Positions 1 through 64,000 of a stretch of 64,000 nt of DNA are shown piece by piece. This DNA comes from an uncultured Salinisphaerales bacterium. Its GTDB lineage: Bacteria > Pseudomonadota > Gammaproteobacteria > Nevskiales > CAJXLF01. Each line of letters opens with the position of its first letter. Positions within the stretch are counted from its first letter, which is position 1. The position numbers and the translations under genes were made by a program. Location: assembly GCA_913055805.1 (NCBI GenBank), contig CAJXLF010000013.1, positions 1 to 64,000 of the forward strand, read 5' to 3'. Under the pieces are notes generated by a model. The model ran no database searches, was not told the origin of the DNA, and saw only the letters and a program-made list of their open reading frames with translations.

Positions 1-213
1 TTGCCGCTTGACCATCTGACACCTCCCGGGGCATTGTCCCCCTATTGAAGTGTCCGGAAAACTCAGTACAGCCCAGATCCCTTTTATTGTTCGTGATTGC
101 CACCACCCCGATGTCAGGGGTGGCGATCCCTTTAGTGAGCTATTCTTGTGCATTCATTGAGTCGGGATGTCTGCGGAAAAAAAGAGGCCGGTATGAATTG
201 AAGCCACATAAGA
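1..213. other. Non-coding left edge of the cassette region
   Basis: No open frame here has coding character. The stretch contains an imperfect inverted repeat around 96-133, in which GCCACCACCCC faces GGGGTGGC. Near 18-60 there are CTGACACCTCC and TGTCCGGAAAA motifs that could be the edge of a mobile element cut by the window. I could not identify an insertion-sequence family. Confidence 0.35.
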
Positions 214-221
214 AGTGAAAA

Positions 222-245
222 AAATTACTCCGACCCCCTTTATTC
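222..245 (+). repeat. Direct repeat, copy 1 (TTACTCCGACCCC type)
   Basis: The core TTACTCCGACCCCC followed by TTTATTC recurs almost exactly at 1760-1782 in the same orientation. This copy begins a few bases beyond the stop of the arr-like gene, where an integron attC site would be expected. From memory, similar motifs flank REP-associated Y1 transposase genes in gammaproteobacteria; that link is an inference and no transposase is present here. Confidence 0.6.
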
Positions 246-249
246 GAAA

Positions 250-993
250 TCAATTAATAATTTCTCCTTTGTTCTTGGCCAGCTTTTCGCGCCATTCGTT
301 AACATCCTCAGATGTTTGTCGTGTCCAGTCCGTTACTTCGCCAACGATTTTCAACGGCGCTTGCGAGCGATATGAGCGTGTTGGATTACCAGGAAACTTT
401 TTATCGGTGACATTCGGGTCATGCTCAAATGCCCCTGTTGGTTCAATAATATAAACACGTTCCCGCCTCTCACCCTCTGCCAATGCAGCGGCCAATCCTG
501 CCCCGTTAACCTGGGCTGTGAAATAAACATGATTCATCTTGAGGCCTGCTTTGTAATTTGAGTTTTCGCCTGCTGTCAGGAGGTCGCCAACCTGCAAATC
601 CGCTTTCGTCCCATGATAGAAGGGGCCTTTGTCAGAAGGCCGGCCTATATCGGAAGCCGCTAGTTCATAATTCTTTCTTGCTTCGTCAGGTTCGTTTATA
701 TCGTCGTAGCATTTTGCAATATTTGAATAGAGAGAAGGTAAGGCACTACTTACGGTGTCGTCATGGATTTTTAGCGCATACTTTAAAGCTGTCTCAAGCC
801 ACTCCAATTTCTCGGAAGTATTTTTTTGATATCGAGCCACATAATGAGCGGAAATGAATTTTTCAAAGTCATATGTTGCTTCATTCCAGGCCTGAAAAAA
901 GAGTTTGCTTGCTTCTTCAGGTAATTCTTTTTCTGCCATACCCATGCCCTGAAGGCAAAGCTGAACAATTTTGTTTTTCGGATTGAATTCCAT
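250..993 (-). CDS. TPR-like domain fused to rifampin ADP-ribosyltransferase (Arr) domain
   Basis: The 247-residue protein has two parts. Residues 1-118 are helical and TPR-like, with a 'SLYSNIAKCYDD' repeat near 87-99. Residues 122-247 match the Arr family, whose members transfer ADP-ribose from NAD+ to a rifamycin hydroxyl. Visible Arr hallmarks are GPFYHGTKADL (His128), HVYF (Tyr157), EPTGAFEHDPN (Asp192) and KFPGNPT. These correspond to the His/Tyr/Asp set described for Arr enzymes. Classical Arr is about 140-150 aa and lacks the N-terminal extension. The ATG follows a degenerate attC half-site and the stop precedes a direct repeat, so this is an eroded integron cassette. Activity on rifampin is inferred; the TPR part may redirect it to another target. 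Confidence 0.85.
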   Translation of the reverse strand: MEFNPKNKIVQLCLQGMGMAEKELPEEASKLFFQAWNEATYDFEKFISAHYVARYQKNTSEKLEWLETALKYALKIHDDTVSSALPSLYSNIAKCYDDINEPDEARKNYELAASDIGRPSDKGPFYHGTKADLQVGDLLTAGENSNYKAGLKMNHVYFTAQVNGAGLAAALAEGERRERVYIIEPTGAFEHDPNVTDKKFPGNPTRSYRSQAPLKIVGEVTDWTRQTSEDVNEWREKLAKNKGEIIN

Positions 994-1007
994 AATTATC
1001 TCGATAT

Positions 1008-1041
1008 CGCTCCTGACATTCGCTGCAACGACTAGTTATGC
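1008..1041 (-). other. Degenerate attC half-site
   Basis: On the minus strand, just after the SRPBCC stop, the sequence reads GCATAAC then TAGTCGTTGCAGCG. This resembles the 5' core and inner arm of an integron attC site. The complementary second arm and the closing GTTAGGC-like core are missing before the arr-like ATG, so the site looks truncated. It marks the junction between two cassettes. Confidence 0.45.
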
Positions 1042-1048
1042 GTATGCA

Positions 1049-1510
1049 TCACACTGGACAACCATCTGGAAACTGATCGGGCACTAGATTGAGTTCAATG
1101 CCATGCTCCAGCCAGGCCTTGAGGCCTGCAAGCACCATCGTATAACCGCCCTTCGAGTCAACAGCATGAGGCAGTACTTCGTCACAAGTGCCGGGAAATC
1201 CCCAGTTGGTAATAGTGACCAAAGTTGCTCCATCTCCACGTTCCTCAAAATGCCACTCAACGATTGTTGGATCATTTTCCCATTCGATGAGTATCCGGGC
1301 GTTTTCTTCCAGTTCCTTGACCGTGAGAGTGTCGCCGACACCGAACATCTCCCAGTCCCAACGCACTTGCGTGTTGCTATCGAGCCGGCCCGAGCTTTTA
1401 GTGAACCAGAACTTGGTAGTGATCTCTGGGTTAACGATGGCTTCAAATACTTCGGATACCGGCTTGCGAACCAGCATCTGCGCCGTAATTTTTACTGACT
1501 CTTCATGCAC
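1049..1510 (-). CDS. SRPBCC / AHSA1-type ligand-binding domain protein
   Basis: The 153-residue protein has the layout of the AHSA1 branch of the START-like SRPBCC fold. It starts with a strand containing 'RKPVSEVFEAIVNPE', then has 'TKFWFTKSSGRL', a central 'VRWDWEMFGVGD' hairpin and a C-terminal helix 'GGYTMVLAGLKAWLEHGIEL'. Such proteins bind small hydrophobic ligands or act as polyketide cyclase-like or stress proteins; the substrate here is unknown. No signal peptide is visible. The gene lies between eroded attC remnants, so it is probably cassette cargo. ORFs of this type are recurrent in environmental integrons, from general knowledge. The ATG at 1510 has no strong ribosome-binding site. 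Confidence 0.75.
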   Translation of the reverse strand: MHEESVKITAQMLVRKPVSEVFEAIVNPEITTKFWFTKSSGRLDSNTQVRWDWEMFGVGDTLTVKELEENARILIEWENDPTIVEWHFEERGDGATLVTITNWGFPGTCDEVLPHAVDSKGGYTMVLAGLKAWLEHGIELNLVPDQFPDGCPV

Positions 1511-1759
1511 GATTATCTACCTCCGGGATCGCGTGGCTGTTGGTCAATACGTAAAAGAAAATGGGGGCTGATTCTTGACTCCTTTTGTTGCACTATCTGT
1601 GTCCACGGCATGTCGTTCGTTTCATCGACATTGATTAATCGAATCCGGCAAATGCAAATCGACAATGTTGCTGTTCGGGGCTGGAGTTAAGTGGTGGTCA
1701 GTGAGATAAGGGATTCGGGTGGGCGTGCGTAAAGAGGCGGAATAGATTTTTCTCTAGTT
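1511..1759. other. Non-coding spacer inside the cassette region
   Basis: No credible gene and no complete attC site was found in these 250 bases. A cassette this long without an ORF could carry a promoter or be scar tissue left after loss of the attC arm at 1791-1843. Confidence 0.4.
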
Positions 1760-1782
1760 AATTTACTCCGACCCCTTTATTC
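1760..1782 (+). repeat. Direct repeat, copy 2 (TTACTCCGACCCC type)
   Basis: AATTTACTCCGACCCC followed by TTTATTC repeats the motif at 222-245 in the same orientation, with one base fewer in the C run. It sits immediately beside the truncated end of an attC site at 1791-1843. The two copies therefore delimit a segment of about 1.5 kb holding arr and the SRPBCC gene. Confidence 0.6.
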
Positions 1783-1790
1783 ACCGAAGT

Positions 1791-1843
1791 GGTGCTAGAT
1801 CAGCCGCCCGATTAGGGCGGTCCCGCTTGAGTGCCTTGTTAGC
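1791..1843 (-). other. Truncated attC site
   Basis: Read on the minus strand this starts with the core GCTAAC, which also supplies the TAA stop of the 193-aa cassette protein. It continues through AAGGCACTCAAGCGGGA and a CCGCCC/GGGCGG hairpin. The expected closing arm ending in a GTTAGGC-like core is absent; the sequence diverges after GGCGGCTGATC and runs into the direct repeat. The retained half closely resembles the intact site at 2424-2488. Confidence 0.65.
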
Positions 1844-2420
1844 TTCGGGCAGCAGAGCTTTCATGGGCCTTGATATATTTTGATATATGAAACGCAATCG
1901 TCTGAATGCAATTTCTGTAGAAGAAGAGTACTTCCAGGAAAGACTGGAAGACAAAATAGGAGAATGCTCCTGCGGTGGTAAGGGTTGTAAAGTCCTTCCT
2001 TTTTTTAGGGTTCGCATGCACGATTCCACCATAAAAAACTATTTGAAATAGCTCCTCGTTGGTCATTTCACCATTATCTTTAAATTGAACAAAGGCTTTT
2101 CCTTTTAGCTCCTGGTGCAATTTATCCCTAGCTTCCCGTATAGCTTTTCTTTGGGGAGAAAATCGATCTTCCCAAGTACCAGTGATATCGGCAATTTTTC
2201 TAATAGAAAATCCATCACGATCTTGAATTAGAAATCGTAGATTGAGGCAAAATGCGTCAAGCGCATCTTGGTTTAGGCCGTCATGTGCGAGCCAGTTACC
2301 CTGAACGATTTTTTCCATATCGGACTCGCCGCGACGGCTAGTTGCCCAATCCCAAAAAGCACTCGTTTCTAAGCGTTGCGCCTTCTCTACAAATAAGAAC
2401 AACTCTTCCGGTATTTTCAC
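1839..2420 (-). CDS. Cassette-borne protein of unknown function (193 aa)
   Basis: No family was recognised. The 193-residue protein is predicted soluble and largely helical, with charged segments around 'FSPQRKAIREARDKLHQELK' (about 90-110) and a hydrophobic aromatic stretch near the C-terminus (about 145-185). The initiator is GTG at 2420, only a few bases after the attC core at 2424-2430, so it has almost no leader and may be translated from an upstream cassette message. The TAA stop lies inside the next attC core. Both boundaries fit a simple integron cassette. A HEPN-like or other defence-related fold is possible from the helical layout, but no diagnostic motif is visible. Confidence 0.65.
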   Translation of the reverse strand: MKIPEELFLFVEKAQRLETSAFWDWATSRRGESDMEKIVQGNWLAHDGLNQDALDAFCLNLRFLIQDRDGFSIRKIADITGTWEDRFSPQRKAIREARDKLHQELKGKAFVQFKDNGEMTNEELFQIVFYGGIVHANPKKRKDFTTLTTAGAFSYFVFQSFLEVLFFYRNCIQTIAFHISKYIKAHESSAARS

Positions 2421-2423
2421 GGA

Positions 2424-2488
2424 GCTAACGCCTGAGCTAAGGGGCGGCCAGCGAAGCTGGGCGTCCCTGCTTGAGCGAATTGTTATGC
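2424..2488 (-). other. Integron attC recombination site (intact)
   Basis: On the minus strand the site opens with GCATAACAATTCGCTCAAGC. It passes through an imperfect stem, GGGACGCCCAGC / GCTGGCCGCCCC with a TTCG loop, and closes with CTCAGGCGTTAGC. The arrangement, about 65 bp length and near-palindromic outer arms match classical attC (59-base element) sites of aadA-type cassettes. The sense direction is the same as the cassette genes. The TAA stop of the upstream gene (2483-2485) is embedded in the opening core. This is the strongest evidence that the region is an integron array. Confidence 0.9.
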
Positions 2489-2866
2489 ACCATCTTTTAC
2501 CGCATTTATATGATTGAGTAACTCAGTAGGGGAAAGAACTCCAAGGGCTACTAGCATTATTAGCAGCCCACCAATAATTAGCGCCATAGCTGCCCAGACT
2601 GATTTGAACCGAATATGCAGTGATATGCCACCCCAAATACTTGAGCCAAACCCACATAGGAATATAAATATTCTCGTTTTGTCTTCGGCTTGATCGAAGA
2701 ATGTAAGTATCCCAGCACTTGTAAAAATACATACAACTGGGAGTATTAGCCAAACGCGGTTGAGCGGGGCACTAGGCTTTAAGAGATAGTCGGATAAATT
2801 TAGGCCATTATCTTCAAAGATATTTCTTACTTCTTCGTGCGTTCCTTCCAAAGGGCCGATTTTCAT
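2483..2866 (-). CDS. Small membrane protein, second gene of a two-gene cassette
   Basis: The 127-residue protein has a soluble N-terminal part of about 38 residues, beginning 'MKIGPLEGTHEEVRNIFEDNG', followed by three or four hydrophobic segments between about 38 and 115. It has no signal peptide and no recognised family. Its ATG overlaps the TGA of the upstream gene by four bases (2863-2866), so the two are translationally coupled. Its stop lies inside the attC core at 2482-2488. Coupling of a soluble protein with a small multi-pass membrane partner recalls toxin/antitoxin or abortive-infection pairs, but nothing in the sequence proves this. Confidence 0.7.
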   Translation of the reverse strand: MKIGPLEGTHEEVRNIFEDNGLNLSDYLLKPSAPLNRVWLILPVVCIFTSAGILTFFDQAEDKTRIFIFLCGFGSSIWGGISLHIRFKSVWAAMALIIGGLLIMLVALGVLSPTELLNHINAVKDGA

Positions 2867-3246
2867 TTTTCTGCCCTCTTGCTATTAGAAAGAAGTTTTT
2901 CTATGTCGCGTTGGGCAGCGTCGTCATTCCATTCGTTGGGGTTAGATTCTTTGATGTAGATGATTCGGTTGGGTTCAAGTAACGTACTTGTGCCACCAAA
3001 ACGCATACTGCCGAAATTCCCGCTAAAAGCTCTCTGATTTACTTTTGTTAGGGCGGTGCCGATTGATGGACTTAATGCTTGGTAGCGATCGTCATTTTCA
3101 AGACCGTCACCTAATTTAAATTCAAGTATTGCTCCGCCATCTTCTGAGGGAAAAATATCACAAGAAATACCAATCCCTGGACGAAGGTGACGAGCCAAAC
3201 GTCTGCGAAAATTGTTTATGTATTTTTGATATTTCTCATTCTTCAT
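2863..3246 (-). CDS. Cassette protein of unknown function, first gene of a two-gene cassette
   Basis: The 127-residue soluble protein has a basic N-terminus ('KYINNFRRRLARHLRPG') followed by a probable beta-rich body. It has no signal peptide, no transmembrane segment and no family I recognise. The ATG at 3246 lies 28 bases downstream (minus sense) of a GTTATGC integron core at 3274-3280. A purine-rich GAGAGGGAACG about 14 bases before the ATG could be a displaced ribosome-binding site. It overlaps the membrane-protein gene downstream by four bases, and together they fill one cassette ending at the attC at 2424-2488. Confidence 0.65.
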   Translation of the reverse strand: MKNEKYQKYINNFRRRLARHLRPGIGISCDIFPSEDGGAILEFKLGDGLENDDRYQALSPSIGTALTKVNQRAFSGNFGSMRFGGTSTLLEPNRIIYIKESNPNEWNDDAAQRDIEKLLSNSKRAEK

Positions 3247-3273
3247 GAAAGTCCACGTTCCCTCTCTAATGGT

Positions 3274-3456
3274 GCATAACTAGTATTAGACACCTAAACA
3301 GGTGAATAACCTGGCGGCCCCAGGTGTATAACCCCGGCAGTGCAGGCATAAATCTTTGAAATTCCGGAATACAGGAATATGAAACGGGACTCGCTCATCG
3401 AGAAAAGCACCTCGTGTTGATATTTGTTTTAGTTGAGGTCTTTAGACTGCTACTGA
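3274..3456. other. Junction between cassette region and chromosomal egtD
   Basis: This holds a GTTATGC core (minus strand, 3274-3280) followed by two short inverted repeats, CACCTGTTTAGGTG and ACCTGG-GGCCG-CCAGGT (both read on the minus strand), then unremarkable sequence up to the egtD stop. It could be the first recombination core of the array, or an attI remnant, but no integrase gene lies on either side. No gene is present. Confidence 0.4.
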
Positions 3457-4458
3457 TCAGCCGGTTTGTAAATACCAAAGGCTGAATAGCCGGTTCTCGT
3501 CTGTCCACATCTGTTCTGTCTGCCAGCCGGCCTGGGCGGCCAGGGTGATAAAGTCATCCGGCGAGTATTTATGCGAATGCTCGGTACAGATGGCTTCGTC
3601 AGTTTCGAAGTCGAAGTGTTCCGAGCCGTTGATATTTACCTGCTGTTTTTCTTTGCTCACCAGCCACATGCGGATGGCGCCGGTGGCTTCGTCGTAGTCG
3701 GCATGGTGGCGGAACTGGCCGAGATTGAAGTCGGCCTGCAGTTCGCGGTTCAGGCGTTTGAGCAGGTTGAGGTTGAAGTCGGCAGTGATGCCTTTTTGGT
3801 CGTTGTAGGCGGCTTCGAGGATGGCGGGGTCTTTCTTCAGGTCCACGCCGATCAGCAGTGAGCCGCTGTCGCCCAGCAGTTGCCGCCAGCCCTTGAGCAG
3901 TTGCCTGGCTTCCTCGGGTTTGAAGTTGCCGATGGTGGAGCCGGGGAAGTAGATCATGCGGTTCTGCGTTTCGCGGTTTGGTTCGGGCAGTTGTAGCGCC
4001 TGGGTGAAGTCGGCGCAGACCGGCAGGATGTCCATGGCCGGGAAGTCGACGGCCAGTTGGGCGGCATAGTCCAGTAACTGGTCGCGGGCCACGTCGATAG
4101 GCATGTAGGCCACCGGATCATGCAGATGTTCCAACAGCAGGCGGGTCTTGATGCCGCTGCCGCTGCCGGGTTCGATCACGGCGCAGTCCGGGCCCACGCG
4201 TTTGGCGATGTCTTCCAGGTTGTCCTGCAGGATGCCCAGTTCGGTGCGGGTGGGGTAGTACTCCTCCAGCTCACAGATCTGCTCGAACAGTTTGGCGCCG
4301 CGGGCGTCGTAGAAGTACTTGCAGGGCAGGGTCTTGGGCGTGGCGCTCAGTCCGGCAATGACATCGGCCAGCAGGGTGTCGGTGTCCGGTTCGAGGTCGA
4401 GCAGGTCGATGTCGGCCAGTTGCTGTTTGCGTAAGGCGCTGGAAAAAGAGGGAGCCAT
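3457..4458 (-). CDS. egtD: L-histidine N-alpha-methyltransferase EgtD
   Basis: EgtD trimethylates the alpha-amino group of histidine with S-adenosylmethionine to give hercynine, the first step of ergothioneine synthesis. The 333-residue protein has the family length. Hallmarks are 'KYFYDARGAKLFEQICELEEYYPTR' broken across residues 47-71, the SAM-binding EPGSGSG loop at 96-102, 'MIYFPGSTIGNF' and 'LLIGVDLKKD', and a C-terminal 'RLFSLWYL'. It lies 23 bp downstream of egtB and is presumably co-transcribed. No egtA, egtC or egtE homologue is seen nearby. That would fit EgtB using cysteine directly, or supply of the other steps from elsewhere in the genome. Confidence 0.95.
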   Translation of the reverse strand: MAPSFSSALRKQQLADIDLLDLEPDTDTLLADVIAGLSATPKTLPCKYFYDARGAKLFEQICELEEYYPTRTELGILQDNLEDIAKRVGPDCAVIEPGSGSGIKTRLLLEHLHDPVAYMPIDVARDQLLDYAAQLAVDFPAMDILPVCADFTQALQLPEPNRETQNRMIYFPGSTIGNFKPEEARQLLKGWRQLLGDSGSLLIGVDLKKDPAILEAAYNDQKGITADFNLNLLKRLNRELQADFNLGQFRHHADYDEATGAIRMWLVSKEKQQVNINGSEHFDFETDEAICTEHSHKYSPDDFITLAAQAGWQTEQMWTDENRLFSLWYLQTG

Positions 4459-4481
4459 ATTGTCACCGTGTTCTTGTTGAT

Positions 4482-5765
4482 TTAGCGGCTGAGGTCGCGG
4501 GCCAGGCGCAGACCGGTGAATTGCCAGCGCTGCTGCGGGTAGAAGAAGTTGCGGTAGGTGGCGCGGATATGATCCTGCGGCGTGGCGCAGGAGCCGCCGC
4601 GCAAAATTAACTGATTACACATGAATTTGGCGTTGTATTCGCCCAGCGCACCTTCGGGTGTCTGATAACCGGGATAGGGGCTGTAGGCGCTGGCTGTCCA
4701 TTCCCACACACCGCCGAAGAGGAAGGCCGAACCGCTGCCCGGCGCCTGGTTGCTCAGGCCCTGCGGATGATGGCGGCCGGCCTCGACGAAGTCGCCGACG
4801 ATGGCGTGTTCACTGGCGGCGACTTCCCATTCCGCCTCGGTCGGCAGGCGGGCGCCGGCCCAGCGGGCATAGGCGTCGGCTTCATAGAAGGACAGATGCG
4901 TGACCGGTTCATGCGGTTGCACCGGGCGGGCGCCCTGCAAGGTGTAATGCCACCATTGGTCGTCACGGTTTTGCCAGTAGAGCGGCGCCTGCCATTGTTC
5001 GCGCTGCACCACATCCCAGGCATCGGACAGCCACAGGGTGGCGGTGGTATAGCCGCCGTCGGCCATGAATTCCAGATATTCGGCGTTGGTGATGGGCCGG
5101 TCGGCAATGGCATAGGCATCCAGCCACACGCGGTGACGCGGTGTTTCGTTGTCGTAGGCGAAGGCCTCGCCGGTATGGCCAATCTCGCGGATGCCTTCGG
5201 GTTCTTCCAGCCAGCCCATCAGCAGCGGCTCGCCGGGTTCCGGGGTTTGCTCGATATAGGCGGGCCACAGCGGGTTGCTGCCCAGCACGTGCTTGATGTC
5301 GGTGAGCATCAGTTCCTGGTGCTGTTGCTCGTGATTGAGGCCGATGTCGGTGAGGCGGGTAACTTCGTTGTCAGCCCGGTCGAGTAATCGTTCCATGTGC
5401 TCATCCACATGAGCGCGGTAGGCGTAGATATCTTCCACGCTGGGCCTGGAAAGAATGCCACGGTAGGGCCGTGCATGCCGTTCGCCAAAGGTTTCGTAGT
5501 AGGAGTTGAACAGGTAGGCGTACTGCGGATGGAATTCCGTATAGCCATGCAGATGCGGCTTGAGCAGTACGGTTTCAAAGAACCAGCTGGTATGGGCCAG
5601 GTGCCATTTGCCCGGGCTGACGTCATCCATGGTCTGGATGCACATATCTTCCGCCGACAGCGGTGCGCACAGGGATTCGGTGGCCGCACGAATGCGCCGG
5701 TAGCGTTCCGGCAGGGTTTCAGCCGTAGATGTTGTTCTGTTTATGCTCGACGGGTTCGAGGCCAT
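4482..5765 (-). CDS. egtB: Hercynine oxygenase / sulfoxide synthase EgtB
   Basis: EgtB is a non-haem iron enzyme that joins hercynine to a thiol (cysteine or gamma-glutamylcysteine) with O2 in ergothioneine synthesis. The 427 residues form an N-terminal DinB-like domain and a C-terminal FGE-sulfatase domain. Iron ligands are visible as WHLAH (about 54-58) and the HEQQHQE motif (145-151). The C-terminal domain carries 'GGVWEWTASAYSPYPGY' and ends 'GLRLARDL'. The ATG is preceded by a strong CAGGAGGCGACG ribosome-binding site, which fixes the start. It is the first gene of an egtB-egtD operon. The thiol donor cannot be decided by eye. Confidence 0.94.
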   Translation of the reverse strand: MASNPSSINRTTSTAETLPERYRRIRAATESLCAPLSAEDMCIQTMDDVSPGKWHLAHTSWFFETVLLKPHLHGYTEFHPQYAYLFNSYYETFGERHARPYRGILSRPSVEDIYAYRAHVDEHMERLLDRADNEVTRLTDIGLNHEQQHQELMLTDIKHVLGSNPLWPAYIEQTPEPGEPLLMGWLEEPEGIREIGHTGEAFAYDNETPRHRVWLDAYAIADRPITNAEYLEFMADGGYTTATLWLSDAWDVVQREQWQAPLYWQNRDDQWWHYTLQGARPVQPHEPVTHLSFYEADAYARWAGARLPTEAEWEVAASEHAIVGDFVEAGRHHPQGLSNQAPGSGSAFLFGGVWEWTASAYSPYPGYQTPEGALGEYNAKFMCNQLILRGGSCATPQDHIRATYRNFFYPQQRWQFTGLRLARDLSR

Positions 5766-5850
5766 CGTCGCCTCCTGGTTGGGTTATTCCTGTACCAGAC
5801 CCTGAAAGACCTTATCAGATTGCACAGCGCCGTGGGTGACGCTTTGATGA

Positions 5851-7029
5851 CTAGGCGGTTTTGACGGCATCCCGCCCGCGCATGGCCTTGGCGGTGGCGG
5901 TGTCGATGCTTTCATCGCGAGCCAGGGCCACGCCCATGCGGCGGCGGCCGGCGACTTCCGGCTTGCCGAACAGGCGCAGTTGGGTATCCGGTTCGGCCAG
6001 GGCCGCATCCAGGCCGGTGAAGGTCGGGGCGCTCTGGTCGCCTGCTACCAGTATCGCGGCGGAGGCGGACGGCCCCATCTGGCGAATGGCCGGAATGGGC
6101 AGGCCCAGGATGGCGCGGGCATGCAGGGCGAACTCGGAGAGGTCCTGCGAGATGAGCGTGACCAGGCCGGTGTCATGCGGGCGCGGCGAGACTTCGCTGA
6201 ACCATACCTGGTCGCCATTTACGAACAGTTCCACGCCGAAGACACCGTAGCCGCCGAGGTTGTCGGTAACGGCTTTGGCAATGCGTTCGGACTCGGCGCG
6301 GGCGGCCTCGCTCATGGGTTGCGGTTGCCAGCTTTCGCGGTAGTCGCCGTCTTCCTGGCGGTGGCCGATGGGCTCGCAGAAGCTGGTGCCGCCGGCATGG
6401 CGCACGGTCAGCAGGGTGATTTCGTAGTCGAAGTCGATAAAGCCTTCGATGATCACACGTCCGGCGCCGGCGCGGCCGCCGCTCTGGGCGTAGTCCCAGG
6501 CTTTTTGAATATCGGCTTCGGTTTTCACCAGGCTCTGGCCCTTGCCGGAAGACGACATGATGGGCTTGACCACGCAGGGCAGGCCGATGTCTTTGATCGC
6601 GGCCTGAAATTCTTGCTCGCTACCGGCGAAACGGTAGGGCGAGGTCGGCAGGCCCAGTTCATCGGCCGCCAGATTGCGGATGCCCTCGCGGTTCATGGTC
6701 AGGCGTGCGGCGCGCGCGGTGGGAATGACGTGATAACCCTCGGCTTCCAGTTCCAGCAGGGTGTCGGTGGCAATGGCCTCGATCTCGGGCACGATCAGGT
6801 CCGGTTTTTCCAGCTCGATAACGTTTCGCAAGGCGGCGCCGTCCAGCATGCTGATGACATGGCTGCGATGCGCCACCTGCATGGCCGGCGCGTTTTCGTA
6901 GCGGTCCACGGCAATCACTTCCACGCCCAGGCGCTGCAGCTCAATGACCACTTCCTTACCCAGTTCGCCCGAGCCGAGCATGAGGACTTTGGTGGCGGTA
7001 GGAGAAAGCGGGGTGCCGAGTGTTGTCAT
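5851..7029 (-). CDS. purT: Formate-dependent phosphoribosylglycinamide formyltransferase PurT
   Basis: PurT uses ATP and formate to formylate glycinamide ribonucleotide, the folate-independent alternative to PurN in purine synthesis. At 392 residues it matches E. coli PurT in length. It shows the N-terminal '[22 protein letters not shown]' start, the ATP-grasp segment '[16 protein letters not shown]', the '[22 protein letters not shown]' substrate region (read in pieces) and a C-terminal '[20 protein letters not shown]'. The neighbouring egtB starts 86 bp beyond its stop, in the same direction. A PurR-type operator was not evident. Confidence 0.95.
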
Positions 7030-7152
7030 AATGGATCCTGAGTTGTCGATGTTTTATGTCGTTTCGACGGTAGTTGCGTAGCACGAAGTGGAGAAATTCC
7101 TCGCGGCGAGATGCCTCCAATCGCTCATTTTATTCGCTGCGTCGGAATGACG

Positions 7153-8193
7153 TTATTTGAGAGCCTTCAGTGCAAAGTGTTCGCGCAGGCGGAAGTATGG
7201 CCGAAACACCCACATGCCGACCACCCAGGCAAACACGGCACTGAAGCCGTCGCCGAGCCGGTTGGCGAACAGGGGGAAAACACGCCGGTCATAAAAGCGC
7301 AGGATGGGGCGGCTTTGCAGCTGGAAAAGCACATCGAAGTAGAAAAAGGTCTGCCACCAGTGCAGGCGGCTGAGGTGGCCGATGTTCATCAGCGCCTGCC
7401 AGGTGCCGCGCCAGCCGCGTTCGCGGGCGATGCTGGCGAAGCAGCGGAAATAGGGAGTCAGCAGCAGATGGCCGGCCTCGTCATGGTCGTCGTAGATGCC
7501 GGGCGCCTGCCGTACGAATTCGGGAATGTCCGATTGCTCGGCCATGACGATGAGGCCCATCAGAAGATAACGCGCCAGCAGACCCTCGCGTTCGAAACGG
7601 CGGGCCGAAGTGAGCAGGCGTCCCGGCAGGGTCACCCAGCGGCCCTGATTGTGGATGAAGTCGGCGATGCGGAAATCTTCGAAGAACGGCAGCGACTCGT
7701 CATAGCCGCCGAGTTTTTTGAAGAAGTCCCGGTGCAGCATCAAACCCTGATCGCCGTTCTGGCAGTGCCGGCGATTGAGCCGGGACTTGCCTTCCATATA
7801 GCGGTAAGTGACTTCGTGCCGGCGGCTGCTGCGCATGAAGAAAATAGGGAAGTGGCCGGCGGTAAGGTGCTGGTCGCCATCCTCGATGCGCAGATGCTTC
7901 AGCGCCTCATGCAACATCCGACGGTCCTGGATATGGCTGTCGGCATGCAGAAACAGCAGGTAATCGGCATGGGCGCGTCCGGCCGCACGGTTCATTTGCC
8001 GGCCACGCCCGGAGTCGGAAGCAATAACGGTGAGGCCGCGTGATTCTGCAATTTGTACCGTGCCGTCATCCGAGCCGCCATCAGCAATGAGAATCTCGAG
8101 ATGGATGTCCTGCTGCCCGGACAGGTCGTCCAGCAGGGCAGGCAGGTTTTTGGCCTCGTTCAGCGTCGGGATGATTATGCTGAGATCCGGCAT
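7153..8193 (-). CDS. Family 2 glycosyltransferase
   Basis: The 346-residue protein begins with the GT2 signature 'LSIIIPTLNEAKNLPALLDDL', then 'EILIADGGSDDGT', 'SGRGRQMNRA' and the DXD-like 'FLHADSH'. This resembles the subgroup TIGR04283. It is unusually long because of a C-terminal extension with hydrophobic segments (about 255-330), which may anchor it to the inner membrane. The donor and acceptor sugars are unknown. It is the last gene of a tight minus-strand series (SYLF protein, YheT, lipase, this gene) with gaps of 10-14 bp, so a role in envelope glycolipid or lipid turnover is an inference. Confidence 0.85.
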   Translation of the reverse strand: MPDLSIIIPTLNEAKNLPALLDDLSGQQDIHLEILIADGGSDDGTVQIAESRGLTVIASDSGRGRQMNRAAGRAHADYLLFLHADSHIQDRRMLHEALKHLRIEDGDQHLTAGHFPIFFMRSSRRHEVTYRYMEGKSRLNRRHCQNGDQGLMLHRDFFKKLGGYDESLPFFEDFRIADFIHNQGRWVTLPGRLLTSARRFEREGLLARYLLMGLIVMAEQSDIPEFVRQAPGIYDDHDEAGHLLLTPYFRCFASIARERGWRGTWQALMNIGHLSRLHWWQTFFYFDVLFQLQSRPILRFYDRRVFPLFANRLGDGFSAVFAWVVGMWVFRPYFRLREHFALKALK

Positions 8194-8205
8194 GCGCGGC
8201 GGGTG

Positions 8206-9171
8206 CTAGACCCCCTCCAGTTCCTGCGCCACGGTTTGCATGACCCGGCGTGACAAGGGCATTTCCAGATGACCGACCCCCGGCAGGAAGATGTTGCTGG
8301 CATTGGGATAATGCAGCACGGAGCTGGCCTGCGGCGCGACGATATTGTCATGCGGTGTGATCACCGAGGTGATGGGCACCGGGCAGTCCTGTTGCTGGTT
8401 CTTGTTGAAGGCCACGCTCCAGGGGCTCTGGTGGCGCATCTGCCGCAGGTTTTCGCCGGCCGGTGACACCATATGCGCGATCACCGTGCCTTCATGCGGC
8501 GAACCCAGCGCGATGATCTTGGCCACCTTGCCGGCACCGTCCAGCTGGTGCACGTAGATTCTGGATACCACGCCCCCCATGCTGTGTCCCACCAGTACCA
8601 CCTTGTTGCTCTCACTGTGGGCGAGCACTGCATCAACAAAGCGACTGAGTTGGCGGGCATTGTCTTCCATGCTGCCAAACAACGGTTCCAGCGAGGCGGC
8701 ATAGACCGGCCCGAAACCCTGACGACTGAGGTGCCGGGCCATGGCGCCCCAATAGCCGCGATTGCAGCAGAAACCGGGCACCAGAATGATGGGCGTGCCG
8801 GCCCCCGGTTGTAGGGGGGCGGGCGCCTGATCCACCAGCCAGCGCTCAAAGGGGAACAGGAAGGAATAACAGATTACGGTGACGTAGAACTCGCCCCACA
8901 GCAGGCGCAGCGTGCCGAGCAGGCCGAGTTGATGTTCGGGCGCGCGCGGGCTGCGGGCCAGCCAGGTCTGCAGGAAGTTGTTGCCGACGACGATCACGCG
9001 AATGCCCAGGTAAATACCCAGCATCATGAGCAGTGCAGATACCCAGGGCCAGCCATTATTCAGTAAAGCCCGGAAGCCCAGGCTGTAGGCGATGATTTCA
9101 ACCGCCAGCAGCACAAGCATGGCGCGCGCCATGTTGCCGCTCAGGGGCTGTATCTGTTCTGCCTGAGGCAT
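8206..9171 (-). CDS. Membrane-anchored alpha/beta hydrolase (triacylglycerol lipase-like)
   Basis: Starting at the ATG at 9171, the protein is 321 residues. The N-terminus carries two to three hydrophobic helices (about 15-65). The hydrolase domain follows, with 'PIILVPGFCCNRGYWGAMARHL', the nucleophile elbow GHSMGG, a probable Asp in 'ITPHDNIV' and a late His in 'LPGVGHLEM'. I prefer 9171 to the in-frame ATG at 9183 because GGGAGG lies directly before it. The elbow and oxyanion region are typical of esterases and lipases acting on acyl esters. It sits 22 bp after YheT and 12 bp before the glycosyltransferase, so it is probably in one transcript. Confidence 0.85.
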   Translation of the reverse strand: MPQAEQIQPLSGNMARAMLVLLAVEIIAYSLGFRALLNNGWPWVSALLMMLGIYLGIRVIVVGNNFLQTWLARSPRAPEHQLGLLGTLRLLWGEFYVTVICYSFLFPFERWLVDQAPAPLQPGAGTPIILVPGFCCNRGYWGAMARHLSRQGFGPVYAASLEPLFGSMEDNARQLSRFVDAVLAHSESNKVVLVGHSMGGVVSRIYVHQLDGAGKVAKIIALGSPHEGTVIAHMVSPAGENLRQMRHQSPWSVAFNKNQQQDCPVPITSVITPHDNIVAPQASSVLHYPNASNIFLPGVGHLEMPLSRRVMQTVAQELEGV

Positions 9172-9193
9172 ATTTCCTCCCATATTTGCAGAT

Positions 9194-10159
9194 TTATCCG
9201 GACAGGAAGTTCTGCAGATGCTCCGGTATGCGTTGTTCCAGCCAGTATACGGGACGGCCGCGCTTGTCGGCGGCTACAAAGGCCACATGCCCGCCATAGC
9301 GGCTGAGTTCGAGCGTGACCTGGTCCGACAGCATGCGTTCGGTGGGCACAATCACGGGTGACATGAAGGGGTCGTCGATGGCATGCAGCACCAGGGTCGG
9401 GACGCGAATGTCCTTCAGGTATTTCCCGCAGCTGGATTCTTCGTAGTAATGATGGACATCGCGGAAGCCGTGCAGCGGCGCGGTGATGGCATCGTCGTAA
9501 CTGAAGAAGTCCTGCAGCTCTTCGAGATCCGGCAGCTCGATGGGCGGCTCCATGTCAGAAAACTTGGTTTCGATGGCGCTGCGCATGTCGGTTAGCAGTT
9601 TGTTCTGGTAACCACGGGACAAGCCGCTGTTGATGGCTTTGGCCGAGATGGCCAGGTCGAAGGGCGGAGATACTGCAACCGCGGTCTTCACCGGCGCGGC
9701 TGCGCCCTGTTCGCCCATCCATTTAAGCACCACGTTGCCGCCCAGCGAGTAGCCCACCACAGCCAGCGGCGTGTCCGGCTCGCGCTTGCGCAGGGTATGA
9801 ATAAGGAAGTCCAGATCCCCGGTGTCACCGGAGTGATAACTGCGCGGCAGGCGATTGGGTTCGCCACTCTGGCCGCGGAAATTCATCAGTACGGCACGCC
9901 AGCCGCGTGTATGCGCGGCGTTCATCAGGCCACGCGCGTACTTGGATTCGATGGAGCCGGTCAGGCCATGCAGGATGACGACGATGGGGCCCGACTGCCC
10001 CAGCGTCCAGTCAATGTCGACGAAGTCGCCGTCTGGCAGGTCCAGCCGCTCACGGCGGTAATCCAGTTCCGGCTGGCGGCGCACGAGCGCCGCCCACAGG
10101 GTTTGCAGATGCGGGTTTTTAAGCCAGGGGGCGGGCCGGAAGCTGCTGTCTGCGATCAA
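9194..10159 (-). CDS. yheT: YheT-family alpha/beta hydrolase
   Basis: The 321-residue protein matches the YheT/ABHD1-like family of cytosolic hydrolases. Characteristic segments are 'PAPWLKNPHLQTLWAALVRR' at the N-terminus, 'VVILHGLTGSIESKYARGLM', 'MNFRGQSGEPNRLPRSYHSG' and the nucleophile motif GYSLGGN. Late acid and His positions are seen in 'HAIDDPFM' and 'SRYGGHVAF'. The substrate is unresolved, although carboxylesterase activity is typical. The frame opens with TTG at 10159, only 12 bp after the SYLF gene stop, with a weak ribosome-binding site, so the exact start is uncertain. Confidence 0.9.
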   Translation of the reverse strand: MIADSSFRPAPWLKNPHLQTLWAALVRRQPELDYRRERLDLPDGDFVDIDWTLGQSGPIVVILHGLTGSIESKYARGLMNAAHTRGWRAVLMNFRGQSGEPNRLPRSYHSGDTGDLDFLIHTLRKREPDTPLAVVGYSLGGNVVLKWMGEQGAAAPVKTAVAVSPPFDLAISAKAINSGLSRGYQNKLLTDMRSAIETKFSDMEPPIELPDLEELQDFFSYDDAITAPLHGFRDVHHYYEESSCGKYLKDIRVPTLVLHAIDDPFMSPVIVPTERMLSDQVTLELSRYGGHVAFVAADKRGRPVYWLEQRIPEHLQNFLSG

Positions 10160-10171
10160 CGATATGGCGCG

Positions 10172-10861
10172 CTAGCGAGCCGGGGAGAAGCGTTCCAGGG
10201 TGCGCACGAAATCACGGCCGGCGCCGGGCATGTTATTGCGGTTCGTGCTGCTGAAGAGCTGATGCGGGCCCACATTGCGGTCGTTGTAGAAATCCGCGTT
10301 GGCGGTGTCGTCAATGGCCAGCGAGGCGCCTTCAGCGGATACGCCGGCAAACAGGCCGCGTGAACGCGAGTAGGAATAGGCTTCCGCTTCAAAGCGGATA
10401 TCGGTGGCGGCTTCGGCAGCACGTCCCACGGGGCCGGCGGCAATGGAGACGTCGGCGCCCAGGGTGATCTTGCCGCTGGTGATGCGGTCAATGCTCTCGC
10501 GGCTCTTGAAGACCAGAATCAGGTCGGTAGAGGAAGCGCCGATCTGAAAGCCCACGCTGGCACCGGTCAGGGTCATGAAGGAGGGATTGCTCCACTTGCC
10601 GTCACGCGTGCGGACGGCAATCAGGCCTTCGCCACGGCGGCCGCCGAAAATGAAACCGACCTTGAGTACGTCGGGAATCACGGCAATGGCATAGGCCTGT
10701 TCAAGCAGCTTCGGCGGTATGGCTGACTCCGGAATGGTGGCCAGCTCGCGCAGAACCACGGCCGCGTCCGAGGCCTTTTCTTCTTCACTGATCCCGGCCT
10801 GGGCCGTCAGTGGCAGCAGCAGTGCGAGGCCCAGAAGAATAGATTTTTTCAGCAGCATCAT
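10172..10861 (-). CDS. SYLF (YSC84-like) lipid-binding domain protein, periplasmic
   Basis: The 229-residue protein has an N-terminal signal peptide ('LLKKSILLGLALLLPLTAQA', cleavage near residue 22) followed by a SYLF/YSC84 domain. Typical blocks are 'PPKLLEQAYAIAVIPDVLKV', 'FIFGGRRGEGLIAVR', 'WSNPSFMTLTGASVGFQIG' and 'LVFKSRESIDRI'. SYLF proteins in eukaryotes bind phosphoinositides; the bacterial ones are secreted proteins of unclear role. It is the upstream member of the SYLF-YheT-lipase-GT2 series. The context suggests an envelope lipid function, which is inference. Confidence 0.85.
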   Translation of the reverse strand: MMLLKKSILLGLALLLPLTAQAGISEEEKASDAAVVLRELATIPESAIPPKLLEQAYAIAVIPDVLKVGFIFGGRRGEGLIAVRTRDGKWSNPSFMTLTGASVGFQIGASSTDLILVFKSRESIDRITSGKITLGADVSIAAGPVGRAAEAATDIRFEAEAYSYSRSRGLFAGVSAEGASLAIDDTANADFYNDRNVGPHQLFSSTNRNNMPGAGRDFVRTLERFSPAR

Positions 10862-10992
10862 CGCTCAATCCTTGTCCATTGTGCCGGGAGACAGATCCCC
10901 CGGGAATTGTGTCGCCATTATAGGCGTTACGCTGAGAACCGCCATACGGCTCGAGTTTGTGACAGCAGTTACAGGCCTTGGTTCATCGCCCC

Positions 10993-12285
10993 TCAGGGGC
11001 TTTCCACACCAGGCAGGGTGAGACTGAGCGCAGGCCAGTACGTGATCAACAGTACGGCGGCAAACAGTATGAAGAAATAAGGCAGCGTCGCCCGGTACAG
11101 CTCCAGTACCGGACGGTTGAAACGGTAGCTGGCGATGAACAGGTTCATGCCCACCGGCGGGGTAAAGTAGCCAATCTGCATATTGGCCAGGAATACGATG
11201 CCAAGGTGCAGGGGGTGGATGCCATAACCCACGGCAATTGGCAGGATGATGGGCACTACGATGACCAGGGCGGCGAAGATATCCAGCAGCATGCCCAGCG
11301 CCAGCAGGAAGAGATTGAGCAGCAACAGGAAGGTCCACTTGCTGTCGATCTGACTGCGAATGATTTCGAACAGCTTCTGCGGAATTTCGGCATCCAGCAA
11401 CAGATTGGTGGAGGCCAGCGAAGCGCCCAGAATCACCAGAATGCCACCGACCAGCAGCATGGACTCACGCATGACTTCCGGCAGGCGGCGCCAGGCTATT
11501 TCACGCTTGATCAGCACTTCCACCACGAATACATACAGCGCCGTGACGGCCGCGGCCTCCGAGATCGCGAAATAGCCGCTGTAGATGCCGCCCAGAATGA
11601 CAAATGGCAGGGGAATCTCCCAGATGGATTCCCGAATGGCGGCGACGGTCTTGCCGGCGTCGAAGGGCAGGATGTTGTTCGGCAGGTTACGGCTCTTGAA
11701 AGCAGCGTAGACCGATAACAGGAACAGCATGGTCAGACCGGGCAACACGCCGGCCAGGAACAGTTCGTCGATGCTGACCGCCGGACCGACATTGAGCTGC
11801 TGCGCCACCACGCCGTAGAGAATCAGCGGCAGGGAGGGCGCAAACAGCAGGCCCAGGCTGCCGGAGGTGGTGATGAGGCCGAGGTTGAAGCGTTCCGGGT
11901 AGCCGGCTTCTTTCAGCGCCGGATAGATCAGGGCGCCCAGTGCAACGATGGTGACGCCGGAGGCGCCGGTGAGGGCGGTAAACAGGGCGCAGGCGGTCAG
12001 CGCCACAATGGCCAGGCCGCCCGGCATCCAGCCGAGCAGGGCATTGGTCAGACGCACCAGGCGCTGCGGTGCGCCACTCTCGCCCAGCACATAGCCGGCA
12101 AAGGTAAACAGGGGAATGGCCAGCAGCACCGGCATCTCGGCCAGCCGGTAGAGTTCAATGCCGATCACCGAGGGGTCGATTTCGGCGTTCTGGTAGCCCA
12201 CGATCGCACTGGCCGCGATCAGGGCAAATAGCGGCGCGCCCAGCAGGGCGAGTAACAGCAACAGAAGCGGCAGCATTGCGCTCAT
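10993..12285 (-). CDS. dctM: TRAP transporter large permease subunit DctM
   Basis: DctM is the 12-TM subunit of tripartite ATP-independent periplasmic transporters, which import organic acids and similar solutes with a sodium gradient. The 430-residue frame starts at 12285 and overlaps the dctQ stop in ATGA, which decides the start. Conserved features are 'LLALLGAPLFALIAAS', 'EMPVLLAIPLFTFAGYVLGESG', 'GASGVTIVALGALIYPAL' and 'QIGYFTPPVGMNLFIASY' near the C-terminus. It is the last gene of dctP-dctQ-dctM. The ligand cannot be inferred from this subunit. Confidence 0.93.
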   Translation of the reverse strand: MSAMLPLLLLLLALLGAPLFALIAASAIVGYQNAEIDPSVIGIELYRLAEMPVLLAIPLFTFAGYVLGESGAPQRLVRLTNALLGWMPGGLAIVALTACALFTALTGASGVTIVALGALIYPALKEAGYPERFNLGLITTSGSLGLLFAPSLPLILYGVVAQQLNVGPAVSIDELFLAGVLPGLTMLFLLSVYAAFKSRNLPNNILPFDAGKTVAAIRESIWEIPLPFVILGGIYSGYFAISEAAAVTALYVFVVEVLIKREIAWRRLPEVMRESMLLVGGILVILGASLASTNLLLDAEIPQKLFEIIRSQIDSKWTFLLLLNLFLLALGMLLDIFAALVIVVPIILPIAVGYGIHPLHLGIVFLANMQIGYFTPPVGMNLFIASYRFNRPVLELYRATLPYFFILFAAVLLITYWPALSLTLPGVESP

Positions 12286-12788
12286 GGTTTCTGCTCCGCT
12301 GCCGCGGGCTGACGCAAAAGCAAGGCCGCATAGATGAGATATCGCAGGCTCATGAGGCTGAAGGCAAAGGGAATGATCGACGCCAGCATCGCCGTGGGCA
12401 GGTTGGCGGCGCCGCGTCCGCCGTAATCCCATTCGCTGAGTACGAACTGGCCGGCATACCAGGCCACGCCCGCGCAGACGGCGGCGGTGAACAGGCCGGT
12501 GATGATACGGCTGATCTGCAACAGACGCGGACTCATCACGGGGCTGAGCACATCAATCACAATATGCTTGTTGCCGCGACTGGCAGCCAGCGCACCGAGC
12601 ATACCCAGCCACAGCACCATGACCCGCAGCAGCGGGTCGGCCCAGGTAAAGCCGCCGTCGAAGAAATTACGCAGGAATATCTGGGCGCAGGCCAGCAGAA
12701 TCATGCCGCCGAGCAGGCTGGCGAGCAGGGTATCTTCGGCGCGGTGCAGCCAGCGTAGCGCAGGGTGCTCGGACGACGCTTGTTGCAT
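12282..12788 (-). CDS. dctQ: TRAP transporter small permease subunit DctQ
   Basis: The 168-residue, four-helix membrane protein has the DctQ layout: a short cytoplasmic start, helices near 19-38, 52-72, 92-115 and 132-150, and the family motif 'ADPLLRVMVLWLGMLGALAA' after the first helix. DctQ helps position the substrate-binding protein on the large permease. Its stop overlaps the dctM start by four bases and its ATG lies 5 bp after dctP, so the three are one operon. Confidence 0.9.
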   Translation of the reverse strand: MQQASSEHPALRWLHRAEDTLLASLLGGMILLACAQIFLRNFFDGGFTWADPLLRVMVLWLGMLGALAASRGNKHIVIDVLSPVMSPRLLQISRIITGLFTAAVCAGVAWYAGQFVLSEWDYGGRGAANLPTAMLASIIPFAFSLMSLRYLIYAALLLRQPAAAEQKP

Positions 12789-12793
12789 GAGAC

Positions 12794-13813
12794 TTACTGG
12801 TTGCGGAAGCCTTCCAGGGTGTCGCGGATATCCGCCAGCAGGGACGGTGTGTACAGCTGGTCGTCCTTGTGCTCGGCGATGGCCTCCTCAGCCATGCGGT
12901 TCAACTCGGAGACGCTTTCCGCGGGTAACTGGTTGAAGCGGATATCCTGATTGGCGAGCGCTTCGCGCGCCTTGATGTTGTCGGCGCGGTTGATGGCATT
13001 GAGCTTCTTGAAGGTCTCGCCCATGCTGGCGCGCACCACGGCCTGGTCCCCGGCGCTGAGCTTGTTGAAAGCCTTGGCGTCGATGACCAGTACGCCCATG
13101 ATGTAGGTCAGCGGTACGGTCAGTATGCTGTCCAGTTTGGTATGCCACTGGAAGGCAATGGCTGCAGTGGGGATGGTGGCGACCGTATCGATCAGGCCGG
13201 TCTGCAGGCCGGTATAGACATCCGGGAACGGCAGCGGCACCGGCGTAACGCCCAGCTTCTTGATCATGGTCTCGTTGATGGGGTCGTTTTCCGGTACCCA
13301 GACCTTCTTGCCGCCGAGGTCGTCGAAGGTGGTGACGTCGCCTTGCGACATCAGGTAGGTGAAACCCCCTTCACTGAAGCCGACCGGCACCAGTCCGGCG
13401 CTTTCCAGACCCTGGGCGAACTTCTGGTCATAGCGTTCGCGCACATAATCGATTTCCTCGTAGCTGCGGAACAGCATGGGCAGGCTGAGAATCCCGGCAT
13501 CCGGGTAGATTTCCGACAGACTGGTCGAGGTGACCGCACCGCCCTGCAGCTGACCGGCGCGCATCTTGCGGTACACCGCCTGGTCGTTGCCCATGACGCC
13601 GCCCGGGTAGAACTTGAGCTTGACCCGGCCTTCGGTTTTTTTCTCGATTTCAGCCGCGCCCGCCTTCATTTCCTGCATCCAGCGGGTACCGTCCGGAGCC
13701 AGGGTGGCGATCTTGAAGGTGGCGGCTTGCACGGCCGGCGCAGACAGGCACAGGGTGGCGGCCGTGAACAGGCCGGTCAGTATTTTCTGGGAATGGCGCA
13801 TCATGGGGAGCAT
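12794..13813 (-). CDS. dctP: TRAP transporter substrate-binding protein DctP
   Basis: The 339-residue periplasmic receptor has a signal peptide of about 30 residues ('LFTAATLCLSAPAVQA') and the DctP fold. Family blocks are 'FKIATLAPDGTRWMQEMKAG', 'VKLKFYPGGVMGNDQAV', 'GQLQGGAVTSTSLSEIYPD', 'FSEGGFTYLMS' and 'VYTGLQTGLIDTVATIPTA'. The opening 'TLAPDGTRW' is typical of the DctP branch that often occurs with a TatT protein. It starts the dctPQM operon, and a TatT-like lipoprotein gene lies immediately upstream in the same direction. The ligand is unknown. Confidence 0.92.
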   Translation of the reverse strand: MLPMMRHSQKILTGLFTAATLCLSAPAVQAATFKIATLAPDGTRWMQEMKAGAAEIEKKTEGRVKLKFYPGGVMGNDQAVYRKMRAGQLQGGAVTSTSLSEIYPDAGILSLPMLFRSYEEIDYVRERYDQKFAQGLESAGLVPVGFSEGGFTYLMSQGDVTTFDDLGGKKVWVPENDPINETMIKKLGVTPVPLPFPDVYTGLQTGLIDTVATIPTAAIAFQWHTKLDSILTVPLTYIMGVLVIDAKAFNKLSAGDQAVVRASMGETFKKLNAINRADNIKAREALANQDIRFNQLPAESVSELNRMAEEAIAEHKDDQLYTPSLLADIRDTLEGFRNQ

Positions 13814-13895
13814 GCCGGGTCTCTGTTAAAGCATAACTGGGCAGGCATTCTAACTGCCTGCGCGTTTAAAGTCTGTGACGGCCGCCTGAGCGGCG

Positions 13896-14747
13896 CTAGA
13901 AAAAGTCAGCGCTTTCGGCCAAAAGTTCCCTGGCTTCCTGTTGGGCCAGCACATTACTCAGGGTCAGGTCACCCTGTTTGGGCTCGGCCTCGATGACTTC
14001 CTTGAGCAGTTTGTCATGCAGGCTCTGATCAAAGATGAGCCGTGCATATTGCTTGGCGAACATGACCTTGGCGATCAGGTTCTTGCCCTCGGAAAGATCT
14101 ATCGCGCGCTCGAAGTGAGCACGTGCGGTTTCCGGCTTGCCGCCCATGGCCGGCGGGATCTGGGAAGCCAGCACGCCCAGGTAGATAAACGTGCTGCCGT
14201 GGTCGTACGAGGGGTCAAGGTTGGCAATATGTTCCATGATCGCCTCCAGCTTCGGTACCTCGGCAATGGCATTCCAGTCTTCACTGTTCAGCTGCAGCCA
14301 GGTCGCCCAGGTGGTGGCGAAGGGATAGAGCAGGGGGATGTCGTCTTCATCCAGGTCCAGCAGCTCTTCGCGGAAGATCTCGATGGGTTCGTCCAGTACT
14401 TCGCAGAGATCATCGAACTCCAGACACAGGCCGCGGCGCGCATAGTCATAGGCGCGATCCATGAGCTGTTTCTGCCGGTCGGTATTGTCCACGAAGAATC
14501 CGGCATAGAAGCTGTACAGGCGTCCGCCGCCGACGGCGAGTTCCGGCACTTCGGGGCTACTGGCAATCAGGCCGTCGATAGTCACCAGATAAGCGGGCAG
14601 GGCGTTCTGCACAATCTCCAGGTCGTGATGGCTGAGCAGACCGCTGCTGAGGCCTTCCGCCAGGCGCTTGGTAGCCGCATTCATTGCGCTGCCCGGGCAG
14701 GCCGTGAGGCCCAGACACAAGGCCAGTATTATCAGGGGACGGAACAT
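13896..14747 (-). CDS. TRAP transporter TatT-like component, lipoprotein
   Basis: Counted from the Met at 14747 the protein is 283 residues, with a lipoprotein signal peptide ending in 'LGLTAC' (Cys about 16). The mature part is helical and TPR-like. It includes 'GGGRLYSFYAGFFVDNTDRQ', a mid-protein 'ATTWATWLQLNSEDWNAIAEVP' region (read in pieces) and 'FERAIDLSEGKNLIAKVMFAKQYA'. This matches the TatT (TRAP-associated TPR) family described from Treponema, which assembles into a trimer and binds the DctP subunit. The longer upstream start at 14807 would spoil the lipoprotein signal, so 14747 is preferred. Its position just before dctP supports the call. Confidence 0.85.
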   Translation of the reverse strand: MFRPLIILALCLGLTACPGSAMNAATKRLAEGLSSGLLSHHDLEIVQNALPAYLVTIDGLIASSPEVPELAVGGGRLYSFYAGFFVDNTDRQKQLMDRAYDYARRGLCLEFDDLCEVLDEPIEIFREELLDLDEDDIPLLYPFATTWATWLQLNSEDWNAIAEVPKLEAIMEHIANLDPSYDHGSTFIYLGVLASQIPPAMGGKPETARAHFERAIDLSEGKNLIAKVMFAKQYARLIFDQSLHDKLLKEVIEAEPKQGDLTLSNVLAQQEARELLAESADFF

Positions 14748-14863
14748 GTGCGCCTCTGCCGTATGAAAGGTGGTGCGTTGGTATTTTTGACAAGCGTGGC
14801 AGATCACGGGTAGCGCGTCTACCTCGGGTCAGGGGTTAACCCGGGGTGGCCGGGAGCGGTAAA

Positions 14864-16261
14864 ATGATCGATTCCTTGCTTATCAGGCCTTTTATGACCG
14901 CTGCTACGGATTCCTCCCTGCACAATGAACTGCCCGCCCGCGTGGGTTTCGTCAGCCTGGGCTGTCCCAAGGCGCTGGTGGATTCCGAACGCATCCTGAC
15001 CCAGTTACGGGTGGAAGGCTACGAAATCGTGCCCAGCTATGATGCCGCCGACGTGGTGGTGGTCAATACCTGCGGCTTTATCGATGCGGCAGTGGAGGAG
15101 TCACTGGATGCCATCGGCGAGGCGCTGGAAGAAAACGGCAAGGTCGTGGTCACAGGCTGCCTGGGCGCGCGTCGGGAAATGATCGAACAGGCCCATCCAG
15201 GCGTGCTGAGCATCAGTGGGCCGCAGGACTATGCTTCGGTGATGTCGGCCGTGCACAAGGCGGTGCCACCCAGACGCGACCCTTATCTTGATCTGCTGCC
15301 GGCGCCCAGGGCGGGCGAGGGCATCAAGCTGACGCCCAAACATTACGCCTACCTGAAGATTTCCGAGGGCTGCAATCATCGATGCAGTTTCTGCATCATT
15401 CCGTCCATGCGTGGCGACCTGGTGAGCCGGCCGATTGATGATGTGCTGGGCGAGGCCGAGCGGTTACTGGCCAGCGGTACCAGAGAGCTGCTGGTGATTT
15501 CCCAGGACACCAGCGCCTACGGGGTGGATACCCGCTATGTGGAACGGCAGTGGCGGGATGAAACCTGGCGCACGCGCTTCCAGGATCTTTGCCGGGCGCT
15601 GGGCGAGTTGACGGATCAGCACAATGCCTGGGCGCGGCTGCACTACGTTTATCCCTATCCGCATGTGGACGAAATCGTGCCGCTGATGGCCGAAGGCCGT
15701 TTGCTGCCGTATCTGGATATTCCGTTTCAGCATGCCAGCCCGCGTATTCTCAAGCTGATGAAGCGGCCCGCGCATGCCCAGAACAATCTGGAGCGTATCC
15801 GGGCCTGGCGGGAAATCTGCCCTGAACTGACTATCCGCAGTACGTTTATTGTCGGGTTTCCCGGCGAAACCGAAGAGGAATTCGAATCCCTGCTGGCTTT
15901 CCTGGACGCGGCGCAACTGGACCGGGTGGGTTGTTTTACCTATTCACCGGTAAACGGCGCCGCGGCCAATGAACTGCCGCATGCGATGCCCGAAGAGATC
16001 AAGCAGGAACGCCAGGCGCGTTTCATGCAAGTGCAGGCCGAAATCAGCGCCGCGCGGCTGGCGGCCAGGGTCGGGCGTGAAATGACTGTGCTGGTGGACG
16101 AGCTGGCCGAAGGGGGTGCGGTGGCCCGCAGTGCCGCAGATGCGCCGGAGATTGACGGGCAGGTCTGGATCGAGGGCGGCGACGGTCTGCGTCCGGGGCA
16201 GTTCGTGAATGTGCGGATTACGGCCGCCGATGAACACGATCTGGCGGCGGAAATGATCTGA
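14864..16261 (+). CDS. rimO: Ribosomal protein uS12 methylthiotransferase RimO
   Basis: RimO is a radical-SAM enzyme that methylthiolates an aspartate of ribosomal protein S12. The 465-residue reading has the three expected parts. The N-terminal UPF0004 domain begins '[20 protein letters not shown]' with cysteines in 'VVNTCGF' and 'TGCLGARR'. The radical-SAM cluster motif is '[16 protein letters not shown]'. A C-terminal TRAM domain carries '[19 protein letters not shown]'. I chose the ATG at 14864 because GGGAG precedes it by seven bases; the ATG at 14894 remains possible. It is transcribed alone, divergently from the tatT-dctPQM group. Confidence 0.96.
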
Positions 16262-16271
16262 AGTCAGCATC

Positions 16272-16342
16272 ATTCCCGTGAAAGCGGGAATGGAGCTTTG
16301 CTGAAGGGATGGATTCCGGATAGCCCTTCGGCCTTCCGGAAT
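16272..16342. repeat. REP-like palindromic repeat at a convergent junction
   Basis: Two inverted repeats lie in tandem: ATTCCCG-TGAAAG-CGGGAAT (16272-16291), and ATTCCGG (16313-16319) facing CCGGAAT (16336-16342) across a TAGCCCTTCGGCC-type loop. The pattern 'attcccg...cgggaat...ccggaatgacg' is typical of dispersed intergenic palindromes in many bacteria. It sits between the 3' ends of rimO and the LolA-like gene and could end transcription from both sides. Confidence 0.65.
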
Positions 16343-16350
16343 GACGAAGT

Positions 16351-17160
16351 TCAGCGCGGCCCGATCCTGGTATTGGCGGCGCCTTCACCGAGCTTGTCCG
16401 GGACAAAGGCGTCCTCGCCCAGGCCGGTGTCGAACTCAACGTCCTGCCACAGCAGCACGGTGCTGCGCCCGGTCTTCAGGTTGGTCATGATCAGGCGTTG
16501 CGGCAGCCAGTGCTTGCCTGCGAACTGGCCGTAGTCTTCGAGCGTCAGGCGCTTGCTCAATGTGTCCTTGTTATAGAAATCCACCTGGCGCAGCCGGTCA
16601 TCCTCCTCATTTACCCAGGCATCCAGCCGTGAATAACTGGAGGTGTCTGGCGCCGGAGTAAGCGTCAGCACCTGGCAGTCGTATTCCTTGCCTTCCACCA
16701 TGCAGTCTTCTTCTTCGCTGTCCGTCACCTGATAGCGGGCCGGGTGGACGGCCAGGTCTTCGAAGGTGAACTCGGTGCCCAGGAAGGGATTGCTGCGGCC
16801 GGAAGTCTGCACTTCCATGACGCGGCCGGTGGCGGGAATAAACAGCCATTGCTGCATATGCCCTTTGCTGTCGATATGGCTCAGGAAACCCGTGCCTCGG
16901 GCGCCGGGCGGGCTTTCCACACGCATGAGAATTTTCTGGCTGCGATCGGCCCTGGCTACGCTCTGCAGTTTCGCTACGCCGTGTTGCTGGATGCTGCCCT
17001 TGCCGTCGCTGGTGACATCCAGGGTGGCGGTCATATCGTTCCAGCCGCTGTTGAATTTCTCCAGCGCGGCGATGGCGCGTTGGGCGTCGGGAGAGAAGCC
17101 GCCTGCGATCAGGGTGGGCGAAGCCAGCAATAGCGACAGGCTCAGTAACAGGGTTTTCAT
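16351..17160 (-). CDS. LolA-like outer-membrane lipoprotein-sorting protein
   Basis: Counted from the ATG at 17160 the protein is 269 residues, with a signal peptide 'LLLSLSLLLASPTLIAGG'. The body matches the LolA-like (DUF4292/PF17131-type) periplasmic fold. It has 'RSQKILMRVESPPGARGTGF', 'QQWLFIPATGRVMEVQTSGR', 'FLGTEFTFEDLA' and 'YDCQVLTLTP'. Such proteins are usually encoded next to an MMPL exporter and are thought to carry lipids across the periplasm. The MMPL gene ends just upstream, and an alternative ATG at 17199 would overlap it; the signal peptide favours 17160. The cargo is unknown. Confidence 0.85.
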   Translation of the reverse strand: MKTLLLSLSLLLASPTLIAGGFSPDAQRAIAALEKFNSGWNDMTATLDVTSDGKGSIQQHGVAKLQSVARADRSQKILMRVESPPGARGTGFLSHIDSKGHMQQWLFIPATGRVMEVQTSGRSNPFLGTEFTFEDLAVHPARYQVTDSEEEDCMVEGKEYDCQVLTLTPAPDTSSYSRLDAWVNEEDDRLRQVDFYNKDTLSKRLTLEDYGQFAGKHWLPQRLIMTNLKTGRSTVLLWQDVEFDTGLGEDAFVPDKLGEGAANTRIGPR

Positions 17161-17191
17161 GTCAACAGTGTGGTGGGCCATGCGCTGAATA

Positions 17192-19498
17192 TCAAGCATG
17201 TTTTTCGAGCCGGAACAGGGGCTTGCGTTCTTCTATCCAGAGCAGCAGTGCGGGCACGAACAGCAGATCGGTGATCAGCGCCATGCCGATGATGCCGCCC
17301 AGCATCATGCCCAGCTCGGCATTGGGCTGCAGGGAGGAAAAGCCCAGGATAAGAAAGCCCGAGACCAGGGTCAGGGTGGTAATAGTCAGCGCATCTCCCA
17401 CGTAGGTGATGGCGAAGCGCACGGCTTCGGGGGGTGTCATGCCCTTTTTCTGCCGCGCCCGCTGGTATTTGAGCAGCAGGTGGATGGTGTCATCCACCAC
17501 GATGCCCAGCGAAGCACCGCTGACAATGGAAAGGGCAATACCCACATGCCCGCTGAACAGGCCCCAGAAACCGAAGGCCATACCCACCGGCAGCAGGTTG
17601 GGCGCCAGGCTCAGCAAGCCCAGCGGCAGGGAACGGAAAATAAAGATCAGCAACGCCGAGATGAGCAGGATCATGATGGCGGTGGTGACCAGCATCGTGG
17701 GCACCACCTGCTGCGACAGGCGCGCAAACATCATGCTGGGACTGATGCCGCCGGAATTGATTTTGATGATCTCGGTGTTCGCTTGCAGCCAGGCCTGGCT
17801 GCGGCGTTCAAAGGCAATGAATTCGCTGGCTCGCATGGTGTTCAGGCTGACATGCATTCGCAGGGCGGAACGGTCTTCATTGATCAATGCCTGCAGCCGG
17901 CTCCTGTCATCTGCCAGCATTTCGATGCTGTCCAGGATCTGCAGGGTCAGCATACGGTCACGTGGCAGGCTGCGTTCTCGCCCGGTCATGGCGCTGTAGC
18001 TGCTGGCCAGCAAGTCGGCGAGGCTGCGTGCCTGCACGACTTCTTCCTGGCTGCGTAACCATTCTGCGAAAACGCTCACCTCATTGAGTATCGCGGGTTC
18101 CAGCGCGCCCTTTGGCTGACCACTGTCGAACACATAGTAGAGTTGGTACATGCCTGTGTGGTGACGATCGATGTACTCGGCATCACGCCGGAACTCGACA
18201 TCGGCGTCAAACCACTCCACCACGTTGTCATCCAGCTCGTTGAAGGGAATCCAGGACAGACTCAGGATGATGATGACGCCATAACCCAGCAGCACTTTCG
18301 GATAGTGACGGCAAATCATGTCGGCAAGCCGGTGCAGCAGCCGGTTAAGGTGTAGCTGAGAAGCCGAGTCGCGCAGGCCGAACTGTCCTGCCAGGGCCGG
18401 GAACAAAGTTACGCTGTATAGCCAGGCAAAGACGATGCCGATGGCCACCAGGTTGCCAATGTCCTGGTAAGGCGGCGATTCACAGAAATTGAGGGTCAGA
18501 AAGCCCAGGGCGCTGGTCAGACTGGTCAGGAAAATGGCTTTGTAGTTGAGCAGCAGGCTCTCGGTCATGCGTGTCCTGGAATCGGCGCGCGGATTCTCGC
18601 GGCCGAGCAATAGATAGGTGTCGGCCAGATGCACGCAGTCGGCCACCGCCAGAGCCAGGATGGCGATCGGTCCGGAAATGCTGGCTGAATTCAGCGGAAT
18701 GCCCAGCCAGCACCACAATCCCAGCGTGGACGACAGCGTGAGGCCGATGATCAGCATGGTAAACAGGGCGCCGCGCCGGCTGCGCAGGAAAAAATACAGA
18801 ATGACAAGAATGATGAGGCTGCAGGCCGGCAGCAGTAGCAGCAGGTCCTCGGTGGCGGTCTGGATGATGCCGTGGTTGTAGGTAAGTACACCGGCCACGG
18901 CCAGCCGGGTGCCCGGATAGCGCTCCCGGAATTGTTTCTTCACTTCGTTCACGGCCTGCATGGCAGCCGGAAATTCCAGTAGATCGTTTTCGCCCGCCAA
19001 TTGATATTTGGCCAGGATCGCTACCGTCTTGCCCGTTTTGCCGACCAGGGTGCCGGCCAGCATGGGATCGTCCCGGGCCAGATCCCGGAAAAACGACAAG
19101 GTATAGGGTTCGCTCTGCTTGTCTGTTACGTACCCCACGTAGAGTTCGCCGTCGACATGGGTCTGGAAAGGGTAGTCCGTGAGAGACTCCACGCGTTTGA
19201 TAAAGGGCAGGCCACTCAGTGCCTGTTTGAGCCACAGCAGCGATTCAATGACCGGCTCGCTGAAGACCTCGCTGTCTGCGGGTTCGAGCACAAAGGCGAT
19301 GTCATCGCTGGGCGAAAAGTTTTCTTCCATGTGGCGGAATTGCTCGAAGCCCAGCGCTTCCGAGGCAAAAAAGGTGCGGTAATCCACCTTGAAGGCAAAG
19401 CGGTAAAGACCGGTACTGCTCAGCCCAGCCAGAAGCGCGCACAGCAGATAGACCCAAAGTCGGTGTCTTTGCAGCCATCGTGCGTAACGTAAAACCAC
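17192..19498 (-). CDS. RND/MMPL family lipid exporter
   Basis: The 768-residue inner-membrane protein has the RND architecture: one N-terminal helix, a large periplasmic loop, a helix bundle, a second periplasmic loop and a final bundle. Typical segments are 'VDYRTFFASEALGFEQFRHM' (loop 1 entry), 'ADCVHLADTYLLLGRENP' and, in the second half, 'SGASLGIVVDDTIHLLLKYQ'. That Asp-Asp-Thr-Ile-His is the proton-relay region. It starts with GTG at 19498 preceded by GAGGAG. It resembles exporters encoded beside LolA-like proteins, as here, and so likely moves a hydrophobic or lipid substrate. A paralogue lies at 25537-27819. Confidence 0.9.
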   Translation of the reverse strand: MVLRYARWLQRHRLWVYLLCALLAGLSSTGLYRFAFKVDYRTFFASEALGFEQFRHMEENFSPSDDIAFVLEPADSEVFSEPVIESLLWLKQALSGLPFIKRVESLTDYPFQTHVDGELYVGYVTDKQSEPYTLSFFRDLARDDPMLAGTLVGKTGKTVAILAKYQLAGENDLLEFPAAMQAVNEVKKQFRERYPGTRLAVAGVLTYNHGIIQTATEDLLLLLPACSLIILVILYFFLRSRRGALFTMLIIGLTLSSTLGLWCWLGIPLNSASISGPIAILALAVADCVHLADTYLLLGRENPRADSRTRMTESLLLNYKAIFLTSLTSALGFLTLNFCESPPYQDIGNLVAIGIVFAWLYSVTLFPALAGQFGLRDSASQLHLNRLLHRLADMICRHYPKVLLGYGVIIILSLSWIPFNELDDNVVEWFDADVEFRRDAEYIDRHHTGMYQLYYVFDSGQPKGALEPAILNEVSVFAEWLRSQEEVVQARSLADLLASSYSAMTGRERSLPRDRMLTLQILDSIEMLADDRSRLQALINEDRSALRMHVSLNTMRASEFIAFERRSQAWLQANTEIIKINSGGISPSMMFARLSQQVVPTMLVTTAIMILLISALLIFIFRSLPLGLLSLAPNLLPVGMAFGFWGLFSGHVGIALSIVSGASLGIVVDDTIHLLLKYQRARQKKGMTPPEAVRFAITYVGDALTITTLTLVSGFLILGFSSLQPNAELGMMLGGIIGMALITDLLFVPALLLWIEERKPLFRLEKHA

Positions 19499-19609
19499 CT
19501 GCCTGTTCTCCTCGTCGCAATGTTCCCCAAAGTTTGTTTTTAATTTTTCTTTAACTATAACTGTTGCGCTTCGGCGGGTCAGTGACTTTGATCAAGGTGA
19601 CCGGCATGA

Positions 19610-21763
<2,154 letters not shown>

Positions 21764-21783
21764 GCGACACTCAGGGGAAAAGA

Positions 21784-21807
21784 AAAGGGCCGCGTCAGCG
21801 GCCCTTT
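21784..21807 (+). terminator. Rho-independent terminator after fadH
   Basis: A perfect 10-bp stem AAAGGGCCGC / GCGGCCCTTT with a GTCA loop lies 21 bases after the fadH stop. It ends in a short T-run. It may also serve the convergent lipoprotein gene, whose stop lies 19 bases further on. Confidence 0.85.
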
Positions 21808-21825
21808 ATCATGTGTGTGAATGAA

Positions 21826-22272
21826 TCAGCCATGTCGGCGTTGTTCCAGGCGTGAGGCGATTTCATCGCCAATGTCTTCGCACATTTCATCGAAGGTCGT
21901 CGAGCCTTCCTCGCCGGTGGTGCTGAACAGCACCTTGTCGCCGGCGCCGGTCAGGGTCGCCGAATAGCTGGCCTTGTGGCCTACGCCACCAAATTCGGGC
22001 AGCTCATCCATATTGCGGCCCTGGGGTGTGATCGCCACATTCAGGGTGGAATCAGCTTCCTCTGGGACATTTGTCACTCCCAGGTCGTGTTCGGCCAGAG
22101 CATCCGTAATGCCGCCTTTGCATTGCTCACCCTGTACGAAAATGGCGTTGGCTTCCTGCAGGGTTTTGGCATCGCTGGATGCGTTGGTTGCACCACAGGC
22201 CACCAACAGGACAACAGGCGCTGCGAGGACAGCCAGGGATTTGCTGTTGATGTAAGCGTGCTTCCTTTTCAT
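21826..22272 (-). CDS. Putative lipoprotein of unknown function
   Basis: The 148-residue protein has a basic start ('MKRKHAYINSK'), a hydrophobic stretch and the lipobox-like 'LLVACG' with Cys at about 26, so it should be lipid-anchored. The mature part is acidic and probably beta-rich, containing 'CKGGITDALAEHDLGV', 'STLNVAITPQGR' and 'HKASYSATLTGAG', and ending in an acidic helix. The layout is reminiscent of DUF4410/DUF4136-like envelope lipoproteins, but no family is certain. It converges on fadH. A short GGCAGTC-CTT-GACTGCC hairpin (22303-22319) lies in its leader. Confidence 0.75.
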   Translation of the reverse strand: MKRKHAYINSKSLAVLAAPVVLLVACGATNASSDAKTLQEANAIFVQGEQCKGGITDALAEHDLGVTNVPEEADSTLNVAITPQGRNMDELPEFGGVGHKASYSATLTGAGDKVLFSTTGEEGSTTFDEMCEDIGDEIASRLEQRRHG

Positions 22273-22387
22273 CTTCTTGCTCCTTGTTCAAGTGCGCTCC
22301 CAGGCAGTCCTTGACTGCCGGAAGTGCCCTCACAATAAGGGAAGCACCCTGAATACAGGATGAATTGCCGCGAATGGGGTTATGGGT

Positions 22388-23998
22388 CTAATTCAGGGGC
22401 TGCAATTCACTCGCTGCATGCATTTCGCGCAGCTTGAATTTCTGGATTTTGCCGGAGCCGGTCAGAGGGAACTCTTCAACCCGGTACCAGAGGGACGGTG
22501 TTTTCTGCGGTGACAGGTTTTCCCGCAGGTAGGCAAAGAGCATGGCCTGATCCGGCGTCTGTCCCGAAGCGGGCTGGATAACGGCAGCCACGACCTCGCC
22601 ATATTTCTCATCCGGCAGCCCGACGACGGCGACGCTTGCGATCCCGGGATGCTGGTACAGGAGTTCTTCGATTTCGCGTGGATAGATATTCTCGCCGCCG
22701 CGAATGATCATGTCCTTGAGCCGGCCCTGAACACTGGTATAGCCGCGTTCATCCATGGCGCAGAGATCACCAGTATGCAGCCAGCCCTCGGCATCGATGG
22801 TCTTGGCTGTGGCCTCCGGGTTGCGGAAGTATTCAAGCATTACGTGGTAGCCACGGGTACAGAATTCACCCATCACGCCCTGGGGTACGGTTTCGCCACT
22901 TTGCGGGTCGATGATCTTGATTTCCACATGCGGCATGGGCCCGCCAAGGGTGTGGGCCTTGTCTTCGGTTGAATCATCGGGCCGGGTCATGGCGGCTACC
23001 GGCGAGCATTCGGTCTGACCGAATACGATGGTGAATTTCGCGCCCAGCCCCTCTTCAAAGCGGCGCACCAGTGCAGCCGGTACAGTCGAGCCGCCTGAGC
23101 ACAGCGTTTTCACGCAGGAAAGATCCCGTTCGGCGAAACTGGGGTGTTCAAGCATGGCGATGAGCATGGTGGGCACGCCGAGCATGGCGCAGCATCGATA
23201 GGTTTCGATCAGTTCCAGCACCAGGCCAGGGTCAAAGGTCTCCACCAGTACCTGCGTTCCACGGGCCGAGACTGCGCCCAGTACGCAGGCAACGCAGCCG
23301 CCGGTGTGAAACAGCGGCATCATGGTGACGGTGCTGGCCCCCCTGGGGACGCCCATGCGGTGGGTAGTATGGGCGCCATTGTTCACCAGACCGCGATGGT
23401 GCAGCAGCGCGCCCTTGGGAAAACCGGTGGTGCCCGATGTGTACTGGATCATGACCGGATCAGTAGGTTTCACCTGCGGTAAAGGTTTGTCGTCAGCCGC
23501 GGTGTTTTCCAGGAAGGCATCCCATTCGCCCAGGTCGATTACTTCACGTAACGCCGGACATTGGCTCATGACCGACTTCACCGTTTGCATCATCGGGTTG
23601 CCGCGATACTCCCGCAGGGTCAGTATGCCGGCGGCCTGGGACTGATTGAGTACGTATTCCACTTCTTTCGCCTGGAAGGAAGGGTTCACCGTGACGAGAA
23701 TGACACCGGCCATGGCGGCGCCGAACTCCACCATGACCCATTCAGGGATGTTGGGCGCCCAGATGGCGACACGCTCCCCCGGCTCGAACAGCGCGGCCAG
23801 CACATGGGCCGTTTTTTCGGCTTCGGCATAGAGCTCGGCATAGGTCCATTGCCGGCGTGCCGCTGGATCTGGCGTGCCGCAAATCAGCGCTATCTGGTCC
23901 GGGGAATCTTCTGCGGCTTCACGTAGCGCCTCGCCCAGAGTCAGGTCGCGTAATGCGGGCTCTGTCGGTCCCTGGATATAGGACAAACCTTGTGTCAT
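22388..23998 (-). CDS. Fatty-acyl-CoA synthetase (AMP-binding enzyme)
   Basis: The 536-residue acyl-adenylate enzyme activates a carboxylic acid with ATP and CoA. Motif order is normal: 'VMIQYTSGTTGFPKGALLHH' (P-loop, about 193-212), 'FGQTECSPVAAMT', 'GWLHTGDLCAMDERGY' and the hinge 'GRLKDMIIRGGENIYPREIE', then the C-terminal catalytic Lys in 'LTGSGKIQKFKLRE'. It belongs to the medium/long-chain family often annotated FadD-like; chain length cannot be read from sequence. It starts 74 bp after the P450 stop in the same direction and is probably in the same transcriptional unit. Confidence 0.92.
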   Translation of the reverse strand: MTQGLSYIQGPTEPALRDLTLGEALREAAEDSPDQIALICGTPDPAARRQWTYAELYAEAEKTAHVLAALFEPGERVAIWAPNIPEWVMVEFGAAMAGVILVTVNPSFQAKEVEYVLNQSQAAGILTLREYRGNPMMQTVKSVMSQCPALREVIDLGEWDAFLENTAADDKPLPQVKPTDPVMIQYTSGTTGFPKGALLHHRGLVNNGAHTTHRMGVPRGASTVTMMPLFHTGGCVACVLGAVSARGTQVLVETFDPGLVLELIETYRCCAMLGVPTMLIAMLEHPSFAERDLSCVKTLCSGGSTVPAALVRRFEEGLGAKFTIVFGQTECSPVAAMTRPDDSTEDKAHTLGGPMPHVEIKIIDPQSGETVPQGVMGEFCTRGYHVMLEYFRNPEATAKTIDAEGWLHTGDLCAMDERGYTSVQGRLKDMIIRGGENIYPREIEELLYQHPGIASVAVVGLPDEKYGEVVAAVIQPASGQTPDQAMLFAYLRENLSPQKTPSLWYRVEEFPLTGSGKIQKFKLREMHAASELQPLN

Positions 23999-24074
23999 GG
24001 AGAAACCTCGTCATTGGGCGGAAAATGGGGCGCGTAAACGTCAGCGGGATATTGCACGGTCTTGATCGTAAATC

Positions 24075-25493
24075 TCAGTTTCGCGGATGCAGCTGCATGC
24101 AGAGATTGTCCGGAAACATGGTGAAGGCGAATTTTTCAGTAACAGCTTTGCCCGTATCAGCCAGTTCCAGGTCAAAATTCTTCACCAGCATGGATAGCAC
24201 GGATTTGATTTCCTGCAGCGCCAGGTTCATGCCGGGGCAGGTACGCTTGCCGCCACCGAAGGGTTGCGGCGCCTGTTGTGCCGGGTGGCCCTGGTCGATG
24301 TCGATCCAGCGCTCGGGCTTGAAGGCTCTGGCATCCGGGTAGCGTTTTTCGTCCATTGCCATGACCCGGAGTGGTACGACGAAATTGCTGCCGGCAGGGA
24401 AATGCATGCCGCCCAGTTCCACATCCACCTTTGCTGTCATGCCGGTCATGGGGGCGACCGAGCGCAGACGCTGGGTTTCGTTGGTGACGGCATCGAGCCA
24501 GGGCATGTCTTCACCTTGTTCCAGTTCTGACCAGAGCGGTTCTGCACCCAGCACTTGATCCATTTCCTGACGTAGCCGTTGCAAGGCCGGCGGGTGTTGG
24601 ATGAGTTCATAAATCATCCAGGCCATGGTGTAGGCGGTGGTGTCTTCGCCCGCCAGCATGACGCCGACGGTGTTGCCGTAGATTTCCTGGTCGGTCAGTC
24701 CCGCTTCATCGTCTTCGCCGGCGGCAATCAAACCTTGGAGCAGGTTTTCCGGCTCTTTTTTCAGTTGAGGGTTGGTTTTCATTTCGGCCCGGGTTTCCTC
24801 GATGCGGGCCATGACAAAGGTTTCCAGATTCTTCAGCGCCTTCTTCAGTTTCACATCTGCGGGCAGGGGCAGGTAACGCCAGTAGGGGAAGGGGCTGTTG
24901 ATGCGGCGGTTGATGGCAGGGAACACATGCATGAGCTGCTTCTGCACCACGTCCTCGCCCTGTTGCAGCGTGTTGGCATCAAAGCCGTAGGCAAACAGCG
25001 TGGTGACATCCACGGTGTAACGCATGAGGTCATCCACGACATGGATGACCTTGCCTTCGGCTGCCGCTTGTTCCCAGCGCTGTTTCAGGCGCTCGGTAAT
25101 GAGTTTCATCTTGCCGAAAAAGGGCCGCACGCGGTGGGCATTCATGGCCTTGATCCATACCCGGCGCTGGCGTTGCCATTGTTCGCCTTCCACCGGGAAT
25201 ACGCCCTCGATGCCCATTTCCAGGAAGACTTCCTCCATCGGGATGTTGCGGGTGTATTTCTCAGGCCGTTCCTTGAACAGGGTGGCCACCGCTGCGGGGT
25301 CGGATACCCCGATCATTTTTCTTGGCCCCACCCGGAACTGGTAAAACGGACCGTATTCATAGGCCCATTCTTCAAAAACCTGGTGAATACGCGAGGGTTT
25401 CAGCGAGAGTGCATTGCCCAGCAGGGGAAGTCCTGGTGGACCAGGCAGGTTGTTCGGGTCGAGCGACGGTGAATCCGCTGTCACTGTGTTCAT
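24075..25493 (-). CDS. Cytochrome P450
   Basis: The 472-residue haem monooxygenase shows the I-helix 'AGEDTTAYTMAW', the ExxR motif in 'NETQRLRSV', the 'PERWID' region and the haem-ligand loop 'FGGGKRTCPGMNLAL' with Cys at about 419. The proline-rich 'LPGPPGLPLLGNAL' start is present, but no membrane anchor, so it is probably cytosolic. I chose the ATG at 25493 because GGCGGGAGAAAAC precedes it; an in-frame ATG at 25547 lacks this. No ferredoxin or reductase gene is adjacent. Position between an RND exporter and an acyl-CoA synthetase suggests hydroxylation of a fatty acid, alkane or other lipid, as inference. Confidence 0.93.
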   Translation of the reverse strand: MNTVTADSPSLDPNNLPGPPGLPLLGNALSLKPSRIHQVFEEWAYEYGPFYQFRVGPRKMIGVSDPAAVATLFKERPEKYTRNIPMEEVFLEMGIEGVFPVEGEQWQRQRRVWIKAMNAHRVRPFFGKMKLITERLKQRWEQAAAEGKVIHVVDDLMRYTVDVTTLFAYGFDANTLQQGEDVVQKQLMHVFPAINRRINSPFPYWRYLPLPADVKLKKALKNLETFVMARIEETRAEMKTNPQLKKEPENLLQGLIAAGEDDEAGLTDQEIYGNTVGVMLAGEDTTAYTMAWMIYELIQHPPALQRLRQEMDQVLGAEPLWSELEQGEDMPWLDAVTNETQRLRSVAPMTGMTAKVDVELGGMHFPAGSNFVVPLRVMAMDEKRYPDARAFKPERWIDIDQGHPAQQAPQPFGGGKRTCPGMNLALQEIKSVLSMLVKNFDLELADTGKAVTEKFAFTMFPDNLCMQLHPRN

Positions 25494-25536
25494 GTTTTCT
25501 CCCGCCGGAATTTTCTGATTCTCGGCGTTTGCCGAG

Positions 25537-27819
25537 TCAGGGATCAAATCGGGTCAATAGTTGAGGCAGCAACAGCAGGTCACAGAGCCAGGCATAGGCA
25601 ATGGTGATGGCCAGCCACAGACCCAACTCGTGGGTGGGTTGCACCTGTGAGAAGCCGATCAGGCCGATGCCGACCACCAGCACCATGGTAGTGATGGTAA
25701 TGGCGCCGCCCACGCGCCGGATGGCATGCCGGCAGGCTTCGCCGGCGGTGGCCTTGCCGCCTTTGCGGCCTTCCTTGTAGCGTTCGAGCAGGTGGATGGT
25801 GTCATCCACGATGATACCCAGTGCGGCCGCCGAGATTACGGACAGGGCAATGCCGACATGGCCGGAGAGCATGCCCCAGGTGCCAAATGAGAGGCCCACC
25901 GGCAGCAGGTTGGGGACGATGCTGATCAGACCCAGGCGTATCGACTTCAGGGCGATGGCGACGACTACGGTGGCGAACAGCAAGACGACCAGCGTGCCGA
26001 TAATCATGGGCGGAATATTATCCAGCGCCATTTTGGAGAACATCATGACGCCGCTCTTGCCTGGGGGGGCGTCGATCTCCGGGGTGTTCATCCTCAGCCA
26101 GTTGTGTGCCTGGGTGGCAAAGGCCTGGAAATCCTGGCCCGGCTGGTTGCGGCGTGAAAGGTGCACCACCGAAGCGCTGCGGTCTGCATTCAGCAGGCCA
26201 CCTGCGCGGTCATCAGGCCGCGCAGAGAATTCGTAAACCCAGAGCAACTGCTCGGTTTGCGCCGGATCCTGCGGAATGCTGCGGCTGCCATCACCAAAAG
26301 CGGCATTCAGACTCTTGACCAGGGTAGGCAGCGAGCGCACGGCCGAAACATGCGGTTGGCTGGACAGCCAGTCGTCGAAAGCCGTGACGCGGGCCAGGTA
26401 TTCGGGGTCGTGTACGCCTGAGGGATTGTCGGCCGGCAATTTGAAATAGAGGTGCTGCATGCCGCTCAAGCGGCGATTCACCTCCTCGTTGTCCTGCCGC
26501 ATGCGGGTGTCTTCGCTGAACCACTGGTTGATGTTGTCATCCACCGTATTCAGCGAAATGCAGGCCAGCAGCGCCAGGATCAGGCCGAGGCCCAGGCTGA
26601 GAATCCAGAAGGAGTGAATGGGTCGCGAGAAGCGCTCGCCAATCGTTTCCAGGCTACGGCGCAGCAGGCCTTTCTTGCGCCAGTAGGGCGGGTCGACCCA
26701 GGTCAGCATGGCCGGCATGGCAATGATGGTGAAAATCACTGAAACGCCGATGCCGATGGCGGCGACATTACCCATGTTGCGGTAGGCGGGCGAGATGCTG
26801 TTGTTCATCATCAGAAAGCCCAGCACCGTGGTGGCTGAGGTCAACAGGGCCGGTTCCAGGTTTTCCCTGAAGCTGAGCATGGCGGCGGCCTGGCTGTCGG
26901 GATGGTCGCCGCGAATCTGCAGATAGGTGTCGGCGTAGTGAATGGCGTAGGCCAGGGAAATCACCAGGATGATGATGGGCACAATCATGGTGGCGAGACT
27001 GACCGTCAGGCCCAGCCAGCCATTGATGCCGATGGTCGCCAGTACGGCGCAGAATACCGGCAGGCCGCAGCACAGGGCTGCACGCCAGCTGCCGAGCAGG
27101 CCGCGCAGCAGCAGGCTGGCAATCAGGATGCAGATGGGAAACAGGGCGTAAATATCCCGCATCGCCAGTTCGGTGATGTCATGGTAGTAAGGCAGCACAC
27201 CGGCCAGCAGGATACGGTCGTCGGGGTAACGCGTCTCGAATTCGGCTCGCAGTTTCTTGGCGTGCTGCTGGACCGCGCGGGTTTGCCAGAAGTCGTTGTC
27301 ATCCGGCAGTTGCAGCAGGACATCGACGGCGCCGACGCTGCCATCCGGCGCCAGCAGCATGCCTTCGGTGAGACGCCTGACTTCTTGCACCGTGCGTTGC
27401 CACAGGGCCTTGTCGATATTGCCGGCTTCCGCCTGTGCCCGCAGCGTGGTGATGGTGGGTCCGCTTTCGCTGGGAATGGCAACGGATATATCGGCCAGGG
27501 AATTTACTGAATCCGCGTAGGGCGTGTCGGTCAGGGCATCGGCCAGTTCGGCGATGCGCAGGATATTGTCCGGGGTGAGGACATTGCCGTTGCCGGGCAC
27601 GTAGGCCAGCATCACGTCGTCGGTGCCGCCGAATTCAGCTTCCAGTTCGGCATAGGCCAGGCGATCGGGGCCGTCTTCATCAAAGAAGTAGCGGTAGTCG
27701 GTGACGATTTTCAGGTTGATGGCGCCGACCAGGGCGACCAGGGTGACAGCCATCACCACTGCTACCAACGCTCTGGGTCGGTCAGTAATCTGCTTCGCGG
27801 CTTTTTCTGTCAGGCGCAT
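25537..27819 (-). CDS. RND/MMPL family exporter, second copy
   Basis: Counted from the ATG at 27819, 760 residues form a second MMPL-type RND transporter. It enters with 'VTDYRYFFDEDGPDRLAYAE', has helix-bundle motifs 'LVISLAYAIHYADTYLQIRG' and 'AAALGIIVDDTIHLLERYKE', and ends 'AWLCDLLLLPQLLTRF'. The conserved Asp-Asp-Thr-Ile-His of the second half is present. It is a paralogue of the exporter at 17192-19498 but has no LolA-like partner beside it. The listed longer frame to 27981 is probably not used, since purine-rich GGGGAGAGGGG precedes 27819. The stop lies just upstream of the P450 start. Confidence 0.9.
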   Translation of the reverse strand: MRLTEKAAKQITDRPRALVAVVMAVTLVALVGAINLKIVTDYRYFFDEDGPDRLAYAELEAEFGGTDDVMLAYVPGNGNVLTPDNILRIAELADALTDTPYADSVNSLADISVAIPSESGPTITTLRAQAEAGNIDKALWQRTVQEVRRLTEGMLLAPDGSVGAVDVLLQLPDDNDFWQTRAVQQHAKKLRAEFETRYPDDRILLAGVLPYYHDITELAMRDIYALFPICILIASLLLRGLLGSWRAALCCGLPVFCAVLATIGINGWLGLTVSLATMIVPIIILVISLAYAIHYADTYLQIRGDHPDSQAAAMLSFRENLEPALLTSATTVLGFLMMNNSISPAYRNMGNVAAIGIGVSVIFTIIAMPAMLTWVDPPYWRKKGLLRRSLETIGERFSRPIHSFWILSLGLGLILALLACISLNTVDDNINQWFSEDTRMRQDNEEVNRRLSGMQHLYFKLPADNPSGVHDPEYLARVTAFDDWLSSQPHVSAVRSLPTLVKSLNAAFGDGSRSIPQDPAQTEQLLWVYEFSARPDDRAGGLLNADRSASVVHLSRRNQPGQDFQAFATQAHNWLRMNTPEIDAPPGKSGVMMFSKMALDNIPPMIIGTLVVLLFATVVVAIALKSIRLGLISIVPNLLPVGLSFGTWGMLSGHVGIALSVISAAALGIIVDDTIHLLERYKEGRKGGKATAGEACRHAIRRVGGAITITTMVLVVGIGLIGFSQVQPTHELGLWLAITIAYAWLCDLLLLPQLLTRFDP

Positions 27820-27923
27820 ATTGCGGTCCCCTCTCCCCGGTTTCAGTATGGAGGGAGGATGTGACCGAGACAAGGCAGCGCTGGCATGCCAATATGCCCG
27901 AAAATTCCAGGAGCGAAACAGTG

Positions 27924-28652
27924 ATGTCGGCCGAATCTGCCAACTATGCACAGGAATTGCCGGATATTTCGGCGCCACCACTACGCCTGCTGCTCAGGGA
28001 GGCGCGCATATTTCCGGAAATGGGGCGTTACTACTTCAGGGGTATGGATCTGGAGCGCCTGCCGAAAGGCGGCGGCCAGCCGATCATGATTGTGCCTGGC
28101 TTTGGTGCTTCGGATTGGGGTACCCGCCCGTTACGCAGGGCGCTGAATGAGCTGGGCTTTGCCGCACATGGCTGGGGCCAGGGGTACAACTGGGGTATGC
28201 GACCTGGCATGCGCGAGGCGTTGGCCGCACGGGTAGAGGCGCTGCAAACGCGGCATGGCAGGAAAGTGGCCCTGCTGGGCTGGAGTCTGGGCGGGGTGTT
28301 CGTGCGCGAAATGGCGCGCCATGCTCCATCACAGGTGAGCATGGTGTTTACCCTGGGCAGCCCGATCAATGGTCATCCAAATGCCAACAATGTGGCCAAG
28401 CTGTTCAATCTGATGAATCCGGGCAAGAAGGTCGATGCCGATCTGGAAGGTTTCCGCAAAAGACGGGTGCCGCCGCCGGTGCCCTGTGTGGCAGTGCACA
28501 GCAAGACCGACGGCATCGTGGCCTGGCAGTGTGCGCGTGAAATGGCCGCCCCCAATACCGAAAATGTCGAGGTGCAGGGCAGTCATTTCGGCTATGTCAG
28601 TAATCCGCAGGTGCTGGCGGTGGTTGCACGGCGACTGGCGTCAGTAGATTGA
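27924..28652 (+). CDS. Alpha/beta hydrolase
   Basis: The reading from 27924 gives 242 residues. The fold is visible in 'PIMIVPGFGASDWGTRPLRR', the nucleophile motif GWSLGG in 'VALLGWSLGGVFVREMARHA', and 'VHSKTDGIVAW' and 'SHFGYVSNPQ' for the acid and His. No signal peptide is present. The ATG at 27924 is preceded by AGGAG (27909-27913). It is transcribed divergently from the second RND gene and is immediately followed by a periplasmic protein gene. An esterase or lipase-like role in the same lipid neighbourhood is plausible, not shown. Confidence 0.8.
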   Translation: MSAESANYAQELPDISAPPLRLLLREARIFPEMGRYYFRGMDLERLPKGGGQPIMIVPGFGASDWGTRPLRRALNELGFAAHGWGQGYNWGMRPGMREALAARVEALQTRHGRKVALLGWSLGGVFVREMARHAPSQVSMVFTLGSPINGHPNANNVAKLFNLMNPGKKVDADLEGFRKRRVPPPVPCVAVHSKTDGIVAWQCAREMAAPNTENVEVQGSHFGYVSNPQVLAVVARRLASVD

Positions 28653-28653
28653 A

Positions 28654-29376
28654 ATGCGATATCTGCTTTTCAGCATCCTGATATTGGCCGGCCAGCAGGT
28701 TGCAGCTTCATCGCTGGAACTGGCCAATGCGCGCAGCTATTTTCTGGACTTTGCAGGCGCCGAAAGTATTGATGGCTGTGAACCCAGGTTGCGGCTGGCC
28801 CTGCAGCAGAATCTGATCCGGATTATTCCCGCGCAAGAACAGGCCGATGCGCTGTACCGGGTCAGAATCGAACTGGGAAAAAGCTCGGGGTTCAGGCACT
28901 CACTGAGCTGGGTGGCGGATGCCTATTCGGCCGAGAAACAGTTGCTGTTTGCGGCCGAGGGTAAAGAGTCGGGCTGGACGCTGCAGGCAGCCTGTCTGGA
29001 CGCGGCCGACGATATCGCGGAAGCCTTGCGTGACGAAGTAGCTTCGGCACGGGTGAACCGGGCCACCCTGCCTTTGCCGAAGTATCCTGAAAATCACCAA
29101 CCCCGTGCAGGCCTGGTAAAAGAAGACGAGCCGGCGGTGGATCCGAGCTATCAGATCAAGGAGCGCGCCATCAATCAGCAGGCGCCGCCGGGGTTCATTT
29201 CCAGCCATCGCTGGGAAACGCATGCCCGCAGTTTTGCCCGAACCCGGGGTTGTTCCTCCAGTCTGGAACATGTGCAGTCGCTGGAAACCGGTACGGAAAG
29301 CTATACCACCGTGTGCGGGGATTCCGGCGAGGCGCTGATCACCTGCGCGGCCGGGGACTGTGTGCTCAGCTTCTAG
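28654..29376 (+). CDS. Secreted protein of unknown function
   Basis: The 240-residue protein has a signal peptide ('LLFSILILAGQQVAAS'). The mature region begins 'LELANARSYFLDF', has an early cysteine region 'SIDGCEPRLRLALQQNLI', and ends in a Cys-rich tail with 'CSSSLEHVQS', 'VCGDSGEALITCAAGDCVL'. Several cysteines suggest disulfides in the periplasm. No family is recognised. The ATG lies one base after the hydrolase stop, so expression is coupled to that gene. Confidence 0.7.
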   Translation: MRYLLFSILILAGQQVAASSLELANARSYFLDFAGAESIDGCEPRLRLALQQNLIRIIPAQEQADALYRVRIELGKSSGFRHSLSWVADAYSAEKQLLFAAEGKESGWTLQAACLDAADDIAEALRDEVASARVNRATLPLPKYPENHQPRAGLVKEDEPAVDPSYQIKERAINQQAPPGFISSHRWETHARSFARTRGCSSSLEHVQSLETGTESYTTVCGDSGEALITCAAGDCVLSF

Positions 29377-29405
29377 CCGAGATTTCGGCCGGATTGCCTG
29401 TCCGG

Positions 29406-31010
29406 TCAGCCTTCGAAAAATTGTTCCCGGGTATCCTGGAAACGCAGCTCCGGCCAGCGCTCTTGCATCATGTTCAGATTCACGCGGCTTGAGGCCAGGT
29501 AGACCAGGGCGCCGGAATGGTCGCGGGCCAGGCGGTTGTCGGCCCGGTCCCGCAGCTTCTTCAACTCCGCTGCCGGGCCTTCCACCCAGCGGGCGGTGTG
29601 CACGTCGATGGCTTCGAACTTGCAGTTGACGTTGTATTCCGTGGCCAGGCGTTCCTGCACCACGTCGAACTGCAGCACACCCACCGCGCCCAGCACGATG
29701 TCGTTGTTGAGGAAGGGCCGATAGACCTGGGTGGCGCCTTCTTCGCAGAGCTGGTCCAGGCCGGCGTTGAGCTGCTTGGATTTCATCGGATCGGCGAGGA
29801 TCACGCGGCGGAACAGTTCCGGCGCGAAGTTGGGAATGCCGCCGAACTGCAATACTTCGCCTTCGGTAAAGGTGTCGCCAATCGCAATGGTGCCGTGATT
29901 GTGCAGACCGATGATGTCGCCGGGCCAGGCCTCGGCGGCGATGTCGCGGTCCGCGGCGAGGAAAGTCACGGCATCGGCAATGCGCATCTGCTTGCCGCTA
30001 CGCACATGAAACATTTTCATGCCCTGCTCGTAATGTCCGGAACAGACGCGCATGAAGGCCACGCGGTCGCGATGTTTAGGGTCCATGTTGGCCTGGATCT
30101 TGAAGACGAAACCGGTCAGCTTGTCTTCATCGGCGCGGACCTGGCGCCCGTTGGTTTCCCGCGGCTGTGGCCCGGGTGCCCACTGGGCAAAGCCATCCAG
30201 CAGGGTGGCAATGCCGAAGTTGTTGATGGCCGAACCGAAGAATACCGGCGTCAGCTGGCCGGCCAGATAGGCATCCAGGTCGAACGCACCGGCCGCTTCG
30301 CGCACCAGTTCGATTTCTTCCATGAAATGCTCGCGCAAATCGCCGAGCACGGTCTGACCGGCCTCGCTCTGCAGGCCGTCGATGGTTTTGGTTTCTCCCA
30401 GCTTGCCGCTCTTGCCGCCCTCGTAGAGATAGATGCGGTCTTCCAGCAGGTGGTAGACGCCCTTGAAGCCCTTGCCCATGCCGATCGGCCAGGTAATGGG
30501 CACGCACTGGATGTCGAGTACCGACTCGATGTCGTCGATCAGTTCCAGCGGTTCACGGCCCTCGCGATCCAGCTTGTTGACGAAGCTGATGATGGGTGTG
30601 GTGCGCATGCGGCAGACTTCCATCAGCTTGATGGTGCGTGCTTCCACGCCCTTGGCGGCGTCGATCACCATCAGCGCCGAGTCCACGGCGGTGAGGGTGC
30701 GATAGGTGTCTTCCGAGAAGTCTTCGTGGCCCGGCGTGTCCAGCAGGTTGATGATGCGTTCCTTGTAAGGAAACTGCATGACCGAGGTCGTTACCGAAAT
30801 GCCGCGCTGCTGCTCCATCTTCATCCAGTCCGAGGTGGCGTGGCGCGCCGCCTTGCGGCCTTTCACCGTGCCGGCCAGCTGAATGGCGCCGCCGAACAGC
30901 AACAGCTTTTCGGTCAGCGTGGTCTTGCCGGCGTCGGGGTGAGAGATGATGGCGAAGGTGCAGCGCTTGGCTGCCTCGCTGGCGATTCGGGAGGCTGCGG
31001 ACACGTTCAT
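29406..31010 (-). CDS. prfC: Peptide chain release factor 3
   Basis: RF3 is the GTPase that recycles RF1 and RF2 from the ribosome after termination. The 534-residue protein has the G-domain motifs '[15 protein letters not shown]' (P-loop), '[20 protein letters not shown]' (G2), '[16 protein letters not shown]' (G3) and '[11 protein letters not shown]' (G4). Domains II-III follow with '[20 protein letters not shown]' and '[17 protein letters not shown]'. Length and motif order are normal. It converges on the secreted-protein gene and is divergent from the Dps-like gene. Confidence 0.97.
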
Positions 31011-31179
31011 CCGGGAGTCGATATGGGGCGCGAAGCTTAACGGATCGGGGGTTTGTCCGCCAGCATGGGCGGAATTTGTCGATAGTTAAACGCTATAAAT
31101 TCAAGTTAAAGAATCAATTTCACATATAGATCCGGGCTGGTTACGATGACATCAGGCTTCAAAACCACTGGAAAAAGTG

Positions 31180-31650
31180 ATGGAAATCGATATTGGCATT
31201 TCAAGCAAACAGCGTCAGGCAATTGCGCAGGGGCTGTCGCGTCTGCTGGCGGATGAGTACACCCTGTACCTGAAAACACACAACTTCCACTGGAATGTCA
31301 CAGGTCCCATGTTCAACACCCTGCACCTGATGTTCGAGCAGCACTATATCGAGGCCGCCACGGCGGTGGACGAAGTGGCCGAGCGCATCCGTGCCCTGGG
31401 TGAGCCGGCGCCGGGCTCCTACAAACAGTTTGCCGAGCTGTCGTCTATTGATGAGGAAACCTCAGTGCCGAAGGCCGAGGACATGATCAGACAACTGGTG
31501 ACGGGTCACGAGACGGTGGTGCGTACCGCCCGTGAGGTGTTCCCGCTGGCCGAGGAGGCTTCTGATGAGCCGACGGCAGACTTGCTGACGCAGCGCATGC
31601 AGGTGCATGAGAAAACGGCGTGGATGCTGCGGAGTCTGCTGGAGGGTTAG
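31180..31650 (+). CDS. dps: Dps-like ferritin (DNA starvation/stationary-phase protein)
   Basis: The 156-residue protein forms the four-helix bundle of Dps mini-ferritins, which oxidise Fe2+ with H2O2 and store iron in a 12-mer. The inter-subunit ferroxidase ligands are visible as His37, His49, Asp64 and Glu68, in '[16 protein letters not shown]' and 'DEVAERI', with the canonical 12-15-4 spacing. The short N-terminus has few lysines, so DNA binding is uncertain. The ATG at 31180 is preceded by an in-frame GTG at 31177. No clear OxyR or Fur site was recognised in the 160-bp upstream gap. Confidence 0.93.
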
Positions 31651-31670
31651 CCCGAGTTAGGAGTGGTGCT

Positions 31671-31756
31671 GCACCTGTTCTCAAACCCTTTGCAACATGG
31701 AGGTTGCAAAGGGTGCGTACAGGATGTACTCACAGCGGTTCCAGGACAGGTGCCCC
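31671..31756. repeat. Nested hairpin and dispersed repeat copy A after dps
   Basis: A perfect 12-bp inverted repeat ACCCTTTGCAAC / GTTGCAAAGGGT (31685-31714, 6-base loop) sits inside a weaker outer pair GCACCTGT (31671-31678) / ACAGGTGC (31746-31753). The segment from 31718, TACAGGATGTACTCACAGCG onward, is repeated with a few differences on the minus strand at 38449-38486. It may act as a terminator for dps or be a non-autonomous mobile repeat. Confidence 0.65.
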
Positions 31757-31845
31757 ATAGTACTGCGAAAGTGCTGGAACTACTTGAATAGGTTGATCGA
31801 AGACTCTTGATACAGAGTCAGGCGTCACCTTGACGAAATGCGGAG

Positions 31846-32604
31846 TTATTTCCCCGCCAGCCCCTTCTTCAGCTGCCGCATGCGCAGGTTGAATGACCAC
31901 ATGTAGACCATCAGGAAATAACCGCAGTAGAGTTCCTTGAGTTCTCCTGCACTGATGTCGAAATACGGTAGCTCACGTACACCGGTGATTGATCCGTAGA
32001 TTTTTTCCGGGAAGGACACGCTGACGGCAATGATTCCGGCCGGCAGGCCGACGATGGTCGGCCAGATCCAGTAATTGATTCCGGTCGGATTGAGATGCAA
32101 ATTCTTATACCGCCGATAAAGTGGGGCGATGATGCCGCCTACCAGAATACCCAGTGTCAACAGGTTACGCGGTAACTGGTCCAGCAGCGCTCCCCATTTC
32201 TCCGAGTTGTGTAGATTGGTTTCCTGCTGGTCATTGAATGACAGCCAGGCTTCGCTCGATTCCCAGTTGAATATATGCTGGCCCCAACTGGCTTCCTCGC
32301 CACCGAAATACAGGCAGCCCAGCGTGCCAAGGAAAATCCATGCCCCAAGACGCACGTCACCCAGGCTGCGGATAATCGTCAGGCTGTGGATGCCCAGGAC
32401 GGTGGCAATCAGTAGTACAAGTACTGAACTGAGTTCAATGCTCCCCAGTTCACCGCCATCAATGTAGGTTTCATAAAATTCGTGACCGATACCTGCAGCA
32501 ATAATATTGATCAGCAGATATATCAGGGGTAGCCATAACCAAAGCCACGGCGACAGGTCGCGGAAATCACTTTCCTGGGAGAGGTTTTGCACTGATGGAA
32601 TCAT
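31846..32604 (-). CDS. Multi-pass membrane protein of unknown function
   Basis: The 252-residue protein has about five to six hydrophobic helices (near 20-42, 58-75, 85-102, 145-165, 178-198 and 225-240). Between helices lies a conserved-looking motif, 'FGGEEASWGQHIFNW', followed by 'DQQETNLHN' (about 100-135). From general knowledge, E-E-x-S-W-G-Q with T-N-L-H-N recurs in a widespread uncharacterised membrane family. The motif residues could form a buried polar or metal site. The gene stands alone between the dps-associated repeat and the acylphosphatase gene. Confidence 0.75.
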   Translation of the reverse strand: MIPSVQNLSQESDFRDLSPWLWLWLPLIYLLINIIAAGIGHEFYETYIDGGELGSIELSSVLVLLIATVLGIHSLTIIRSLGDVRLGAWIFLGTLGCLYFGGEEASWGQHIFNWESSEAWLSFNDQQETNLHNSEKWGALLDQLPRNLLTLGILVGGIIAPLYRRYKNLHLNPTGINYWIWPTIVGLPAGIIAVSVSFPEKIYGSITGVRELPYFDISAGELKELYCGYFLMVYMWSFNLRMRQLKKGLAGK

Positions 32605-32652
32605 GAGGTTCCTGATTCTGGATGAGATGGTGGCATTATACCTGTCGACAGG

Positions 32653-32943
32653 TTAACGCCGAATCTCGAAAGGCCTCGGCAGATTATCGTCAGGCGGCAG
32701 GTTCCTGGTTTCCACCTGCTCCACACGGGCGGCGGGCGGACCCTGGCGCAGCCATTCGGTAAAGTCGGCAATCGCCTGGGGGCTGCCGCAGGCTTGTGCT
32801 TCCACGCGGCCATCGGGCAGGTTGCGCACCCAGCCCAGCAGATTGAGCGAGCGGGCCTCGTCAGCGGCGCTGGCGCGGAAGAACACGCCCTGCACACGGC
32901 CGCGAACCAGATAATGCCGGCAACTGAGTTCGACGTCCTTCAT
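32653..32943 (-). CDS. acyP: Acylphosphatase
   Basis: The small 96-residue enzyme hydrolyses acyl phosphates. Catalytic Arg23 ('YLVRGRVQGVFFR') and Asn41 ('GWVRNLPDGRVE') sit at the classical positions when counted from the ATG at 32943. The longer upstream frame (to 33015) adds residues with no family match, so the shorter start is preferred. It is divergent from the cytochrome c gene. Confidence 0.93.
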   Translation of the reverse strand: MKDVELSCRHYLVRGRVQGVFFRASAADEARSLNLLGWVRNLPDGRVEAQACGSPQAIADFTEWLRQGPPAARVEQVETRNLPPDDNLPRPFEIRR

Positions 32944-33077
32944 GCCACTAAAGTAAAGCATATTCAGCGTACTAGGGAATTCTGGATTGACTCGGACGGG
33001 CATATCGACGAGCATATTCGCACTACGAGAGTCGGCGCATCAGCCGACGATTCCTGATTTTTCGTGGGGAAACAAGC

Positions 33078-33419
33078 ATGAAGAGCATTTCGCGCTGGAC
33101 GCAGAAAGTCTTCGCAGCGGCGATGTTTTGCGGAATTCTCCAGGGTTCTGCCCTGGCCGCAGGTGATGCCGAGGCGGGCAAGGTCAAGGCCAGCACCTGT
33201 ATTGGATGCCATGGCATCGAGAACTACAGCAACGTTTATCCCAGCTACCGTGTGCCCATGCTCGGTGGTCAGCACCCTGAATACGTCGTGCAGGCGCTCA
33301 AGGCCTATAAGAGTGGTGAGCGTGCTCATCCCACGATGAAGGCCCAGGCAGCCCAGATGTCCGAGCAGGACATGGCCGATATCGCGGCCTATCTGACCAG
33401 TGCCCCGCAGGCCCAGTAA
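33078..33419 (+). CDS. Small c-type cytochrome
   Basis: The 113-residue protein has a signal peptide cleaved after about residue 28 ('LQGSALAAG') and one haem-binding motif, CIGCH, at 41-45. A later Met in 'HPTMKAQAAQMSEQD' is the likely sixth ligand. Size and layout suggest a periplasmic electron carrier of the c553/c5-like class. A second monohaem cytochrome gene follows after 18 bp, so the pair may have arisen by duplication or may work as one unit similar to dihaem c4. The terminal oxidase partner is not in the window. Confidence 0.9.
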   Translation: MKSISRWTQKVFAAAMFCGILQGSALAAGDAEAGKVKASTCIGCHGIENYSNVYPSYRVPMLGGQHPEYVVQALKAYKSGERAHPTMKAQAAQMSEQDMADIAAYLTSAPQAQ

Positions 33420-33437
33420 TCCGGACAGGTGATTGAG

Positions 33438-33785
33438 ATGATGAAGCAACTAGTGTTACTGGCCGGCCTGCTGGCCGCCATGAGCGGTTCCGCTTTCGCC
33501 AGCGAACAGGCGGCGCCCGAGCAGGGCAAGACAGTGGAAGAACTCACGGCTGCCTGTACTGCCTGCCATGGCCCCACCGGCGTCAGCCCCACCACGGCAT
33601 TTCCGATTATTGCCGGTCAGCACAAGACCTATATTGAGAAGGCCCTGCAGGATTACCGCTCCGGCGCCCGCAAGAATGCAGTGATGGCCGGCCAGGTGGC
33701 CAACCTGTCGGACAGCGATATCGAGAAGCTGGCTGCCTTCTATTCGAAGCAGGAGAGTCCGCTGTATACGCCGTCGGGCGACTGA
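33438..33785 (+). CDS. Small c-type cytochrome, second of the pair
   Basis: Read from 33438 the protein is 115 residues, with a signal peptide ('LLAGLLAAMSGSAFAS') and the haem motif CTACH at 40-44. 'IAGQHKTYIEKALQDYRSGA' parallels 'LGGQHPEYVVQALKAYKSGE' in the upstream gene, showing the two are paralogues. 'NAVMAGQVANLSD' holds a candidate Met ligand. An in-frame GTG at 33429 is an alternative start. A strong terminator follows at 33810. Confidence 0.9.
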   Translation: MMKQLVLLAGLLAAMSGSAFASEQAAPEQGKTVEELTAACTACHGPTGVSPTTAFPIIAGQHKTYIEKALQDYRSGARKNAVMAGQVANLSDSDIEKLAAFYSKQESPLYTPSGD

Positions 33786-33809
33786 TCGCCTGATTAACGC
33801 GCTGTTTTG

Positions 33810-33835
33810 AAAAAGCCGGCTTCTGCCGGCTTTTT
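33810..33835 (+). terminator. Rho-independent terminator after the cytochrome pair
   Basis: The 11-bp perfect stem AAAAAGCCGGC / GCCGGCTTTTT with a TTCT loop ends in a T-run. It lies 25 bases after the second cytochrome stop. Because the stem begins with an A-run it could work in either direction. Confidence 0.9.
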
Positions 33836-33901
33836 CGTATCTATCCTCCCCGCATTAATGAATCCGCTATAGTCCGGGAGAAGTTCTTCCGGAGTATCGA
33901 G

Positions 33902-34411
33902 ATGCCGGAAATCCGTATCGAAGAGGGTGACATCACCCGGCTTGACGTCGATGCCATCGTCAATGCCGCCAACTCCACGCTGCTGGGTGGCGGGGGTGTC
34001 GATGGCGCCATTCATCGTGCGGCCGGCCCACAGCTGAAAGCGCATTGCGCCGGTCTGGGCGGCTGTCCCACGGGCGAAGCGCGTATCACGCCGGGATTCA
34101 ATCTGCCAGCCCGCTATGTCATTCACACTGTGGGTCCGGTGTGGCGCGGCGGCAACGATAATGAGCCGGACCTGCTGGAAAGTTGCTACCGGCAAAGCCT
34201 GGGCCTGGCCGCCGAGCATGATTGCCGCAGCGTGGCCTTTCCTGCCATTTCCTGTGGCGTATACGGTTATCCACTGGAGCAGGCGGCCGCTGTTGCCGTT
34301 TCTACCGTACAGCACTTTCTGCAAAGCCATGAGCAGCCGGCGACGGTGTTGCTGTGCTGCTTCGGTGATGCTGTCGCTTCAGCCTACCGGCAGGCGCTGG
34401 AGGCTGGCTAA
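33902..34411 (+). CDS. ymdB: Macro-domain O-acetyl-ADP-ribose deacetylase
   Basis: The 169-residue protein is a single MacroD-type macro domain. It binds ADP-ribose and removes O-acetyl or ADP-ribosyl groups. Visible motifs are '[20 protein letters not shown]' (substrate loop with Asn and Asp), '[20 protein letters not shown]' and '[18 protein letters not shown]'. The organism also carries an Arr ADP-ribosyltransferase at 250-993, but the two are 33 kb apart and no link is implied. It starts at 33902 after a terminator and appears to be monocistronic. Confidence 0.93.
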
Positions 34412-34737
34412 CCTTCTCCTGTTTATTGCGCTAGGCTGCCTATTGGGTCCTGCCTGTGAAGAGATCAATGGCGCTGTCGGTTATGTCCAATATCGACCAA
34501 TACAGTGAATTGGCGCCGGATTGCGCGGTAACTGGTAGGTCGCTGCATCCATTGGGCGGCTGCATGCGTATATAACCCTGTCAGCCATATCCTGGCGTGC
34601 AAGCAATTTCAATGCTGCCGGGTCTGTTGGTAGGCAAGCTGAACTTTCAGCTGAGTCCCCGGTCGCACGGGGAGATGTATTGACTGCTTATGCAGTTCTT
34701 ATGGGCGCAAGCCCGTGACTTCTCAAGGAGATATGTA
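34412..34737 (+). promoter_or_regulatory. Hairpin-rich leader upstream of the bufferin-like operon
   Basis: The 326-bp gap holds no gene. In its second half lie four short inverted repeats: AGCTGA-ACTT-TCAGCT (34637-34652), CCCCG-GTCGCA-CGGGG (34657-34672), ACTGC-TTAT-GCAGT (34683-34696) and GGGC-GCAA-GCCC (34703-34714). A good ribosome-binding site, AAGGAG, ends eight bases before the ATG at 34738. The palindromes may be operator sites or a structured 5' leader. I saw no confident sigma-70 promoter. Confidence 0.5.
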
Positions 34738-35019
34738 ATGAAGGATGTAAAGAAGAACGCTGTCATTCTGGCGGGCGCTGCTTTTGCAACGTCAATGGCG
34801 CTGTCCATGGCGGCACAGGCCAGTGAAAACCCGTTCCAGGTGAACCAGCTGTCTGCCGGATATCAGCTTGCTGACAATGCCGAGGGCAAGTGTGGCGAAG
34901 GCAAGTGCGGTGAAGACAAGAAGGATGGTGAAGGCAAGTGTGGTGAAGGCAAGTGCGGCGAGGGCAAGAAGGACGGCGAAGGTAAATGCGGCGAAGGCAA
35001 GTGCGGCGAGAACAAGTAA
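34738..35019 (+). CDS. hvfA: Bufferin/HvfA-type precursor peptide with EGKCG repeats
   Basis: The 93-residue precursor has an unusually long Sec signal peptide (about 1-28, 'ATSMALSMAAQAS' at the cut), a short spacer and a core with six cysteines at 52, 57, 68, 73, 84 and 89. Each Cys is in an EGKCGE context, and they form three pairs in 16-residue units separated by KKDG. Proteins of this kind (HvfA/bufferin-2) are ribosomally made peptides. From published work, the cysteines of this family are oxidised by an MNIO enzyme to copper-binding heterocycles and the product is exported to the periplasm. The next two genes encode exactly those maturation partners. The ATG follows AAGGAG; the frame runs 48 bases further upstream without a better start. 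Confidence 0.9.
   Translation: MKDVKKNAVILAGAAFATSMALSMAAQASENPFQVNQLSAGYQLADNAEGKCGEGKCGEDKKDGEGKCGEGKCGEGKKDGEGKCGEGKCGENK
34882..35016 (+). repeat. In-frame 48-bp tandem repeat encoding the EGKCG core
   Basis: Nearly three tandem 48-bp units encode EGKCGEGKCGE plus a KKDG linker. Codons for the repeated residues differ slightly between units (GGCAAG, GGTAAA), so the array is not freshly duplicated. Unit number sets the number of modifiable cysteines, here two per unit. Confidence 0.85.
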
Positions 35020-35038
35020 GCTCGTCTGACGCGTCTTC

Positions 35039-35887
35039 ATGAAACCGTATCCGGTACAAGGTGCCGGACTTGGTCTGCGGCGGGCCCTGATGGGCCCGCT
35101 GGCAGATTACACACCCGGGCAGATCGATTTTCTGGAGGTGGCGCCGGAAAACTGGATCGATATGGGCGGCGCCCGCGGCCGCCAGTTTCGCGCCTTTACC
35201 GAACGTTACCCTTTTGTCACTCACGGTCTGTCCCTGTCGCTGGGCGGGCCGGCGCCACTGGACGAAGCCTTTCTGGGAAAGGTGAAAACTTTCCTGGATG
35301 AACACAATGTCCGCTATTACACCGAACACCTGAGTTATTGTGGCGATGACGGTCATCTCTACGACCTCATGCCCATCCCCTTTACCGCTGAAGCCGTCAG
35401 CTATGTAGCGTCCCGTATTCGGCGTAGTCAGGAAATCCTTGAGCGTCGTATCGCCGTCGAGAATGTTTCCTACTATGCCGCCCCCGGTGCCGAAATGACG
35501 GAGCTGGAATTCCTGCTGGCGGTGCTGGAAGAAGCCGACTGCGATCTGCTGCTGGACGTGAACAATATCGTCGTCAACAGCATCAATCATCGCTATGACG
35601 CCGAAGCATTCCTCAAAGCGCTCCCTGCGGAGCGTATTGCCTACGCGCATATTGCCGGGCACTACAAGGAAGCCGAAGACCTGCGTGTAGACACGCATGG
35701 CAGTGATGTCAGCGAGCAGGTCTGGAACCTGCTGGACACCGCCTACCGGCACTTCGGTGTGTTCCCGACTTTGCTGGAGCGCGACTTCAATATCCCGCCG
35801 CTGGATGAGCTGTTGGGTGAAGTGGATCGCATAACCGCGCTGCAGGCCAAATGGTCTGCGCCCGTAAAAGAGACGGCACATGCCTGA
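35039..35887 (+). CDS. hvfB: MNIO (DUF692) peptide-modifying enzyme, HvfB/BufB type
   Basis: The 282-residue protein is a DUF692 TIM barrel of the multinuclear non-haem iron oxidase (MNIO) family, which also includes MbnB. It would oxidise the cysteines of the EGKCG peptide encoded 20 bp upstream. Likely metal ligands seen in order are His62 ('[10 protein letters not shown]'), Glu96-His97 ('YTEHLSYCG'), Glu141 ('[10 protein letters not shown]'), Asp173 ('[11 protein letters not shown]'), His204/His208 ('AHIAGH'), Asp218-His220 ('[12 protein letters not shown]') and Glu247 ('LLERDFNIP'). The full set looks intact. Its stop overlaps the partner gene start by eight bases. Confidence 0.93.
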
Positions 35888-36644
35888 CACACGGCCGGTC
35901 TTTCAACAGCTTCAGTACGGCTTTGCCGCGCATCTGCGTGATCCGGACAAGCATCCGGCGCCGCCGGATATCGAAGACCGGCGCATGCAGATCTATCGCG
36001 ATCTTTTCTACAAGAATATTCAGAACTTTATCGCCACGGCTTTTCCGGTAGTGCGCACGCTGTATACAGATGATGACTGGCATGCCCTGGTGCGGGATTT
36101 TTATGCCCGCCACATATCCCATAGTCCGCAGTTCTATCAGATCGCGGAAGAATTCCTGGCCTATCTGCAGGATGAGCATCAGCCGCGTGACTGTGATCCG
36201 CCGTTTCTGCAGGAACTGGCACATTACGAATGGGCGGAAATGATCCTCGCCATTGATCCCGTTGAAGTCAGTCTTGATGCGGTTGATACCGAGGCGGATT
36301 TGCTGGCCGGCGTGCCGGTGCTTAATCCCTGTTTGCAGAATCTGGCCTACAGTTATCCCGTGCATCGCATATCCGCGGATTACCGGCCGGATCGTGCCGA
36401 CCAGCAGCCGGCATTTCTGGTGGTATACCGCAAGCCGGATGACGTGGTGGCGTTTCTGGAGGTGAATGCCATCACGGCCCGGCTGATACAGCGCTTGCAA
36501 GAGCAGCCGGAACTCAGCGGGGAGGCGCAGCTGCTGGCGTTGGCGGATGAAGCCGGGCTGGTGGCCGGGACTGTGCTCACATTCGGCGCCCGGACGCTGG
36601 AGGATTTGCGCGCCCGAGCCGTGGTGCTGGGCGTGCACAAGTAG
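35880..36644 (+). CDS. hvfC: DUF2063 partner protein, HvfC/BufC type
   Basis: The 254-residue protein matches the DUF2063 family (putative DNA-binding domain in older annotation), now seen as the peptide-recognition partner of MNIO enzymes. N-terminal segment '[20 protein letters not shown]' and '[23 protein letters not shown]' are typical, as is '[20 protein letters not shown]'. The C-terminal domain holds '[18 protein letters not shown]'. It overlaps hvfB by eight bases, so the two are coupled. The DoxX-type membrane protein that often completes such operons is absent; rmuC follows after 32 bp. Confidence 0.92.
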
Positions 36645-36676
36645 CATCCGCCGTTGCCTGCCCGCACAATACGTGC

Positions 36677-37894
36677 ATGGCAGAACTACCTATCGATACG
36701 CTTATCCTTGCCGGCGTCATGCTGGCCGGCTTTGCCGTACTTTTCTTTCTTATCCTGTCGCTGCGTGATGACGGTGCTGGCCGGCAGCTGCAATCCGATT
36801 TGCGTGCCCAGGCGGATTTCTTCGAGCGCATGGGCAAGCGTCTGGAAGAGGCGGTGCAAAAACTCGAACGCGGCATGCGCGAGGATCTCAAACAGGGCCG
36901 TGAGGATCAGAACCGGCATCATGTGGAGGTGCTCAAGAGTCTGCAGGTGGGTCTGCGTGACGTCGGCGGTGAAGTCGGCAAGCGGGTGGATGCCCTGACC
37001 GAGTCCACCGACAAGCGACTCAAGGACATCAGCGGCCAGGTCGAGAAGCGCCTGTCCGAGGGTTTCGAGAAAACCAACAAGACCTTCAACGACGTGGTCG
37101 CACGGTTGGCCAAGATCGACGAGGCGCAGAAGAAAATCACCGAACTGTCCGGCAACGTGGTGAGCTTGCAGGAGGTGCTGGCCGACAAGCGCTCACGCGG
37201 CGCTTTCGGGGAGGTGCAGCTGGCGGCGCTGGTGCGCAATATGCTGCCCGAGAATGTCTTTGCGCTGCAGCACACGTTAAGCAATGGTACGCGCGTGGAC
37301 TGCATGCTGTTCCTGCCTGAACCCACCGGCAATGTGGCGGTGGATGCCAAGTTCCCGCTGGAAAGCTATCGCACCATGACGGATGTGCATGCCGGTCAGG
37401 CGGAGCGAAGCAGCGCCGAGCGTCAGTTCAAGCAGGATCTGCGCAAGCACATCAAGGATATTGCCGAGAAGTACATCATTCAGAATGAAACAGCGTCGGG
37501 TGCGGTGATGTTTGTGCCGGCCGAGGCGGTGTTTGCCGAGATCCATGCCCACCACGCCGACCTGGTGGAGGAGGCCCAGCGGGCCAACGTCTGGATGACT
37601 TCGCCCACGACGCTGATGGCGGTGCTGACCACCGCGCGTTCGGTGCTCAAGGACGAAGCTACGCGGCGCCAGGTGCATATTATTCAGGAGCACCTGGTGA
37701 AGCTGAACGCCGACTTCGGCCGCTTCCAGCAGCGCATGGACAAGCTGGCCGATCATATCCGCATGGCGCATGAGGACACCCAGCAGGTGCAGACCTCGGC
37801 GCGCAAAATCAGCAGCCGCTTCGAAAAGATCGAGAAAGTGGAAATCGATCACGAGAGTTCGGCAGCGCTGCCGGATGCCGACACAGACGACTGA
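36677..37894 (+). CDS. rmuC: DNA recombination protein RmuC
   Basis: The 405-residue protein has an N-terminal membrane helix ('LILAGVMLAGFAVLFFLIL', about 9-27), a long coiled coil (about 40-160) and the RmuC nuclease-like domain with 'GAFGEVQLAALVRNMLPENV', 'RVDCMLFLPEPTGNVAVDAKFPLE' (read in pieces) and 'MTSPTTLMAVLTTARSV'. RmuC limits inversions at short inverted repeats and has been linked to DNA processing at the membrane. It is in the same direction as hvfABC but probably an unrelated core gene. Confidence 0.93.
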   Translation: MAELPIDTLILAGVMLAGFAVLFFLILSLRDDGAGRQLQSDLRAQADFFERMGKRLEEAVQKLERGMREDLKQGREDQNRHHVEVLKSLQVGLRDVGGEVGKRVDALTESTDKRLKDISGQVEKRLSEGFEKTNKTFNDVVARLAKIDEAQKKITELSGNVVSLQEVLADKRSRGAFGEVQLAALVRNMLPENVFALQHTLSNGTRVDCMLFLPEPTGNVAVDAKFPLESYRTMTDVHAGQAERSSAERQFKQDLRKHIKDIAEKYIIQNETASGAVMFVPAEAVFAEIHAHHADLVEEAQRANVWMTSPTTLMAVLTTARSVLKDEATRRQVHIIQEHLVKLNADFGRFQQRMDKLADHIRMAHEDTQQVQTSARKISSRFEKIEKVEIDHESSAALPDADTDD

Positions 37895-37908
37895 TAGCAG
37901 AGCAGAAA

Positions 37909-38421
37909 ATGAGTGAAGACTTCACCCCCAAGCCAGTGGCGGCCTCGGCTGTCAGCGAACACGTCTACAAGGTTTTCCCCAATGATCTGAACGCCTATAA
38001 CACCATGTTCGGCGGCGCTATTCTGGCGACCATTGATCGCCTGGCCTCAATCGTGGCCGAGCGCCATGCCGGCCGGGTTTGTGTCACGGCCAGCGTGGAC
38101 GCGGTGCATTTCATGGCGCCGGCCAGGCATGGCGATACGCTGGTGTTTTCTGCCGCGGTTAACCGCGCCTGGGGCACCTCCATGGAGATCGGCGCCCGGG
38201 TGATTGCCGAAGACTGCCTCAGCTGCGGTATGGAAAAACGACACATCGTCTCGGCTTACCTGACCTTCGTTGCTCTGGATGCGGACAACAAACCCACTTC
38301 TGTGCCGCCGGTGGTGCCGGAGAGCGAGGGCGAGAAACAGCGTTATGCCGAGGCCGATATGCGCCGCCAGCAGCGTCTGGCGCATGCCGAGGCGATCAAG
38401 CGGCACCGGGCAGGGGTGTAG
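37909..38421 (+). CDS. Hot-dog fold acyl-CoA thioesterase
   Basis: The 170-residue protein has the YciA/BFIT-type hot-dog fold. It carries 'VFPNDLNAYNTMFGGAILATID' (read in two parts; the Asn and Gly helix start), 'CVTASVDAVHFMAPARHGD' with the Asp of the active site, and 'EDCLSCGMEKRHIVSAYLTFVALD'. It would hydrolyse medium or long acyl-CoA. It begins 14 bp after rmuC and may be co-transcribed. The C-terminal helical tail 'RRQQRLAHAEAIKRHRAG' is basic and of unknown use. Confidence 0.88.
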   Translation: MSEDFTPKPVAASAVSEHVYKVFPNDLNAYNTMFGGAILATIDRLASIVAERHAGRVCVTASVDAVHFMAPARHGDTLVFSAAVNRAWGTSMEIGARVIAEDCLSCGMEKRHIVSAYLTFVALDADNKPTSVPPVVPESEGEKQRYAEADMRRQQRLAHAEAIKRHRAGV

Positions 38422-38448
38422 CACCTCTGGCTTGGGTTGGGCCTGTAG

Positions 38449-38486
38449 GCCACCTTGCCCTGAACCGCTGCGAATACATCCCTGTA
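38449..38486 (-). repeat. Dispersed repeat copy B
   Basis: The minus strand reads TACAGGGATGTATTCGCAG and continues CGGTTCAGGGCAAGGTGGC. It matches copy A at 31718-31756 with about six differences or gaps over 38 bases. It lies in the 197-bp gap between the thioesterase and the acyl-CoA synthetase, which converge. Confidence 0.6.
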
Positions 38487-38540
38487 AGTTGCTCACCCCG
38501 TCCATGGGGTTCGCCCTTCGGGGCAGCCTACGGCTGACTC

Positions 38541-38590
38541 AATTTGTTCCTGACAAATTGTTCCGACGGCCGTGTCCATGCGGCCGTCGG
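38541..38590. terminator. Two hairpins between convergent genes
   Basis: AATTTGT-TCCTG-ACAAATT (38541-38559) is followed at once by a 10-bp perfect stem CCGACGGCCG / CGGCCGTCGG (38563-38590). Neither has a clear T-run. Placed between the thioesterase (+) and the acyl-CoA synthetase (-) they probably stop transcription or belong to a longer repeat with copy B. Confidence 0.45.
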
Positions 38591-38618
38591 TTCCCGGCAA
38601 GGCGACCCACAAGCCTTT

Positions 38619-40439
38619 TCAGAGCTTGATTGTGCCGCTCTCTATGCCCGCAAGAATCTCACGCGTCAGCGGCTCGTAACCCTTCTTGCTGTCCAGCAGC
38701 ACATACAGCGGTTCGGTCACCTTGTCCGGGTCGAAGCCCTCGTTCTTCAGTTCCACCTTGCGGTATTTGAAGGTGCCGGTGGTTTCCTGCTGTTCGCGTA
38801 CCCGCAGAAACAAGGGCACGGCATAGGCGGGTAATTCGGCCGTGAGCGCGCGGGCCAGTTTCTTGCCGTCCAGCCGGGTATCCGGCTTCAGGGTGAGCGC
38901 CACCATGCCGGCGCGGCCGTCCGCATTGGGCACGCTCACGCCATAGACCACGGCATGCTCCAGATCATTAATCGTCGCCAGTACACCCTCGATTTCTGTG
39001 GTGGCGACGTTCTCACCCTTCCAGCGGAAGGTGTCGCCGACCCGGTCCACGAACTGGATGTGGCGGAAGCCCTGGTCACGCACCAGGTCGCCGCTGTTGA
39101 ACCAGCAGTCGCCTTTCTTGAAGACGTCACGCAGTAGTTTCTTCTCGCCGGCGGCCGGATCGGTATAACCGTCGAAGGGGCGCCGGTCAGTGATCTCGCT
39201 GATCAGTAATCCGACGCCGCCCTTGTTCACTTCCTGCATAAAGCCTCTGGCGTCGCGCACCGGCTCTTCAGTTTCGTTATCGAAAGCCACGATCTTGAAA
39301 GGCAGGGGGGTGAAGCCCGCTGTCTGGCGCACGCCGAAAGCATTGATGAAGGCAATGTTGCACTCGCTGGCGCCGTAGAATTCGTAAATATTCTCGATGC
39401 CGAAACGCTGTTCGAAATCGGCCCAGATCTCCGGGCGCAGGCCATTGCCGGTGATCAGGCGTACGCGATGCTCGCGGTCGCCCGCGCCGGGTTTCTGGTT
39501 CAGCAGATAACGTAGCAGTTCACCGATGTAGCAGAACGCCGTGGCGTCGAAGTGACGGATACGATCCCAGAAGCGCGAGGCGCTGAACCTGGTATCCAGC
39601 GCCAGGGTTGCGCCGGCGGACAGTACGCTGCTCCATGACACGGTCAACGCATTGTTGTGGTACATGGGCAGGCAGCAGTAGAAGACATCATCCGGCCGCA
39701 TACGCAGTGTGGCGCCGCCCAGTCCGGCCATGGAAGCCAGCCAGCGGTAATGACTCATGACCGAGGCCTTGGGCAGCCCCGTCGTGCCCGAGGTAAAAAT
39801 GTAATAGCAGGGACTGCTGGCAACGATGCCGGCGGTTTCCGGGGCGTTGGCGCTGCTGTGCTTGATGCTGGCCTTGTCCAGATCGCGATAGCCCCCGGGG
39901 GCCGGTATGTGATCAGCGGTGGCATTCCAGTAAAAGCCGATGCCCGGCTGTTCAGCGGGTGTGTAATCGGTACTCTCGATGGCTTCGCGGCATTCGGCGC
40001 TGACTACCAGCAACCTGGGTTTGACCAGGCCGATGCTGTGGTTAAGGACATCACCCCGCTGGTTGTGATTCAGCATGCCCGCAATAGCGCCCAGTTTGAC
40101 AGTGGCGGCTACGCAGGCGAGCAGTTCGGGCCGGTTCTCCATGAGCAGAGCCACACAGTCTCCCTGGCGAACACCCGCCTGCCGGAATTCGGCGGCGATG
40201 CGGTTGGCCCATGCATTCAGGGAGGCGTAGGACCAGGCCTGGTCTTCATAGCGCAGGGCAATCCGGCCGGGGGCCTTGCGCGCCCATTTTTCCAGCACCT
40301 TGCCAATGGACTGCTTGCTGGTGGGGCGCAACGTGGCCAGACCCAGCAGGCCTCGATTGACCCCGGGCAGGTCGCGGATGGCGCGCAGGGTGCCGCGGCC
40401 GATGTCTGACAGGCCGACCTGCTTGAGGGTTTCCTCCAT
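38619..40439 (-). CDS. FATP/VLACS-like long-chain acyl-CoA synthetase
   Basis: The 606-residue enzyme resembles the long-chain/very-long-chain FadD6-like (FATP) branch. It has 'YYIFTSGTTGLPKASVMSHY' (P-loop), 'YEFYGASECNIAFINAFGV', 'GDCWFNSGDLVRDQGFRHIQ', 'VDRVGDTFRWKGENVATTEI' and a C-terminal 'QETTGTFKYRKVELKNEG' with the catalytic Lys. Residues 'ELPAYAVPLFLRVREQ' are typical of this branch. It activates long or branched fatty acids for beta-oxidation or lipid synthesis. It stands alone in the minus direction. Confidence 0.92.
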   Translation of the reverse strand: MEETLKQVGLSDIGRGTLRAIRDLPGVNRGLLGLATLRPTSKQSIGKVLEKWARKAPGRIALRYEDQAWSYASLNAWANRIAAEFRQAGVRQGDCVALLMENRPELLACVAATVKLGAIAGMLNHNQRGDVLNHSIGLVKPRLLVVSAECREAIESTDYTPAEQPGIGFYWNATADHIPAPGGYRDLDKASIKHSSANAPETAGIVASSPCYYIFTSGTTGLPKASVMSHYRWLASMAGLGGATLRMRPDDVFYCCLPMYHNNALTVSWSSVLSAGATLALDTRFSASRFWDRIRHFDATAFCYIGELLRYLLNQKPGAGDREHRVRLITGNGLRPEIWADFEQRFGIENIYEFYGASECNIAFINAFGVRQTAGFTPLPFKIVAFDNETEEPVRDARGFMQEVNKGGVGLLISEITDRRPFDGYTDPAAGEKKLLRDVFKKGDCWFNSGDLVRDQGFRHIQFVDRVGDTFRWKGENVATTEIEGVLATINDLEHAVVYGVSVPNADGRAGMVALTLKPDTRLDGKKLARALTAELPAYAVPLFLRVREQQETTGTFKYRKVELKNEGFDPDKVTEPLYVLLDSKKGYEPLTREILAGIESGTIKL

Positions 40440-40580
40440 CCCTGATTCCTCTATTCGTGATCAATTAACGGCCCCGCAGTATAGCTAACCTCCGGGGGCT
40501 GTTGGGAAGGGGGTGGTTAAAAAACGATCAATGCGGGCCGGGGCGCAACAAAACCGTCATGTGAGCGTCATATACAAGAG

Positions 40581-40615
40581 TTATCCACAAGCTTATACAG
40601 AGCTTCTGTGGATTT
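40581..40615. promoter_or_regulatory. Cluster of DnaA-box-like sequences
   Basis: TTATCCACA (40581-40589) matches the DnaA consensus exactly. TTATACAGA (40593-40601) differs at one consensus base. On the opposite strand, AAATCCACA (40607-40615) differs at two. Three such sites in 35 bases, downstream of the parB-like gene and upstream of the acyl-CoA synthetase, could titrate or bind DnaA. No dnaA, gyrB or rnpA gene is near, so this is not an obvious oriC. Confidence 0.4.
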
Positions 40616-40631
40616 CTTCGCATGCCGGGCA

Positions 40632-41447
40632 TCAGTGATTGAACTTGACGCCCCAGAGATCCAGCAGGCCCTCGAATTCATCCAGGCTGTGAAAACGTAT
40701 GCGCACCTCGCCTCGGCCGCGGTCATCGCAGTCCACCTGCACCTTGTTGCCCATATGTTCGCTGAGCAGCTTCTGCAGGTCTTCGAGGTCACGCCGCGCG
40801 CCGTTGCGGCGCGTGTCAGTATGTTCGGGCTTGCCGGCTTGCTGCAGGCGGCGGCCGGCAGCCTCCAAGCTGCGGACAGACCAGCTTTTATTCAGGCATT
40901 CCCGTGCCAGGGGCATCTGTTGATCATTGGGCAGTCCGGCGAGGACGCGCGCATGTCCCATGCTCAACAGGCCTTCGTCAATCAGCGCCTGCACCCGGTT
41001 GTCGAGTTTGAGCAGTCGCAGAAAGTTGCTGACATAGGCGCGTGACTTGCCAATGCGCTGCCCGGCGGCTTCGTGGGTGAGCGTGAACAGGTCGGCCAGT
41101 TGCAACAGGCCGCGGGCGGTTTCCATGGGGGAGAGGGATTCGCGCTGCAGGTTTTCAATCAGCCCGAGCACGTGGGCTTCGCGGTCATCCAGATCGTCGC
41201 GCTGAATCGCCGGTATTTCATGCAGTCCAGCCAGCTGGGCGGCGCGCCAGCGGCGTTCGCCCGCCAGCAGTTCGTAGCCATTGCCATCTGAGCGCACCAC
41301 CACAGGCTGCACTATGCCGGATTCGCCAATGGAAGCCGCCAGCTCAGCGAGTGCGTCCGGGTCGAATTTGCGTCGAGCCTGGTAAGCGCCCGGGCGGATC
41401 AGGTCAACCGGGATTCTGCTGATTTTCTGTGGGTCGGAGGCCGGCAT
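40632..41447 (-). CDS. ParB-like partition protein, stand-alone
   Basis: The 271-residue protein has an N-terminal ParB/Spo0J CTP-binding domain with 'GIVQPVVVRSDGNGYELLAG' and the motif GERRWRAAQLAGL, then 'ENLQRESLSPMETARGLLQL' and a helix-turn-helix 'AGQRIGKSRAYVSNFLRLLK'. A C-terminal segment 'LEDLQKLLSEHMGNKVQVDC' would dimerise. The start at 41447 (MPASDPQ) is preferred to the longer frame. Chromosomal ParB normally sits beside ParA near the origin; here no parA, gidA or gidB is present. It may be a second ParB-like transcription or segregation factor. Confidence 0.87.
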   Translation of the reverse strand: MPASDPQKISRIPVDLIRPGAYQARRKFDPDALAELAASIGESGIVQPVVVRSDGNGYELLAGERRWRAAQLAGLHEIPAIQRDDLDDREAHVLGLIENLQRESLSPMETARGLLQLADLFTLTHEAAGQRIGKSRAYVSNFLRLLKLDNRVQALIDEGLLSMGHARVLAGLPNDQQMPLARECLNKSWSVRSLEAAGRRLQQAGKPEHTDTRRNGARRDLEDLQKLLSEHMGNKVQVDCDDRGRGEVRIRFHSLDEFEGLLDLWGVKFNH

Positions 41448-41575
41448 ACACTCGTGGCTGGATGGACGTGGCGGACCATTATGCAGTAAAACTGACGGTT
41501 CGTTTGTGCGCAAGTTATGCTGCACCCTTTCGGCAGGCCCTGCCGGAACGGGAAGACAAGAATGGAGAATAGCCA

Positions 41576-42304
41576 ATGCCATTGGCAACACGAGGCTTGT
41601 TAATTTTGCTGCTTGGCACGGTGGCGCTTGTGACCGGCTGCGCTCACCAGCGGCTGGAGGAACCGAACGACCCGCTCGAGCCTCTCAATCGCAAGGTGTT
41701 TGCCTTCAACATGGGGCTGGATCGTTATGTGCTGGGTCCTGTGTCACGTGGCTACGTCAAGGTTACGCCGGCACCGGTACGTCGCTCGGTAACCAATTTC
41801 TTCGACAACCTGCATACACCACGCAGCATGGTGAACAACGTGCTGCAGGGAGAGCCCGAGGCGGGTGCCCAGGACTTTGCGCGTTTTGTGCTCAATACCA
41901 CGGTCGGTGTCGTGGGCCTGTTTGACGTGGCCAGCGATGTGGGTATCCCCGGTCATCAGGAGGATTTTGGCCAGACCCTGGGTGTGTGGGGATTGGGCGA
42001 GGGTATTTATCTGGTATTGCCTGTCTATGGCGCCAGCACCCTGCGCGATGGCATCGGCTTTATTGTCGATATCCCCCTGAACCCGACTTTCTATCTGGAC
42101 GACGGGCCGGCCTTTGTGCTGACTGCTGCGGACATCATCAATCTGCGCGCCAACCTGGACGCTGCTGTACGTCAGCTGCAGCAGGCGTTCGACTCTTATG
42201 CCTTCCTGCGCGCCAGTTATCTGCAGCGCAGGAAAAAAATGGTGGGGGTGGAGAGCAGTTCGGCGGCGGATGAGTTCGAAGACGAATTTGACGACGAGTT
42301 CTAG
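41576..42304 (+). CDS. mlaA: Outer-membrane lipid asymmetry lipoprotein MlaA (VacJ)
   Basis: MlaA removes phospholipids from the outer leaflet and passes them to MlaC and the MlaFEDB importer. The 242-residue protein has a lipoprotein signal ('LLLGTVALVTGC', Cys22). The family body follows with 'PNDPLEPLNRKVFAFNMGLD', 'RSVTNFFDNLHTPRSMVNNV', 'LNTTVGVVGLFDVA', 'HQEDFGQTLGVWGLGEGIYL' and 'LPVYGASTLRDGIGF'. The C-terminus is acidic. No mlaBCDEF genes are in the window. Confidence 0.95.
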   Translation: MPLATRGLLILLLGTVALVTGCAHQRLEEPNDPLEPLNRKVFAFNMGLDRYVLGPVSRGYVKVTPAPVRRSVTNFFDNLHTPRSMVNNVLQGEPEAGAQDFARFVLNTTVGVVGLFDVASDVGIPGHQEDFGQTLGVWGLGEGIYLVLPVYGASTLRDGIGFIVDIPLNPTFYLDDGPAFVLTAADIINLRANLDAAVRQLQQAFDSYAFLRASYLQRRKKMVGVESSSAADEFEDEFDDEF

Positions 42305-42336
42305 CCTGGCAGCGGGGCGGCAGCGGCCCTAGTACA

Positions 42337-43065
42337 ATGGCGCAATCACTCTTATTGCCAGTACGCATGCCTGATTTTTCGCAACTTGAATACTCCGAGC
42401 TGCTCGCCTGTAGCGGCCGGCTTTTCGCGCAGGCCGGCGGCACGCGGCCGGCTGTCAGTCTGCTGGAGAAGGACGGGCAGAGAGCTGTGCTCAAGGACTA
42501 CAATGTCTGTGTGGGCTGGTATGCGCGCTTGATTGCGCCCCTGCTGGTGCATCGCGAGGTCAAGGCGCTGCGCCGACTGGATGGATTGCAAGGCATTCCC
42601 CGTTTGATCGCCCCGGTGGGCCGGCGCGCCTTTCTGCTGGAATATGTGCCGGCCGCCCGCCTGGCGCGCAAGCAGCGTGAAAACTGGCCGGAACCCGATT
42701 TCAGACGTCTGGAGGAACTGGTTGACGCCATGCACGAACGTGGCGTGGCGCATGGCGATCTGCGGCGCTCCAGCAACATACTGTTCGATAGACAGGGTGC
42801 GCCCTATCTGGTGGATTTCGTCTCACATGTGGGACGCGCACCGGCCTGGAATTTTCTCTGGAACTGGGTCTTCAACCAGATTTGCCGGGCCGACAGCAAG
42901 GCCAGCGCCAAGCTCAAGCTGCGGGTAGCGCCCGATATGCTGACCGAGGATGAACGCGCGCAAGTGGCGCACAGCAGCTGGTTTGATCGCAGTGCCCGCG
43001 CTCTGGGGCGCGGAATTCGCTGGTTGGGCCGATGGCTGTTTGCCCGGGGCCAGGCAAACTCCTGA
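42337..43065 (+). CDS. Small protein-kinase-like / Kdo-kinase-like protein
   Basis: The 242-residue protein has a kinase-like core with 'DGQRAVLKDYNVCVGWYARL' (the Lys of the ATP site), a Glu in 'HREVKALRRLDG', and the catalytic loop 'GVAHGDLRRSSNILFD'. The following metal motif is 'LVDFVSHVG', with Val-Ser in place of the usual second Gly. This fits the lipopolysaccharide kinase/RIO-like group better than Ser/Thr kinases. It lies between mlaA and plsB, 32 bp after mlaA, and its end overlaps the possible upstream start of plsB. A later start at 42367 is possible; neither has a good ribosome-binding site. Confidence 0.75.
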   Translation: MAQSLLLPVRMPDFSQLEYSELLACSGRLFAQAGGTRPAVSLLEKDGQRAVLKDYNVCVGWYARLIAPLLVHREVKALRRLDGLQGIPRLIAPVGRRAFLLEYVPAARLARKQRENWPEPDFRRLEELVDAMHERGVAHGDLRRSSNILFDRQGAPYLVDFVSHVGRAPAWNFLWNWVFNQICRADSKASAKLKLRVAPDMLTEDERAQVAHSSWFDRSARALGRGIRWLGRWLFARGQANS

Positions 43066-43082
43066 CATCACAAGGGGGGATC

Positions 43083-45587
43083 ATGGAGGTAGTGCTGGAG
43101 ATTTGGCGACGCTTGTGGGTGTTTGTCGGCCTGCGGCTGCGCCGGAGTCTTCTGTGGTGGATCAAGCCACGGGTGTCTCCGCAGGATGTCGGCAGTGTGC
43201 TGAATATCGACCCGGACCGTCCGGTCTGTTACGTGCTCGGCAGTCATAGTCTGGCCGATTATGTAGTGCTGGAGAATGCCTGCCGTCGCGTAAAGCTGCC
43301 GCGCCCGCAGTACTCGGAGCGGCGGCTACCACGGCGCAAGCGCGCCACGGCCATGTTTCTGCCCGGCAAGCGTGCGGGCGTGGTGAGCGACATGGAGCGT
43401 ATGGTGGGGCGGGCCATCGAACGCGAGAAATACGATGTGCAGGTCGTGCCGGTATCCGTGTTCTGGGGCCGTGATCCGGGCAAGGAAACCTCACTTTTCA
43501 AGATCATTTTCTCGGACAGTCCGCTGGCCGGGTCGCTGCGCAAGTTCTTTATCGTGCTGGCCAACGGACGTAATACCTTCGTGCATTACGGGCAGCCAAT
43601 CTCGGTCAGTGACTTCGTCGGCAAGGAAACCGAGGCGCATCCCGCCACGCAGAAACTGAGCCGGGTGCTGCGGGTGCATTTCCGCCGTCAGCGGGATGCG
43701 GTGCTTGGGCCCAGCCTGTATCGACGCAACCGCCTGATCGATTCTCTGATAGCTATGCCTGGCGTCCAGGAAGCGATTGCCCAGCGTTGCAACGAAGAGG
43801 GTGAATCGCGTAATGCCATGATCGCGGAAGCACGCAGTTACGCCGATGAGATTGCCGCCGATTTTTCTGTCTCGGTGATCCGCTTCATGGAACAGGTGGT
43901 GGCCTGGATACGTCGCCGGGTTTTCAATGAAGTGCGGGTTTATCATTTCGACCGCATGCGCGAGCTGTCGCATGACAAGGCGGTGATTCTCACGCCCTCG
44001 CATCGCAGCCATCTCGATTATCTGATCATGACCGAATCGGTCTATCTCAACGGCATGGCGCCGCCGCATATCGCCGCCGGCATCAATATGAATTTCTGGC
44101 CGGTAGGCATTCTGTTGCGCAAGGCCGGCGCTTTCTACCTGCGGCGCAGCTTTGGCGGCAACCGTTTATACACTGCGGTTTTTCGTGCTTATATCGATGT
44201 GCTGCTCACCCGGGGTTATTCGCTGGAGTTCTACCCGGAAGGCGGACGCAGTCGCACCGGGCGCTTGCTCAAGCCCAAGACCGGTATGTTGAGCATGGTG
44301 GTGAAGAGTTATCTGTCCAATCCCGGGCAGCCGGTGCTGCTGGCTCCGATCTTCATTGGCTATGACAAGGTTGTGGAGGTGTCCACCTACTACAAGGAAC
44401 TGGGCGGCAAGGCCAAGAAATCCGAGTCCACACTGGGCATGCTGCGGGGCGCCCGTCGCGCCATGCGGGAAAAAACCGGTGGCATTTATGTCTCTTTTGG
44501 CGTGCCTCTCGACCTCGGCAGTTTTATCGACGAGAAGGTGCCAGGCTGGCGCGACACTGCCATTTCCGTCAGTGGAGATGCCCAACCGGACTGGCTGCCG
44601 TCTGTGGTCAAGCAACTGGCCGAAGAGGTCATGTACCGGATCAACCGCACGGCAGTGCTCAATCCCACCGGACTGGTGGCCTCGATATTGCTCGCCACAC
44701 CACAGAAAGCACTGGCCGAAGATGAATTACTGGAGCAGATACGGCGTCTGATCCGTATTCTCAAGGCGGCGCCCTACAGCGAAGATGTGCGTATTCCCCA
44801 GGAAGATCCGCATGTCATTCTGGAGCTGGCTGAGCGGGTCGGCCGCCTGAAGCGCACGCCGCATGCCTGGGGTGATGTGTTGTCCGTGGAAGGGCGCGAG
44901 GCCGTGCTGCTGACCTATTCACGCAACACGGTGCAACATCTGCTGGCGCTGCCGTCGCTGGTAGCGCGGCAGTTCAAGAATCACGACGAAGTAACCGAAG
45001 CAGCGGTCATCAAGACCTGCCGGCAGATTTACCCGTTTCTGCAGGAGGAGCTTTCCCTGCGTTTCGAGCCGCAGCAACTGGAAGGCGAACTGCAGCGTGC
45101 GGTGAATGCCCTGGTGGATAACGGGTTATTGCAGCGTGTACGGGCGGGCAAGGCCCTGCGCCGGCCGCCGGTGGCCAGCCGTGAGTTCGCAGCCCTGATT
45201 GGCCTTGGCCGGGTCATGCGGGAATCGCTTGAACGCCTGTGTATGACCACCGTGCTGCTGGCCAACAACCCGCCCGCCACGCCGGTGGAGCGCAAGTTGC
45301 TCGAAGACCAGTGCAGCCTGCTGGCCGAGCGCATCACCATCCTCAGTGGCGCCAATTCACCCGAATTCTTTGATCCGGCGCTGTTCCGCAGTTATATCAG
45401 TACCTTCAAGGCTCTGGGTCTGCTGACTGAAGCCGGTCATGGCGAGGAGGGAGAGCTGCTGAAGATCGATGTGCGTCTCAAGCAGATTGCCGAGCAGGCG
45501 CTGGATCTGGTGGACCCGGATGTGTTGCAGAGTATTTTGCAGCTGACCGGCGGTTACCCCGAGCCCCGACAAGATACCGCCGCCTAG
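43083..45587 (+). CDS. plsB: Glycerol-3-phosphate 1-O-acyltransferase PlsB
   Basis: PlsB makes lysophosphatidate from glycerol-3-phosphate and acyl-CoA or acyl-ACP at the inner membrane, the first step in phospholipid synthesis. The 834-residue length matches E. coli PlsB. Acyltransferase motifs are 'LTPSHRSHLDYLIMTESVYL' (catalytic HxxxxD), 'ILLRKAGAFYLRRSFGGNRL' and 'FYPEGGRSRTGRLLKPKTGM'. The ATG at 43083 follows an AAGGGGGGATC ribosome-binding site; the earlier in-frame ATG at 43032 does not. A terminator follows at 45612. Confidence 0.96.
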   Translation: MEVVLEIWRRLWVFVGLRLRRSLLWWIKPRVSPQDVGSVLNIDPDRPVCYVLGSHSLADYVVLENACRRVKLPRPQYSERRLPRRKRATAMFLPGKRAGVVSDMERMVGRAIEREKYDVQVVPVSVFWGRDPGKETSLFKIIFSDSPLAGSLRKFFIVLANGRNTFVHYGQPISVSDFVGKETEAHPATQKLSRVLRVHFRRQRDAVLGPSLYRRNRLIDSLIAMPGVQEAIAQRCNEEGESRNAMIAEARSYADEIAADFSVSVIRFMEQVVAWIRRRVFNEVRVYHFDRMRELSHDKAVILTPSHRSHLDYLIMTESVYLNGMAPPHIAAGINMNFWPVGILLRKAGAFYLRRSFGGNRLYTAVFRAYIDVLLTRGYSLEFYPEGGRSRTGRLLKPKTGMLSMVVKSYLSNPGQPVLLAPIFIGYDKVVEVSTYYKELGGKAKKSESTLGMLRGARRAMREKTGGIYVSFGVPLDLGSFIDEKVPGWRDTAISVSGDAQPDWLPSVVKQLAEEVMYRINRTAVLNPTGLVASILLATPQKALAEDELLEQIRRLIRILKAAPYSEDVRIPQEDPHVILELAERVGRLKRTPHAWGDVLSVEGREAVLLTYSRNTVQHLLALPSLVARQFKNHDEVTEAAVIKTCRQIYPFLQEELSLRFEPQQLEGELQRAVNALVDNGLLQRVRAGKALRRPPVASREFAALIGLGRVMRESLERLCMTTVLLANNPPATPVERKLLEDQCSLLAERITILSGANSPEFFDPALFRSYISTFKALGLLTEAGHGEEGELLKIDVRLKQIAEQALDLVDPDVLQSILQLTGGYPEPRQDTAA

Positions 45588-45611
45588 TCAGGCGGCTTGC
45601 GGCAGGCATAA

Positions 45612-45639
45612 AAAAAGGCCCTCGATGGAGGGCCTTTTT
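45612..45639 (+). terminator. Rho-independent terminator between plsB and the aldehyde dehydrogenase
   Basis: A 12-bp perfect stem AAAAAGGCCCTC / GAGGGCCTTTTT with a GATG loop, flanked by an A-run and a T-run, can end transcription from both convergent genes. Confidence 0.92.
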
Positions 45640-45655
45640 AATACGGCACTGCCTG

Positions 45656-47140
45656 TCAGGTCATGTGCTTGACGGCGAATTTCACCAGCCATTTAACAAA
45701 GGCGTTGTAGGGTGGGGCCATCAGCAACGTGGAGGCGAAAATGTCGCGCACTACGGAGCGCTCGTGCGAGAAGGTGCGGAAGCCGTAGATACCATGTGCC
45801 TTGCCGATACCGCTGTTGTTGACACCGCCAAAGGGCAGATTGCCGTGCAGGTACTGCACCAGGCCGGTGTTGATGCAGGCATCGCCGGAGGTAGTGTTCT
45901 GCAGCACGTTCTGGGCGAACTTCTGATCCTTGGTGTAAACGTATAGTGCCAGCGGCTTCTGATTGGCATTGATGTGGTCGATAGCTTCGTTCACATCGCT
46001 GTAGGTGAGGATCGGCAGCAGTGGGCCGAAGATTTCCTCTTCCATAATGCGGCCGGCCTTGTCGACGTTGGTCAGTACCGTGGGCGAGATGAAGTTTTCA
46101 CCGTCGCCTTTAACGTCACCGCCGGCTTCAACCCTGGCGCCACGCTGAACGGCGTCGTCCAGCAGGGCCTTTACGCGGCCATGATGGCGCTCGTTAACGA
46201 TGCGGGCGTAGTCCGGGGTGGCCAGTTGGGCATCCAGGGTGTCGCCGTAGGAACCGGTGATGGTGTTTTTCAGTTCGCGAACAAACTCGTCCTTCACGTC
46301 TTCATGCACATAGACATAGTCAGGAGCAATACAGGTCTGGCCATTATTGGAAAACTTGGTAAAGGCCATGCTCTTGGCGGCATTCTTGACGTTGGCAGTC
46401 TTGTCGACGATGACCGGGCTCTTGCCGCCCAGTTCCAGGGTTACCTTGGTCAGATGCTTGGCCGCCGCGCTCATCACGATCTTGCCAACCGCGGGGGAGC
46501 CGGTGAAGAAGATGTGATCAAAGGGCATTTCCAGCAGGGCCTGGGAAACCGCGGCATCGCCTTCAAACAGGGCGACTTCCTGTTCGTCATACAGGTCGGC
46601 TACCAGCTTGCGCAGGAAGGCCGTGGTGTTCGGCGTCATTTCCGAAGGTTTGAGAATGGCGGTGTTGCCGGCTGCAATGGCGGAGATCAGCGGGCAGATC
46701 GTGAGATTGATCGGGTAGTTCCAGGGCGCAATGATGAGGTTTACGCCCATGGGCTCGTACTTGATGTAACTGCGCGTGCCGAAGGTAGCCTTGGTCGGCA
46801 TGACGCGCACCGGCTTCATCCACTTCTTCAGATGCTTTATGGCGTGATTGGCTTCCGCCACAACCGAGAAGATTTCGGCCAGATCCACTTCCGTTTCCGG
46901 CTTGCGGAAATCGGCGTAACAGGCCTTGTAGATTTCGTCACTGCGGGCCACCACGGTGTCCCGCAGTTTCTTGAGCTTGGCGATGCGCTCGGCAGGAGTG
47001 GAGTTGCGCAGGGTCAGCGCATAGGCTTTCTGTTTGTCAAAAACACGCTGCATGTCAGCGTGCATGGCATCCAGGGAATTCTGCTCCGGGGCAGCCTGTT
47101 GTGCTTCGGGCTGTATTGCAGATTGGGCAACTGCGCTCAT
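45656..47140 (-). CDS. NAD(P)-dependent aldehyde dehydrogenase, class 3 / coniferyl-aldehyde type
   Basis: The 494-residue protein oxidises an aldehyde to the acid. Key parts are 'FTGSPAVGKIVMSAAAKHL' (NAD loop), 'KVTLELGGKSPVIVDKTANV' with the general-base Glu, and the nucleophile Cys in 'SNNGQTCIAPDYVYVHEDV'. 'EEEIFGPLLPIL' completes the site, and the hydrophobic C-terminal tail is typical of ALDH3 enzymes that act on fatty or aromatic aldehydes. The ATG at 47140 follows GGAGGAG, which fixes the start; the TTG six bases upstream is not needed. With the P450 and acyl-CoA synthetases it may oxidise fatty aldehydes, as inference. Confidence 0.92.
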   Translation of the reverse strand: MSAVAQSAIQPEAQQAAPEQNSLDAMHADMQRVFDKQKAYALTLRNSTPAERIAKLKKLRDTVVARSDEIYKACYADFRKPETEVDLAEIFSVVAEANHAIKHLKKWMKPVRVMPTKATFGTRSYIKYEPMGVNLIIAPWNYPINLTICPLISAIAAGNTAILKPSEMTPNTTAFLRKLVADLYDEQEVALFEGDAAVSQALLEMPFDHIFFTGSPAVGKIVMSAAAKHLTKVTLELGGKSPVIVDKTANVKNAAKSMAFTKFSNNGQTCIAPDYVYVHEDVKDEFVRELKNTITGSYGDTLDAQLATPDYARIVNERHHGRVKALLDDAVQRGARVEAGGDVKGDGENFISPTVLTNVDKAGRIMEEEIFGPLLPILTYSDVNEAIDHINANQKPLALYVYTKDQKFAQNVLQNTTSGDACINTGLVQYLHGNLPFGGVNNSGIGKAHGIYGFRTFSHERSVVRDIFASTLLMAPPYNAFVKWLVKFAVKHMT

Positions 47141-47246
47141 CGTCAACTCCTCCGACTTGAACGATCGGTCTATTAATTCGGGAACCTGAACCTCAAAACC
47201 TGACTACTGTGCCACTTTTTTTGCCAGGAGGCCAGTTTTGGCCCTG

Positions 47247-48554
47247 TCAGTGCAGGACCAGCCTGACTGCAGCGCCGCCCAGTTTGCGCGAGGCGTCGAG
47301 AACGATTTCTCCACCCAGGGAGCTGACGATGTCCGCGACCAGCGCCAGGCCAATGCCCTGGCCTTCCTTGCGGGTGTCGGCGCGAATGCCGCGGTCCAAC
47401 AGCTTTATGGCATCAGCGGGAAAACCCGGGCCATCGTCTTCGACAAGAATGCCAATGCTGTTCTGTGTCAGCGTGGCGGTGACCGAGACCGAACGCTTGC
47501 ACCATTTACAGGCGTTATCGAGCAGGTTGCCCATGATTTCCAAAAGGTCCCCGCGTTCTATCGCCAGTTGCAGGTCGTCGGGAATATTAACGCTGAAAGT
47601 AATCTGTTTGTCGGCATAGACCTTGCCCAGGGCCGCCAGCGTCTGATCGACCAGCGGCCGCAGGGTGGTGCTCTGACCGAAGGTTTTGCCACCGCCTGCC
47701 AGGGCCCGTTTAAGGTGGTAGTCGATCTGCTGCTGCATTTGCTGAATGGGTGCGTTGCAGGCCGGCTGCTCGCCGACTTCAGCCCGTAGCGCTGCCAGCG
47801 GAGTTTTCAGGCTGTGGGCGAGGTCGTCCAGCGCGAGGCGGTAGCGGGACTGGCGCAGGCGCTCGTTGCCGATCAGCGAATTCAGGGCATTACCCAGCGG
47901 CGTAAGCTCGTCGGGATAGTGGCCAATGATGTGATCCTGACGGCCGGATTGCAGCATTCTGACTTCGGCCGTAAGGCGCCGTACCGGCCCGAGCCCCCAA
48001 TAGAGAATCACCAGCAGAATGCCAAGCAGCAAAACGGCCGCCGTACCGAGCCAGAGCCACAGGCTGCGCCGGAAGCGGCTGCGCTGCGCCAGGAAGGTGG
48101 CGGAGTCCTCCACCACTATGACTGTAAAACGGCGTTCGCCTTTCTCCAGTCCCCAGCTGACACCCAGCGACAGGCTGAAATAAGGGTAGTCCGGCGTAGG
48201 TGAATTCAAACGCCAGGCGCCTACCGGCAGGGCAACGGGTACGGGCGGGTCGCGCAGCAGTGAGGTTGTGCGCCACAGGATGTTGCCGTCGGTTTCGGCC
48301 AGCATGGCGCCCAGGCCGCTTTCGAACTGGGCAAAACGGGGGTCGGGCAGGTTGCCCTCGATGATATCGATGTCGCCGCCGGGACTGACTTCAATGATGC
48401 TGAGTACGCCATACACCAGTCCCTGCAGGCGGTCCCGCACGGCCTGTTCGGCGCGCACATGGTCGGCGCGCTCCAGCGCCAGTGCCGTGATCAGTACAAA
48501 CAGCAGCAGCGCCACGCCGGCCGCAACCAGCAGGCGGCCGCGAAGCGAATTCAC
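47247..48554 (-). CDS. PhoQ-like sensor histidine kinase
   Basis: The 435-residue membrane kinase has an N-terminal helix (about 6-27), a periplasmic sensor loop, a second helix ('WLWLGTAAVLLLGILLVILY', about 168-187), HAMP-like region, and the dimerisation box 'LDDLAHSLKTPLAALRAEVG' with the phospho-His. The ATP domain carries 'GNLLDNACKW', 'VEDDGPGFP' and 'GQGIGLALVADI'. The H-box DLAHSLKTPLA is typical of PhoQ-like kinases. The signal may be divalent cations or envelope stress, but the sensor loop is too divergent to say. It overlaps the response-regulator gene by four bases. Confidence 0.92.
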   Translation of the reverse strand: MNSLRGRLLVAAGVALLLFVLITALALERADHVRAEQAVRDRLQGLVYGVLSIIEVSPGGDIDIIEGNLPDPRFAQFESGLGAMLAETDGNILWRTTSLLRDPPVPVALPVGAWRLNSPTPDYPYFSLSLGVSWGLEKGERRFTVIVVEDSATFLAQRSRFRRSLWLWLGTAAVLLLGILLVILYWGLGPVRRLTAEVRMLQSGRQDHIIGHYPDELTPLGNALNSLIGNERLRQSRYRLALDDLAHSLKTPLAALRAEVGEQPACNAPIQQMQQQIDYHLKRALAGGGKTFGQSTTLRPLVDQTLAALGKVYADKQITFSVNIPDDLQLAIERGDLLEIMGNLLDNACKWCKRSVSVTATLTQNSIGILVEDDGPGFPADAIKLLDRGIRADTRKEGQGIGLALVADIVSSLGGEIVLDASRKLGGAAVRLVLH

Positions 48555-49264
48555 CCGTGATGTTCCTCGGCGGTGCCGGCTTCTGCCGCGCGTCGTTCCA
48601 GCCGCAGGCGATAGCCCTGACCACGTAATGTTTCAATCGGATCCAGCGCGCCATCCGGGTCGAGTTTGTTGCGCAGACGGCGCACGAAGACCTCGATCAC
48701 GTTGCTGTCGCGATCCTCGTCCTCGGCATAGATATGCTCGGTCAGCACGGTCTTGGACATGACTTCGCCCGCATGCAGCATCAGGCATTCCAGCAGGCGG
48801 TACTCATAGGCGGTGAGCTTGATCGCCTCACCACCTACGGTGACATGCTGGCGGCCGGTATCCATTTCAACCGGGCCGCAGGCCAGCAGTGACTGGCTCC
48901 AGCCGCCCTTGCGGCGCAGCAGGGCGCGCATGCGCGCCAGCAATTCCTCGGTATGAAAGGGTTTGGTCAGGTAATCATCGGCGCCGGCTTCAAGGCCTTC
49001 CACCTTGTCTTGCCAGCGGTCGCGTGCGGTGAGAATCAGTACCGGATAATCGCGGCCGTTTTCGCGCAGCTTGCGAATCAGATCCATGCCGGACAGCCCT
49101 GGCAGGCCCAGGTCAATGATGGCCAGGTCCAGGGGGTATTCAGTCGCCGCATACAGCCCTTCTTCGCCGTCCGGCGCCTGGTCCACGGCAAAGCCCTCGT
49201 CACCCAGCCGTTTTGCGATTTGCTCACGCAACTGGTCGTGGTCTTCGACAATCAATACACGCAC
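48551..49264 (-). CDS. PhoP-like response regulator (OmpR family)
   Basis: The 237-residue regulator has a receiver domain, 'RVLIVEDHDQLREQIAKRLG', the phosphorylation site Asp in 'LAIIDLGLPGLSGMDLIRKL', Thr in 'LILTARD' and Lys in 'DYLTKPF'. A winged-helix DNA-binding domain follows with 'LTAYEYRLLECLMLHAGEVM' and 'DRDSNVIEVFVRRLRNKLD'. It starts with GTG at 49264, ten bases after the PepSY gene. It is encoded with the kinase at 47247 and is its probable partner. Confidence 0.93.
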   Translation of the reverse strand: MRVLIVEDHDQLREQIAKRLGDEGFAVDQAPDGEEGLYAATEYPLDLAIIDLGLPGLSGMDLIRKLRENGRDYPVLILTARDRWQDKVEGLEAGADDYLTKPFHTEELLARMRALLRRKGGWSQSLLACGPVEMDTGRQHVTVGGEAIKLTAYEYRLLECLMLHAGEVMSKTVLTEHIYAEDEDRDSNVIEVFVRRLRNKLDPDGALDPIETLRGQGYRLRLERRAAEAGTAEEHHG

Positions 49265-49273
49265 GTTTCGGTC

Positions 49274-49573
49274 CTAGTTGCTGGCCGGGATATAAATGAT
49301 TTTCACCTGGCCGTTCTTGATCAGCTTGACGGCGTAGAAGGGGTCGCCGGAGTTATCTCGCAGGCTTACGGACAGCACGCGTCCGCCGTATTGCTGCTGG
49401 GCGCGTTTGGCCGCCTGCTTGGCGCTGATCAGGCGCGCGCCGCGGTTGTCTGACTGGTCCCGGGTCTGCATCAGTTGCATACCCTGTACAGGCGGCGCGG
49501 CCATGACGGGCAGGGCCGTCAGGGTGCTGCAACCTGCGGCGAGAATCAGCGTGATAAGTAGACGGCGCAACAT
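49274..49573 (-). CDS. PepSY-domain small secreted protein
   Basis: The 99-residue protein has a signal peptide (about 1-26, 'LTALPVMAA') and a short PepSY-like domain, seen in 'ISAKQAAKRAQQQYGGRVL' and 'YAVKLIKNGQVKIIYI'. Small PepSY proteins are often the first gene in operons with PhoPQ-like two-component systems, as here, and may modulate the sensor or a protease. The gap to the regulator is nine bases. Confidence 0.8.
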   Translation of the reverse strand: MLRRLLITLILAAGCSTLTALPVMAAPPVQGMQLMQTRDQSDNRGARLISAKQAAKRAQQQYGGRVLSVSLRDNSGDPFYAVKLIKNGQVKIIYIPASN

Positions 49574-49616
49574 GGTAACCAGAATACTAGACGATCCGAG
49601 TGGCTGTCGTCAGCCG

Positions 49617-50165
49617 CTAGTAATGCGAGACCGGGCGCACACGCACATCAACCGGAATGCGCTTGCCGGGATGTTCATCGGTTAGCGTGGTGTAGCTGCG
49701 GCCGCCATAGCGGTAGGTAACTTCATAGCCATCGATGCGCTCTTCAATATGCTCCGAGTACACCGTGCGGCAACGTTCCTCATAGCTGACGTACTCTTCG
49801 CTGTAGCGATCACGTCTGGCGCTGTTGGCGCCAATGGCCGCGCCGGCAAGGCCGCCGGCGATGGTGGCGGCATCATTGCCGCGTCCGCGCCCGATCTGGT
49901 TACCGATGGCGGCGCCGATAATACCGCCCAGAATCGTGCGGCCGGTGGTGTGGTCGTTGTGGTGTTCGACATGGCGCACTGGCTCATCCCAGCATTCACG
50001 TTGCGGTGTGGTAACACGCACCTGCCGCACGAGGGGCTCTACGTGGGTAACCCGCGCATATTCCGGCCCGCCATAACCCCCTTCATGGTCGGCGAGGGCC
50101 AGACCGGAAGAAACAGCAACAACGGCCGCCAGCGGCCAGCGCAATAAAGTGAATGTGTGTGGCAT
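49617..50165 (-). CDS. Glycine-zipper 2TM outer-membrane-type protein
   Basis: From the ATG at 50165 the protein is 182 residues. It has a signal peptide ('LAAVVAVSSGLALA') and a central glycine zipper 'TILGGIIGAAIGNQIGRGRG' followed by 'AATIAGGLAGAAIGANSARR'. This is typical of the Rickettsia 17-kDa/SlyB-like 2TM family. The C-terminal half has a Cys in 'YEERCRTVYSEHIEERIDGY'. The ATG follows a GGAGCAGACC site. The role is envelope-related but not defined further. Confidence 0.85.
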   Translation of the reverse strand: MPHTFTLLRWPLAAVVAVSSGLALADHEGGYGGPEYARVTHVEPLVRQVRVTTPQRECWDEPVRHVEHHNDHTTGRTILGGIIGAAIGNQIGRGRGNDAATIAGGLAGAAIGANSARRDRYSEEYVSYEERCRTVYSEHIEERIDGYEVTYRYGGRSYTTLTDEHPGKRIPVDVRVRPVSHY

Positions 50166-50247
50166 GGTCTGCTCCTGGTTGTACAGCAGCAGTATCAATC
50201 AGCGATGCTGAACGGCGACTGAATCAATGCCGGTTGCAGCCGGGTTA

Positions 50248-51315
50248 TCAGCCGGTGGCTTCCTCGGCGCCGGCTTCGGGCGCGGCCTGTGGCTGGCCGG
50301 CACGGTCCCAGAGATGGGCGGCATACTTGCGGTAACCGAAAACGTTATTAAGCCGCATGTCCGTGCTGGATTCGATGGCCAGCATCTCCCCTTCAATCAG
50401 GGGTTCGAGGAAGGTTTTCAGCGCGCCGCCGCCGCCGCCGGTGATCACCACGTGGTCAATGTCCCAGTCATCGGCCCACAGTCCGTTGACGTCGGAGGCG
50501 ATCTGGCCGGCCAGCTGGGTCATGGCCTGTTCGGTGATGCGTTTGAGACCGAAGTTCTTGCCGCGAATCTTGATAGAGCCGCGCTCGACTGCTTCATACA
50601 GACGGTAGAGTTCCACATTGACCCCGCTCTTTTCCTGCAGGGCGCCGGCAATGATCTTGAAGGCCTGCGAAATGCCTGCGTCCGAAGTACGGCTGCCGCG
50701 CTCGGAATACTGCGTGCGGTCGCAGATGGTGTAATCGGCTGTGCGGAAACCGACATCAATGATGCCGACCTTCTCTTCCAGGAAACGCCGGTCGGTGACC
50801 TTGCCCAGGTCGTTGAGCATGAGGTTGAACACCGAACCGAAGGGTTGGGGAATGACGCGTACCCGGTCGATGGTGAAATTGACTTCGCGTTCTTCACCCA
50901 CGACGTTGGTCAGGCGTACGCAGTGCTTGCCCATCAGCAATTGGGCGAGGTCATCCTTGTGCCGCCGATAGGCGTTGATGGGCAGCCCTGTGACCACGCG
51001 GATGGCGTTGCCGTCCTCCACGATGTTGGCCAGGGCGGTCAGGGCTAGGGTCTTGGCATAGCGGGACATCAGCTGGTTCTGGTCCAGCGTGAAGGAACGC
51101 ACTGCAGACTGGCGTTCGGCCAGTTCGCCAAGGAAATAGGTGCTGCCCTCGATTTCGGCATGCAGGACAGGACCGTCACCGCCGACGGCCTTGATCAGGC
51201 TGTCCTGAAACTGGATTTCATTGGCTTCGCCCACCACGGACTTGAATACCTTGGATTCGTTGCCGTTGGTGACCTTGGTAAAACCAAAGCCGATGTCGAG
51301 ACCGATATATTCCAC
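50248..51315 (-). CDS. ParM/StbA-like actin-family ATPase
   Basis: The 355-residue protein is an actin-like ATPase of the ParM/StbA type. It has the phosphate-1 loop 'YIGLDIGFGFTKVTNG', a second loop in 'KVGIIDVGFRTADYTICDRT' and an adenosine motif 'DHVVITGGGGGALKTFLEPL'. ParM forms filaments that push plasmids apart. It is unusual to find one in a chromosomal neighbourhood such as this, and no parR gene is adjacent. It is divergent from gspA across a 167-bp gap. Possible roles include segregation of a DNA element or another filament function. Confidence 0.87.
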   Translation of the reverse strand: MEYIGLDIGFGFTKVTNGNESKVFKSVVGEANEIQFQDSLIKAVGGDGPVLHAEIEGSTYFLGELAERQSAVRSFTLDQNQLMSRYAKTLALTALANIVEDGNAIRVVTGLPINAYRRHKDDLAQLLMGKHCVRLTNVVGEEREVNFTIDRVRVIPQPFGSVFNLMLNDLGKVTDRRFLEEKVGIIDVGFRTADYTICDRTQYSERGSRTSDAGISQAFKIIAGALQEKSGVNVELYRLYEAVERGSIKIRGKNFGLKRITEQAMTQLAGQIASDVNGLWADDWDIDHVVITGGGGGALKTFLEPLIEGEMLAIESSTDMRLNNVFGYRKYAAHLWDRAGQPQAAPEAGAEEATG

Positions 51316-51482
51316 TTACTACCCCTTGGTATGCCTAGGATTTGAATGTGAGGCCTGCTAGATTGGCCTCGTTCTATAAGCTTCTGGCAAAAAATACAGC
51401 AATGTGAAGCCTATTCTATAGATATTGGCCGCAAAAAGTGGCTGCTACGTATAATGAGCCTCCTCTGATATTGGAAGATTGA

Positions 51483-53111
51483 ATGTACGCTGAGCACTTC
51501 GGGTTCAAGGACAATCCGTTCTCGATTGCCCCCGACCCCCGATTTGTCTATATGAGCCCCTTTCACCAGGAGGCGCTCGGTCACCTGCTGTACGGCACCA
51601 ACGAGGATGGTGGTTTTGTGCAGCTTACGGGTGAGGTGGGCACCGGCAAGACCACTTTGATCCGTACCCTGCTGGAACAGCAGATGCCGGATGTGGACGT
51701 GGCGCTTACACTCAATCCACGGCTCACCGTGCATGAATTCCTGGCCTCGGTTTGCGACGAGCTGCAAGTGGACTATCCGCGCGACAGTGAAACGCTCAAG
51801 CCGCTGATTGATGCACTCAATGCGCATCTGTTGCGCACCCATGCCGAAGGCCGGCGCACAGTGCTGATTATCGACGAGGCCCAGAACCTGAGCCGCGACG
51901 TGCTGGAACAGATTCGGTTGCTCACCAATCTGGAAACCAATCGCGCCAAGCTGCTGCGCATCATGCTGGTGGGTCAGCCCGAGCTGCGCGACATGCTGGC
52001 GCGTGAGGATCTGCGTCAGCTGGCGCAGCGCATCACGGCCCGTTATCACCTGGGTAGCCTGAGCCGCGAGCAAACGCGCGCCTATGTAGAACATCGACTC
52101 AAGGTGGTAGGCGGTTATCCGGGCATATTCACGCCCAGCGCGCTGGTGGAACTGCAGCGCCTCAGCCGGGGCGTGCCGCGCCTGATCAATGTCATTTGCG
52201 ACCGCGCCCTGATGGGGGCCTACAGCCAGAGCAAAAACCAGGTGGACCGGCACATCCTGCGGCAGGCTGCCCGCGAGGTGCTGGAAGGAACCAGCGTACG
52301 CGCACCTACGGGTGATCTGCGTGCCTGGCTGTGGGGTCTGGCGGTAGTGGGTTCAGTGGCGGCTGGCGCCGCCCTGTATCTGTGGCGTCCGTTTTTGCCG
52401 GAACTCAAACCGGTAACTCCGGTAGAGGCTCAGCCGCCCGCTGTGGCCGGCATCGAAACTCCGCCGCCGGCGGAACCCGAGGCCGAAGCGCCCGCGGCGC
52501 TGCAGCTCTACGATGAAGGCAGTAATCAACCCGTCAGTCTTCTGCTGGCTCAATGGGGGCAGGCGATAGATCCCGAGGACACGGCCACCGGCTGCAGTCA
52601 GGCTGAAAATCTCGGCTTGCTGTGCATGAGCGGCCAGGGCGACTGGCAGATGCTGCGCGAATACGACTTGCCCGCAGTGCTGACCCTGAGTCATGACGAT
52701 GCGCGCCTGGGTCAGGCAGTGCTGACGGCCATTGAGCAGAACGATGCCGTGGTGGATACCCCGCTGGGGCAGCAGCGTTTTTCCCTGGCTGAACTGGGGG
52801 AGCGCTGGACCGGCGAATATCTGCTGCTCTGGCAGCCGCCCTTTGGCAGCCGCTACATTGGCCCGCAATCCCCGCAGACTCAAATCCGCTGGTTGCAGCA
52901 AAGACTGGACATGTACGAAGGCACCAGGACGGCAGCCAGTCTGCCTTTTACCTATACAGATGTGCTGCGTGAGCGTGTACGCCGTTTCCAGGCGGCCAAC
53001 GGTCTGGCGCCGGATGGCGCCGTGGGTGAGCAAACGCTGATCCGTCTGAACCAACTGGCCCCGGCACCCGGGACACCGGCGCTGTCGCGCCAGATCGCAG
53101 GGGCGGGCTGA
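51483..53111 (+). CDS. gspA: General secretion pathway protein A (ExeA-like AAA ATPase)
   Basis: The 542-residue protein has an N-terminal AAA ATPase with Walker A 'LTGEVGTGKTTLIRTLL' (about 50-66) and Walker B 'VLIIDEAQNLS'. A membrane helix ('LWGLAVVGSVAAGAALYLW', near 283-301) follows, then a C39-peptidase-like region and a C-terminal peptidoglycan-binding domain ('VRRFQAANGLAPDGAVGEQT'). With GspB it helps insert the type II secretion secretin through the peptidoglycan. Its stop overlaps the gspB start. The main gsp operon is not in the window. Confidence 0.93.
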   Translation: MYAEHFGFKDNPFSIAPDPRFVYMSPFHQEALGHLLYGTNEDGGFVQLTGEVGTGKTTLIRTLLEQQMPDVDVALTLNPRLTVHEFLASVCDELQVDYPRDSETLKPLIDALNAHLLRTHAEGRRTVLIIDEAQNLSRDVLEQIRLLTNLETNRAKLLRIMLVGQPELRDMLAREDLRQLAQRITARYHLGSLSREQTRAYVEHRLKVVGGYPGIFTPSALVELQRLSRGVPRLINVICDRALMGAYSQSKNQVDRHILRQAAREVLEGTSVRAPTGDLRAWLWGLAVVGSVAAGAALYLWRPFLPELKPVTPVEAQPPAVAGIETPPPAEPEAEAPAALQLYDEGSNQPVSLLLAQWGQAIDPEDTATGCSQAENLGLLCMSGQGDWQMLREYDLPAVLTLSHDDARLGQAVLTAIEQNDAVVDTPLGQQRFSLAELGERWTGEYLLLWQPPFGSRYIGPQSPQTQIRWLQQRLDMYEGTRTAASLPFTYTDVLRERVRRFQAANGLAPDGAVGEQTLIRLNQLAPAPGTPALSRQIAGAG

Positions 53112-54055
53112 TGTCTTACATACTCGACGCACTGCGCAAGGCCGAGAACGATCGTAGTGTCGGTGACACGCCGAAATTGGACTTCAGCGCGTTATCGGAA
53201 TCCCGCTCGCGAAAAGTGCCCGGCATCTGGCTGTTGGTAGCCGCATTGGGAGTGTGTGTGGGCGTGCTCGGCGCCATGCAGCTTTCCCAGTATCTGGCAG
53301 CCGATCGTCAGACAGAATCAGCCGTGACGGCTGCGCCCCCTCCGGCGCCTGCCGCCATAGAAACCCGGCAGGCCGAGGCGCCGCCGCCTGCAGCCGCCCC
53401 GGTGGTTGAACAGCAGGCAGCTGCCGCTCCGCCGAAACCTGCGCGTCGCTCCGTACAGGTGAAGACCCCGCAGGGTCCGGTTGAAGTGGAAATGCCGCTG
53501 CAGGCCGGTGGTGTCAAACCCGCGCCACAGACGTCTAAACCGGCCGCTCCGCCCGAGCCAGAACCGCAACCGGTTGCGGAACCCGCCAAACCCGCATCCA
53601 AGCCCGTGCAAGGCACGGCGGCTCCGGTTCAAGCGGCGCCCCCGCGCCCGGAACCTGAGACTGTGACGACTTCCCCCGAACCGGCGCCCCTGAGTCTGCC
53701 ATCACCGGCGGAACTGGCGGCGGAGTTGGAAGGACTGGAGCCGGTTGCGGCGCAGGAGGAAGCGCCGCCAACACTGACACCGGATGTCATGCCGGAGCCG
53801 CAAGCAGAACCGGAGCCGGAAAATCTGGTGTCCTATCTGGGACTGCCACCGGATATTCGTAACGACATCGGTGAACTGGCGATGAACGCGCATGTATACA
53901 GCTCGACGCCGGGGCGTGGTTTTGTCATCGTCAACGGCCGTCGTTACCGTGCGGGCGATGCTTTGCAGGAAGGCCCGGTACTGGAAGATATTCGTCCGGA
54001 AGGGGCGGTGATGACCTACCGCGGCCGGCGCTTCATGCTGCCTGTGCCGCGCTGA
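53111..54055 (+). CDS. gspB: General secretion pathway protein B
   Basis: The 314-residue protein starts 'MSYILDALRKAENDRS', the hallmark of GspB. It has an inner-membrane helix ('IWLLVAALGVCVGVLGAMQL', about 38-57), a long Pro/Ala-rich periplasmic stretch (about 70-235) and a C-terminal T2SSB domain with 'MNAHVYSSTPGRGFVIVNGR' and 'YRAGDALQEGPVLEDI'. It partners the ATPase gspA, whose stop it overlaps by one base (53111). Confidence 0.93.
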   Translation: MSYILDALRKAENDRSVGDTPKLDFSALSESRSRKVPGIWLLVAALGVCVGVLGAMQLSQYLAADRQTESAVTAAPPPAPAAIETRQAEAPPPAAAPVVEQQAAAAPPKPARRSVQVKTPQGPVEVEMPLQAGGVKPAPQTSKPAAPPEPEPQPVAEPAKPASKPVQGTAAPVQAAPPRPEPETVTTSPEPAPLSLPSPAELAAELEGLEPVAAQEEAPPTLTPDVMPEPQAEPEPENLVSYLGLPPDIRNDIGELAMNAHVYSSTPGRGFVIVNGRRYRAGDALQEGPVLEDIRPEGAVMTYRGRRFMLPVPR

Positions 54056-54070
54056 CAGAAGGACAGCCTG

Positions 54071-54622
54071 ATGAAGGTCTACACCCGCAAGGGCGATACC
54101 GGTCATACGCAGTTGCTCAGTGTGGGCCGTGTCCCCAAGGGGCATCCCCGGCTTGACGCCTACGGCGACATTGATGAACTGAATTCCGTGGTGGGCTATG
54201 TGGCCGCGGCCCGGCCCGCCGATCCGCTGCCCGGCTGGTTGCTGGATATACAGAACGAACTGTTCGTTCTGGGTTCGGAAGTGGCCGTGCCCAATCCCGA
54301 GGCGATCAACATGCCGATTCCGCAGGTACAGGCTGATCAGGTCACTGTGCTTGAGGGCCGCATCGACGAGCTGGAGGCGGAGTTGCCGCGCCTGACGCAG
54401 TTCATACTGCCTGGAGGGGGTGAGGCGGGCGCGCGCCTGCATCTGGCGCGTACTGTGTGCCGGCGGGCGGAACGGGGTCTGCAGAAGCTGGCGGAAGTGG
54501 AAACAGTGCGGCCGGAAGCGCAGGCCTATCTGAACCGGCTCAGCGATCTTCTATTTGTGATGGCGCGTTTTCAGAACCTGCGCGATTCGGTTACCGAGCA
54601 GCCCTGGCACAGCGGGCGCTAG
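54071..54622 (+). CDS. pduO: ATP:cob(I)alamin adenosyltransferase, PduO type
   Basis: The 183-residue enzyme converts cob(I)alamin and ATP to adenosylcobalamin. N-terminal 'MKVYTRKGDTGHTQLL' is the ATP-binding signature, and 'DAYGDIDELNSVVGY' and 'HLARTVCRRAERG' line the active site. A helical bundle of this length is normal. It follows gspB by 15 bp but fits better with the cobalamin uptake operon 3 kb downstream. Together these suggest that imported cobalamin is made into the coenzyme in this cell. Confidence 0.93.
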   Translation: MKVYTRKGDTGHTQLLSVGRVPKGHPRLDAYGDIDELNSVVGYVAAARPADPLPGWLLDIQNELFVLGSEVAVPNPEAINMPIPQVQADQVTVLEGRIDELEAELPRLTQFILPGGGEAGARLHLARTVCRRAERGLQKLAEVETVRPEAQAYLNRLSDLLFVMARFQNLRDSVTEQPWHSGR

Positions 54623-54627
54623 CTTTT

Positions 54628-56931
54628 TCAGGCGCGACCGGGTTCTCTGCCGTCTCTCTCCACCGCGCTGTGCTTGCCAACGCTGGCCTGGCTCAACGGC
54701 AATTCGATAATAAAGGTGGCGCCAGCGCCCGGTTCGCCCAGCGCGCGTATGCGGCCATGATGGTGCTCCACAATCTTGCGGCAAATCGACAGGCCGATAC
54801 CCGTGCCCGGATATTCCTTATGGGTGTGCAGGCGCTCAAAGGGCTGGAAAATCTTTTCAGAAAATTCGCTGCTGAAGCCGATGCCGTTGTCGGCAAGCCG
54901 GATTTCCACCCAGCCGGCCTTGGGCGTCTGTTCTTTCACACTGATGCGAATCTCGGGTGAGCGCTCCGGTTTGCGGTATTTCAGGGAATTGCTGAGCAGA
55001 TTCTGTAACAGCATTTCCAGTTGCCAGCGATGGCCTTCGACACAGGGGAGTTTGTCGGCAATGACTTCGGCCCTGTTTTCCTGAATCACGAGGTCGAGAT
55101 TTTGCAGGCTGTTGTCCAGCAGGCTTTGCATGTCGACCTCTTCCCAGGCGCCGCTGCGGATTTCTATGCGTGAGTAGGTCAGCATGTCTTCGATCAGCAT
55201 GGACATGCGCTGGGCCGCATCCTGCATGCGGTGTACATAGTCACTGCCGGTCTCGCCCAGTTTTTCCGCATAGCGGTCCTCGAGACGGTCGCCAAATGCC
55301 TGAATCTTGCGCAGGGGCTCTTTCATGTCATGCGAGGCGACATAGGCAAAGCGTTCCAGCTCTGCGTTGCTGCGTTCCAGCTCGCGGGCATAGCGCGCCA
55401 GGGCCTGTTGCGCGGTACGGCTTTCGGTGACATCACGCACCGCCGCAATCACCATCTTGCCCTTGGGAGTGTCAAAGGGACTGAGGCTGATTTCAATGGG
55501 GAATTCGTCCCCGTTCTTGCGCTGGCCAAACAGTTCCAGACCCATACCCATGGGTCGGGTGACGGGAGAATGGAAGAAGCCCTGCCGATTGGCCACATGA
55601 TGCCCGCGGTAGCGTTCCGGCATCAGGGTCTCCACCGGCTTGCCCAGCAATTCCTCACGACTGTAACCGAACAGTTTTTCCGACTGGGCATTGACCAGGA
55701 TGATAGCGCCGGTTTCGTCGGTGATAACCATACCGTCCGGCGCGGCTTCCAGCAGGTTGCGGAATCGCTCTTCGTTAAGATGATTTTCGGTAACATCCTG
55801 GGCGGTGCCCAATAGGCGAACGATGTGCTGGTCCTCATCAAACAGGGCCTTGCCCCTGCATTGCAGCCAGCGTATTTCACCGGTCCGCGACTGTATTCTA
55901 TGTGTCAGGTGATACGGCTCGCCCTCGCCGTAACAGAGGCGGATTTTTTCCTCTACCAGCGGTCGGTCATCGGGATGCACGAGATTCAGGTAACTGTCGA
56001 AGTCGACCTCGAAATTTTCGGGATCGACGCCGAAGATACGGTAAAGCTCTTGTGACCAGAGAATCTCGCCTTTGACCACATCCCATTCCCAGTTGCCGAC
56101 ATGGGCGATTTCCTGCGCCTCGGCCAGTAGCATTTCCCGTTCAGTCAGCCGGCCCCGGGTATGCGCGGCTTCGCCATACAGCAGGTAGATGCCGCGTGAG
56201 AGCCCGTACAGAACGAAGGCATAACTGAGGATCTTGAGCGCATGTGCGGCATCGAAATAGGGATCGAAATTCTCGCTCGCCAGACTCATGCAGATCTGGC
56301 CCATGAAGGCCAGCACCAGGCTGTGCATCAGCCACAGATCAAACCCCTCTTCGCGCCAGTCGCCGAGGCGATAAAAGGCCAGGAAAGCCAGCAGGAAGAA
56401 CAGCGCCGGAAAAACTTCCTGAGGCCGGCCGATCGGTCCGTCGATATAAACGGTCGGGCTGGGCAGCAGCACGAAATAAGCCAGTGAGGCAACGCCCAGT
56501 GCAATCGAGGCGATAACCGAGCGGGATTCCAGGTTATGCACTTCCAGCTTCGGATTCCTCAGCGCCCACAGCGTATCGCCCGCAGCCAGCAGATACAGGG
56601 CCAGGAAAATCCGTTCCGCCATCCAGGTCCAGGGGATGAGATTTTCCCAGTTTCCGCCAAGGTAAAGATTGAATTGGCCGGAGGTGCCGAATACATGAAA
56701 AGCATTGAGTACCGCAGAGCCAAAGAAAGCGGCGACCAGCATCAGGATCTTGAGATCGCGACGGGCAAAGTAACGGATCAGGGCGAGCAGGCCGACAAAG
56801 AAAGTCAGTAGGGTAGCGGCGGTTTCCAGAACGGCGTGGAATTCGTGGCTGCTTTGCCAGGCACTTTTGTCCATGCCCATCATGAACAGCACACAAAAAA
56901 GGAATGTGGCAACGTATTGCTTCAATGCCAA
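54628..56931 (-). CDS. Hybrid-type membrane PAS sensor histidine kinase
   Basis: The 767-residue protein has an N-terminal integral-membrane sensor of about eight helices (1-250), similar in layout to MASE3 domains, with 'HEFHAVLETAATLLTFFVG'. Two PAS domains follow, the first near 270-380 ('AHVGNWEWDVVKGEI'), the second near 395-510 ('LLEAAPDGMVITDETGAIIL'). A HisKA box 'YVASHDMKEPLRKIQAFGDR' of the phytochrome-like type and an ATPase domain with 'NLLSNSLKYRKPER' and 'GTGIGLSICRKIVEHH' complete it. A divergent response-regulator gene lies 159 bp away and is the likely partner. Confidence 0.9.
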   Translation of the reverse strand: MALKQYVATFLFCVLFMMGMDKSAWQSSHEFHAVLETAATLLTFFVGLLALIRYFARRDLKILMLVAAFFGSAVLNAFHVFGTSGQFNLYLGGNWENLIPWTWMAERIFLALYLLAAGDTLWALRNPKLEVHNLESRSVIASIALGVASLAYFVLLPSPTVYIDGPIGRPQEVFPALFFLLAFLAFYRLGDWREEGFDLWLMHSLVLAFMGQICMSLASENFDPYFDAAHALKILSYAFVLYGLSRGIYLLYGEAAHTRGRLTEREMLLAEAQEIAHVGNWEWDVVKGEILWSQELYRIFGVDPENFEVDFDSYLNLVHPDDRPLVEEKIRLCYGEGEPYHLTHRIQSRTGEIRWLQCRGKALFDEDQHIVRLLGTAQDVTENHLNEERFRNLLEAAPDGMVITDETGAIILVNAQSEKLFGYSREELLGKPVETLMPERYRGHHVANRQGFFHSPVTRPMGMGLELFGQRKNGDEFPIEISLSPFDTPKGKMVIAAVRDVTESRTAQQALARYARELERSNAELERFAYVASHDMKEPLRKIQAFGDRLEDRYAEKLGETGSDYVHRMQDAAQRMSMLIEDMLTYSRIEIRSGAWEEVDMQSLLDNSLQNLDLVIQENRAEVIADKLPCVEGHRWQLEMLLQNLLSNSLKYRKPERSPEIRISVKEQTPKAGWVEIRLADNGIGFSSEFSEKIFQPFERLHTHKEYPGTGIGLSICRKIVEHHHGRIRALGEPGAGATFIIELPLSQASVGKHSAVERDGREPGRA

Positions 56932-57090
56932 TCCCGCCCTGAATTTACTTCCCAGACTTGACTTTTACGCCAATAGGTATGATTCTGCAAGTATTCTGTG
57001 TGAATTTTCTTCATATTAATCAGTAAGTTAATCGGAAATTTACTACAGCAGTGTAGGAATTTGCCGACAGATTCGGCAGGAGGAAACTTG

Positions 57091-57606
57091 ATGGATGCGA
57101 CAGCCCAACGCCACTGTATCCTTTACGTAGAAGACGATGAGGATGATCGGCTGTTGGCCAAAGAGGCCATCGAGGAATCTACTCCCAATGTTGACCTGCG
57201 ATTCGTGGAAAACGGTGTGCAAGCCCTGGCTTACATTCGGGGTACGGAACCTTATGATCAACCTGGCGCTGCACCGCGTCCGGATATCATTCTTCTGGAC
57301 CTGAATATGCCGGTAGTCAATGGCCGCGAGGTGCTGCGGGTGCTTAAAACCGACATCCAGCTGGCGCGCATTCCGATTATCGTGCTGACAACTTCTTCGT
57401 CACCCGTGGATATCAACACGGCCTACGATCTGGGCGTCAACGCTTATGTGGTCAAGCCATCGCGTTTCGATGATCTGGTCAAGGTTTTCAAAACCATCTG
57501 CGATTTCTGGCTGGGTGCGGTGCATTTTCCTGATGTGGAAGCCGAGACTTCCTGGTTGCAGGCCGGTAGCGAAGAACCGGAATCCGCCGCTGGTGGCAAC
57601 AACTAG
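57091..57606 (+). CDS. Single-domain response regulator, Rcp1-like
   Basis: Read from 57091 (GGAGGAAAC ribosome-binding site), the 171-residue protein is a stand-alone receiver with 'ILYVEDDEDDRLLAKEAIEE', the phospho-acceptor Asp70 in 'IILLDLNMPVVNGREVLRVL', Thr in 'IVLTTSSS' and Lys in 'AYVVKPSRFDDLV'. The DxED cluster and length are typical of the Rcp1 regulators that pair with phytochrome-like kinases. It is divergent from the PAS kinase. The output target is unknown because no DNA-binding domain is present. Confidence 0.9.
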   Translation: MDATAQRHCILYVEDDEDDRLLAKEAIEESTPNVDLRFVENGVQALAYIRGTEPYDQPGAAPRPDIILLDLNMPVVNGREVLRVLKTDIQLARIPIIVLTTSSSPVDINTAYDLGVNAYVVKPSRFDDLVKVFKTICDFWLGAVHFPDVEAETSWLQAGSEEPESAAGGNN

Positions 57607-57615
57607 CCGCAGCTG

Positions 57616-58398
57616 TCAGATGCGGTCCAGGGGCAATATCACGGGCAGACCTTCGGTCTCACCGACGTAAGCCCGAATGCCGTAGGTGCGGGATAACTGT
57701 TCGGGGTTTAAAACTTCCCCGGGACTGCCGTCGGCTACCTTGCGGCCGCCAGCCAGCAGCACGATGCGCCGGCAGTAACGCGCGGCCAGCGCCAGATCAT
57801 GTAATACCACCACTACGGTCATACCCTCGTCCGCCTTGGCGGCGAGCAGCTGCATGAGTTGCAGTTGATGCGCGGGATCCAGGCCAGCCGCCGGCTCATC
57901 CGCGAGCAACAGCCGGCTGCCCGTGGCCAGTGTGCGGGCCAGCATGACGCGGCGGCGTTCGCCGCCGGACAGGCCATCGACCCGTCGCCGGCGCAGCGCC
58001 ACGAGGTCGGATTCCTCAAGGGCAGTATCGATATGCTGGCGGCAGACCGGGTCGAGTTCAGTCCAGTTCCGGCGTGTGGCCAGCCGATAGGGCAGGCGCC
58101 CGAGGGCAACCACGTCTTCAACCATCATCGGCCAGTGGCAATCGGCATCCTGCTCCAGGTAAGCGATCTGCCGTGCGCGCTGCATACGCGGCAGTGCGTT
58201 TAAAGGCCGGTCATCCAGGTGGATATGGCCGTTGTCTGGAGGCAGCAGGCCTGCCATGCAGCGCAGCAGCGAACTCTTGCCGGCGCCGTTGGGGCCAAGC
58301 AGGCCGACAAATTCACCCGCATCCAGCTGCAGGTCGATATCCGACAGTACCGGTCTGTCGCCCAGCCGCAGGTGCAGGTTGTGAATGCCAATATTCAT
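57616..58398 (-). CDS. btuD: Cobalamin ABC transporter ATP-binding protein BtuD
   Basis: The 260-residue ATPase has Walker A 'LLGPNGAGKSSLLRCMAG', signature 'DGLSGGERRRVMLARTLA', Walker B 'LLLADEPAAGLD' and the H-loop in 'VVVVLHDLALAARY'. It powers uptake through the FecCD permease encoded just upstream, which it overlaps by four bases. The family also moves haem and ferric siderophores; the riboswitch on the operon fixes cobalamin as the likely substrate. It is the last gene of btuB-F-C-D. Confidence 0.93.
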   Translation of the reverse strand: MNIGIHNLHLRLGDRPVLSDIDLQLDAGEFVGLLGPNGAGKSSLLRCMAGLLPPDNGHIHLDDRPLNALPRMQRARQIAYLEQDADCHWPMMVEDVVALGRLPYRLATRRNWTELDPVCRQHIDTALEESDLVALRRRRVDGLSGGERRRVMLARTLATGSRLLLADEPAAGLDPAHQLQLMQLLAAKADEGMTVVVVLHDLALAARYCRRIVLLAGGRKVADGSPGEVLNPEQLSRTYGIRAYVGETEGLPVILPLDRI

Positions 58399-59375
58399 GG
58401 ATGCTGCCGGCGGGTTCTGATAAGCAGGTAGAGAAAGAAAGGTGCGCCAATCAGGGCTGTCAGCACGCCCAGTTTCAGTTCCACGTCCGTGGGCATGCGT
58501 CGAATGGCGATATCTGCCGCCAACAGCAGGGCTGCTCCGCCCAGCGCACTGGGCAGCAGCAACTGACTCGGGCGGTAACCGATCAGTGGCCGTAAAAGAT
58601 GTGGCACCACCAGGCCGATGAAGCCGACACTGCCGGTGACCGCCACTGCCGCTCCGACGCTCAGCGCCGTGCCGCCCAACACCAGCAGACGCAGCAAGGG
58701 CATGCTGATGCCGAGGCTGCGGGCTGTATCCTCACCCAGACTCAGGGCATCCAGGCCGCGCCCCGTGGCCATCAGCATGGCCATGCCGGCCAGAATCAGT
58801 GGCGCCGCCAGGCTGACATGCTCCATGCTGCGTTCGGCCAGTGAGCCCAGCAGCCAGAAAACGATTTCCAGCGCCGCATAGGGATTGGGCGCCATATTCA
58901 GCGCCAACGAGGTCAGGGCGGCGGCAAAACTGTTGATCGCCACGCCCGCCAGAATCAGGGTGAGAATACTGCTGTCGCGCCCGGCCAGCAGATATACCAG
59001 GGTCACGGCCAGGGCCGCGCCGGACAGTCCGCCCAGAGGCAACGCCAGTGCGAACAGGGCGGCCAGGCCGGAATACAGCGTCAGCACCGCACCCAGTGCC
59101 GCTCCGGCTGATACGCCTATGAGTCCGGCATCGGCAAGGGGATTGCGCATGAAACCCTGCAGCACGGCGCCCGACATGCCCAAGGCCGCACCCACGATAA
59201 CGGCCAGCAGGCTGCGGGGCAGGCGCAGCTCCCAGAGAATGAGTTGGGCATTCGCCTGCCCGTTACCGAACAGCACAGACCAGGTCAGCTCCGCGCGCCC
59301 GCTCATCAGGGACAGCAGGAACAGGGTGCCGACGGTGAACAGCAGGCCGCTCAGCAGCCAGTGGCGGGCGGTCAT
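58395..59375 (-). CDS. btuC: Cobalamin ABC transporter permease BtuC (FecCD family)
   Basis: The 326-residue permease has about ten helices. FecCD motifs are 'ELRLPRSLLAVIVGAALGMS', 'GAVLQGFMRNPLADAGLIGV' and 'ASLALNMAPNPYAALEIVFW'. The late 'GSVGFIGLVVPHLLRPLIGY' is the ATPase-facing loop. It overlaps both btuF and btuD by four bases (ATGA), so the three are translationally coupled. Confidence 0.94.
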   Translation of the reverse strand: MTARHWLLSGLLFTVGTLFLLSLMSGRAELTWSVLFGNGQANAQLILWELRLPRSLLAVIVGAALGMSGAVLQGFMRNPLADAGLIGVSAGAALGAVLTLYSGLAALFALALPLGGLSGAALAVTLVYLLAGRDSSILTLILAGVAINSFAAALTSLALNMAPNPYAALEIVFWLLGSLAERSMEHVSLAAPLILAGMAMLMATGRGLDALSLGEDTARSLGISMPLLRLLVLGGTALSVGAAVAVTGSVGFIGLVVPHLLRPLIGYRPSQLLLPSALGGAALLLAADIAIRRMPTDVELKLGVLTALIGAPFFLYLLIRTRRQHP

Positions 59376-60190
59376 GGAGCGCCCTCTGCCGTGAGTTGCG
59401 TACGTAATTGGCGCAGTCGCTGGCCGGCCTCCAGAATCTCGGGTCCGCCACAGCTCCAGTAACGTCCGGGTATATGCGCGGTAGGCAGGGTGCCGGCCAT
59501 CTGCCGCAATGCCGGATGTTGCAGGGTCTGCTCAGCCAGGGTACTGCCCTGTTGCTGTTTCTCGCCGCTCAGCACCAGCGCCCGGGGGGGGTGCATGAGC
59601 AGGGTTTCCAGCGGGATTCTGCCGGTGGCGGGCAGCTGTTGCTGGCTGGCGAAATTGCGCAGACCTGTTCGCTGTATCAGGTCGTGCAGCAGGCTGCCTG
59701 CACCGGTCGTCATGCCATTAGGGCCGTAAACAGCGACCACCGGGCTGGTGTTGCTGGCCGGTTCGCTGCCGGCGGGAAGCTGCCTGAGCTGGCCGGCCAG
59801 TTGTTTGCCGCGTTCAGGATTGCCCAGCACCAGGGCCAGGGCTTCCATCTGCGCCGCTGCGCTTTCCAGGCTGTCCGGCGATTCCACTTCCCAGAGACGG
59901 AAGCCAAGGTCTTCCAGCGCATTCACCAGGTGCGTATTGCTGTACCGGTGCACCAGGACCAGATCCGGTTGCAGCGCGATGACCTCTTCGGCACTGCCGT
60001 GGTTGATCGGCAGACCGGCCGCCAGGTCATGCACCGGCGACAATGGTGAGGTGGCGGCCAGGAAAGTGAGGGACGCAATCTGCTCCGGCCTGGCCAGATG
60101 CAGGAGCAGCACGTCGGCGCACAGGTTCAGCGACATGACCCTGCTCGGCGCCGCCAGTGCTGGCCAGGTCAGTGACGCGAGCATGAGCAT
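59372..60190 (-). CDS. btuF: Cobalamin-binding periplasmic protein BtuF
   Basis: The mature domain is a class III binding protein with 'RVMSLNLCADVLLLHLARPE', 'GSAEEVIALQPDLVLVHRYS' and 'YWSCGGPEILEAGQRL'. The listed frame could start earlier (60265 or 60319), but both would overlap btuB. The ATG at 60190 gives a short signal peptide 'MLMLASLTWPALAA' with no basic residues, so the true start is uncertain, and an N-terminal GTG or other start may be used. It binds cobalamin in the periplasm and hands it to BtuCD. Confidence 0.85.
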   Translation of the reverse strand: MLMLASLTWPALAAPSRVMSLNLCADVLLLHLARPEQIASLTFLAATSPLSPVHDLAAGLPINHGSAEEVIALQPDLVLVHRYSNTHLVNALEDLGFRLWEVESPDSLESAAAQMEALALVLGNPERGKQLAGQLRQLPAGSEPASNTSPVVAVYGPNGMTTGAGSLLHDLIQRTGLRNFASQQQLPATGRIPLETLLMHPPRALVLSGEKQQQGSTLAEQTLQHPALRQMAGTLPTAHIPGRYWSCGGPEILEAGQRLRQLRTQLTAEGAP

Positions 60191-60236
60191 GCCCGCCAGC
60201 CACCGGCCGGCGGGCAGGACCCGGCAGGACCTGCTT

Positions 60237-62174
60237 TTAGCGGGACAGCCAGCGAACGCCCACATAGCCCGCACGTCCGGGGGCGGCGTAGCCGGCCGTT
60301 TCTTCGTATTCCTCATCATTCACGTTGTCGACACGCAAGGTCAGCGTCCAGCTGGGTGTCAGACTGTAGTCTGCATTGAGATCCACCACTTTGTAACTGT
60401 CCAGCGTGCCGCGGGTAAAGCCGATGAAGTCGTCGCGTTTGCCTACCTGGCGTGCATTCAAACCCAGCCGCAGTTTGCTCAATGCCCGCCAGTTGACGTT
60501 CAGTGCCACCTCGTTTTCCGGCCGGCGCAGGAGTTTTTCACCGGTATCGAGGTTTTCGGTCTCGGTACGCGTATAGGCCAGTTGCACATCCAGCGTTGCC
60601 AGAGGGCTGAAGCCGAGGACGGCCTCATAGCCTTCGGTTTCGGCCTGCTGCACATTCTGCGGGCTGCTCAGGAAGGTGTTGGGATCAAACACGAAAGTGA
60701 TCAGGTCCTCGATATCGTTCTTGAAGTAGATCACTTCCAGGCTGGCCATGCCGAACGCCTGTTCGAAACCGATATCCCAGCCCTTGCTCTTTTCCGGCTG
60801 CAGATCCGGATTGGCCAGAACGAAGCTGCTGCTTTCAAACAGCTCCGACAGGCTGGGCGCCTTGAAGCCGGTGCCGTAGCTGGCTTTCAGCCGGGTGCCG
60901 CTGTTGCCGATATGCAGCAGCGGGGCAATGCGCCAGGTGGTTTCGCCGCCGAACAGGTCATGCTTGTCATGACGTACGCCGATCGCAGTGGAAAATGCAT
61001 CAGTGAATTGCGCCTGATCCTGCAGATAGAAACCGCTGTTGCGGATGGATTCGGCAAAGTTGCTGCCACGGGCGCGGTCGTCCTCGACTTCGGCGCCCAT
61101 GATCAGGCTGTTGTTTCGCCAGTTGAGCGTCTGTTGCCAGTCGAGCTTGCTCTTGTTGCCGTTGAATTCGCTTTCCGAAGGAGTCGAGCGGGCGCCAGCC
61201 GGGCCATTTTCGTTACGCCGCTCATGCGTGCTGCGCGAGTAGGAAACCTGTTGTGCCCAGCTGCCATCCGGCGAAATCCAGTTGGCCTGCAGCCTGGAAA
61301 AGCTCTGATCGGTTTCCCCGGTGGAATCCGGGTCGTGGGCAACGAACTCCGAGGGCGCGGGGAAGATGTCGTAGAACTCGTCGATTTCTGCCTCGGCGCT
61401 TTGCAGGCGCGTGTCGAAGCTGATTTCCAGGCTGTCTGTTACCCGAGAAGCCCAATGCAACGCAGCCGTGGCGTTACGGTAAGCGTCTTTCTCGTCATGA
61501 TTGCCGCGGTCAGGGTTGGCCGCCGAGGTGCCGGCGGTATCCAGCACGCCGGCGGAAAGGCCGAGCCGATGCCGGCCGAAAGATTTGCGCAGCCCGGCGC
61601 CGGTGTTGACCGTGCCGAAGTCGCCGACTTCCAGTCGGTAGCTGGAACTGTCGTCACGGCGGGTGATGATCTGGATGACGCCGCCGATGGCGTCCGAGCC
61701 ATAGAGCGTGCTTTGCGGGCCGCGCACGATTTCGATGCGCTCGATGTCCTCCACCAGCAGATTGGAAAAATCAACCTGGCCGGTGGGGTTGCTGGGGTCG
61801 CTGATCTCTACGCCATCAATCAGGACCAGCACATGATTGGATTCGGTGCCGCGCATGAATATCGAGCTGACCTGTCCAGGTCCGCCCGATTGAATGACTG
61901 TAAGGCCGGGCACGTTGCGCAGCAGTTCGACAACACGGGCCTTGCCGCTGTTTTCTATTTCTTCGCGTTCAATGATCGTGACTGCACTGGCGATATTCTT
62001 TTCGGCCACAGGCGTGCGTGTCGCCGTAACTACGATGGGGCCGAGCGAAGCGTCTTCCGCGGTATCGTCGGCAGCCAGTGCCTGTGCGGATAACCCTGCC
62101 GTGAAGGCAGCGGCGATAAGTAAAGGGGTTGTTGCCAGGATGCGATTCCCGGTCCTGGTGCTGGGGTATTTCAT
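60237..62174 (-). CDS. btuB: TonB-dependent cobalamin receptor BtuB
   Basis: The 645-residue outer-membrane receptor has a signal peptide ending 'AGLSAQALA', the TonB box-like 'GPIVVTATRTPVAEKN', a plug domain with 'VPGLTVIQSGGPGQVSSIFM' and 'STLYGSDAIGGVIQIITRRD', and a 22-strand barrel ending 'YVGVRWLSR'. The ATG at 62174 follows a GGGAGG site and a cobalamin riboswitch. It starts the btuB-F-C-D group. The length is normal for BtuB. Confidence 0.95.
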   Translation of the reverse strand: MKYPSTRTGNRILATTPLLIAAAFTAGLSAQALAADDTAEDASLGPIVVTATRTPVAEKNIASAVTIIEREEIENSGKARVVELLRNVPGLTVIQSGGPGQVSSIFMRGTESNHVLVLIDGVEISDPSNPTGQVDFSNLLVEDIERIEIVRGPQSTLYGSDAIGGVIQIITRRDDSSSYRLEVGDFGTVNTGAGLRKSFGRHRLGLSAGVLDTAGTSAANPDRGNHDEKDAYRNATAALHWASRVTDSLEISFDTRLQSAEAEIDEFYDIFPAPSEFVAHDPDSTGETDQSFSRLQANWISPDGSWAQQVSYSRSTHERRNENGPAGARSTPSESEFNGNKSKLDWQQTLNWRNNSLIMGAEVEDDRARGSNFAESIRNSGFYLQDQAQFTDAFSTAIGVRHDKHDLFGGETTWRIAPLLHIGNSGTRLKASYGTGFKAPSLSELFESSSFVLANPDLQPEKSKGWDIGFEQAFGMASLEVIYFKNDIEDLITFVFDPNTFLSSPQNVQQAETEGYEAVLGFSPLATLDVQLAYTRTETENLDTGEKLLRRPENEVALNVNWRALSKLRLGLNARQVGKRDDFIGFTRGTLDSYKVVDLNADYSLTPSWTLTLRVDNVNDEEYEETAGYAAPGRAGYVGVRWLSR

Positions 62175-62289
62175 GGGACCTCCCGATAGCCGCGCCCACC
62201 CGCGCGGTAGATTGCATGGAGGCCAGGGTCGGGAAGTGGTCAGCAACATCAGGGAGATGTACCGGTCGACCGCCCGCCGCGGCTTCCTC

Positions 62290-62475
62290 GTTCGGTCGCA
62301 GGCCGGTCTCCGGACTCGCAAGCTGCCTGGGGCGCCCTTTCCACCTTCCCGCATGTTTTTACATGCAGTGGTATCCGGAAAGGGAGGCTTGCCTACCGTT
62401 GCGGGGGCAGTGCCGGGATTGAGATCAGAAGACTCGCACCGGCTTCCCGTTTCATTTCATGAGCCAGGCCCATGA
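62290..62475 (-). promoter_or_regulatory. Cobalamin (AdoCbl) riboswitch controlling btuB
   Basis: Read on the minus strand, the leader has all the conserved blocks. 'GGGAAGCCGGTGCGAGTC' opens near 62449. 'GCACTGCCCCCGCAACGGTA' lies at 62394-62413, followed by GGCAAGCC. The B12 box 'AGTCCGGAGACCGGCCTGC' is at 62298-62316. The order matches the classical cobalamin element upstream of btuB. It should shut off btuB expression when cobalamin is plentiful; the exact expression platform lies in the 115 bases between the box and the ATG. Confidence 0.95.
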
Positions 62476-62494
62476 AACACCTGTGACGTGGGCG

Positions 62495-62767
62495 TTATTT
62501 TAACACTGCGGCAAGGCGTTCTTGCAGTTCCGGTGCGGTGAGGCCGGTAATTTCCAATACCTTGCGAGGCTGAGTATGTCCGCTTGTGATCTCAATAGAG
62601 GAGGCGGGGATGTCCAGCTTGCCGGCCAGCAGTCTGATGACAGTATCGTTGGCCTTGCCTTTTTCCGGTGCGGTGGTGACGGTGATTTTCAACACATCTC
62701 CCATCCAGCCCTGCAGGCAGTTGCGGCTGGCCTTGGCTGTTACCTTGATGCCAAGCCGGCAACTCAC
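62495..62767 (-). CDS. yggU: DUF167/YggU family protein
   Basis: The 90-residue protein matches YggU, with 'LGIKVTAKASRNCLQGWMGD', 'ITVTTAPEKGKANDTVIRLL' and 'SSIEITSGHTQPRKVLEITG'. It is a small alpha/beta protein of unknown role. Its ATG overlaps the stop of the cyclotransferase-like gene by four bases, so the two are coupled. Confidence 0.92.
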   Translation of the reverse strand: MSCRLGIKVTAKASRNCLQGWMGDVLKITVTTAPEKGKANDTVIRLLAGKLDIPASSIEITSGHTQPRKVLEITGLTAPELQERLAAVLK

Positions 62768-63258
62768 AGTCTGTCCAGCAGCGAACGGTTACGGGTGTCG
62801 CGCTCGGTGTCCGGGTCTACCCAGCAGGGCCAGTTTTCCAGGCGGTGGATATGCGTGACTGGCAGGTGGTGTTCAACGGCGCCGGCGATGGCGAAGCCCA
62901 GATACCAGTCATAGGGGCGCAGGGCGGCATCGCGGACTTCGTCCAGGGCTATATAGGTCAGCGCTTCCAACGGTCCGTGTTCCGCGCTGTCCAGACGCAC
63001 ATGCAGTCGACGGTAGCCGGGACCTTCAAAGGAATCGAGACGGTCCAGCGCACTATCGGAGATTTCGAAGATAACGCCGGGTACCTGATGCAGATGCTGC
63101 GAGGCAATAGTGAATTTGCCCGAGCCATCCGCTTCGCTGCCCTTGTCACAAAACAACTCGTAACCGGGAAGCGTGGCCTTGCCCAGGCAGGAAATAAAGT
63201 CTATCCGCACCCCAAGGCGGGCGGACGACATATTGGAGCCGTATGCAAAATACAGCAC
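62764..63258 (-). CDS. Gamma-glutamylcyclotransferase-like (AIG2/GGCT) protein
   Basis: The 164-residue protein has the GGCT barrel with the N-terminal 'MLYFAYGSNMSSARLG' (the YGSN substrate loop) and the catalytic Glu region 'LDRLDSFEGPGYRRLHVRL'. Such enzymes release 5-oxoproline from gamma-glutamyl amino acids or amines. Its substrate is unknown. The C-terminus is longer than in AIG2-like members. It is coupled to yggU. Confidence 0.88.
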   Translation of the reverse strand: MLYFAYGSNMSSARLGVRIDFISCLGKATLPGYELFCDKGSEADGSGKFTIASQHLHQVPGVIFEISDSALDRLDSFEGPGYRRLHVRLDSAEHGPLEALTYIALDEVRDAALRPYDWYLGFAIAGAVEHHLPVTHIHRLENWPCWVDPDTERDTRNRSLLDRL

Positions 63259-63271
63259 GACTCAATAACCA

Positions 63272-63300
63272 ATACTGCCCCGGCGTTGCCGGGGCAGTAT
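63272..63300. terminator. Perfect 13-bp inverted repeat
   Basis: ATACTGCCCCGGC-GTT-GCCGGGGCAGTAT is a perfect 13-bp stem in the gap between the RRM gene and the cyclotransferase-like gene, both on the minus strand. It has no strong T-run on either side, but is probably the terminator of the RRM gene. Confidence 0.7.
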
Positions 63301-63311
63301 GGACAGGGGGT

Positions 63312-63575
63312 CTAGAAGCGGCGTGGCCGTTCTTCGCGCGGGCGTGCTTCGTTCACACGCAGCGGGCGCCCGCCAATATCCTTGCCATTCACATTTTCAA
63401 TGGCGGTCTTGGCTTCATCATTGTTGGGCATTTCAACAAAACCGAAACCCTTGGAACGATCCGTTGCACGGTCCATGATGACCTTGGCGGAATCCACAGT
63501 GCCAAAAGGGCTGAAAAGATCGCGGAGCTCATCATCGCTCATGCGGTAGGGCAGGTTGCCCACATAAATATTCAT
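63312..63575 (-). CDS. RRM-domain RNA-binding protein
   Basis: The 87-residue protein is a single RNA-recognition motif with RNP2 'IYVGNLP' and RNP1 'RSKGFGFVEMP', followed by an Arg/Pro-rich tail 'REERPRRF'. Proteins of this class are common in bacteria and are often cold-induced in cyanobacteria. The gene is single and followed by the 13-bp hairpin at 63272-63300. Confidence 0.93.
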   Translation of the reverse strand: MNIYVGNLPYRMSDDELRDLFSPFGTVDSAKVIMDRATDRSKGFGFVEMPNNDEAKTAIENVNGKDIGGRPLRVNEARPREERPRRF

Positions 63576-63817
63576 GACCAGTCAGATCCATAACTCGCTG
63601 TGTCACTCTCTCCTATTCAGCACCTATGAATGACACGAAAATAAGTACTGAAGCCGGCCGCCTCTGCGGACGCGCTTTTGCATCATAACAGACTGTTCGC
63701 AAAAGGCGACTATGGATTAACAGCTCTCTGAAAACGCGGTTGATCCGGGGTATTTGCCTGCGAAATCGTGACCGGCTCTGTATGATGGCCGTTCATTTAC
63801 CGCACAGGATTATTCCC

Positions 63818-64000
63818 ATGCAGATCGCAGATCAGTGCGTTGCACGATTTCATTACACCCTGCGCAACGACGCGGGCGAGGTTCTCGACAGTTCCGAAGG
63901 GCAGGAGCCTCTGGCTTATTTACACGGCGCCGGGAACATCGTCTCGGGACTCGAGCAAGCACTGGCTGGCAAGGGCGAAGGTGAACAGTTTCAGGTAAGC
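63818..64000 (+). CDS. slyD: SlyD-type FKBP peptidyl-prolyl isomerase (partial)
   Basis: The first 61 codons are present and the gene runs off the window. The protein starts 'MQIADQCVARFHYTLRNDAG' and continues 'EVLDSSEGQEPLAYLHGAG' and 'NIVSGLEQALAGKGEGEQF', which match the N-terminal FKBP strands and active site of SlyD/FkpB. SlyD is a proline isomerase and a nickel-binding chaperone. The histidine-rich tail cannot be seen. TATGAT at 63781-63786 might be a -10 element, without a clear -35. Confidence 0.93.
   Translation, partial: MQIADQCVARFHYTLRNDAGEVLDSSEGQEPLAYLHGAGNIVSGLEQALAGKGEGEQFQVS

Follow-up and report, generated by a model that had tools for sequence, protein, structure and literature searches.

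Our findings suggest that the cassette array described here is probably an integron platform without an integrase, made up of an orphan attI at 3275-3363 and the cassettes captured there, and that it is one of at least four in its genome. The window, i.e., the whole stretch of DNA analysed, comprises bases 1 to 64,000 of an 86,047-bp contig (C13) in a draft genome of 3.38 Mb (21 contigs, 95.7% complete), and the relatives used for comparison are genomes of the same order, none of them from the same family. Judged by its sequence, the locus is CALIN-like, with an orphan attI and not a random attG insertion as its starting point. In the mechanism we propose, an IntI acting from elsewhere, or one once present, would have captured the cassettes at this attI; the integrase would have been lost rather than sitting in an assembly gap, insertion at orphan attIs would be carried out by IntI in trans, and the orphan sites of this genome would have arisen in the same way as those of its relatives. 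The features of the locus are given below from right to left, the direction in which the array runs.

3457..4458, minus strand: egtD-like chromosomal gene immediately upstream of the attI, where intI would stand (ORF; tblastn with relatives)
3275..3363, minus strand: orphan attI-like site (held-out match to the attI model, 23.2 bits, E 3.5e-6, sole match in 64 kb)
2429..3279, minus strand: cassette 1, from the TT of the left core to the G of the attC crossover, 851 bp
2863..3246, minus strand: cassette 1 ORF a, 127 aa (ORF list)
2483..2866, minus strand: cassette 1 ORF b, 127 aa, overlapping ORF a by 4 nt (ORF list)
2424..2488, minus strand: attC site of cassette 1 (attC covariance model, 41.1 bits, E 3.3e-8 over 64 kb; folding)
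1839..2420, minus strand: cassette 2 ORF, 193 aa (ORF list)
1786..1843, minus strand: half attC of cassette 2, with R'' and L'' kept and L' and R' lost (sequence; blastn)
1049..1510, minus strand: AHSA1/START-like ORF, 153 aa (Pfam PF08327, E 2e-11)
250..993, minus strand: rifampin ADP-ribosyltransferase (arr) ORF, domain at residues 125-223 (Pfam PF12120, E 4e-47)
1..77, no strand given: repeat end, 100% identical over 70-77 nt to end sequences of contigs C7, C18 and C21

The attC at 2424-2488 was recovered with a covariance model trained on 21 attC sites taken from integron arrays in ten genomes of other members of the order, which bears out the classical 65-nt site reported in the preliminary description. 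The next matches of this model in the 64 kb reached 10.4 and 10.2 bits (E > 2), the site was again the sole match in bases 1-3500 with filters off, and its R''/L''/L'/R' architecture, as scored by this model, places it among attC sites. Its plus strand folds with a z of -3.8 relative to shuffles, none of 200 of which folded as well, against a z of -1.3 for the minus strand. The left core GTTATGC (3280-3274) is complementary to the R'' box GCATAAC of the same cassette's attC, as expected for an intact cassette 1 of 851 bp. As had also been noted, cassette ORFs meet the core, with ORF b ending inside the attC and the cassette 2 ORF beginning four bases beyond it. The earlier picture of a cassette stretch is therefore kept and its layout corrected: the cassettes lie on the minus strand and the array runs from right to left, to the contig end.

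ORF a of cassette 1 gave no Pfam match at 0.1 and no NCBIfam match at 0.01, and ORF b weakly resembles a DUF3792-like membrane protein (Pfam PF12670, E 0.005, below the family cut-off). No family match was found in Pfam or NCBIfam searches for the cassette 2 ORF, whose stop falls inside the R'' box of the attC relic belonging to the same cassette. In this half attC, which gave no significant match to the attC model on either strand, R'' (GCTAAC) matches the start of cassette 2, and by blastn 59 bp are 93% identical to a site in an array of contig C3, where an IS3-type element follows directly. The arr ORF exceeds the cut-off of its NCBIfam family (NF033144, 158.4 bits, cut-off 130) and matches the solved structure 2hw2 by phmmer (E 1e-37). 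Between it and the AHSA1 ORF, GCATAACTAGTCGTTGCAG at 1016-1041 resembles the R''-L'' half of a further attC, unscored by the attC model. The 3' continuation of the array is cut at the contig end, in the repeat common to other contig ends. The default CALIN definition of IntegronFinder 2 is at least two attC sites with no integrase within reach, and the window holds one intact and one half attC before the contig end, and no integrase. As a separate observation, AAGGGGTCGGAGTAA occurs at 225-239 (one mismatch) and 1763-1777, with exact or one-mismatch copies at 13 places in the genome. It was considered as an integron part and dropped, since two inverted copies on C1 flank a transposase ORF, presumably of the RAYT family; it is probably a REP-like repeat.

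The attI-like site, of a type that ordinarily adjoins an integrase gene, sits about 800 bases to the right of the attC. It consists of two direct-repeat-like boxes (GGTTATACACC and GGTTATTCACC), followed by GTGTCTAATACTA and, at 3280-3274, the crossover core GTTATGC. The model that found it was built from three sites of the same genome and six of relatives (alignment A5; own sites L157, L158 and L160), with the window site held out, and its score, 23 bits, is modest. A second model, of array leaders, did not detect the window site; this model independently matches intI-attI gaps in relatives, which joins the held-out match in arguing for attI by similarity. Position argues in the same direction, with a cassette left core at 3280, a matching R'' at 2488 and no match to the attC model upstream of the site within the window. 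No intI adjoins the site, and upstream stands instead the ORF at 3457..4458, which we take to be egtD-like and in which no IntI similarity was found. An intI relic was sought upstream of the window attI, a looser look included, and dropped with nothing above chance. In a scan for the egtD-like gene, the relatives proved too distant to show an empty site (best identity 55%). Two further candidates were rejected: a hairpin or attenuator in the leader, the folding of which is inconsistent among the four copies (z -0.9, -3.2, -3.2 and +0.3), and the pattern GGGTGTTATACCC, which gave 53 two-mismatch matches against 55 in a reversed control and of which only two exact copies mattered. In the left third of A5, intI-bound and several orphan attIs retain a TCAAnGAGTTA-like stretch, located upstream of the crossover by about 80 nt.

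The preliminary description had left a choice between a larger array to the left and a CALIN. The second half of that choice holds, in that the locus is CALIN-like and has no intI; the array does not derive from a platform further left, its 5' start lying at about 3280 and being of attI type. The attI-type array start at 3275-3363, together with three further attI-like starts in the same genome, is an addition to that interpretation. The locus resembles a CALIN in having attC sites and cassettes with no integrase nearby, and differs in that the array begins at a recognisable attI and that several such arrays occur per genome. Like a sedentary chromosomal integron (intI, attI, array) it presents an attI and then cassettes in the same order and orientation; unlike one, neither the locus nor the assembly has an intI. 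Insertion by a past integrase at a non-classical chromosomal site (attG), yielding a CALIN without a platform, is a published process (Loot et al. 2024, as cited in parts of PMC12901181 and PMC12444791) that would share with the window the cassettes outside an intI platform, the missing intI and the arrays at several loci. We regard it as very improbable here: the acceptor resembles an attI with its repeats and not a genomic site unrelated to attI and attC, the start was recognised as attI-type by the held-out model, and all four matches of that model in this genome are array starts.

These four arrays each start beside chromosomal genes inside contigs, namely at the left end of C13 (C13L, the window array), the right end of C13 (C13R, the other end of the window's own contig), the left end of C12 (C12L) and the right end of C18 (C18R). 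C12L and C13R are 73% identical over 161 nt ending at the cassette junction, and C18R shows a relationship to each of the two (scores of 70 and 44 in local alignment, vs shuffle maxima of 43). The window start aligns with C12L at a score of 55 vs a shuffle maximum of 42, and its similarity to C13R and to C18R is not above shuffles. C18R retains a 29-codon relic of the IntI N-terminus (E 3e-4); no such relic was seen at C12L, C13R or the window site, and nothing above chance emerged from a looser look at C12L and C13L. Three leaders have a short ORF at -138 that was considered as a conserved leader peptide; it was rejected, as in C18R it is the reverse strand of the intI 5' relic. Further attC sites of this genome, almost all of them close to a contig end, lie on C3 (right and left), C12 left, C13 right, C1 left and C18 right; C6 has a degenerate one. 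Across 13 chosen sources including the window (180 kb) the attC model gave 16 sites at E < 0.01 and 19 at E < 0.1, and the count for the genome is at least this, 150 of 3383 candidates having been scored. A degenerate attC-like site at L162 4383-4452 (20 bits) lies in a contig interior beside umuDC-like genes. A toxin-antitoxin cassette, which we take to be HigBA-like, is common to C1 and C3 (L155 9725-10296 and L159 992-1563; 86.6% identical over 648 bp). By this measure the shared cassettes of the genome are old, and recent activity is not seen in it.

The preliminary description was right that no integrase is visible. None is encoded in the 64-kb window, and none exceeds the cut-off of the NCBIfam profile integrase_gron in the whole assembly (95.7% complete). 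Five weak matches to this profile resemble XerC/XerD or a fragment; a relative's IntI as query found the same places plus one more weak match, and a tyrosine-recombinase fragment lies at C10:42606. The window locus accordingly lacks the intI beside the array that marks a complete integron, a gene that exceeds the cut-off of this profile in 39 of the 61 genomes of the order covered by one search and in 55 of the 85 covered by another. As the genome is 95.7% complete and breaks occur inside arrays, an intI could sit in a gap. On another reading the whole pattern would be an assembly artefact, one normal integron with its intI and array pieces scattered over contigs. Nearly all attCs of the genome lie near contig ends, and repeats of about 77 nt are common to the ends of contigs, as such scattering would predict. 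We nevertheless hold it to be quite improbable, because the four starts are joined to four different chromosomal neighbourhoods without intI, more than one platform could give, and because the orphan sites of a relative, G001, are far from the ends of their contigs, which measure 396 and 171 kb. The two ends of C3 (end of L155 and start of L156) carry an identical 77-base stretch that stops exactly at a G|TT cassette boundary, with different cassettes beyond; this stretch could be an overlap of the assembly and mark another repeated array start.

Orphan sites of this kind extend to the order. The leader model, built from three array starts of this genome only (C12L, C13R and C18R) and run over 85 genomes, gave six matches at E<=0.1 outside its three sources; the strongest pair, one in G079 (E 4.2e-4) and one in G010 (E 5.1e-4), occupies the interval separating intI from the first cassette, and the pair ranked after it, in G058 and G042, immediately precedes attC sites. 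The attI model gave 60 matches at E<=0.01 in the 84 other genomes, six of them its own training sites, and all 60 were fetched with about 1.5 kb upstream and up to 4 kb downstream (270 kb in all). All 128 attCs that the attC model found around these sites, at least two of which (in G001 and G002) are training sites of that model, lie downstream on the attI strand, with none upstream or on the opposite strand. When IntI similarity was sought in the 1.4 kb upstream, 13 sites had a full IntI, 13 a partial one (a weak match, E 0.003, in the case of G056:C40) and 34 none. Among the 47 sites with an attC the numbers were 10, 11 and 26, the last including G075:C71, which has only 383 bases upstream and is uninformative on intI. 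The resulting 37 orphan sites with attC are spread over 27 genomes, and in 17 of these an intI above the cut-off is present elsewhere; of the 60 sites, a further ten lack both an attC and a full intI, and two of those lie within 115 bases of a contig end. As the attI model recognises the attI place of only 20 of 65 intI genes (E<=0.5), it describes one attI family, and the 60 matches are not a full tally of orphan attIs. On these sequence comparisons, orphan attIs of the window kind are common in the order, often with a stump of the intI 5' end.

The stumps bear directly on ordinary decay, according to which four complete integrons each lost their integrase by deletion and the attIs are fossils without later use in trans. 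Partial intI sequences next to orphan attIs, seen at 13 of 60 sites in relatives and also at C18R, are what decay would leave, as are the half-decayed attCs of the window, and part of the text of PMC9024848 describes CALINs as proposed degraded integrons. We consider this reading possible, if on the doubtful side, as it sits poorly with G001, in which orphan attIs carry cassettes identical to those of a distant intI array although the attIs themselves differ by 15%, and with a similar case in G056; this evidence bears on the relatives and not directly on the window's genome. G001 has one intI, on a 1.04-Mb contig (C1), and its orphan attIs lie on C4 and C9, the long contigs mentioned above. 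The first cassette at both is a 322-bp block, starting and ending at G|TT crossovers, that is 100% identical to two cassettes of the C1 intI array, although identity to the C1 attI is only 83.4% for the attI on C4 and 85.2% for that on C9. The case of G056 is similar, with an orphan site on C7 and the intI array on C50 sharing 120 of 120 bp from the junction to the contig end. Of the 14 genomes from which two or more sites were fetched, these two show such 100% identity.

Exact identity of cassette size is better explained by site-specific insertion by a distant integrase than by recombination of the flanks, and an integrase acting in trans on orphan attIs fits these sequences best. In at least one relative an orphan attI is apparently still filled in this way by the single remaining integrase, and one integrase may fill several loading points around the chromosome. 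What may be read as the genomic signature of attI-attC recombination by an integrase is confined to G001 and G056. This leads us to a broader proposal, held tentatively and at slightly less than an even chance, that these are split integrons, in which one integrase serves several scattered intI-free attI docking sites, seeded by copying 0.15-0.5 kb of attI and intI 5' end, with capture genome-wide rather than at one platform.

In several cases an orphan and an intI-bound site of the same genome are alike over the attI and part of the intI 5' end and then diverge, with identities of 88.6% over 271 bp in G032, 88.2% over 280 bp in G034, 90.1% over 292 bp in G063, 85.2% over 298 bp for G001:C9 and 92.5% over 478 bp for G026:C2. 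For 13 of 64 sites the nearest neighbour belongs to the site's own genome, where 2000 permutations gave a mean of 1.7 and a maximum of 10. This likeness would fit copying of the attI with its intI stump equally with duplication of a platform and subsequent loss of intI. Some orphan loci also occur in more than one species together with their flanks, as in G032:C21 and G034:C6 (90.3% over about 1.6 kb), G001:C4 and G056:C15, and G014:C8 and G059:C232.

A literature search of open-licence PubMed Central papers found no report of orphan attIs, and PMC3607928, in the part available, speaks of only one attI in each integron. IntegronFinder 2.0, as described in part of PMC9024848, does not seek attI outside class 1, so orphan attI starts could go unseen. 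A parallel is found in Xanthomonas, where CALINs away from ilvD occur in about half of the genomes and CALINs can be mobilised in trans (PMC12444791, in part). They resemble the present case in that a genome has several arrays without intI, the gene being either lost or located elsewhere; unlike it, no attI is reported at CALIN starts in the available portion of that paper. Lost integrases, attG insertion and assembly breaks are the candidate origins of CALINs, and with an attI model the question of how a CALIN starts can be asked locus by locus; in this one genome all four known array starts are attI-like. If orphan attIs are filled in trans, capture would not be tied to a single platform beside intI, and views of cassette position, expression and array growth would change. 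The arr-family gene, a candidate cassette only, makes this array stretch a plausible environmental source of such genes. Its ORF is extended at the N-terminus by about 120 aa that match TPR weakly, and solved Arr proteins match the C-terminal part only. Far to the right in the window, a cobalamin riboswitch lies at 62284-62499 on the minus strand (105 bits).

Follow-up and report, generated by a model that had tools for sequence, protein, structure and literature searches.

Gene Organization and the Precursor Peptide

The DNA considered here (the window) is a stretch of 64,000 nucleotides from an uncultured Salinisphaerales bacterium that carries a tight plus-strand operon of three genes, hvfA, hvfB, and hvfC, downstream of a promoter-like site. 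The genes, residues, repeat, leader, and promoter motif described here are read directly from the DNA; the features are as follows.

34641 to 34667, plus strand: ECF/sigma-E-type promoter-like site, GAACTTT-N-GGTCGCA, found with a motif from the upstream regions of hvfA relatives
34725 to 34730, plus strand: ribosome-binding site AAGGAG before hvfA, from direct reading of the sequence
34738 to 35019, plus strand: hvfA, secreted precursor of 93 aa with six EGKCG cysteines in three pairs (NF050137 and NF050188 scores, sequence)
34828 to 34872, plus strand: conserved HvfA leader motif NPFQVNQLSAGYQLA, probably the region recognized by HvfC (relatives' leaders)
34882 to 35016, plus strand: HvfA core, putatively modified; three units (16, 16, and 13 residues) that all start EGKCGEGKCG (DNA unit comparison, spacing survey)
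35039 to 35887, plus strand: hvfB, MNIO (DUF692/PF05114) maturase of 282 aa (PF05114, 344 bits)
35880 to 36644, plus strand: hvfC, partner protein of 254 aa with DUF2063 and an RRE-type C-terminal domain (PF09836, PF22106)

The AAGGAG sequence lies 7 nt 5' of the hvfA ATG. The gap between hvfA and hvfB measures 19 bp, rather than the 20 bp given in the original prediction; the 8 bp overlap of hvfB by hvfC is as predicted, with hvfC starting at 35880, inside hvfB, which ends at 35887, and running to 36644. Antisense ORFs across the operon at 34763-35890 and 35787-36647 look spurious. Upstream of the hvf operon lie a macrodomain gene (33902-34411) and, 5' of that, two adjoining small cytochrome c genes (33078-33785). 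Elsewhere in the window, a run of ORFs at 250-3250 has a third-position GC of 0.35-0.54, compared with about 0.75 in the remainder, and is possibly recently acquired DNA; a sensor kinase/response regulator pair at 47247-49264 is closest to PhoQ/PhoP, scoring under the equivalog cut-offs.

HvfA reads, in order, MKDVKKNAVILAGAAFATSMALSMAAQAS-ENPFQVNQLSAGYQLADNA-EGKCGEGKCGEDKKDG-EGKCGEGKCGEGKKDG-EGKCGEGKCGENK, with an N-terminus that was judged by eye to be a Sec-type signal peptide. The leader has the pattern NPF-x4-L-xx-GY-x-L-A, of which GY is conserved in 54 and NPF or NPY in 50 of 60 relatives, no more than 32 residues before the first KCG. The six EGKCG cysteines are spaced 5, 11, 5, 11, 5; of the three units in the core, the first two have the full 16 residues and the last is shortened to 13 (EGKCGEGKCGENK), so the earlier description of a secreted 93-residue peptide with this spacing stands, but that of three 16-residue units does not. 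At the DNA level the units differ pairwise by 7-9 of 42-48 nt, and six of the seven differences between units 1 and 2 (7/48 nt) are synonymous, which suggests selection on the peptide. These mostly synonymous differences, together with a score of 61.1 bits against the NCBIfam model for the KCGExKCG repeat domain (NF050137, cut-off 19.5), argue that the repeat is not a product of chance. The score against the strict equivalog model NF050188 is 58.9 bits, under its cut-off of 95, and HvfA is therefore placed in the HvfA family as a member that is not the same equivalog.

Maturation Proteins and Family Assignment

The HvfB-family model NF003818 gives HvfB 439.5 bits (cut-off 360). The protein aligns with the solved MNIO structure of H. 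somni (PDB 3bww) at an E-value of 4e-76 and departs at none of the 99 columns with 97% or more conservation among 80 relatives; the MNIO gene is thus intact, as had been predicted, and is the single MNIO gene in the whole genome. With 259.5 bits against the BufB model (cut-off 310), HvfB falls outside the Buf1/Buf2 bufferins. HvfC likewise retains 34 of 34 such columns and scores 295 bits against NF050145 (cut-off 142); it is a PME1 partner whose DUF2063 and RRE-type domains adjoin the MNIO, which bears out the predicted DUF2063 gene. In the FonB protein of Fontimonas thermophila, Arg15/Arg16, Asp249, and Phe250 mark an MNIO specific for Lys-Cys sites (PMC12668002); R14/R15, D249, and F250 of HvfB match these residues, the correspondence of numbering being our own reading. 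The original assignment to the HvfABC family is upheld by HvfB and HvfC scores over curated cut-offs, by the HvfA repeat domain, and by the EGKCG-specificity residues in HvfB. We put at roughly 93% the probability that hvfABC is a RiPP operon of the ordinary EGKCG/oxazolin (captophorin) type.

The Paired Core Among Known EGKCG Systems

Several characterized systems bear on how the locus is to be read. Haemophilus influenzae HvfABC with HvfX (oxazolin, a 5-thiooxazole RiPP) shares the signal peptide, the three EGKCGEGKCG pairs with six cysteines, the MNIO HvfB, and the DUF2063/RRE HvfC; in that precursor, which has three AEGKCGEGKCG motifs, all six cysteines are modified (oxidized) (PMC13419390). 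It differs in its leader and linkers and in having hvfX within the operon. MmrABC of Microbulbifer sp. VAAF005 (bulbicupramide) also consists of three genes, with lysine-containing linkers and three two-cysteine cassettes in MmrA, all six cysteines of which are modified (PMC12538549); 34 residues separate the first from the sixth cysteine in MmrA, whereas the spacings in HvfA add up to 37. Fontimonas thermophila FonABC (fontiphorin, a captophorin) is a minimal A-B-C cluster from the same order, Nevskiales, with the same MNIO specificity residues, but FonA has seven modified cysteines (PMC12668002). The Buf_EGKCG/oxazolin family of about 2000 proteins has repeats carrying two EGKCG each, MNIO and DUF2063 genes, and a variable DoxX (PMC12452194). 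The Buf1/Buf2 bufferins (DUF2282; 6 and 12 cysteines) are matured by MNIO and DUF2063 proteins and bind copper in the periplasm, as HvfA would by analogy, although their precursors belong to other families.

The original prediction saw the compact paired repeat as distinctive and suggested a copper stoichiometry of its own, and the repeat unit does have 16 residues here as against the 17 given for the family (PMC12452194). Such a variant is extremely improbable. Three pairs with six cysteines are already the architecture of the H. influenzae prototype and of MmrA, the NCBIfam repeat model is itself built on the EGKCG pair, and EGKCG products are suspected to take up copper stochastically (PMC12668002). 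At least one cysteine pair at spacing 5 is present in 77 of 80 surveyed precursors (57 of the 60 nearest and all 20 from the same order), the gaps between pairs range from 9 to more than 20, and 11 is the commonest spacing after 5. Three clean pairs make up nine of the 80, and one precursor (L061) has exactly the 5-11-5-11-5 spacing, making it a twin of HvfA. The six-cysteine, three-pair core is the HvfA prototype architecture, and nothing supports a special copper stoichiometry. The records of L061 and of L085 are metagenome-assembled genomes labeled 'Halobacteria archaeon' and 'Klebsiella pneumoniae'; their hvf genes nest among gammaproteobacterial MAGs, and the bins are probably misnamed or contaminated.

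Within the Nevskiales, the EGKCG repeat is found in 29 of 85 genomes. Relatives that carry names, together with genomes of the same order, put the window in the Gammaproteobacteria, probably close to the Nevskiales: genomes of that order cluster with Stenotrophobium rhamnosiphilum (Nevskiales) and, in the HvfX tree, with a Salinisphaeraceae record; Fontimonas, the source of fontiphorin, belongs to the same order.

An HvfX Gene Apart from the Operon

No DoxX gene is found in the neighborhood of hvfABC, and the operon is thus not of the form with a linked hvfX. The claim that DoxX is missing holds for this neighborhood but not for the genome: the genome-wide search proposed with the original prediction, for a DoxX or copper-export gene, finds three DoxX genes, of which one truly belongs to the HvfX family, and a Cu-ATPase gene. 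The HvfX-family gene, observed directly and full-length at C10:98447-99034 (L146:8448-9035), scores 217.8 bits (cut-off 80) and is flanked by a pfkB-like carbohydrate-kinase-like gene and a sensor-kinase-like gene. Its product keeps 40 of 43 conserved columns and lies on a long branch (0.97) in the HvfX tree; this branch and the departures at the other three columns make its link with hvfABC uncertain. Because the genome holds a single MNIO, action of HvfX in trans on hvfABC is the natural guess, and the protein, whose role in the pathway is putative, may act in this way.

Absence of DoxX from the operon, which had been presented as a distinctive trait, is shared with described clusters and with some of the nearest relatives. 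The fon cluster consists of A, B, and C genes only (PMC12668002), and mmr is described as mmrA-C, with no DoxX (PMC12538549). Among the 77 nearest loci with enough flanking sequence to judge, DoxX is directly 3' of hvfC in 53, nearby in five, and absent in 19. In the sampled loci of the same order, hvfX is usually immediately 5' of hvfA; the operons of G008, G016, G024, and G049 in this order have no linked hvfX. An HvfX over the cut-off is encoded elsewhere in nine of the 19 genomes that have no linked DoxX; five of these nine unlinked proteins form one clade, and two of the nine genes stand behind a second EGKCG precursor gene. Loss of hvfX or its separation from the operon has occurred more than once. 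At L148:1420-2526 and L156:1483-2616 the second precursor gene is followed by the unlinked hvfX, as a split hvfA'-hvfX pair, and the hvfABC operons are DoxX-less.

The lack of a linked hvfX, in an order whose sampled genomes usually have it directly before hvfA, could mark the operon as a relic, decayed or not expressed, whose peptide has gone unmodified since HvfX left. This is very unlikely given that every conserved column of HvfB and HvfC is intact, that units 1 and 2 of HvfA differ almost only at synonymous sites, and that a full-length HvfX is encoded elsewhere in the genome; moreover, peptide modification by FonBC and by MmrBC proceeds without DoxX (PMC12668002, PMC12538549).

Control of Transcription

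Sigma-E-type ECF promoters have the elements GGAACTT and GTC..A. Counting words in 54 upstream regions of hvfA relatives, with no prior model, yielded a bipartite motif, approximately GAAACTTT-N13/14-GTCGTA, and the form AACTT-N14..16-GTC occurs in 31 of the 54 regions. Read in reverse, 2 of the 54 regions contain it, and among 1820 control windows 4 do. The site in the window, GAACTTTCAGCTGAGTCCCCGGTCGCA (34641-34667), scores 13.6, at the low end of the training range of 10.2-27.8, a score reached by 8 of 2000 shuffles; GAACTT-N13..15-GGTCNNA has a single occurrence in the 3.38 Mb genome, at hvfA. The resemblance of the motif to a sigma-E-type ECF promoter suggests control by an envelope-stress sigma factor. 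Homologous clusters offer precedents: in H. influenzae, the response of the doxX-DUF692-DUF2063 cluster to HOCl requires the ECF factor RpoE2, and a related cluster of Neisseria meningitidis reportedly belongs to the SigE regulon (PMC7907618). Several ECF genes are present in the genome of the window, one of them RpoE-like by eye and located on contig C2 beside an RseA-like gene. A search of 16 relatives for a regulon of the motif gave, in most genomes, the hvfA site and a few unrelated matches, about as frequent as in controls, and pointed to neither a wider regulon nor a cognate sigma gene.

Copper-responsive transcription, which the original prediction expected, is doubtful, because the promoter looks like an ECF/sigma-E one and MmrA-C went undetected in cells under copper stress; the protection seen in that system was weak (PMC12538549). 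CueR-like and Fur-like boxes are absent upstream of hvfA in the window and in the 54 relatives, a copper two-component-type box occurs in only two of the 54, and no gene in the genome exceeds the CueR cut-off (best 128, cut-off 147.4). With an ECF-type motif here and ECF control of homologous clusters, the DNA lends no support to the copper-responsive expectation. Scans for a sigma-70 promoter and terminator returned nothing, an Rfam search returned nothing near the operon, and no plasmid origin gave a convincing match.

The same motif, the RpoE2-dependent HOCl induction, and the behavior of MmrA-C under copper would fit a modified HvfA that serves mainly against oxidative or hypochlorite/envelope stress, rather than in copper handling. 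We regard this as rather unlikely, since EGKCG products bind copper and related clusters are often induced by a surplus of metal (PMC12668002); the one role does not preclude the other.

Proposed Pathway and Significance

In the proposed pathway for this EGKCG operon, whose chemistry, export, and copper binding follow by analogy from characterized relatives, hvfABC would probably be transcribed from the ECF/sigma-E-type promoter. The HvfA leader would be bound by HvfC, and the HvfBC complex, using an Fe(II)/Fe(III) center and O2, would turn all six Lys-Cys sites, two in each of the three EGKCGEGKCG pairs, into 5-thiooxazoles, the structure now assigned to a heterocycle first called an oxazolone/thioamide. 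HvfA would be exported by the Sec pathway and its signal then removed; in the periplasm its thiolates would bind Cu(I), as the EGKCG products of relatives bind copper (PMC12668002, PMC12538549). The modified peptide would most likely act as a Cu(I) sink under envelope or metal stress, and the DoxX-family HvfX encoded elsewhere in the genome may contribute in trans.

As a further member of the known EGKCG/oxazolin (captophorin) class, with unremarkable repeat and gene content, the operon enlarges an already characterized class by one genome. The repeated movement of hvfX from the operon without its loss provides natural cases for asking what HvfX does, and from the motif comes a claim that can be tested, namely that an ECF/sigma-E-type promoter is present at many EGKCG operons. 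A broader proposal, which we hold tentatively and consider somewhat unlikely as a whole, is that HvfX of this lineage split off yet still serves hvfABC in trans, and that a sigma-E/RpoE-like envelope-stress factor drives hvfABC through a promoter common to many gammaproteobacterial EGKCG operons; if this is true, EGKCG peptides would serve as copper sinks in envelope stress and would not be induced by copper.
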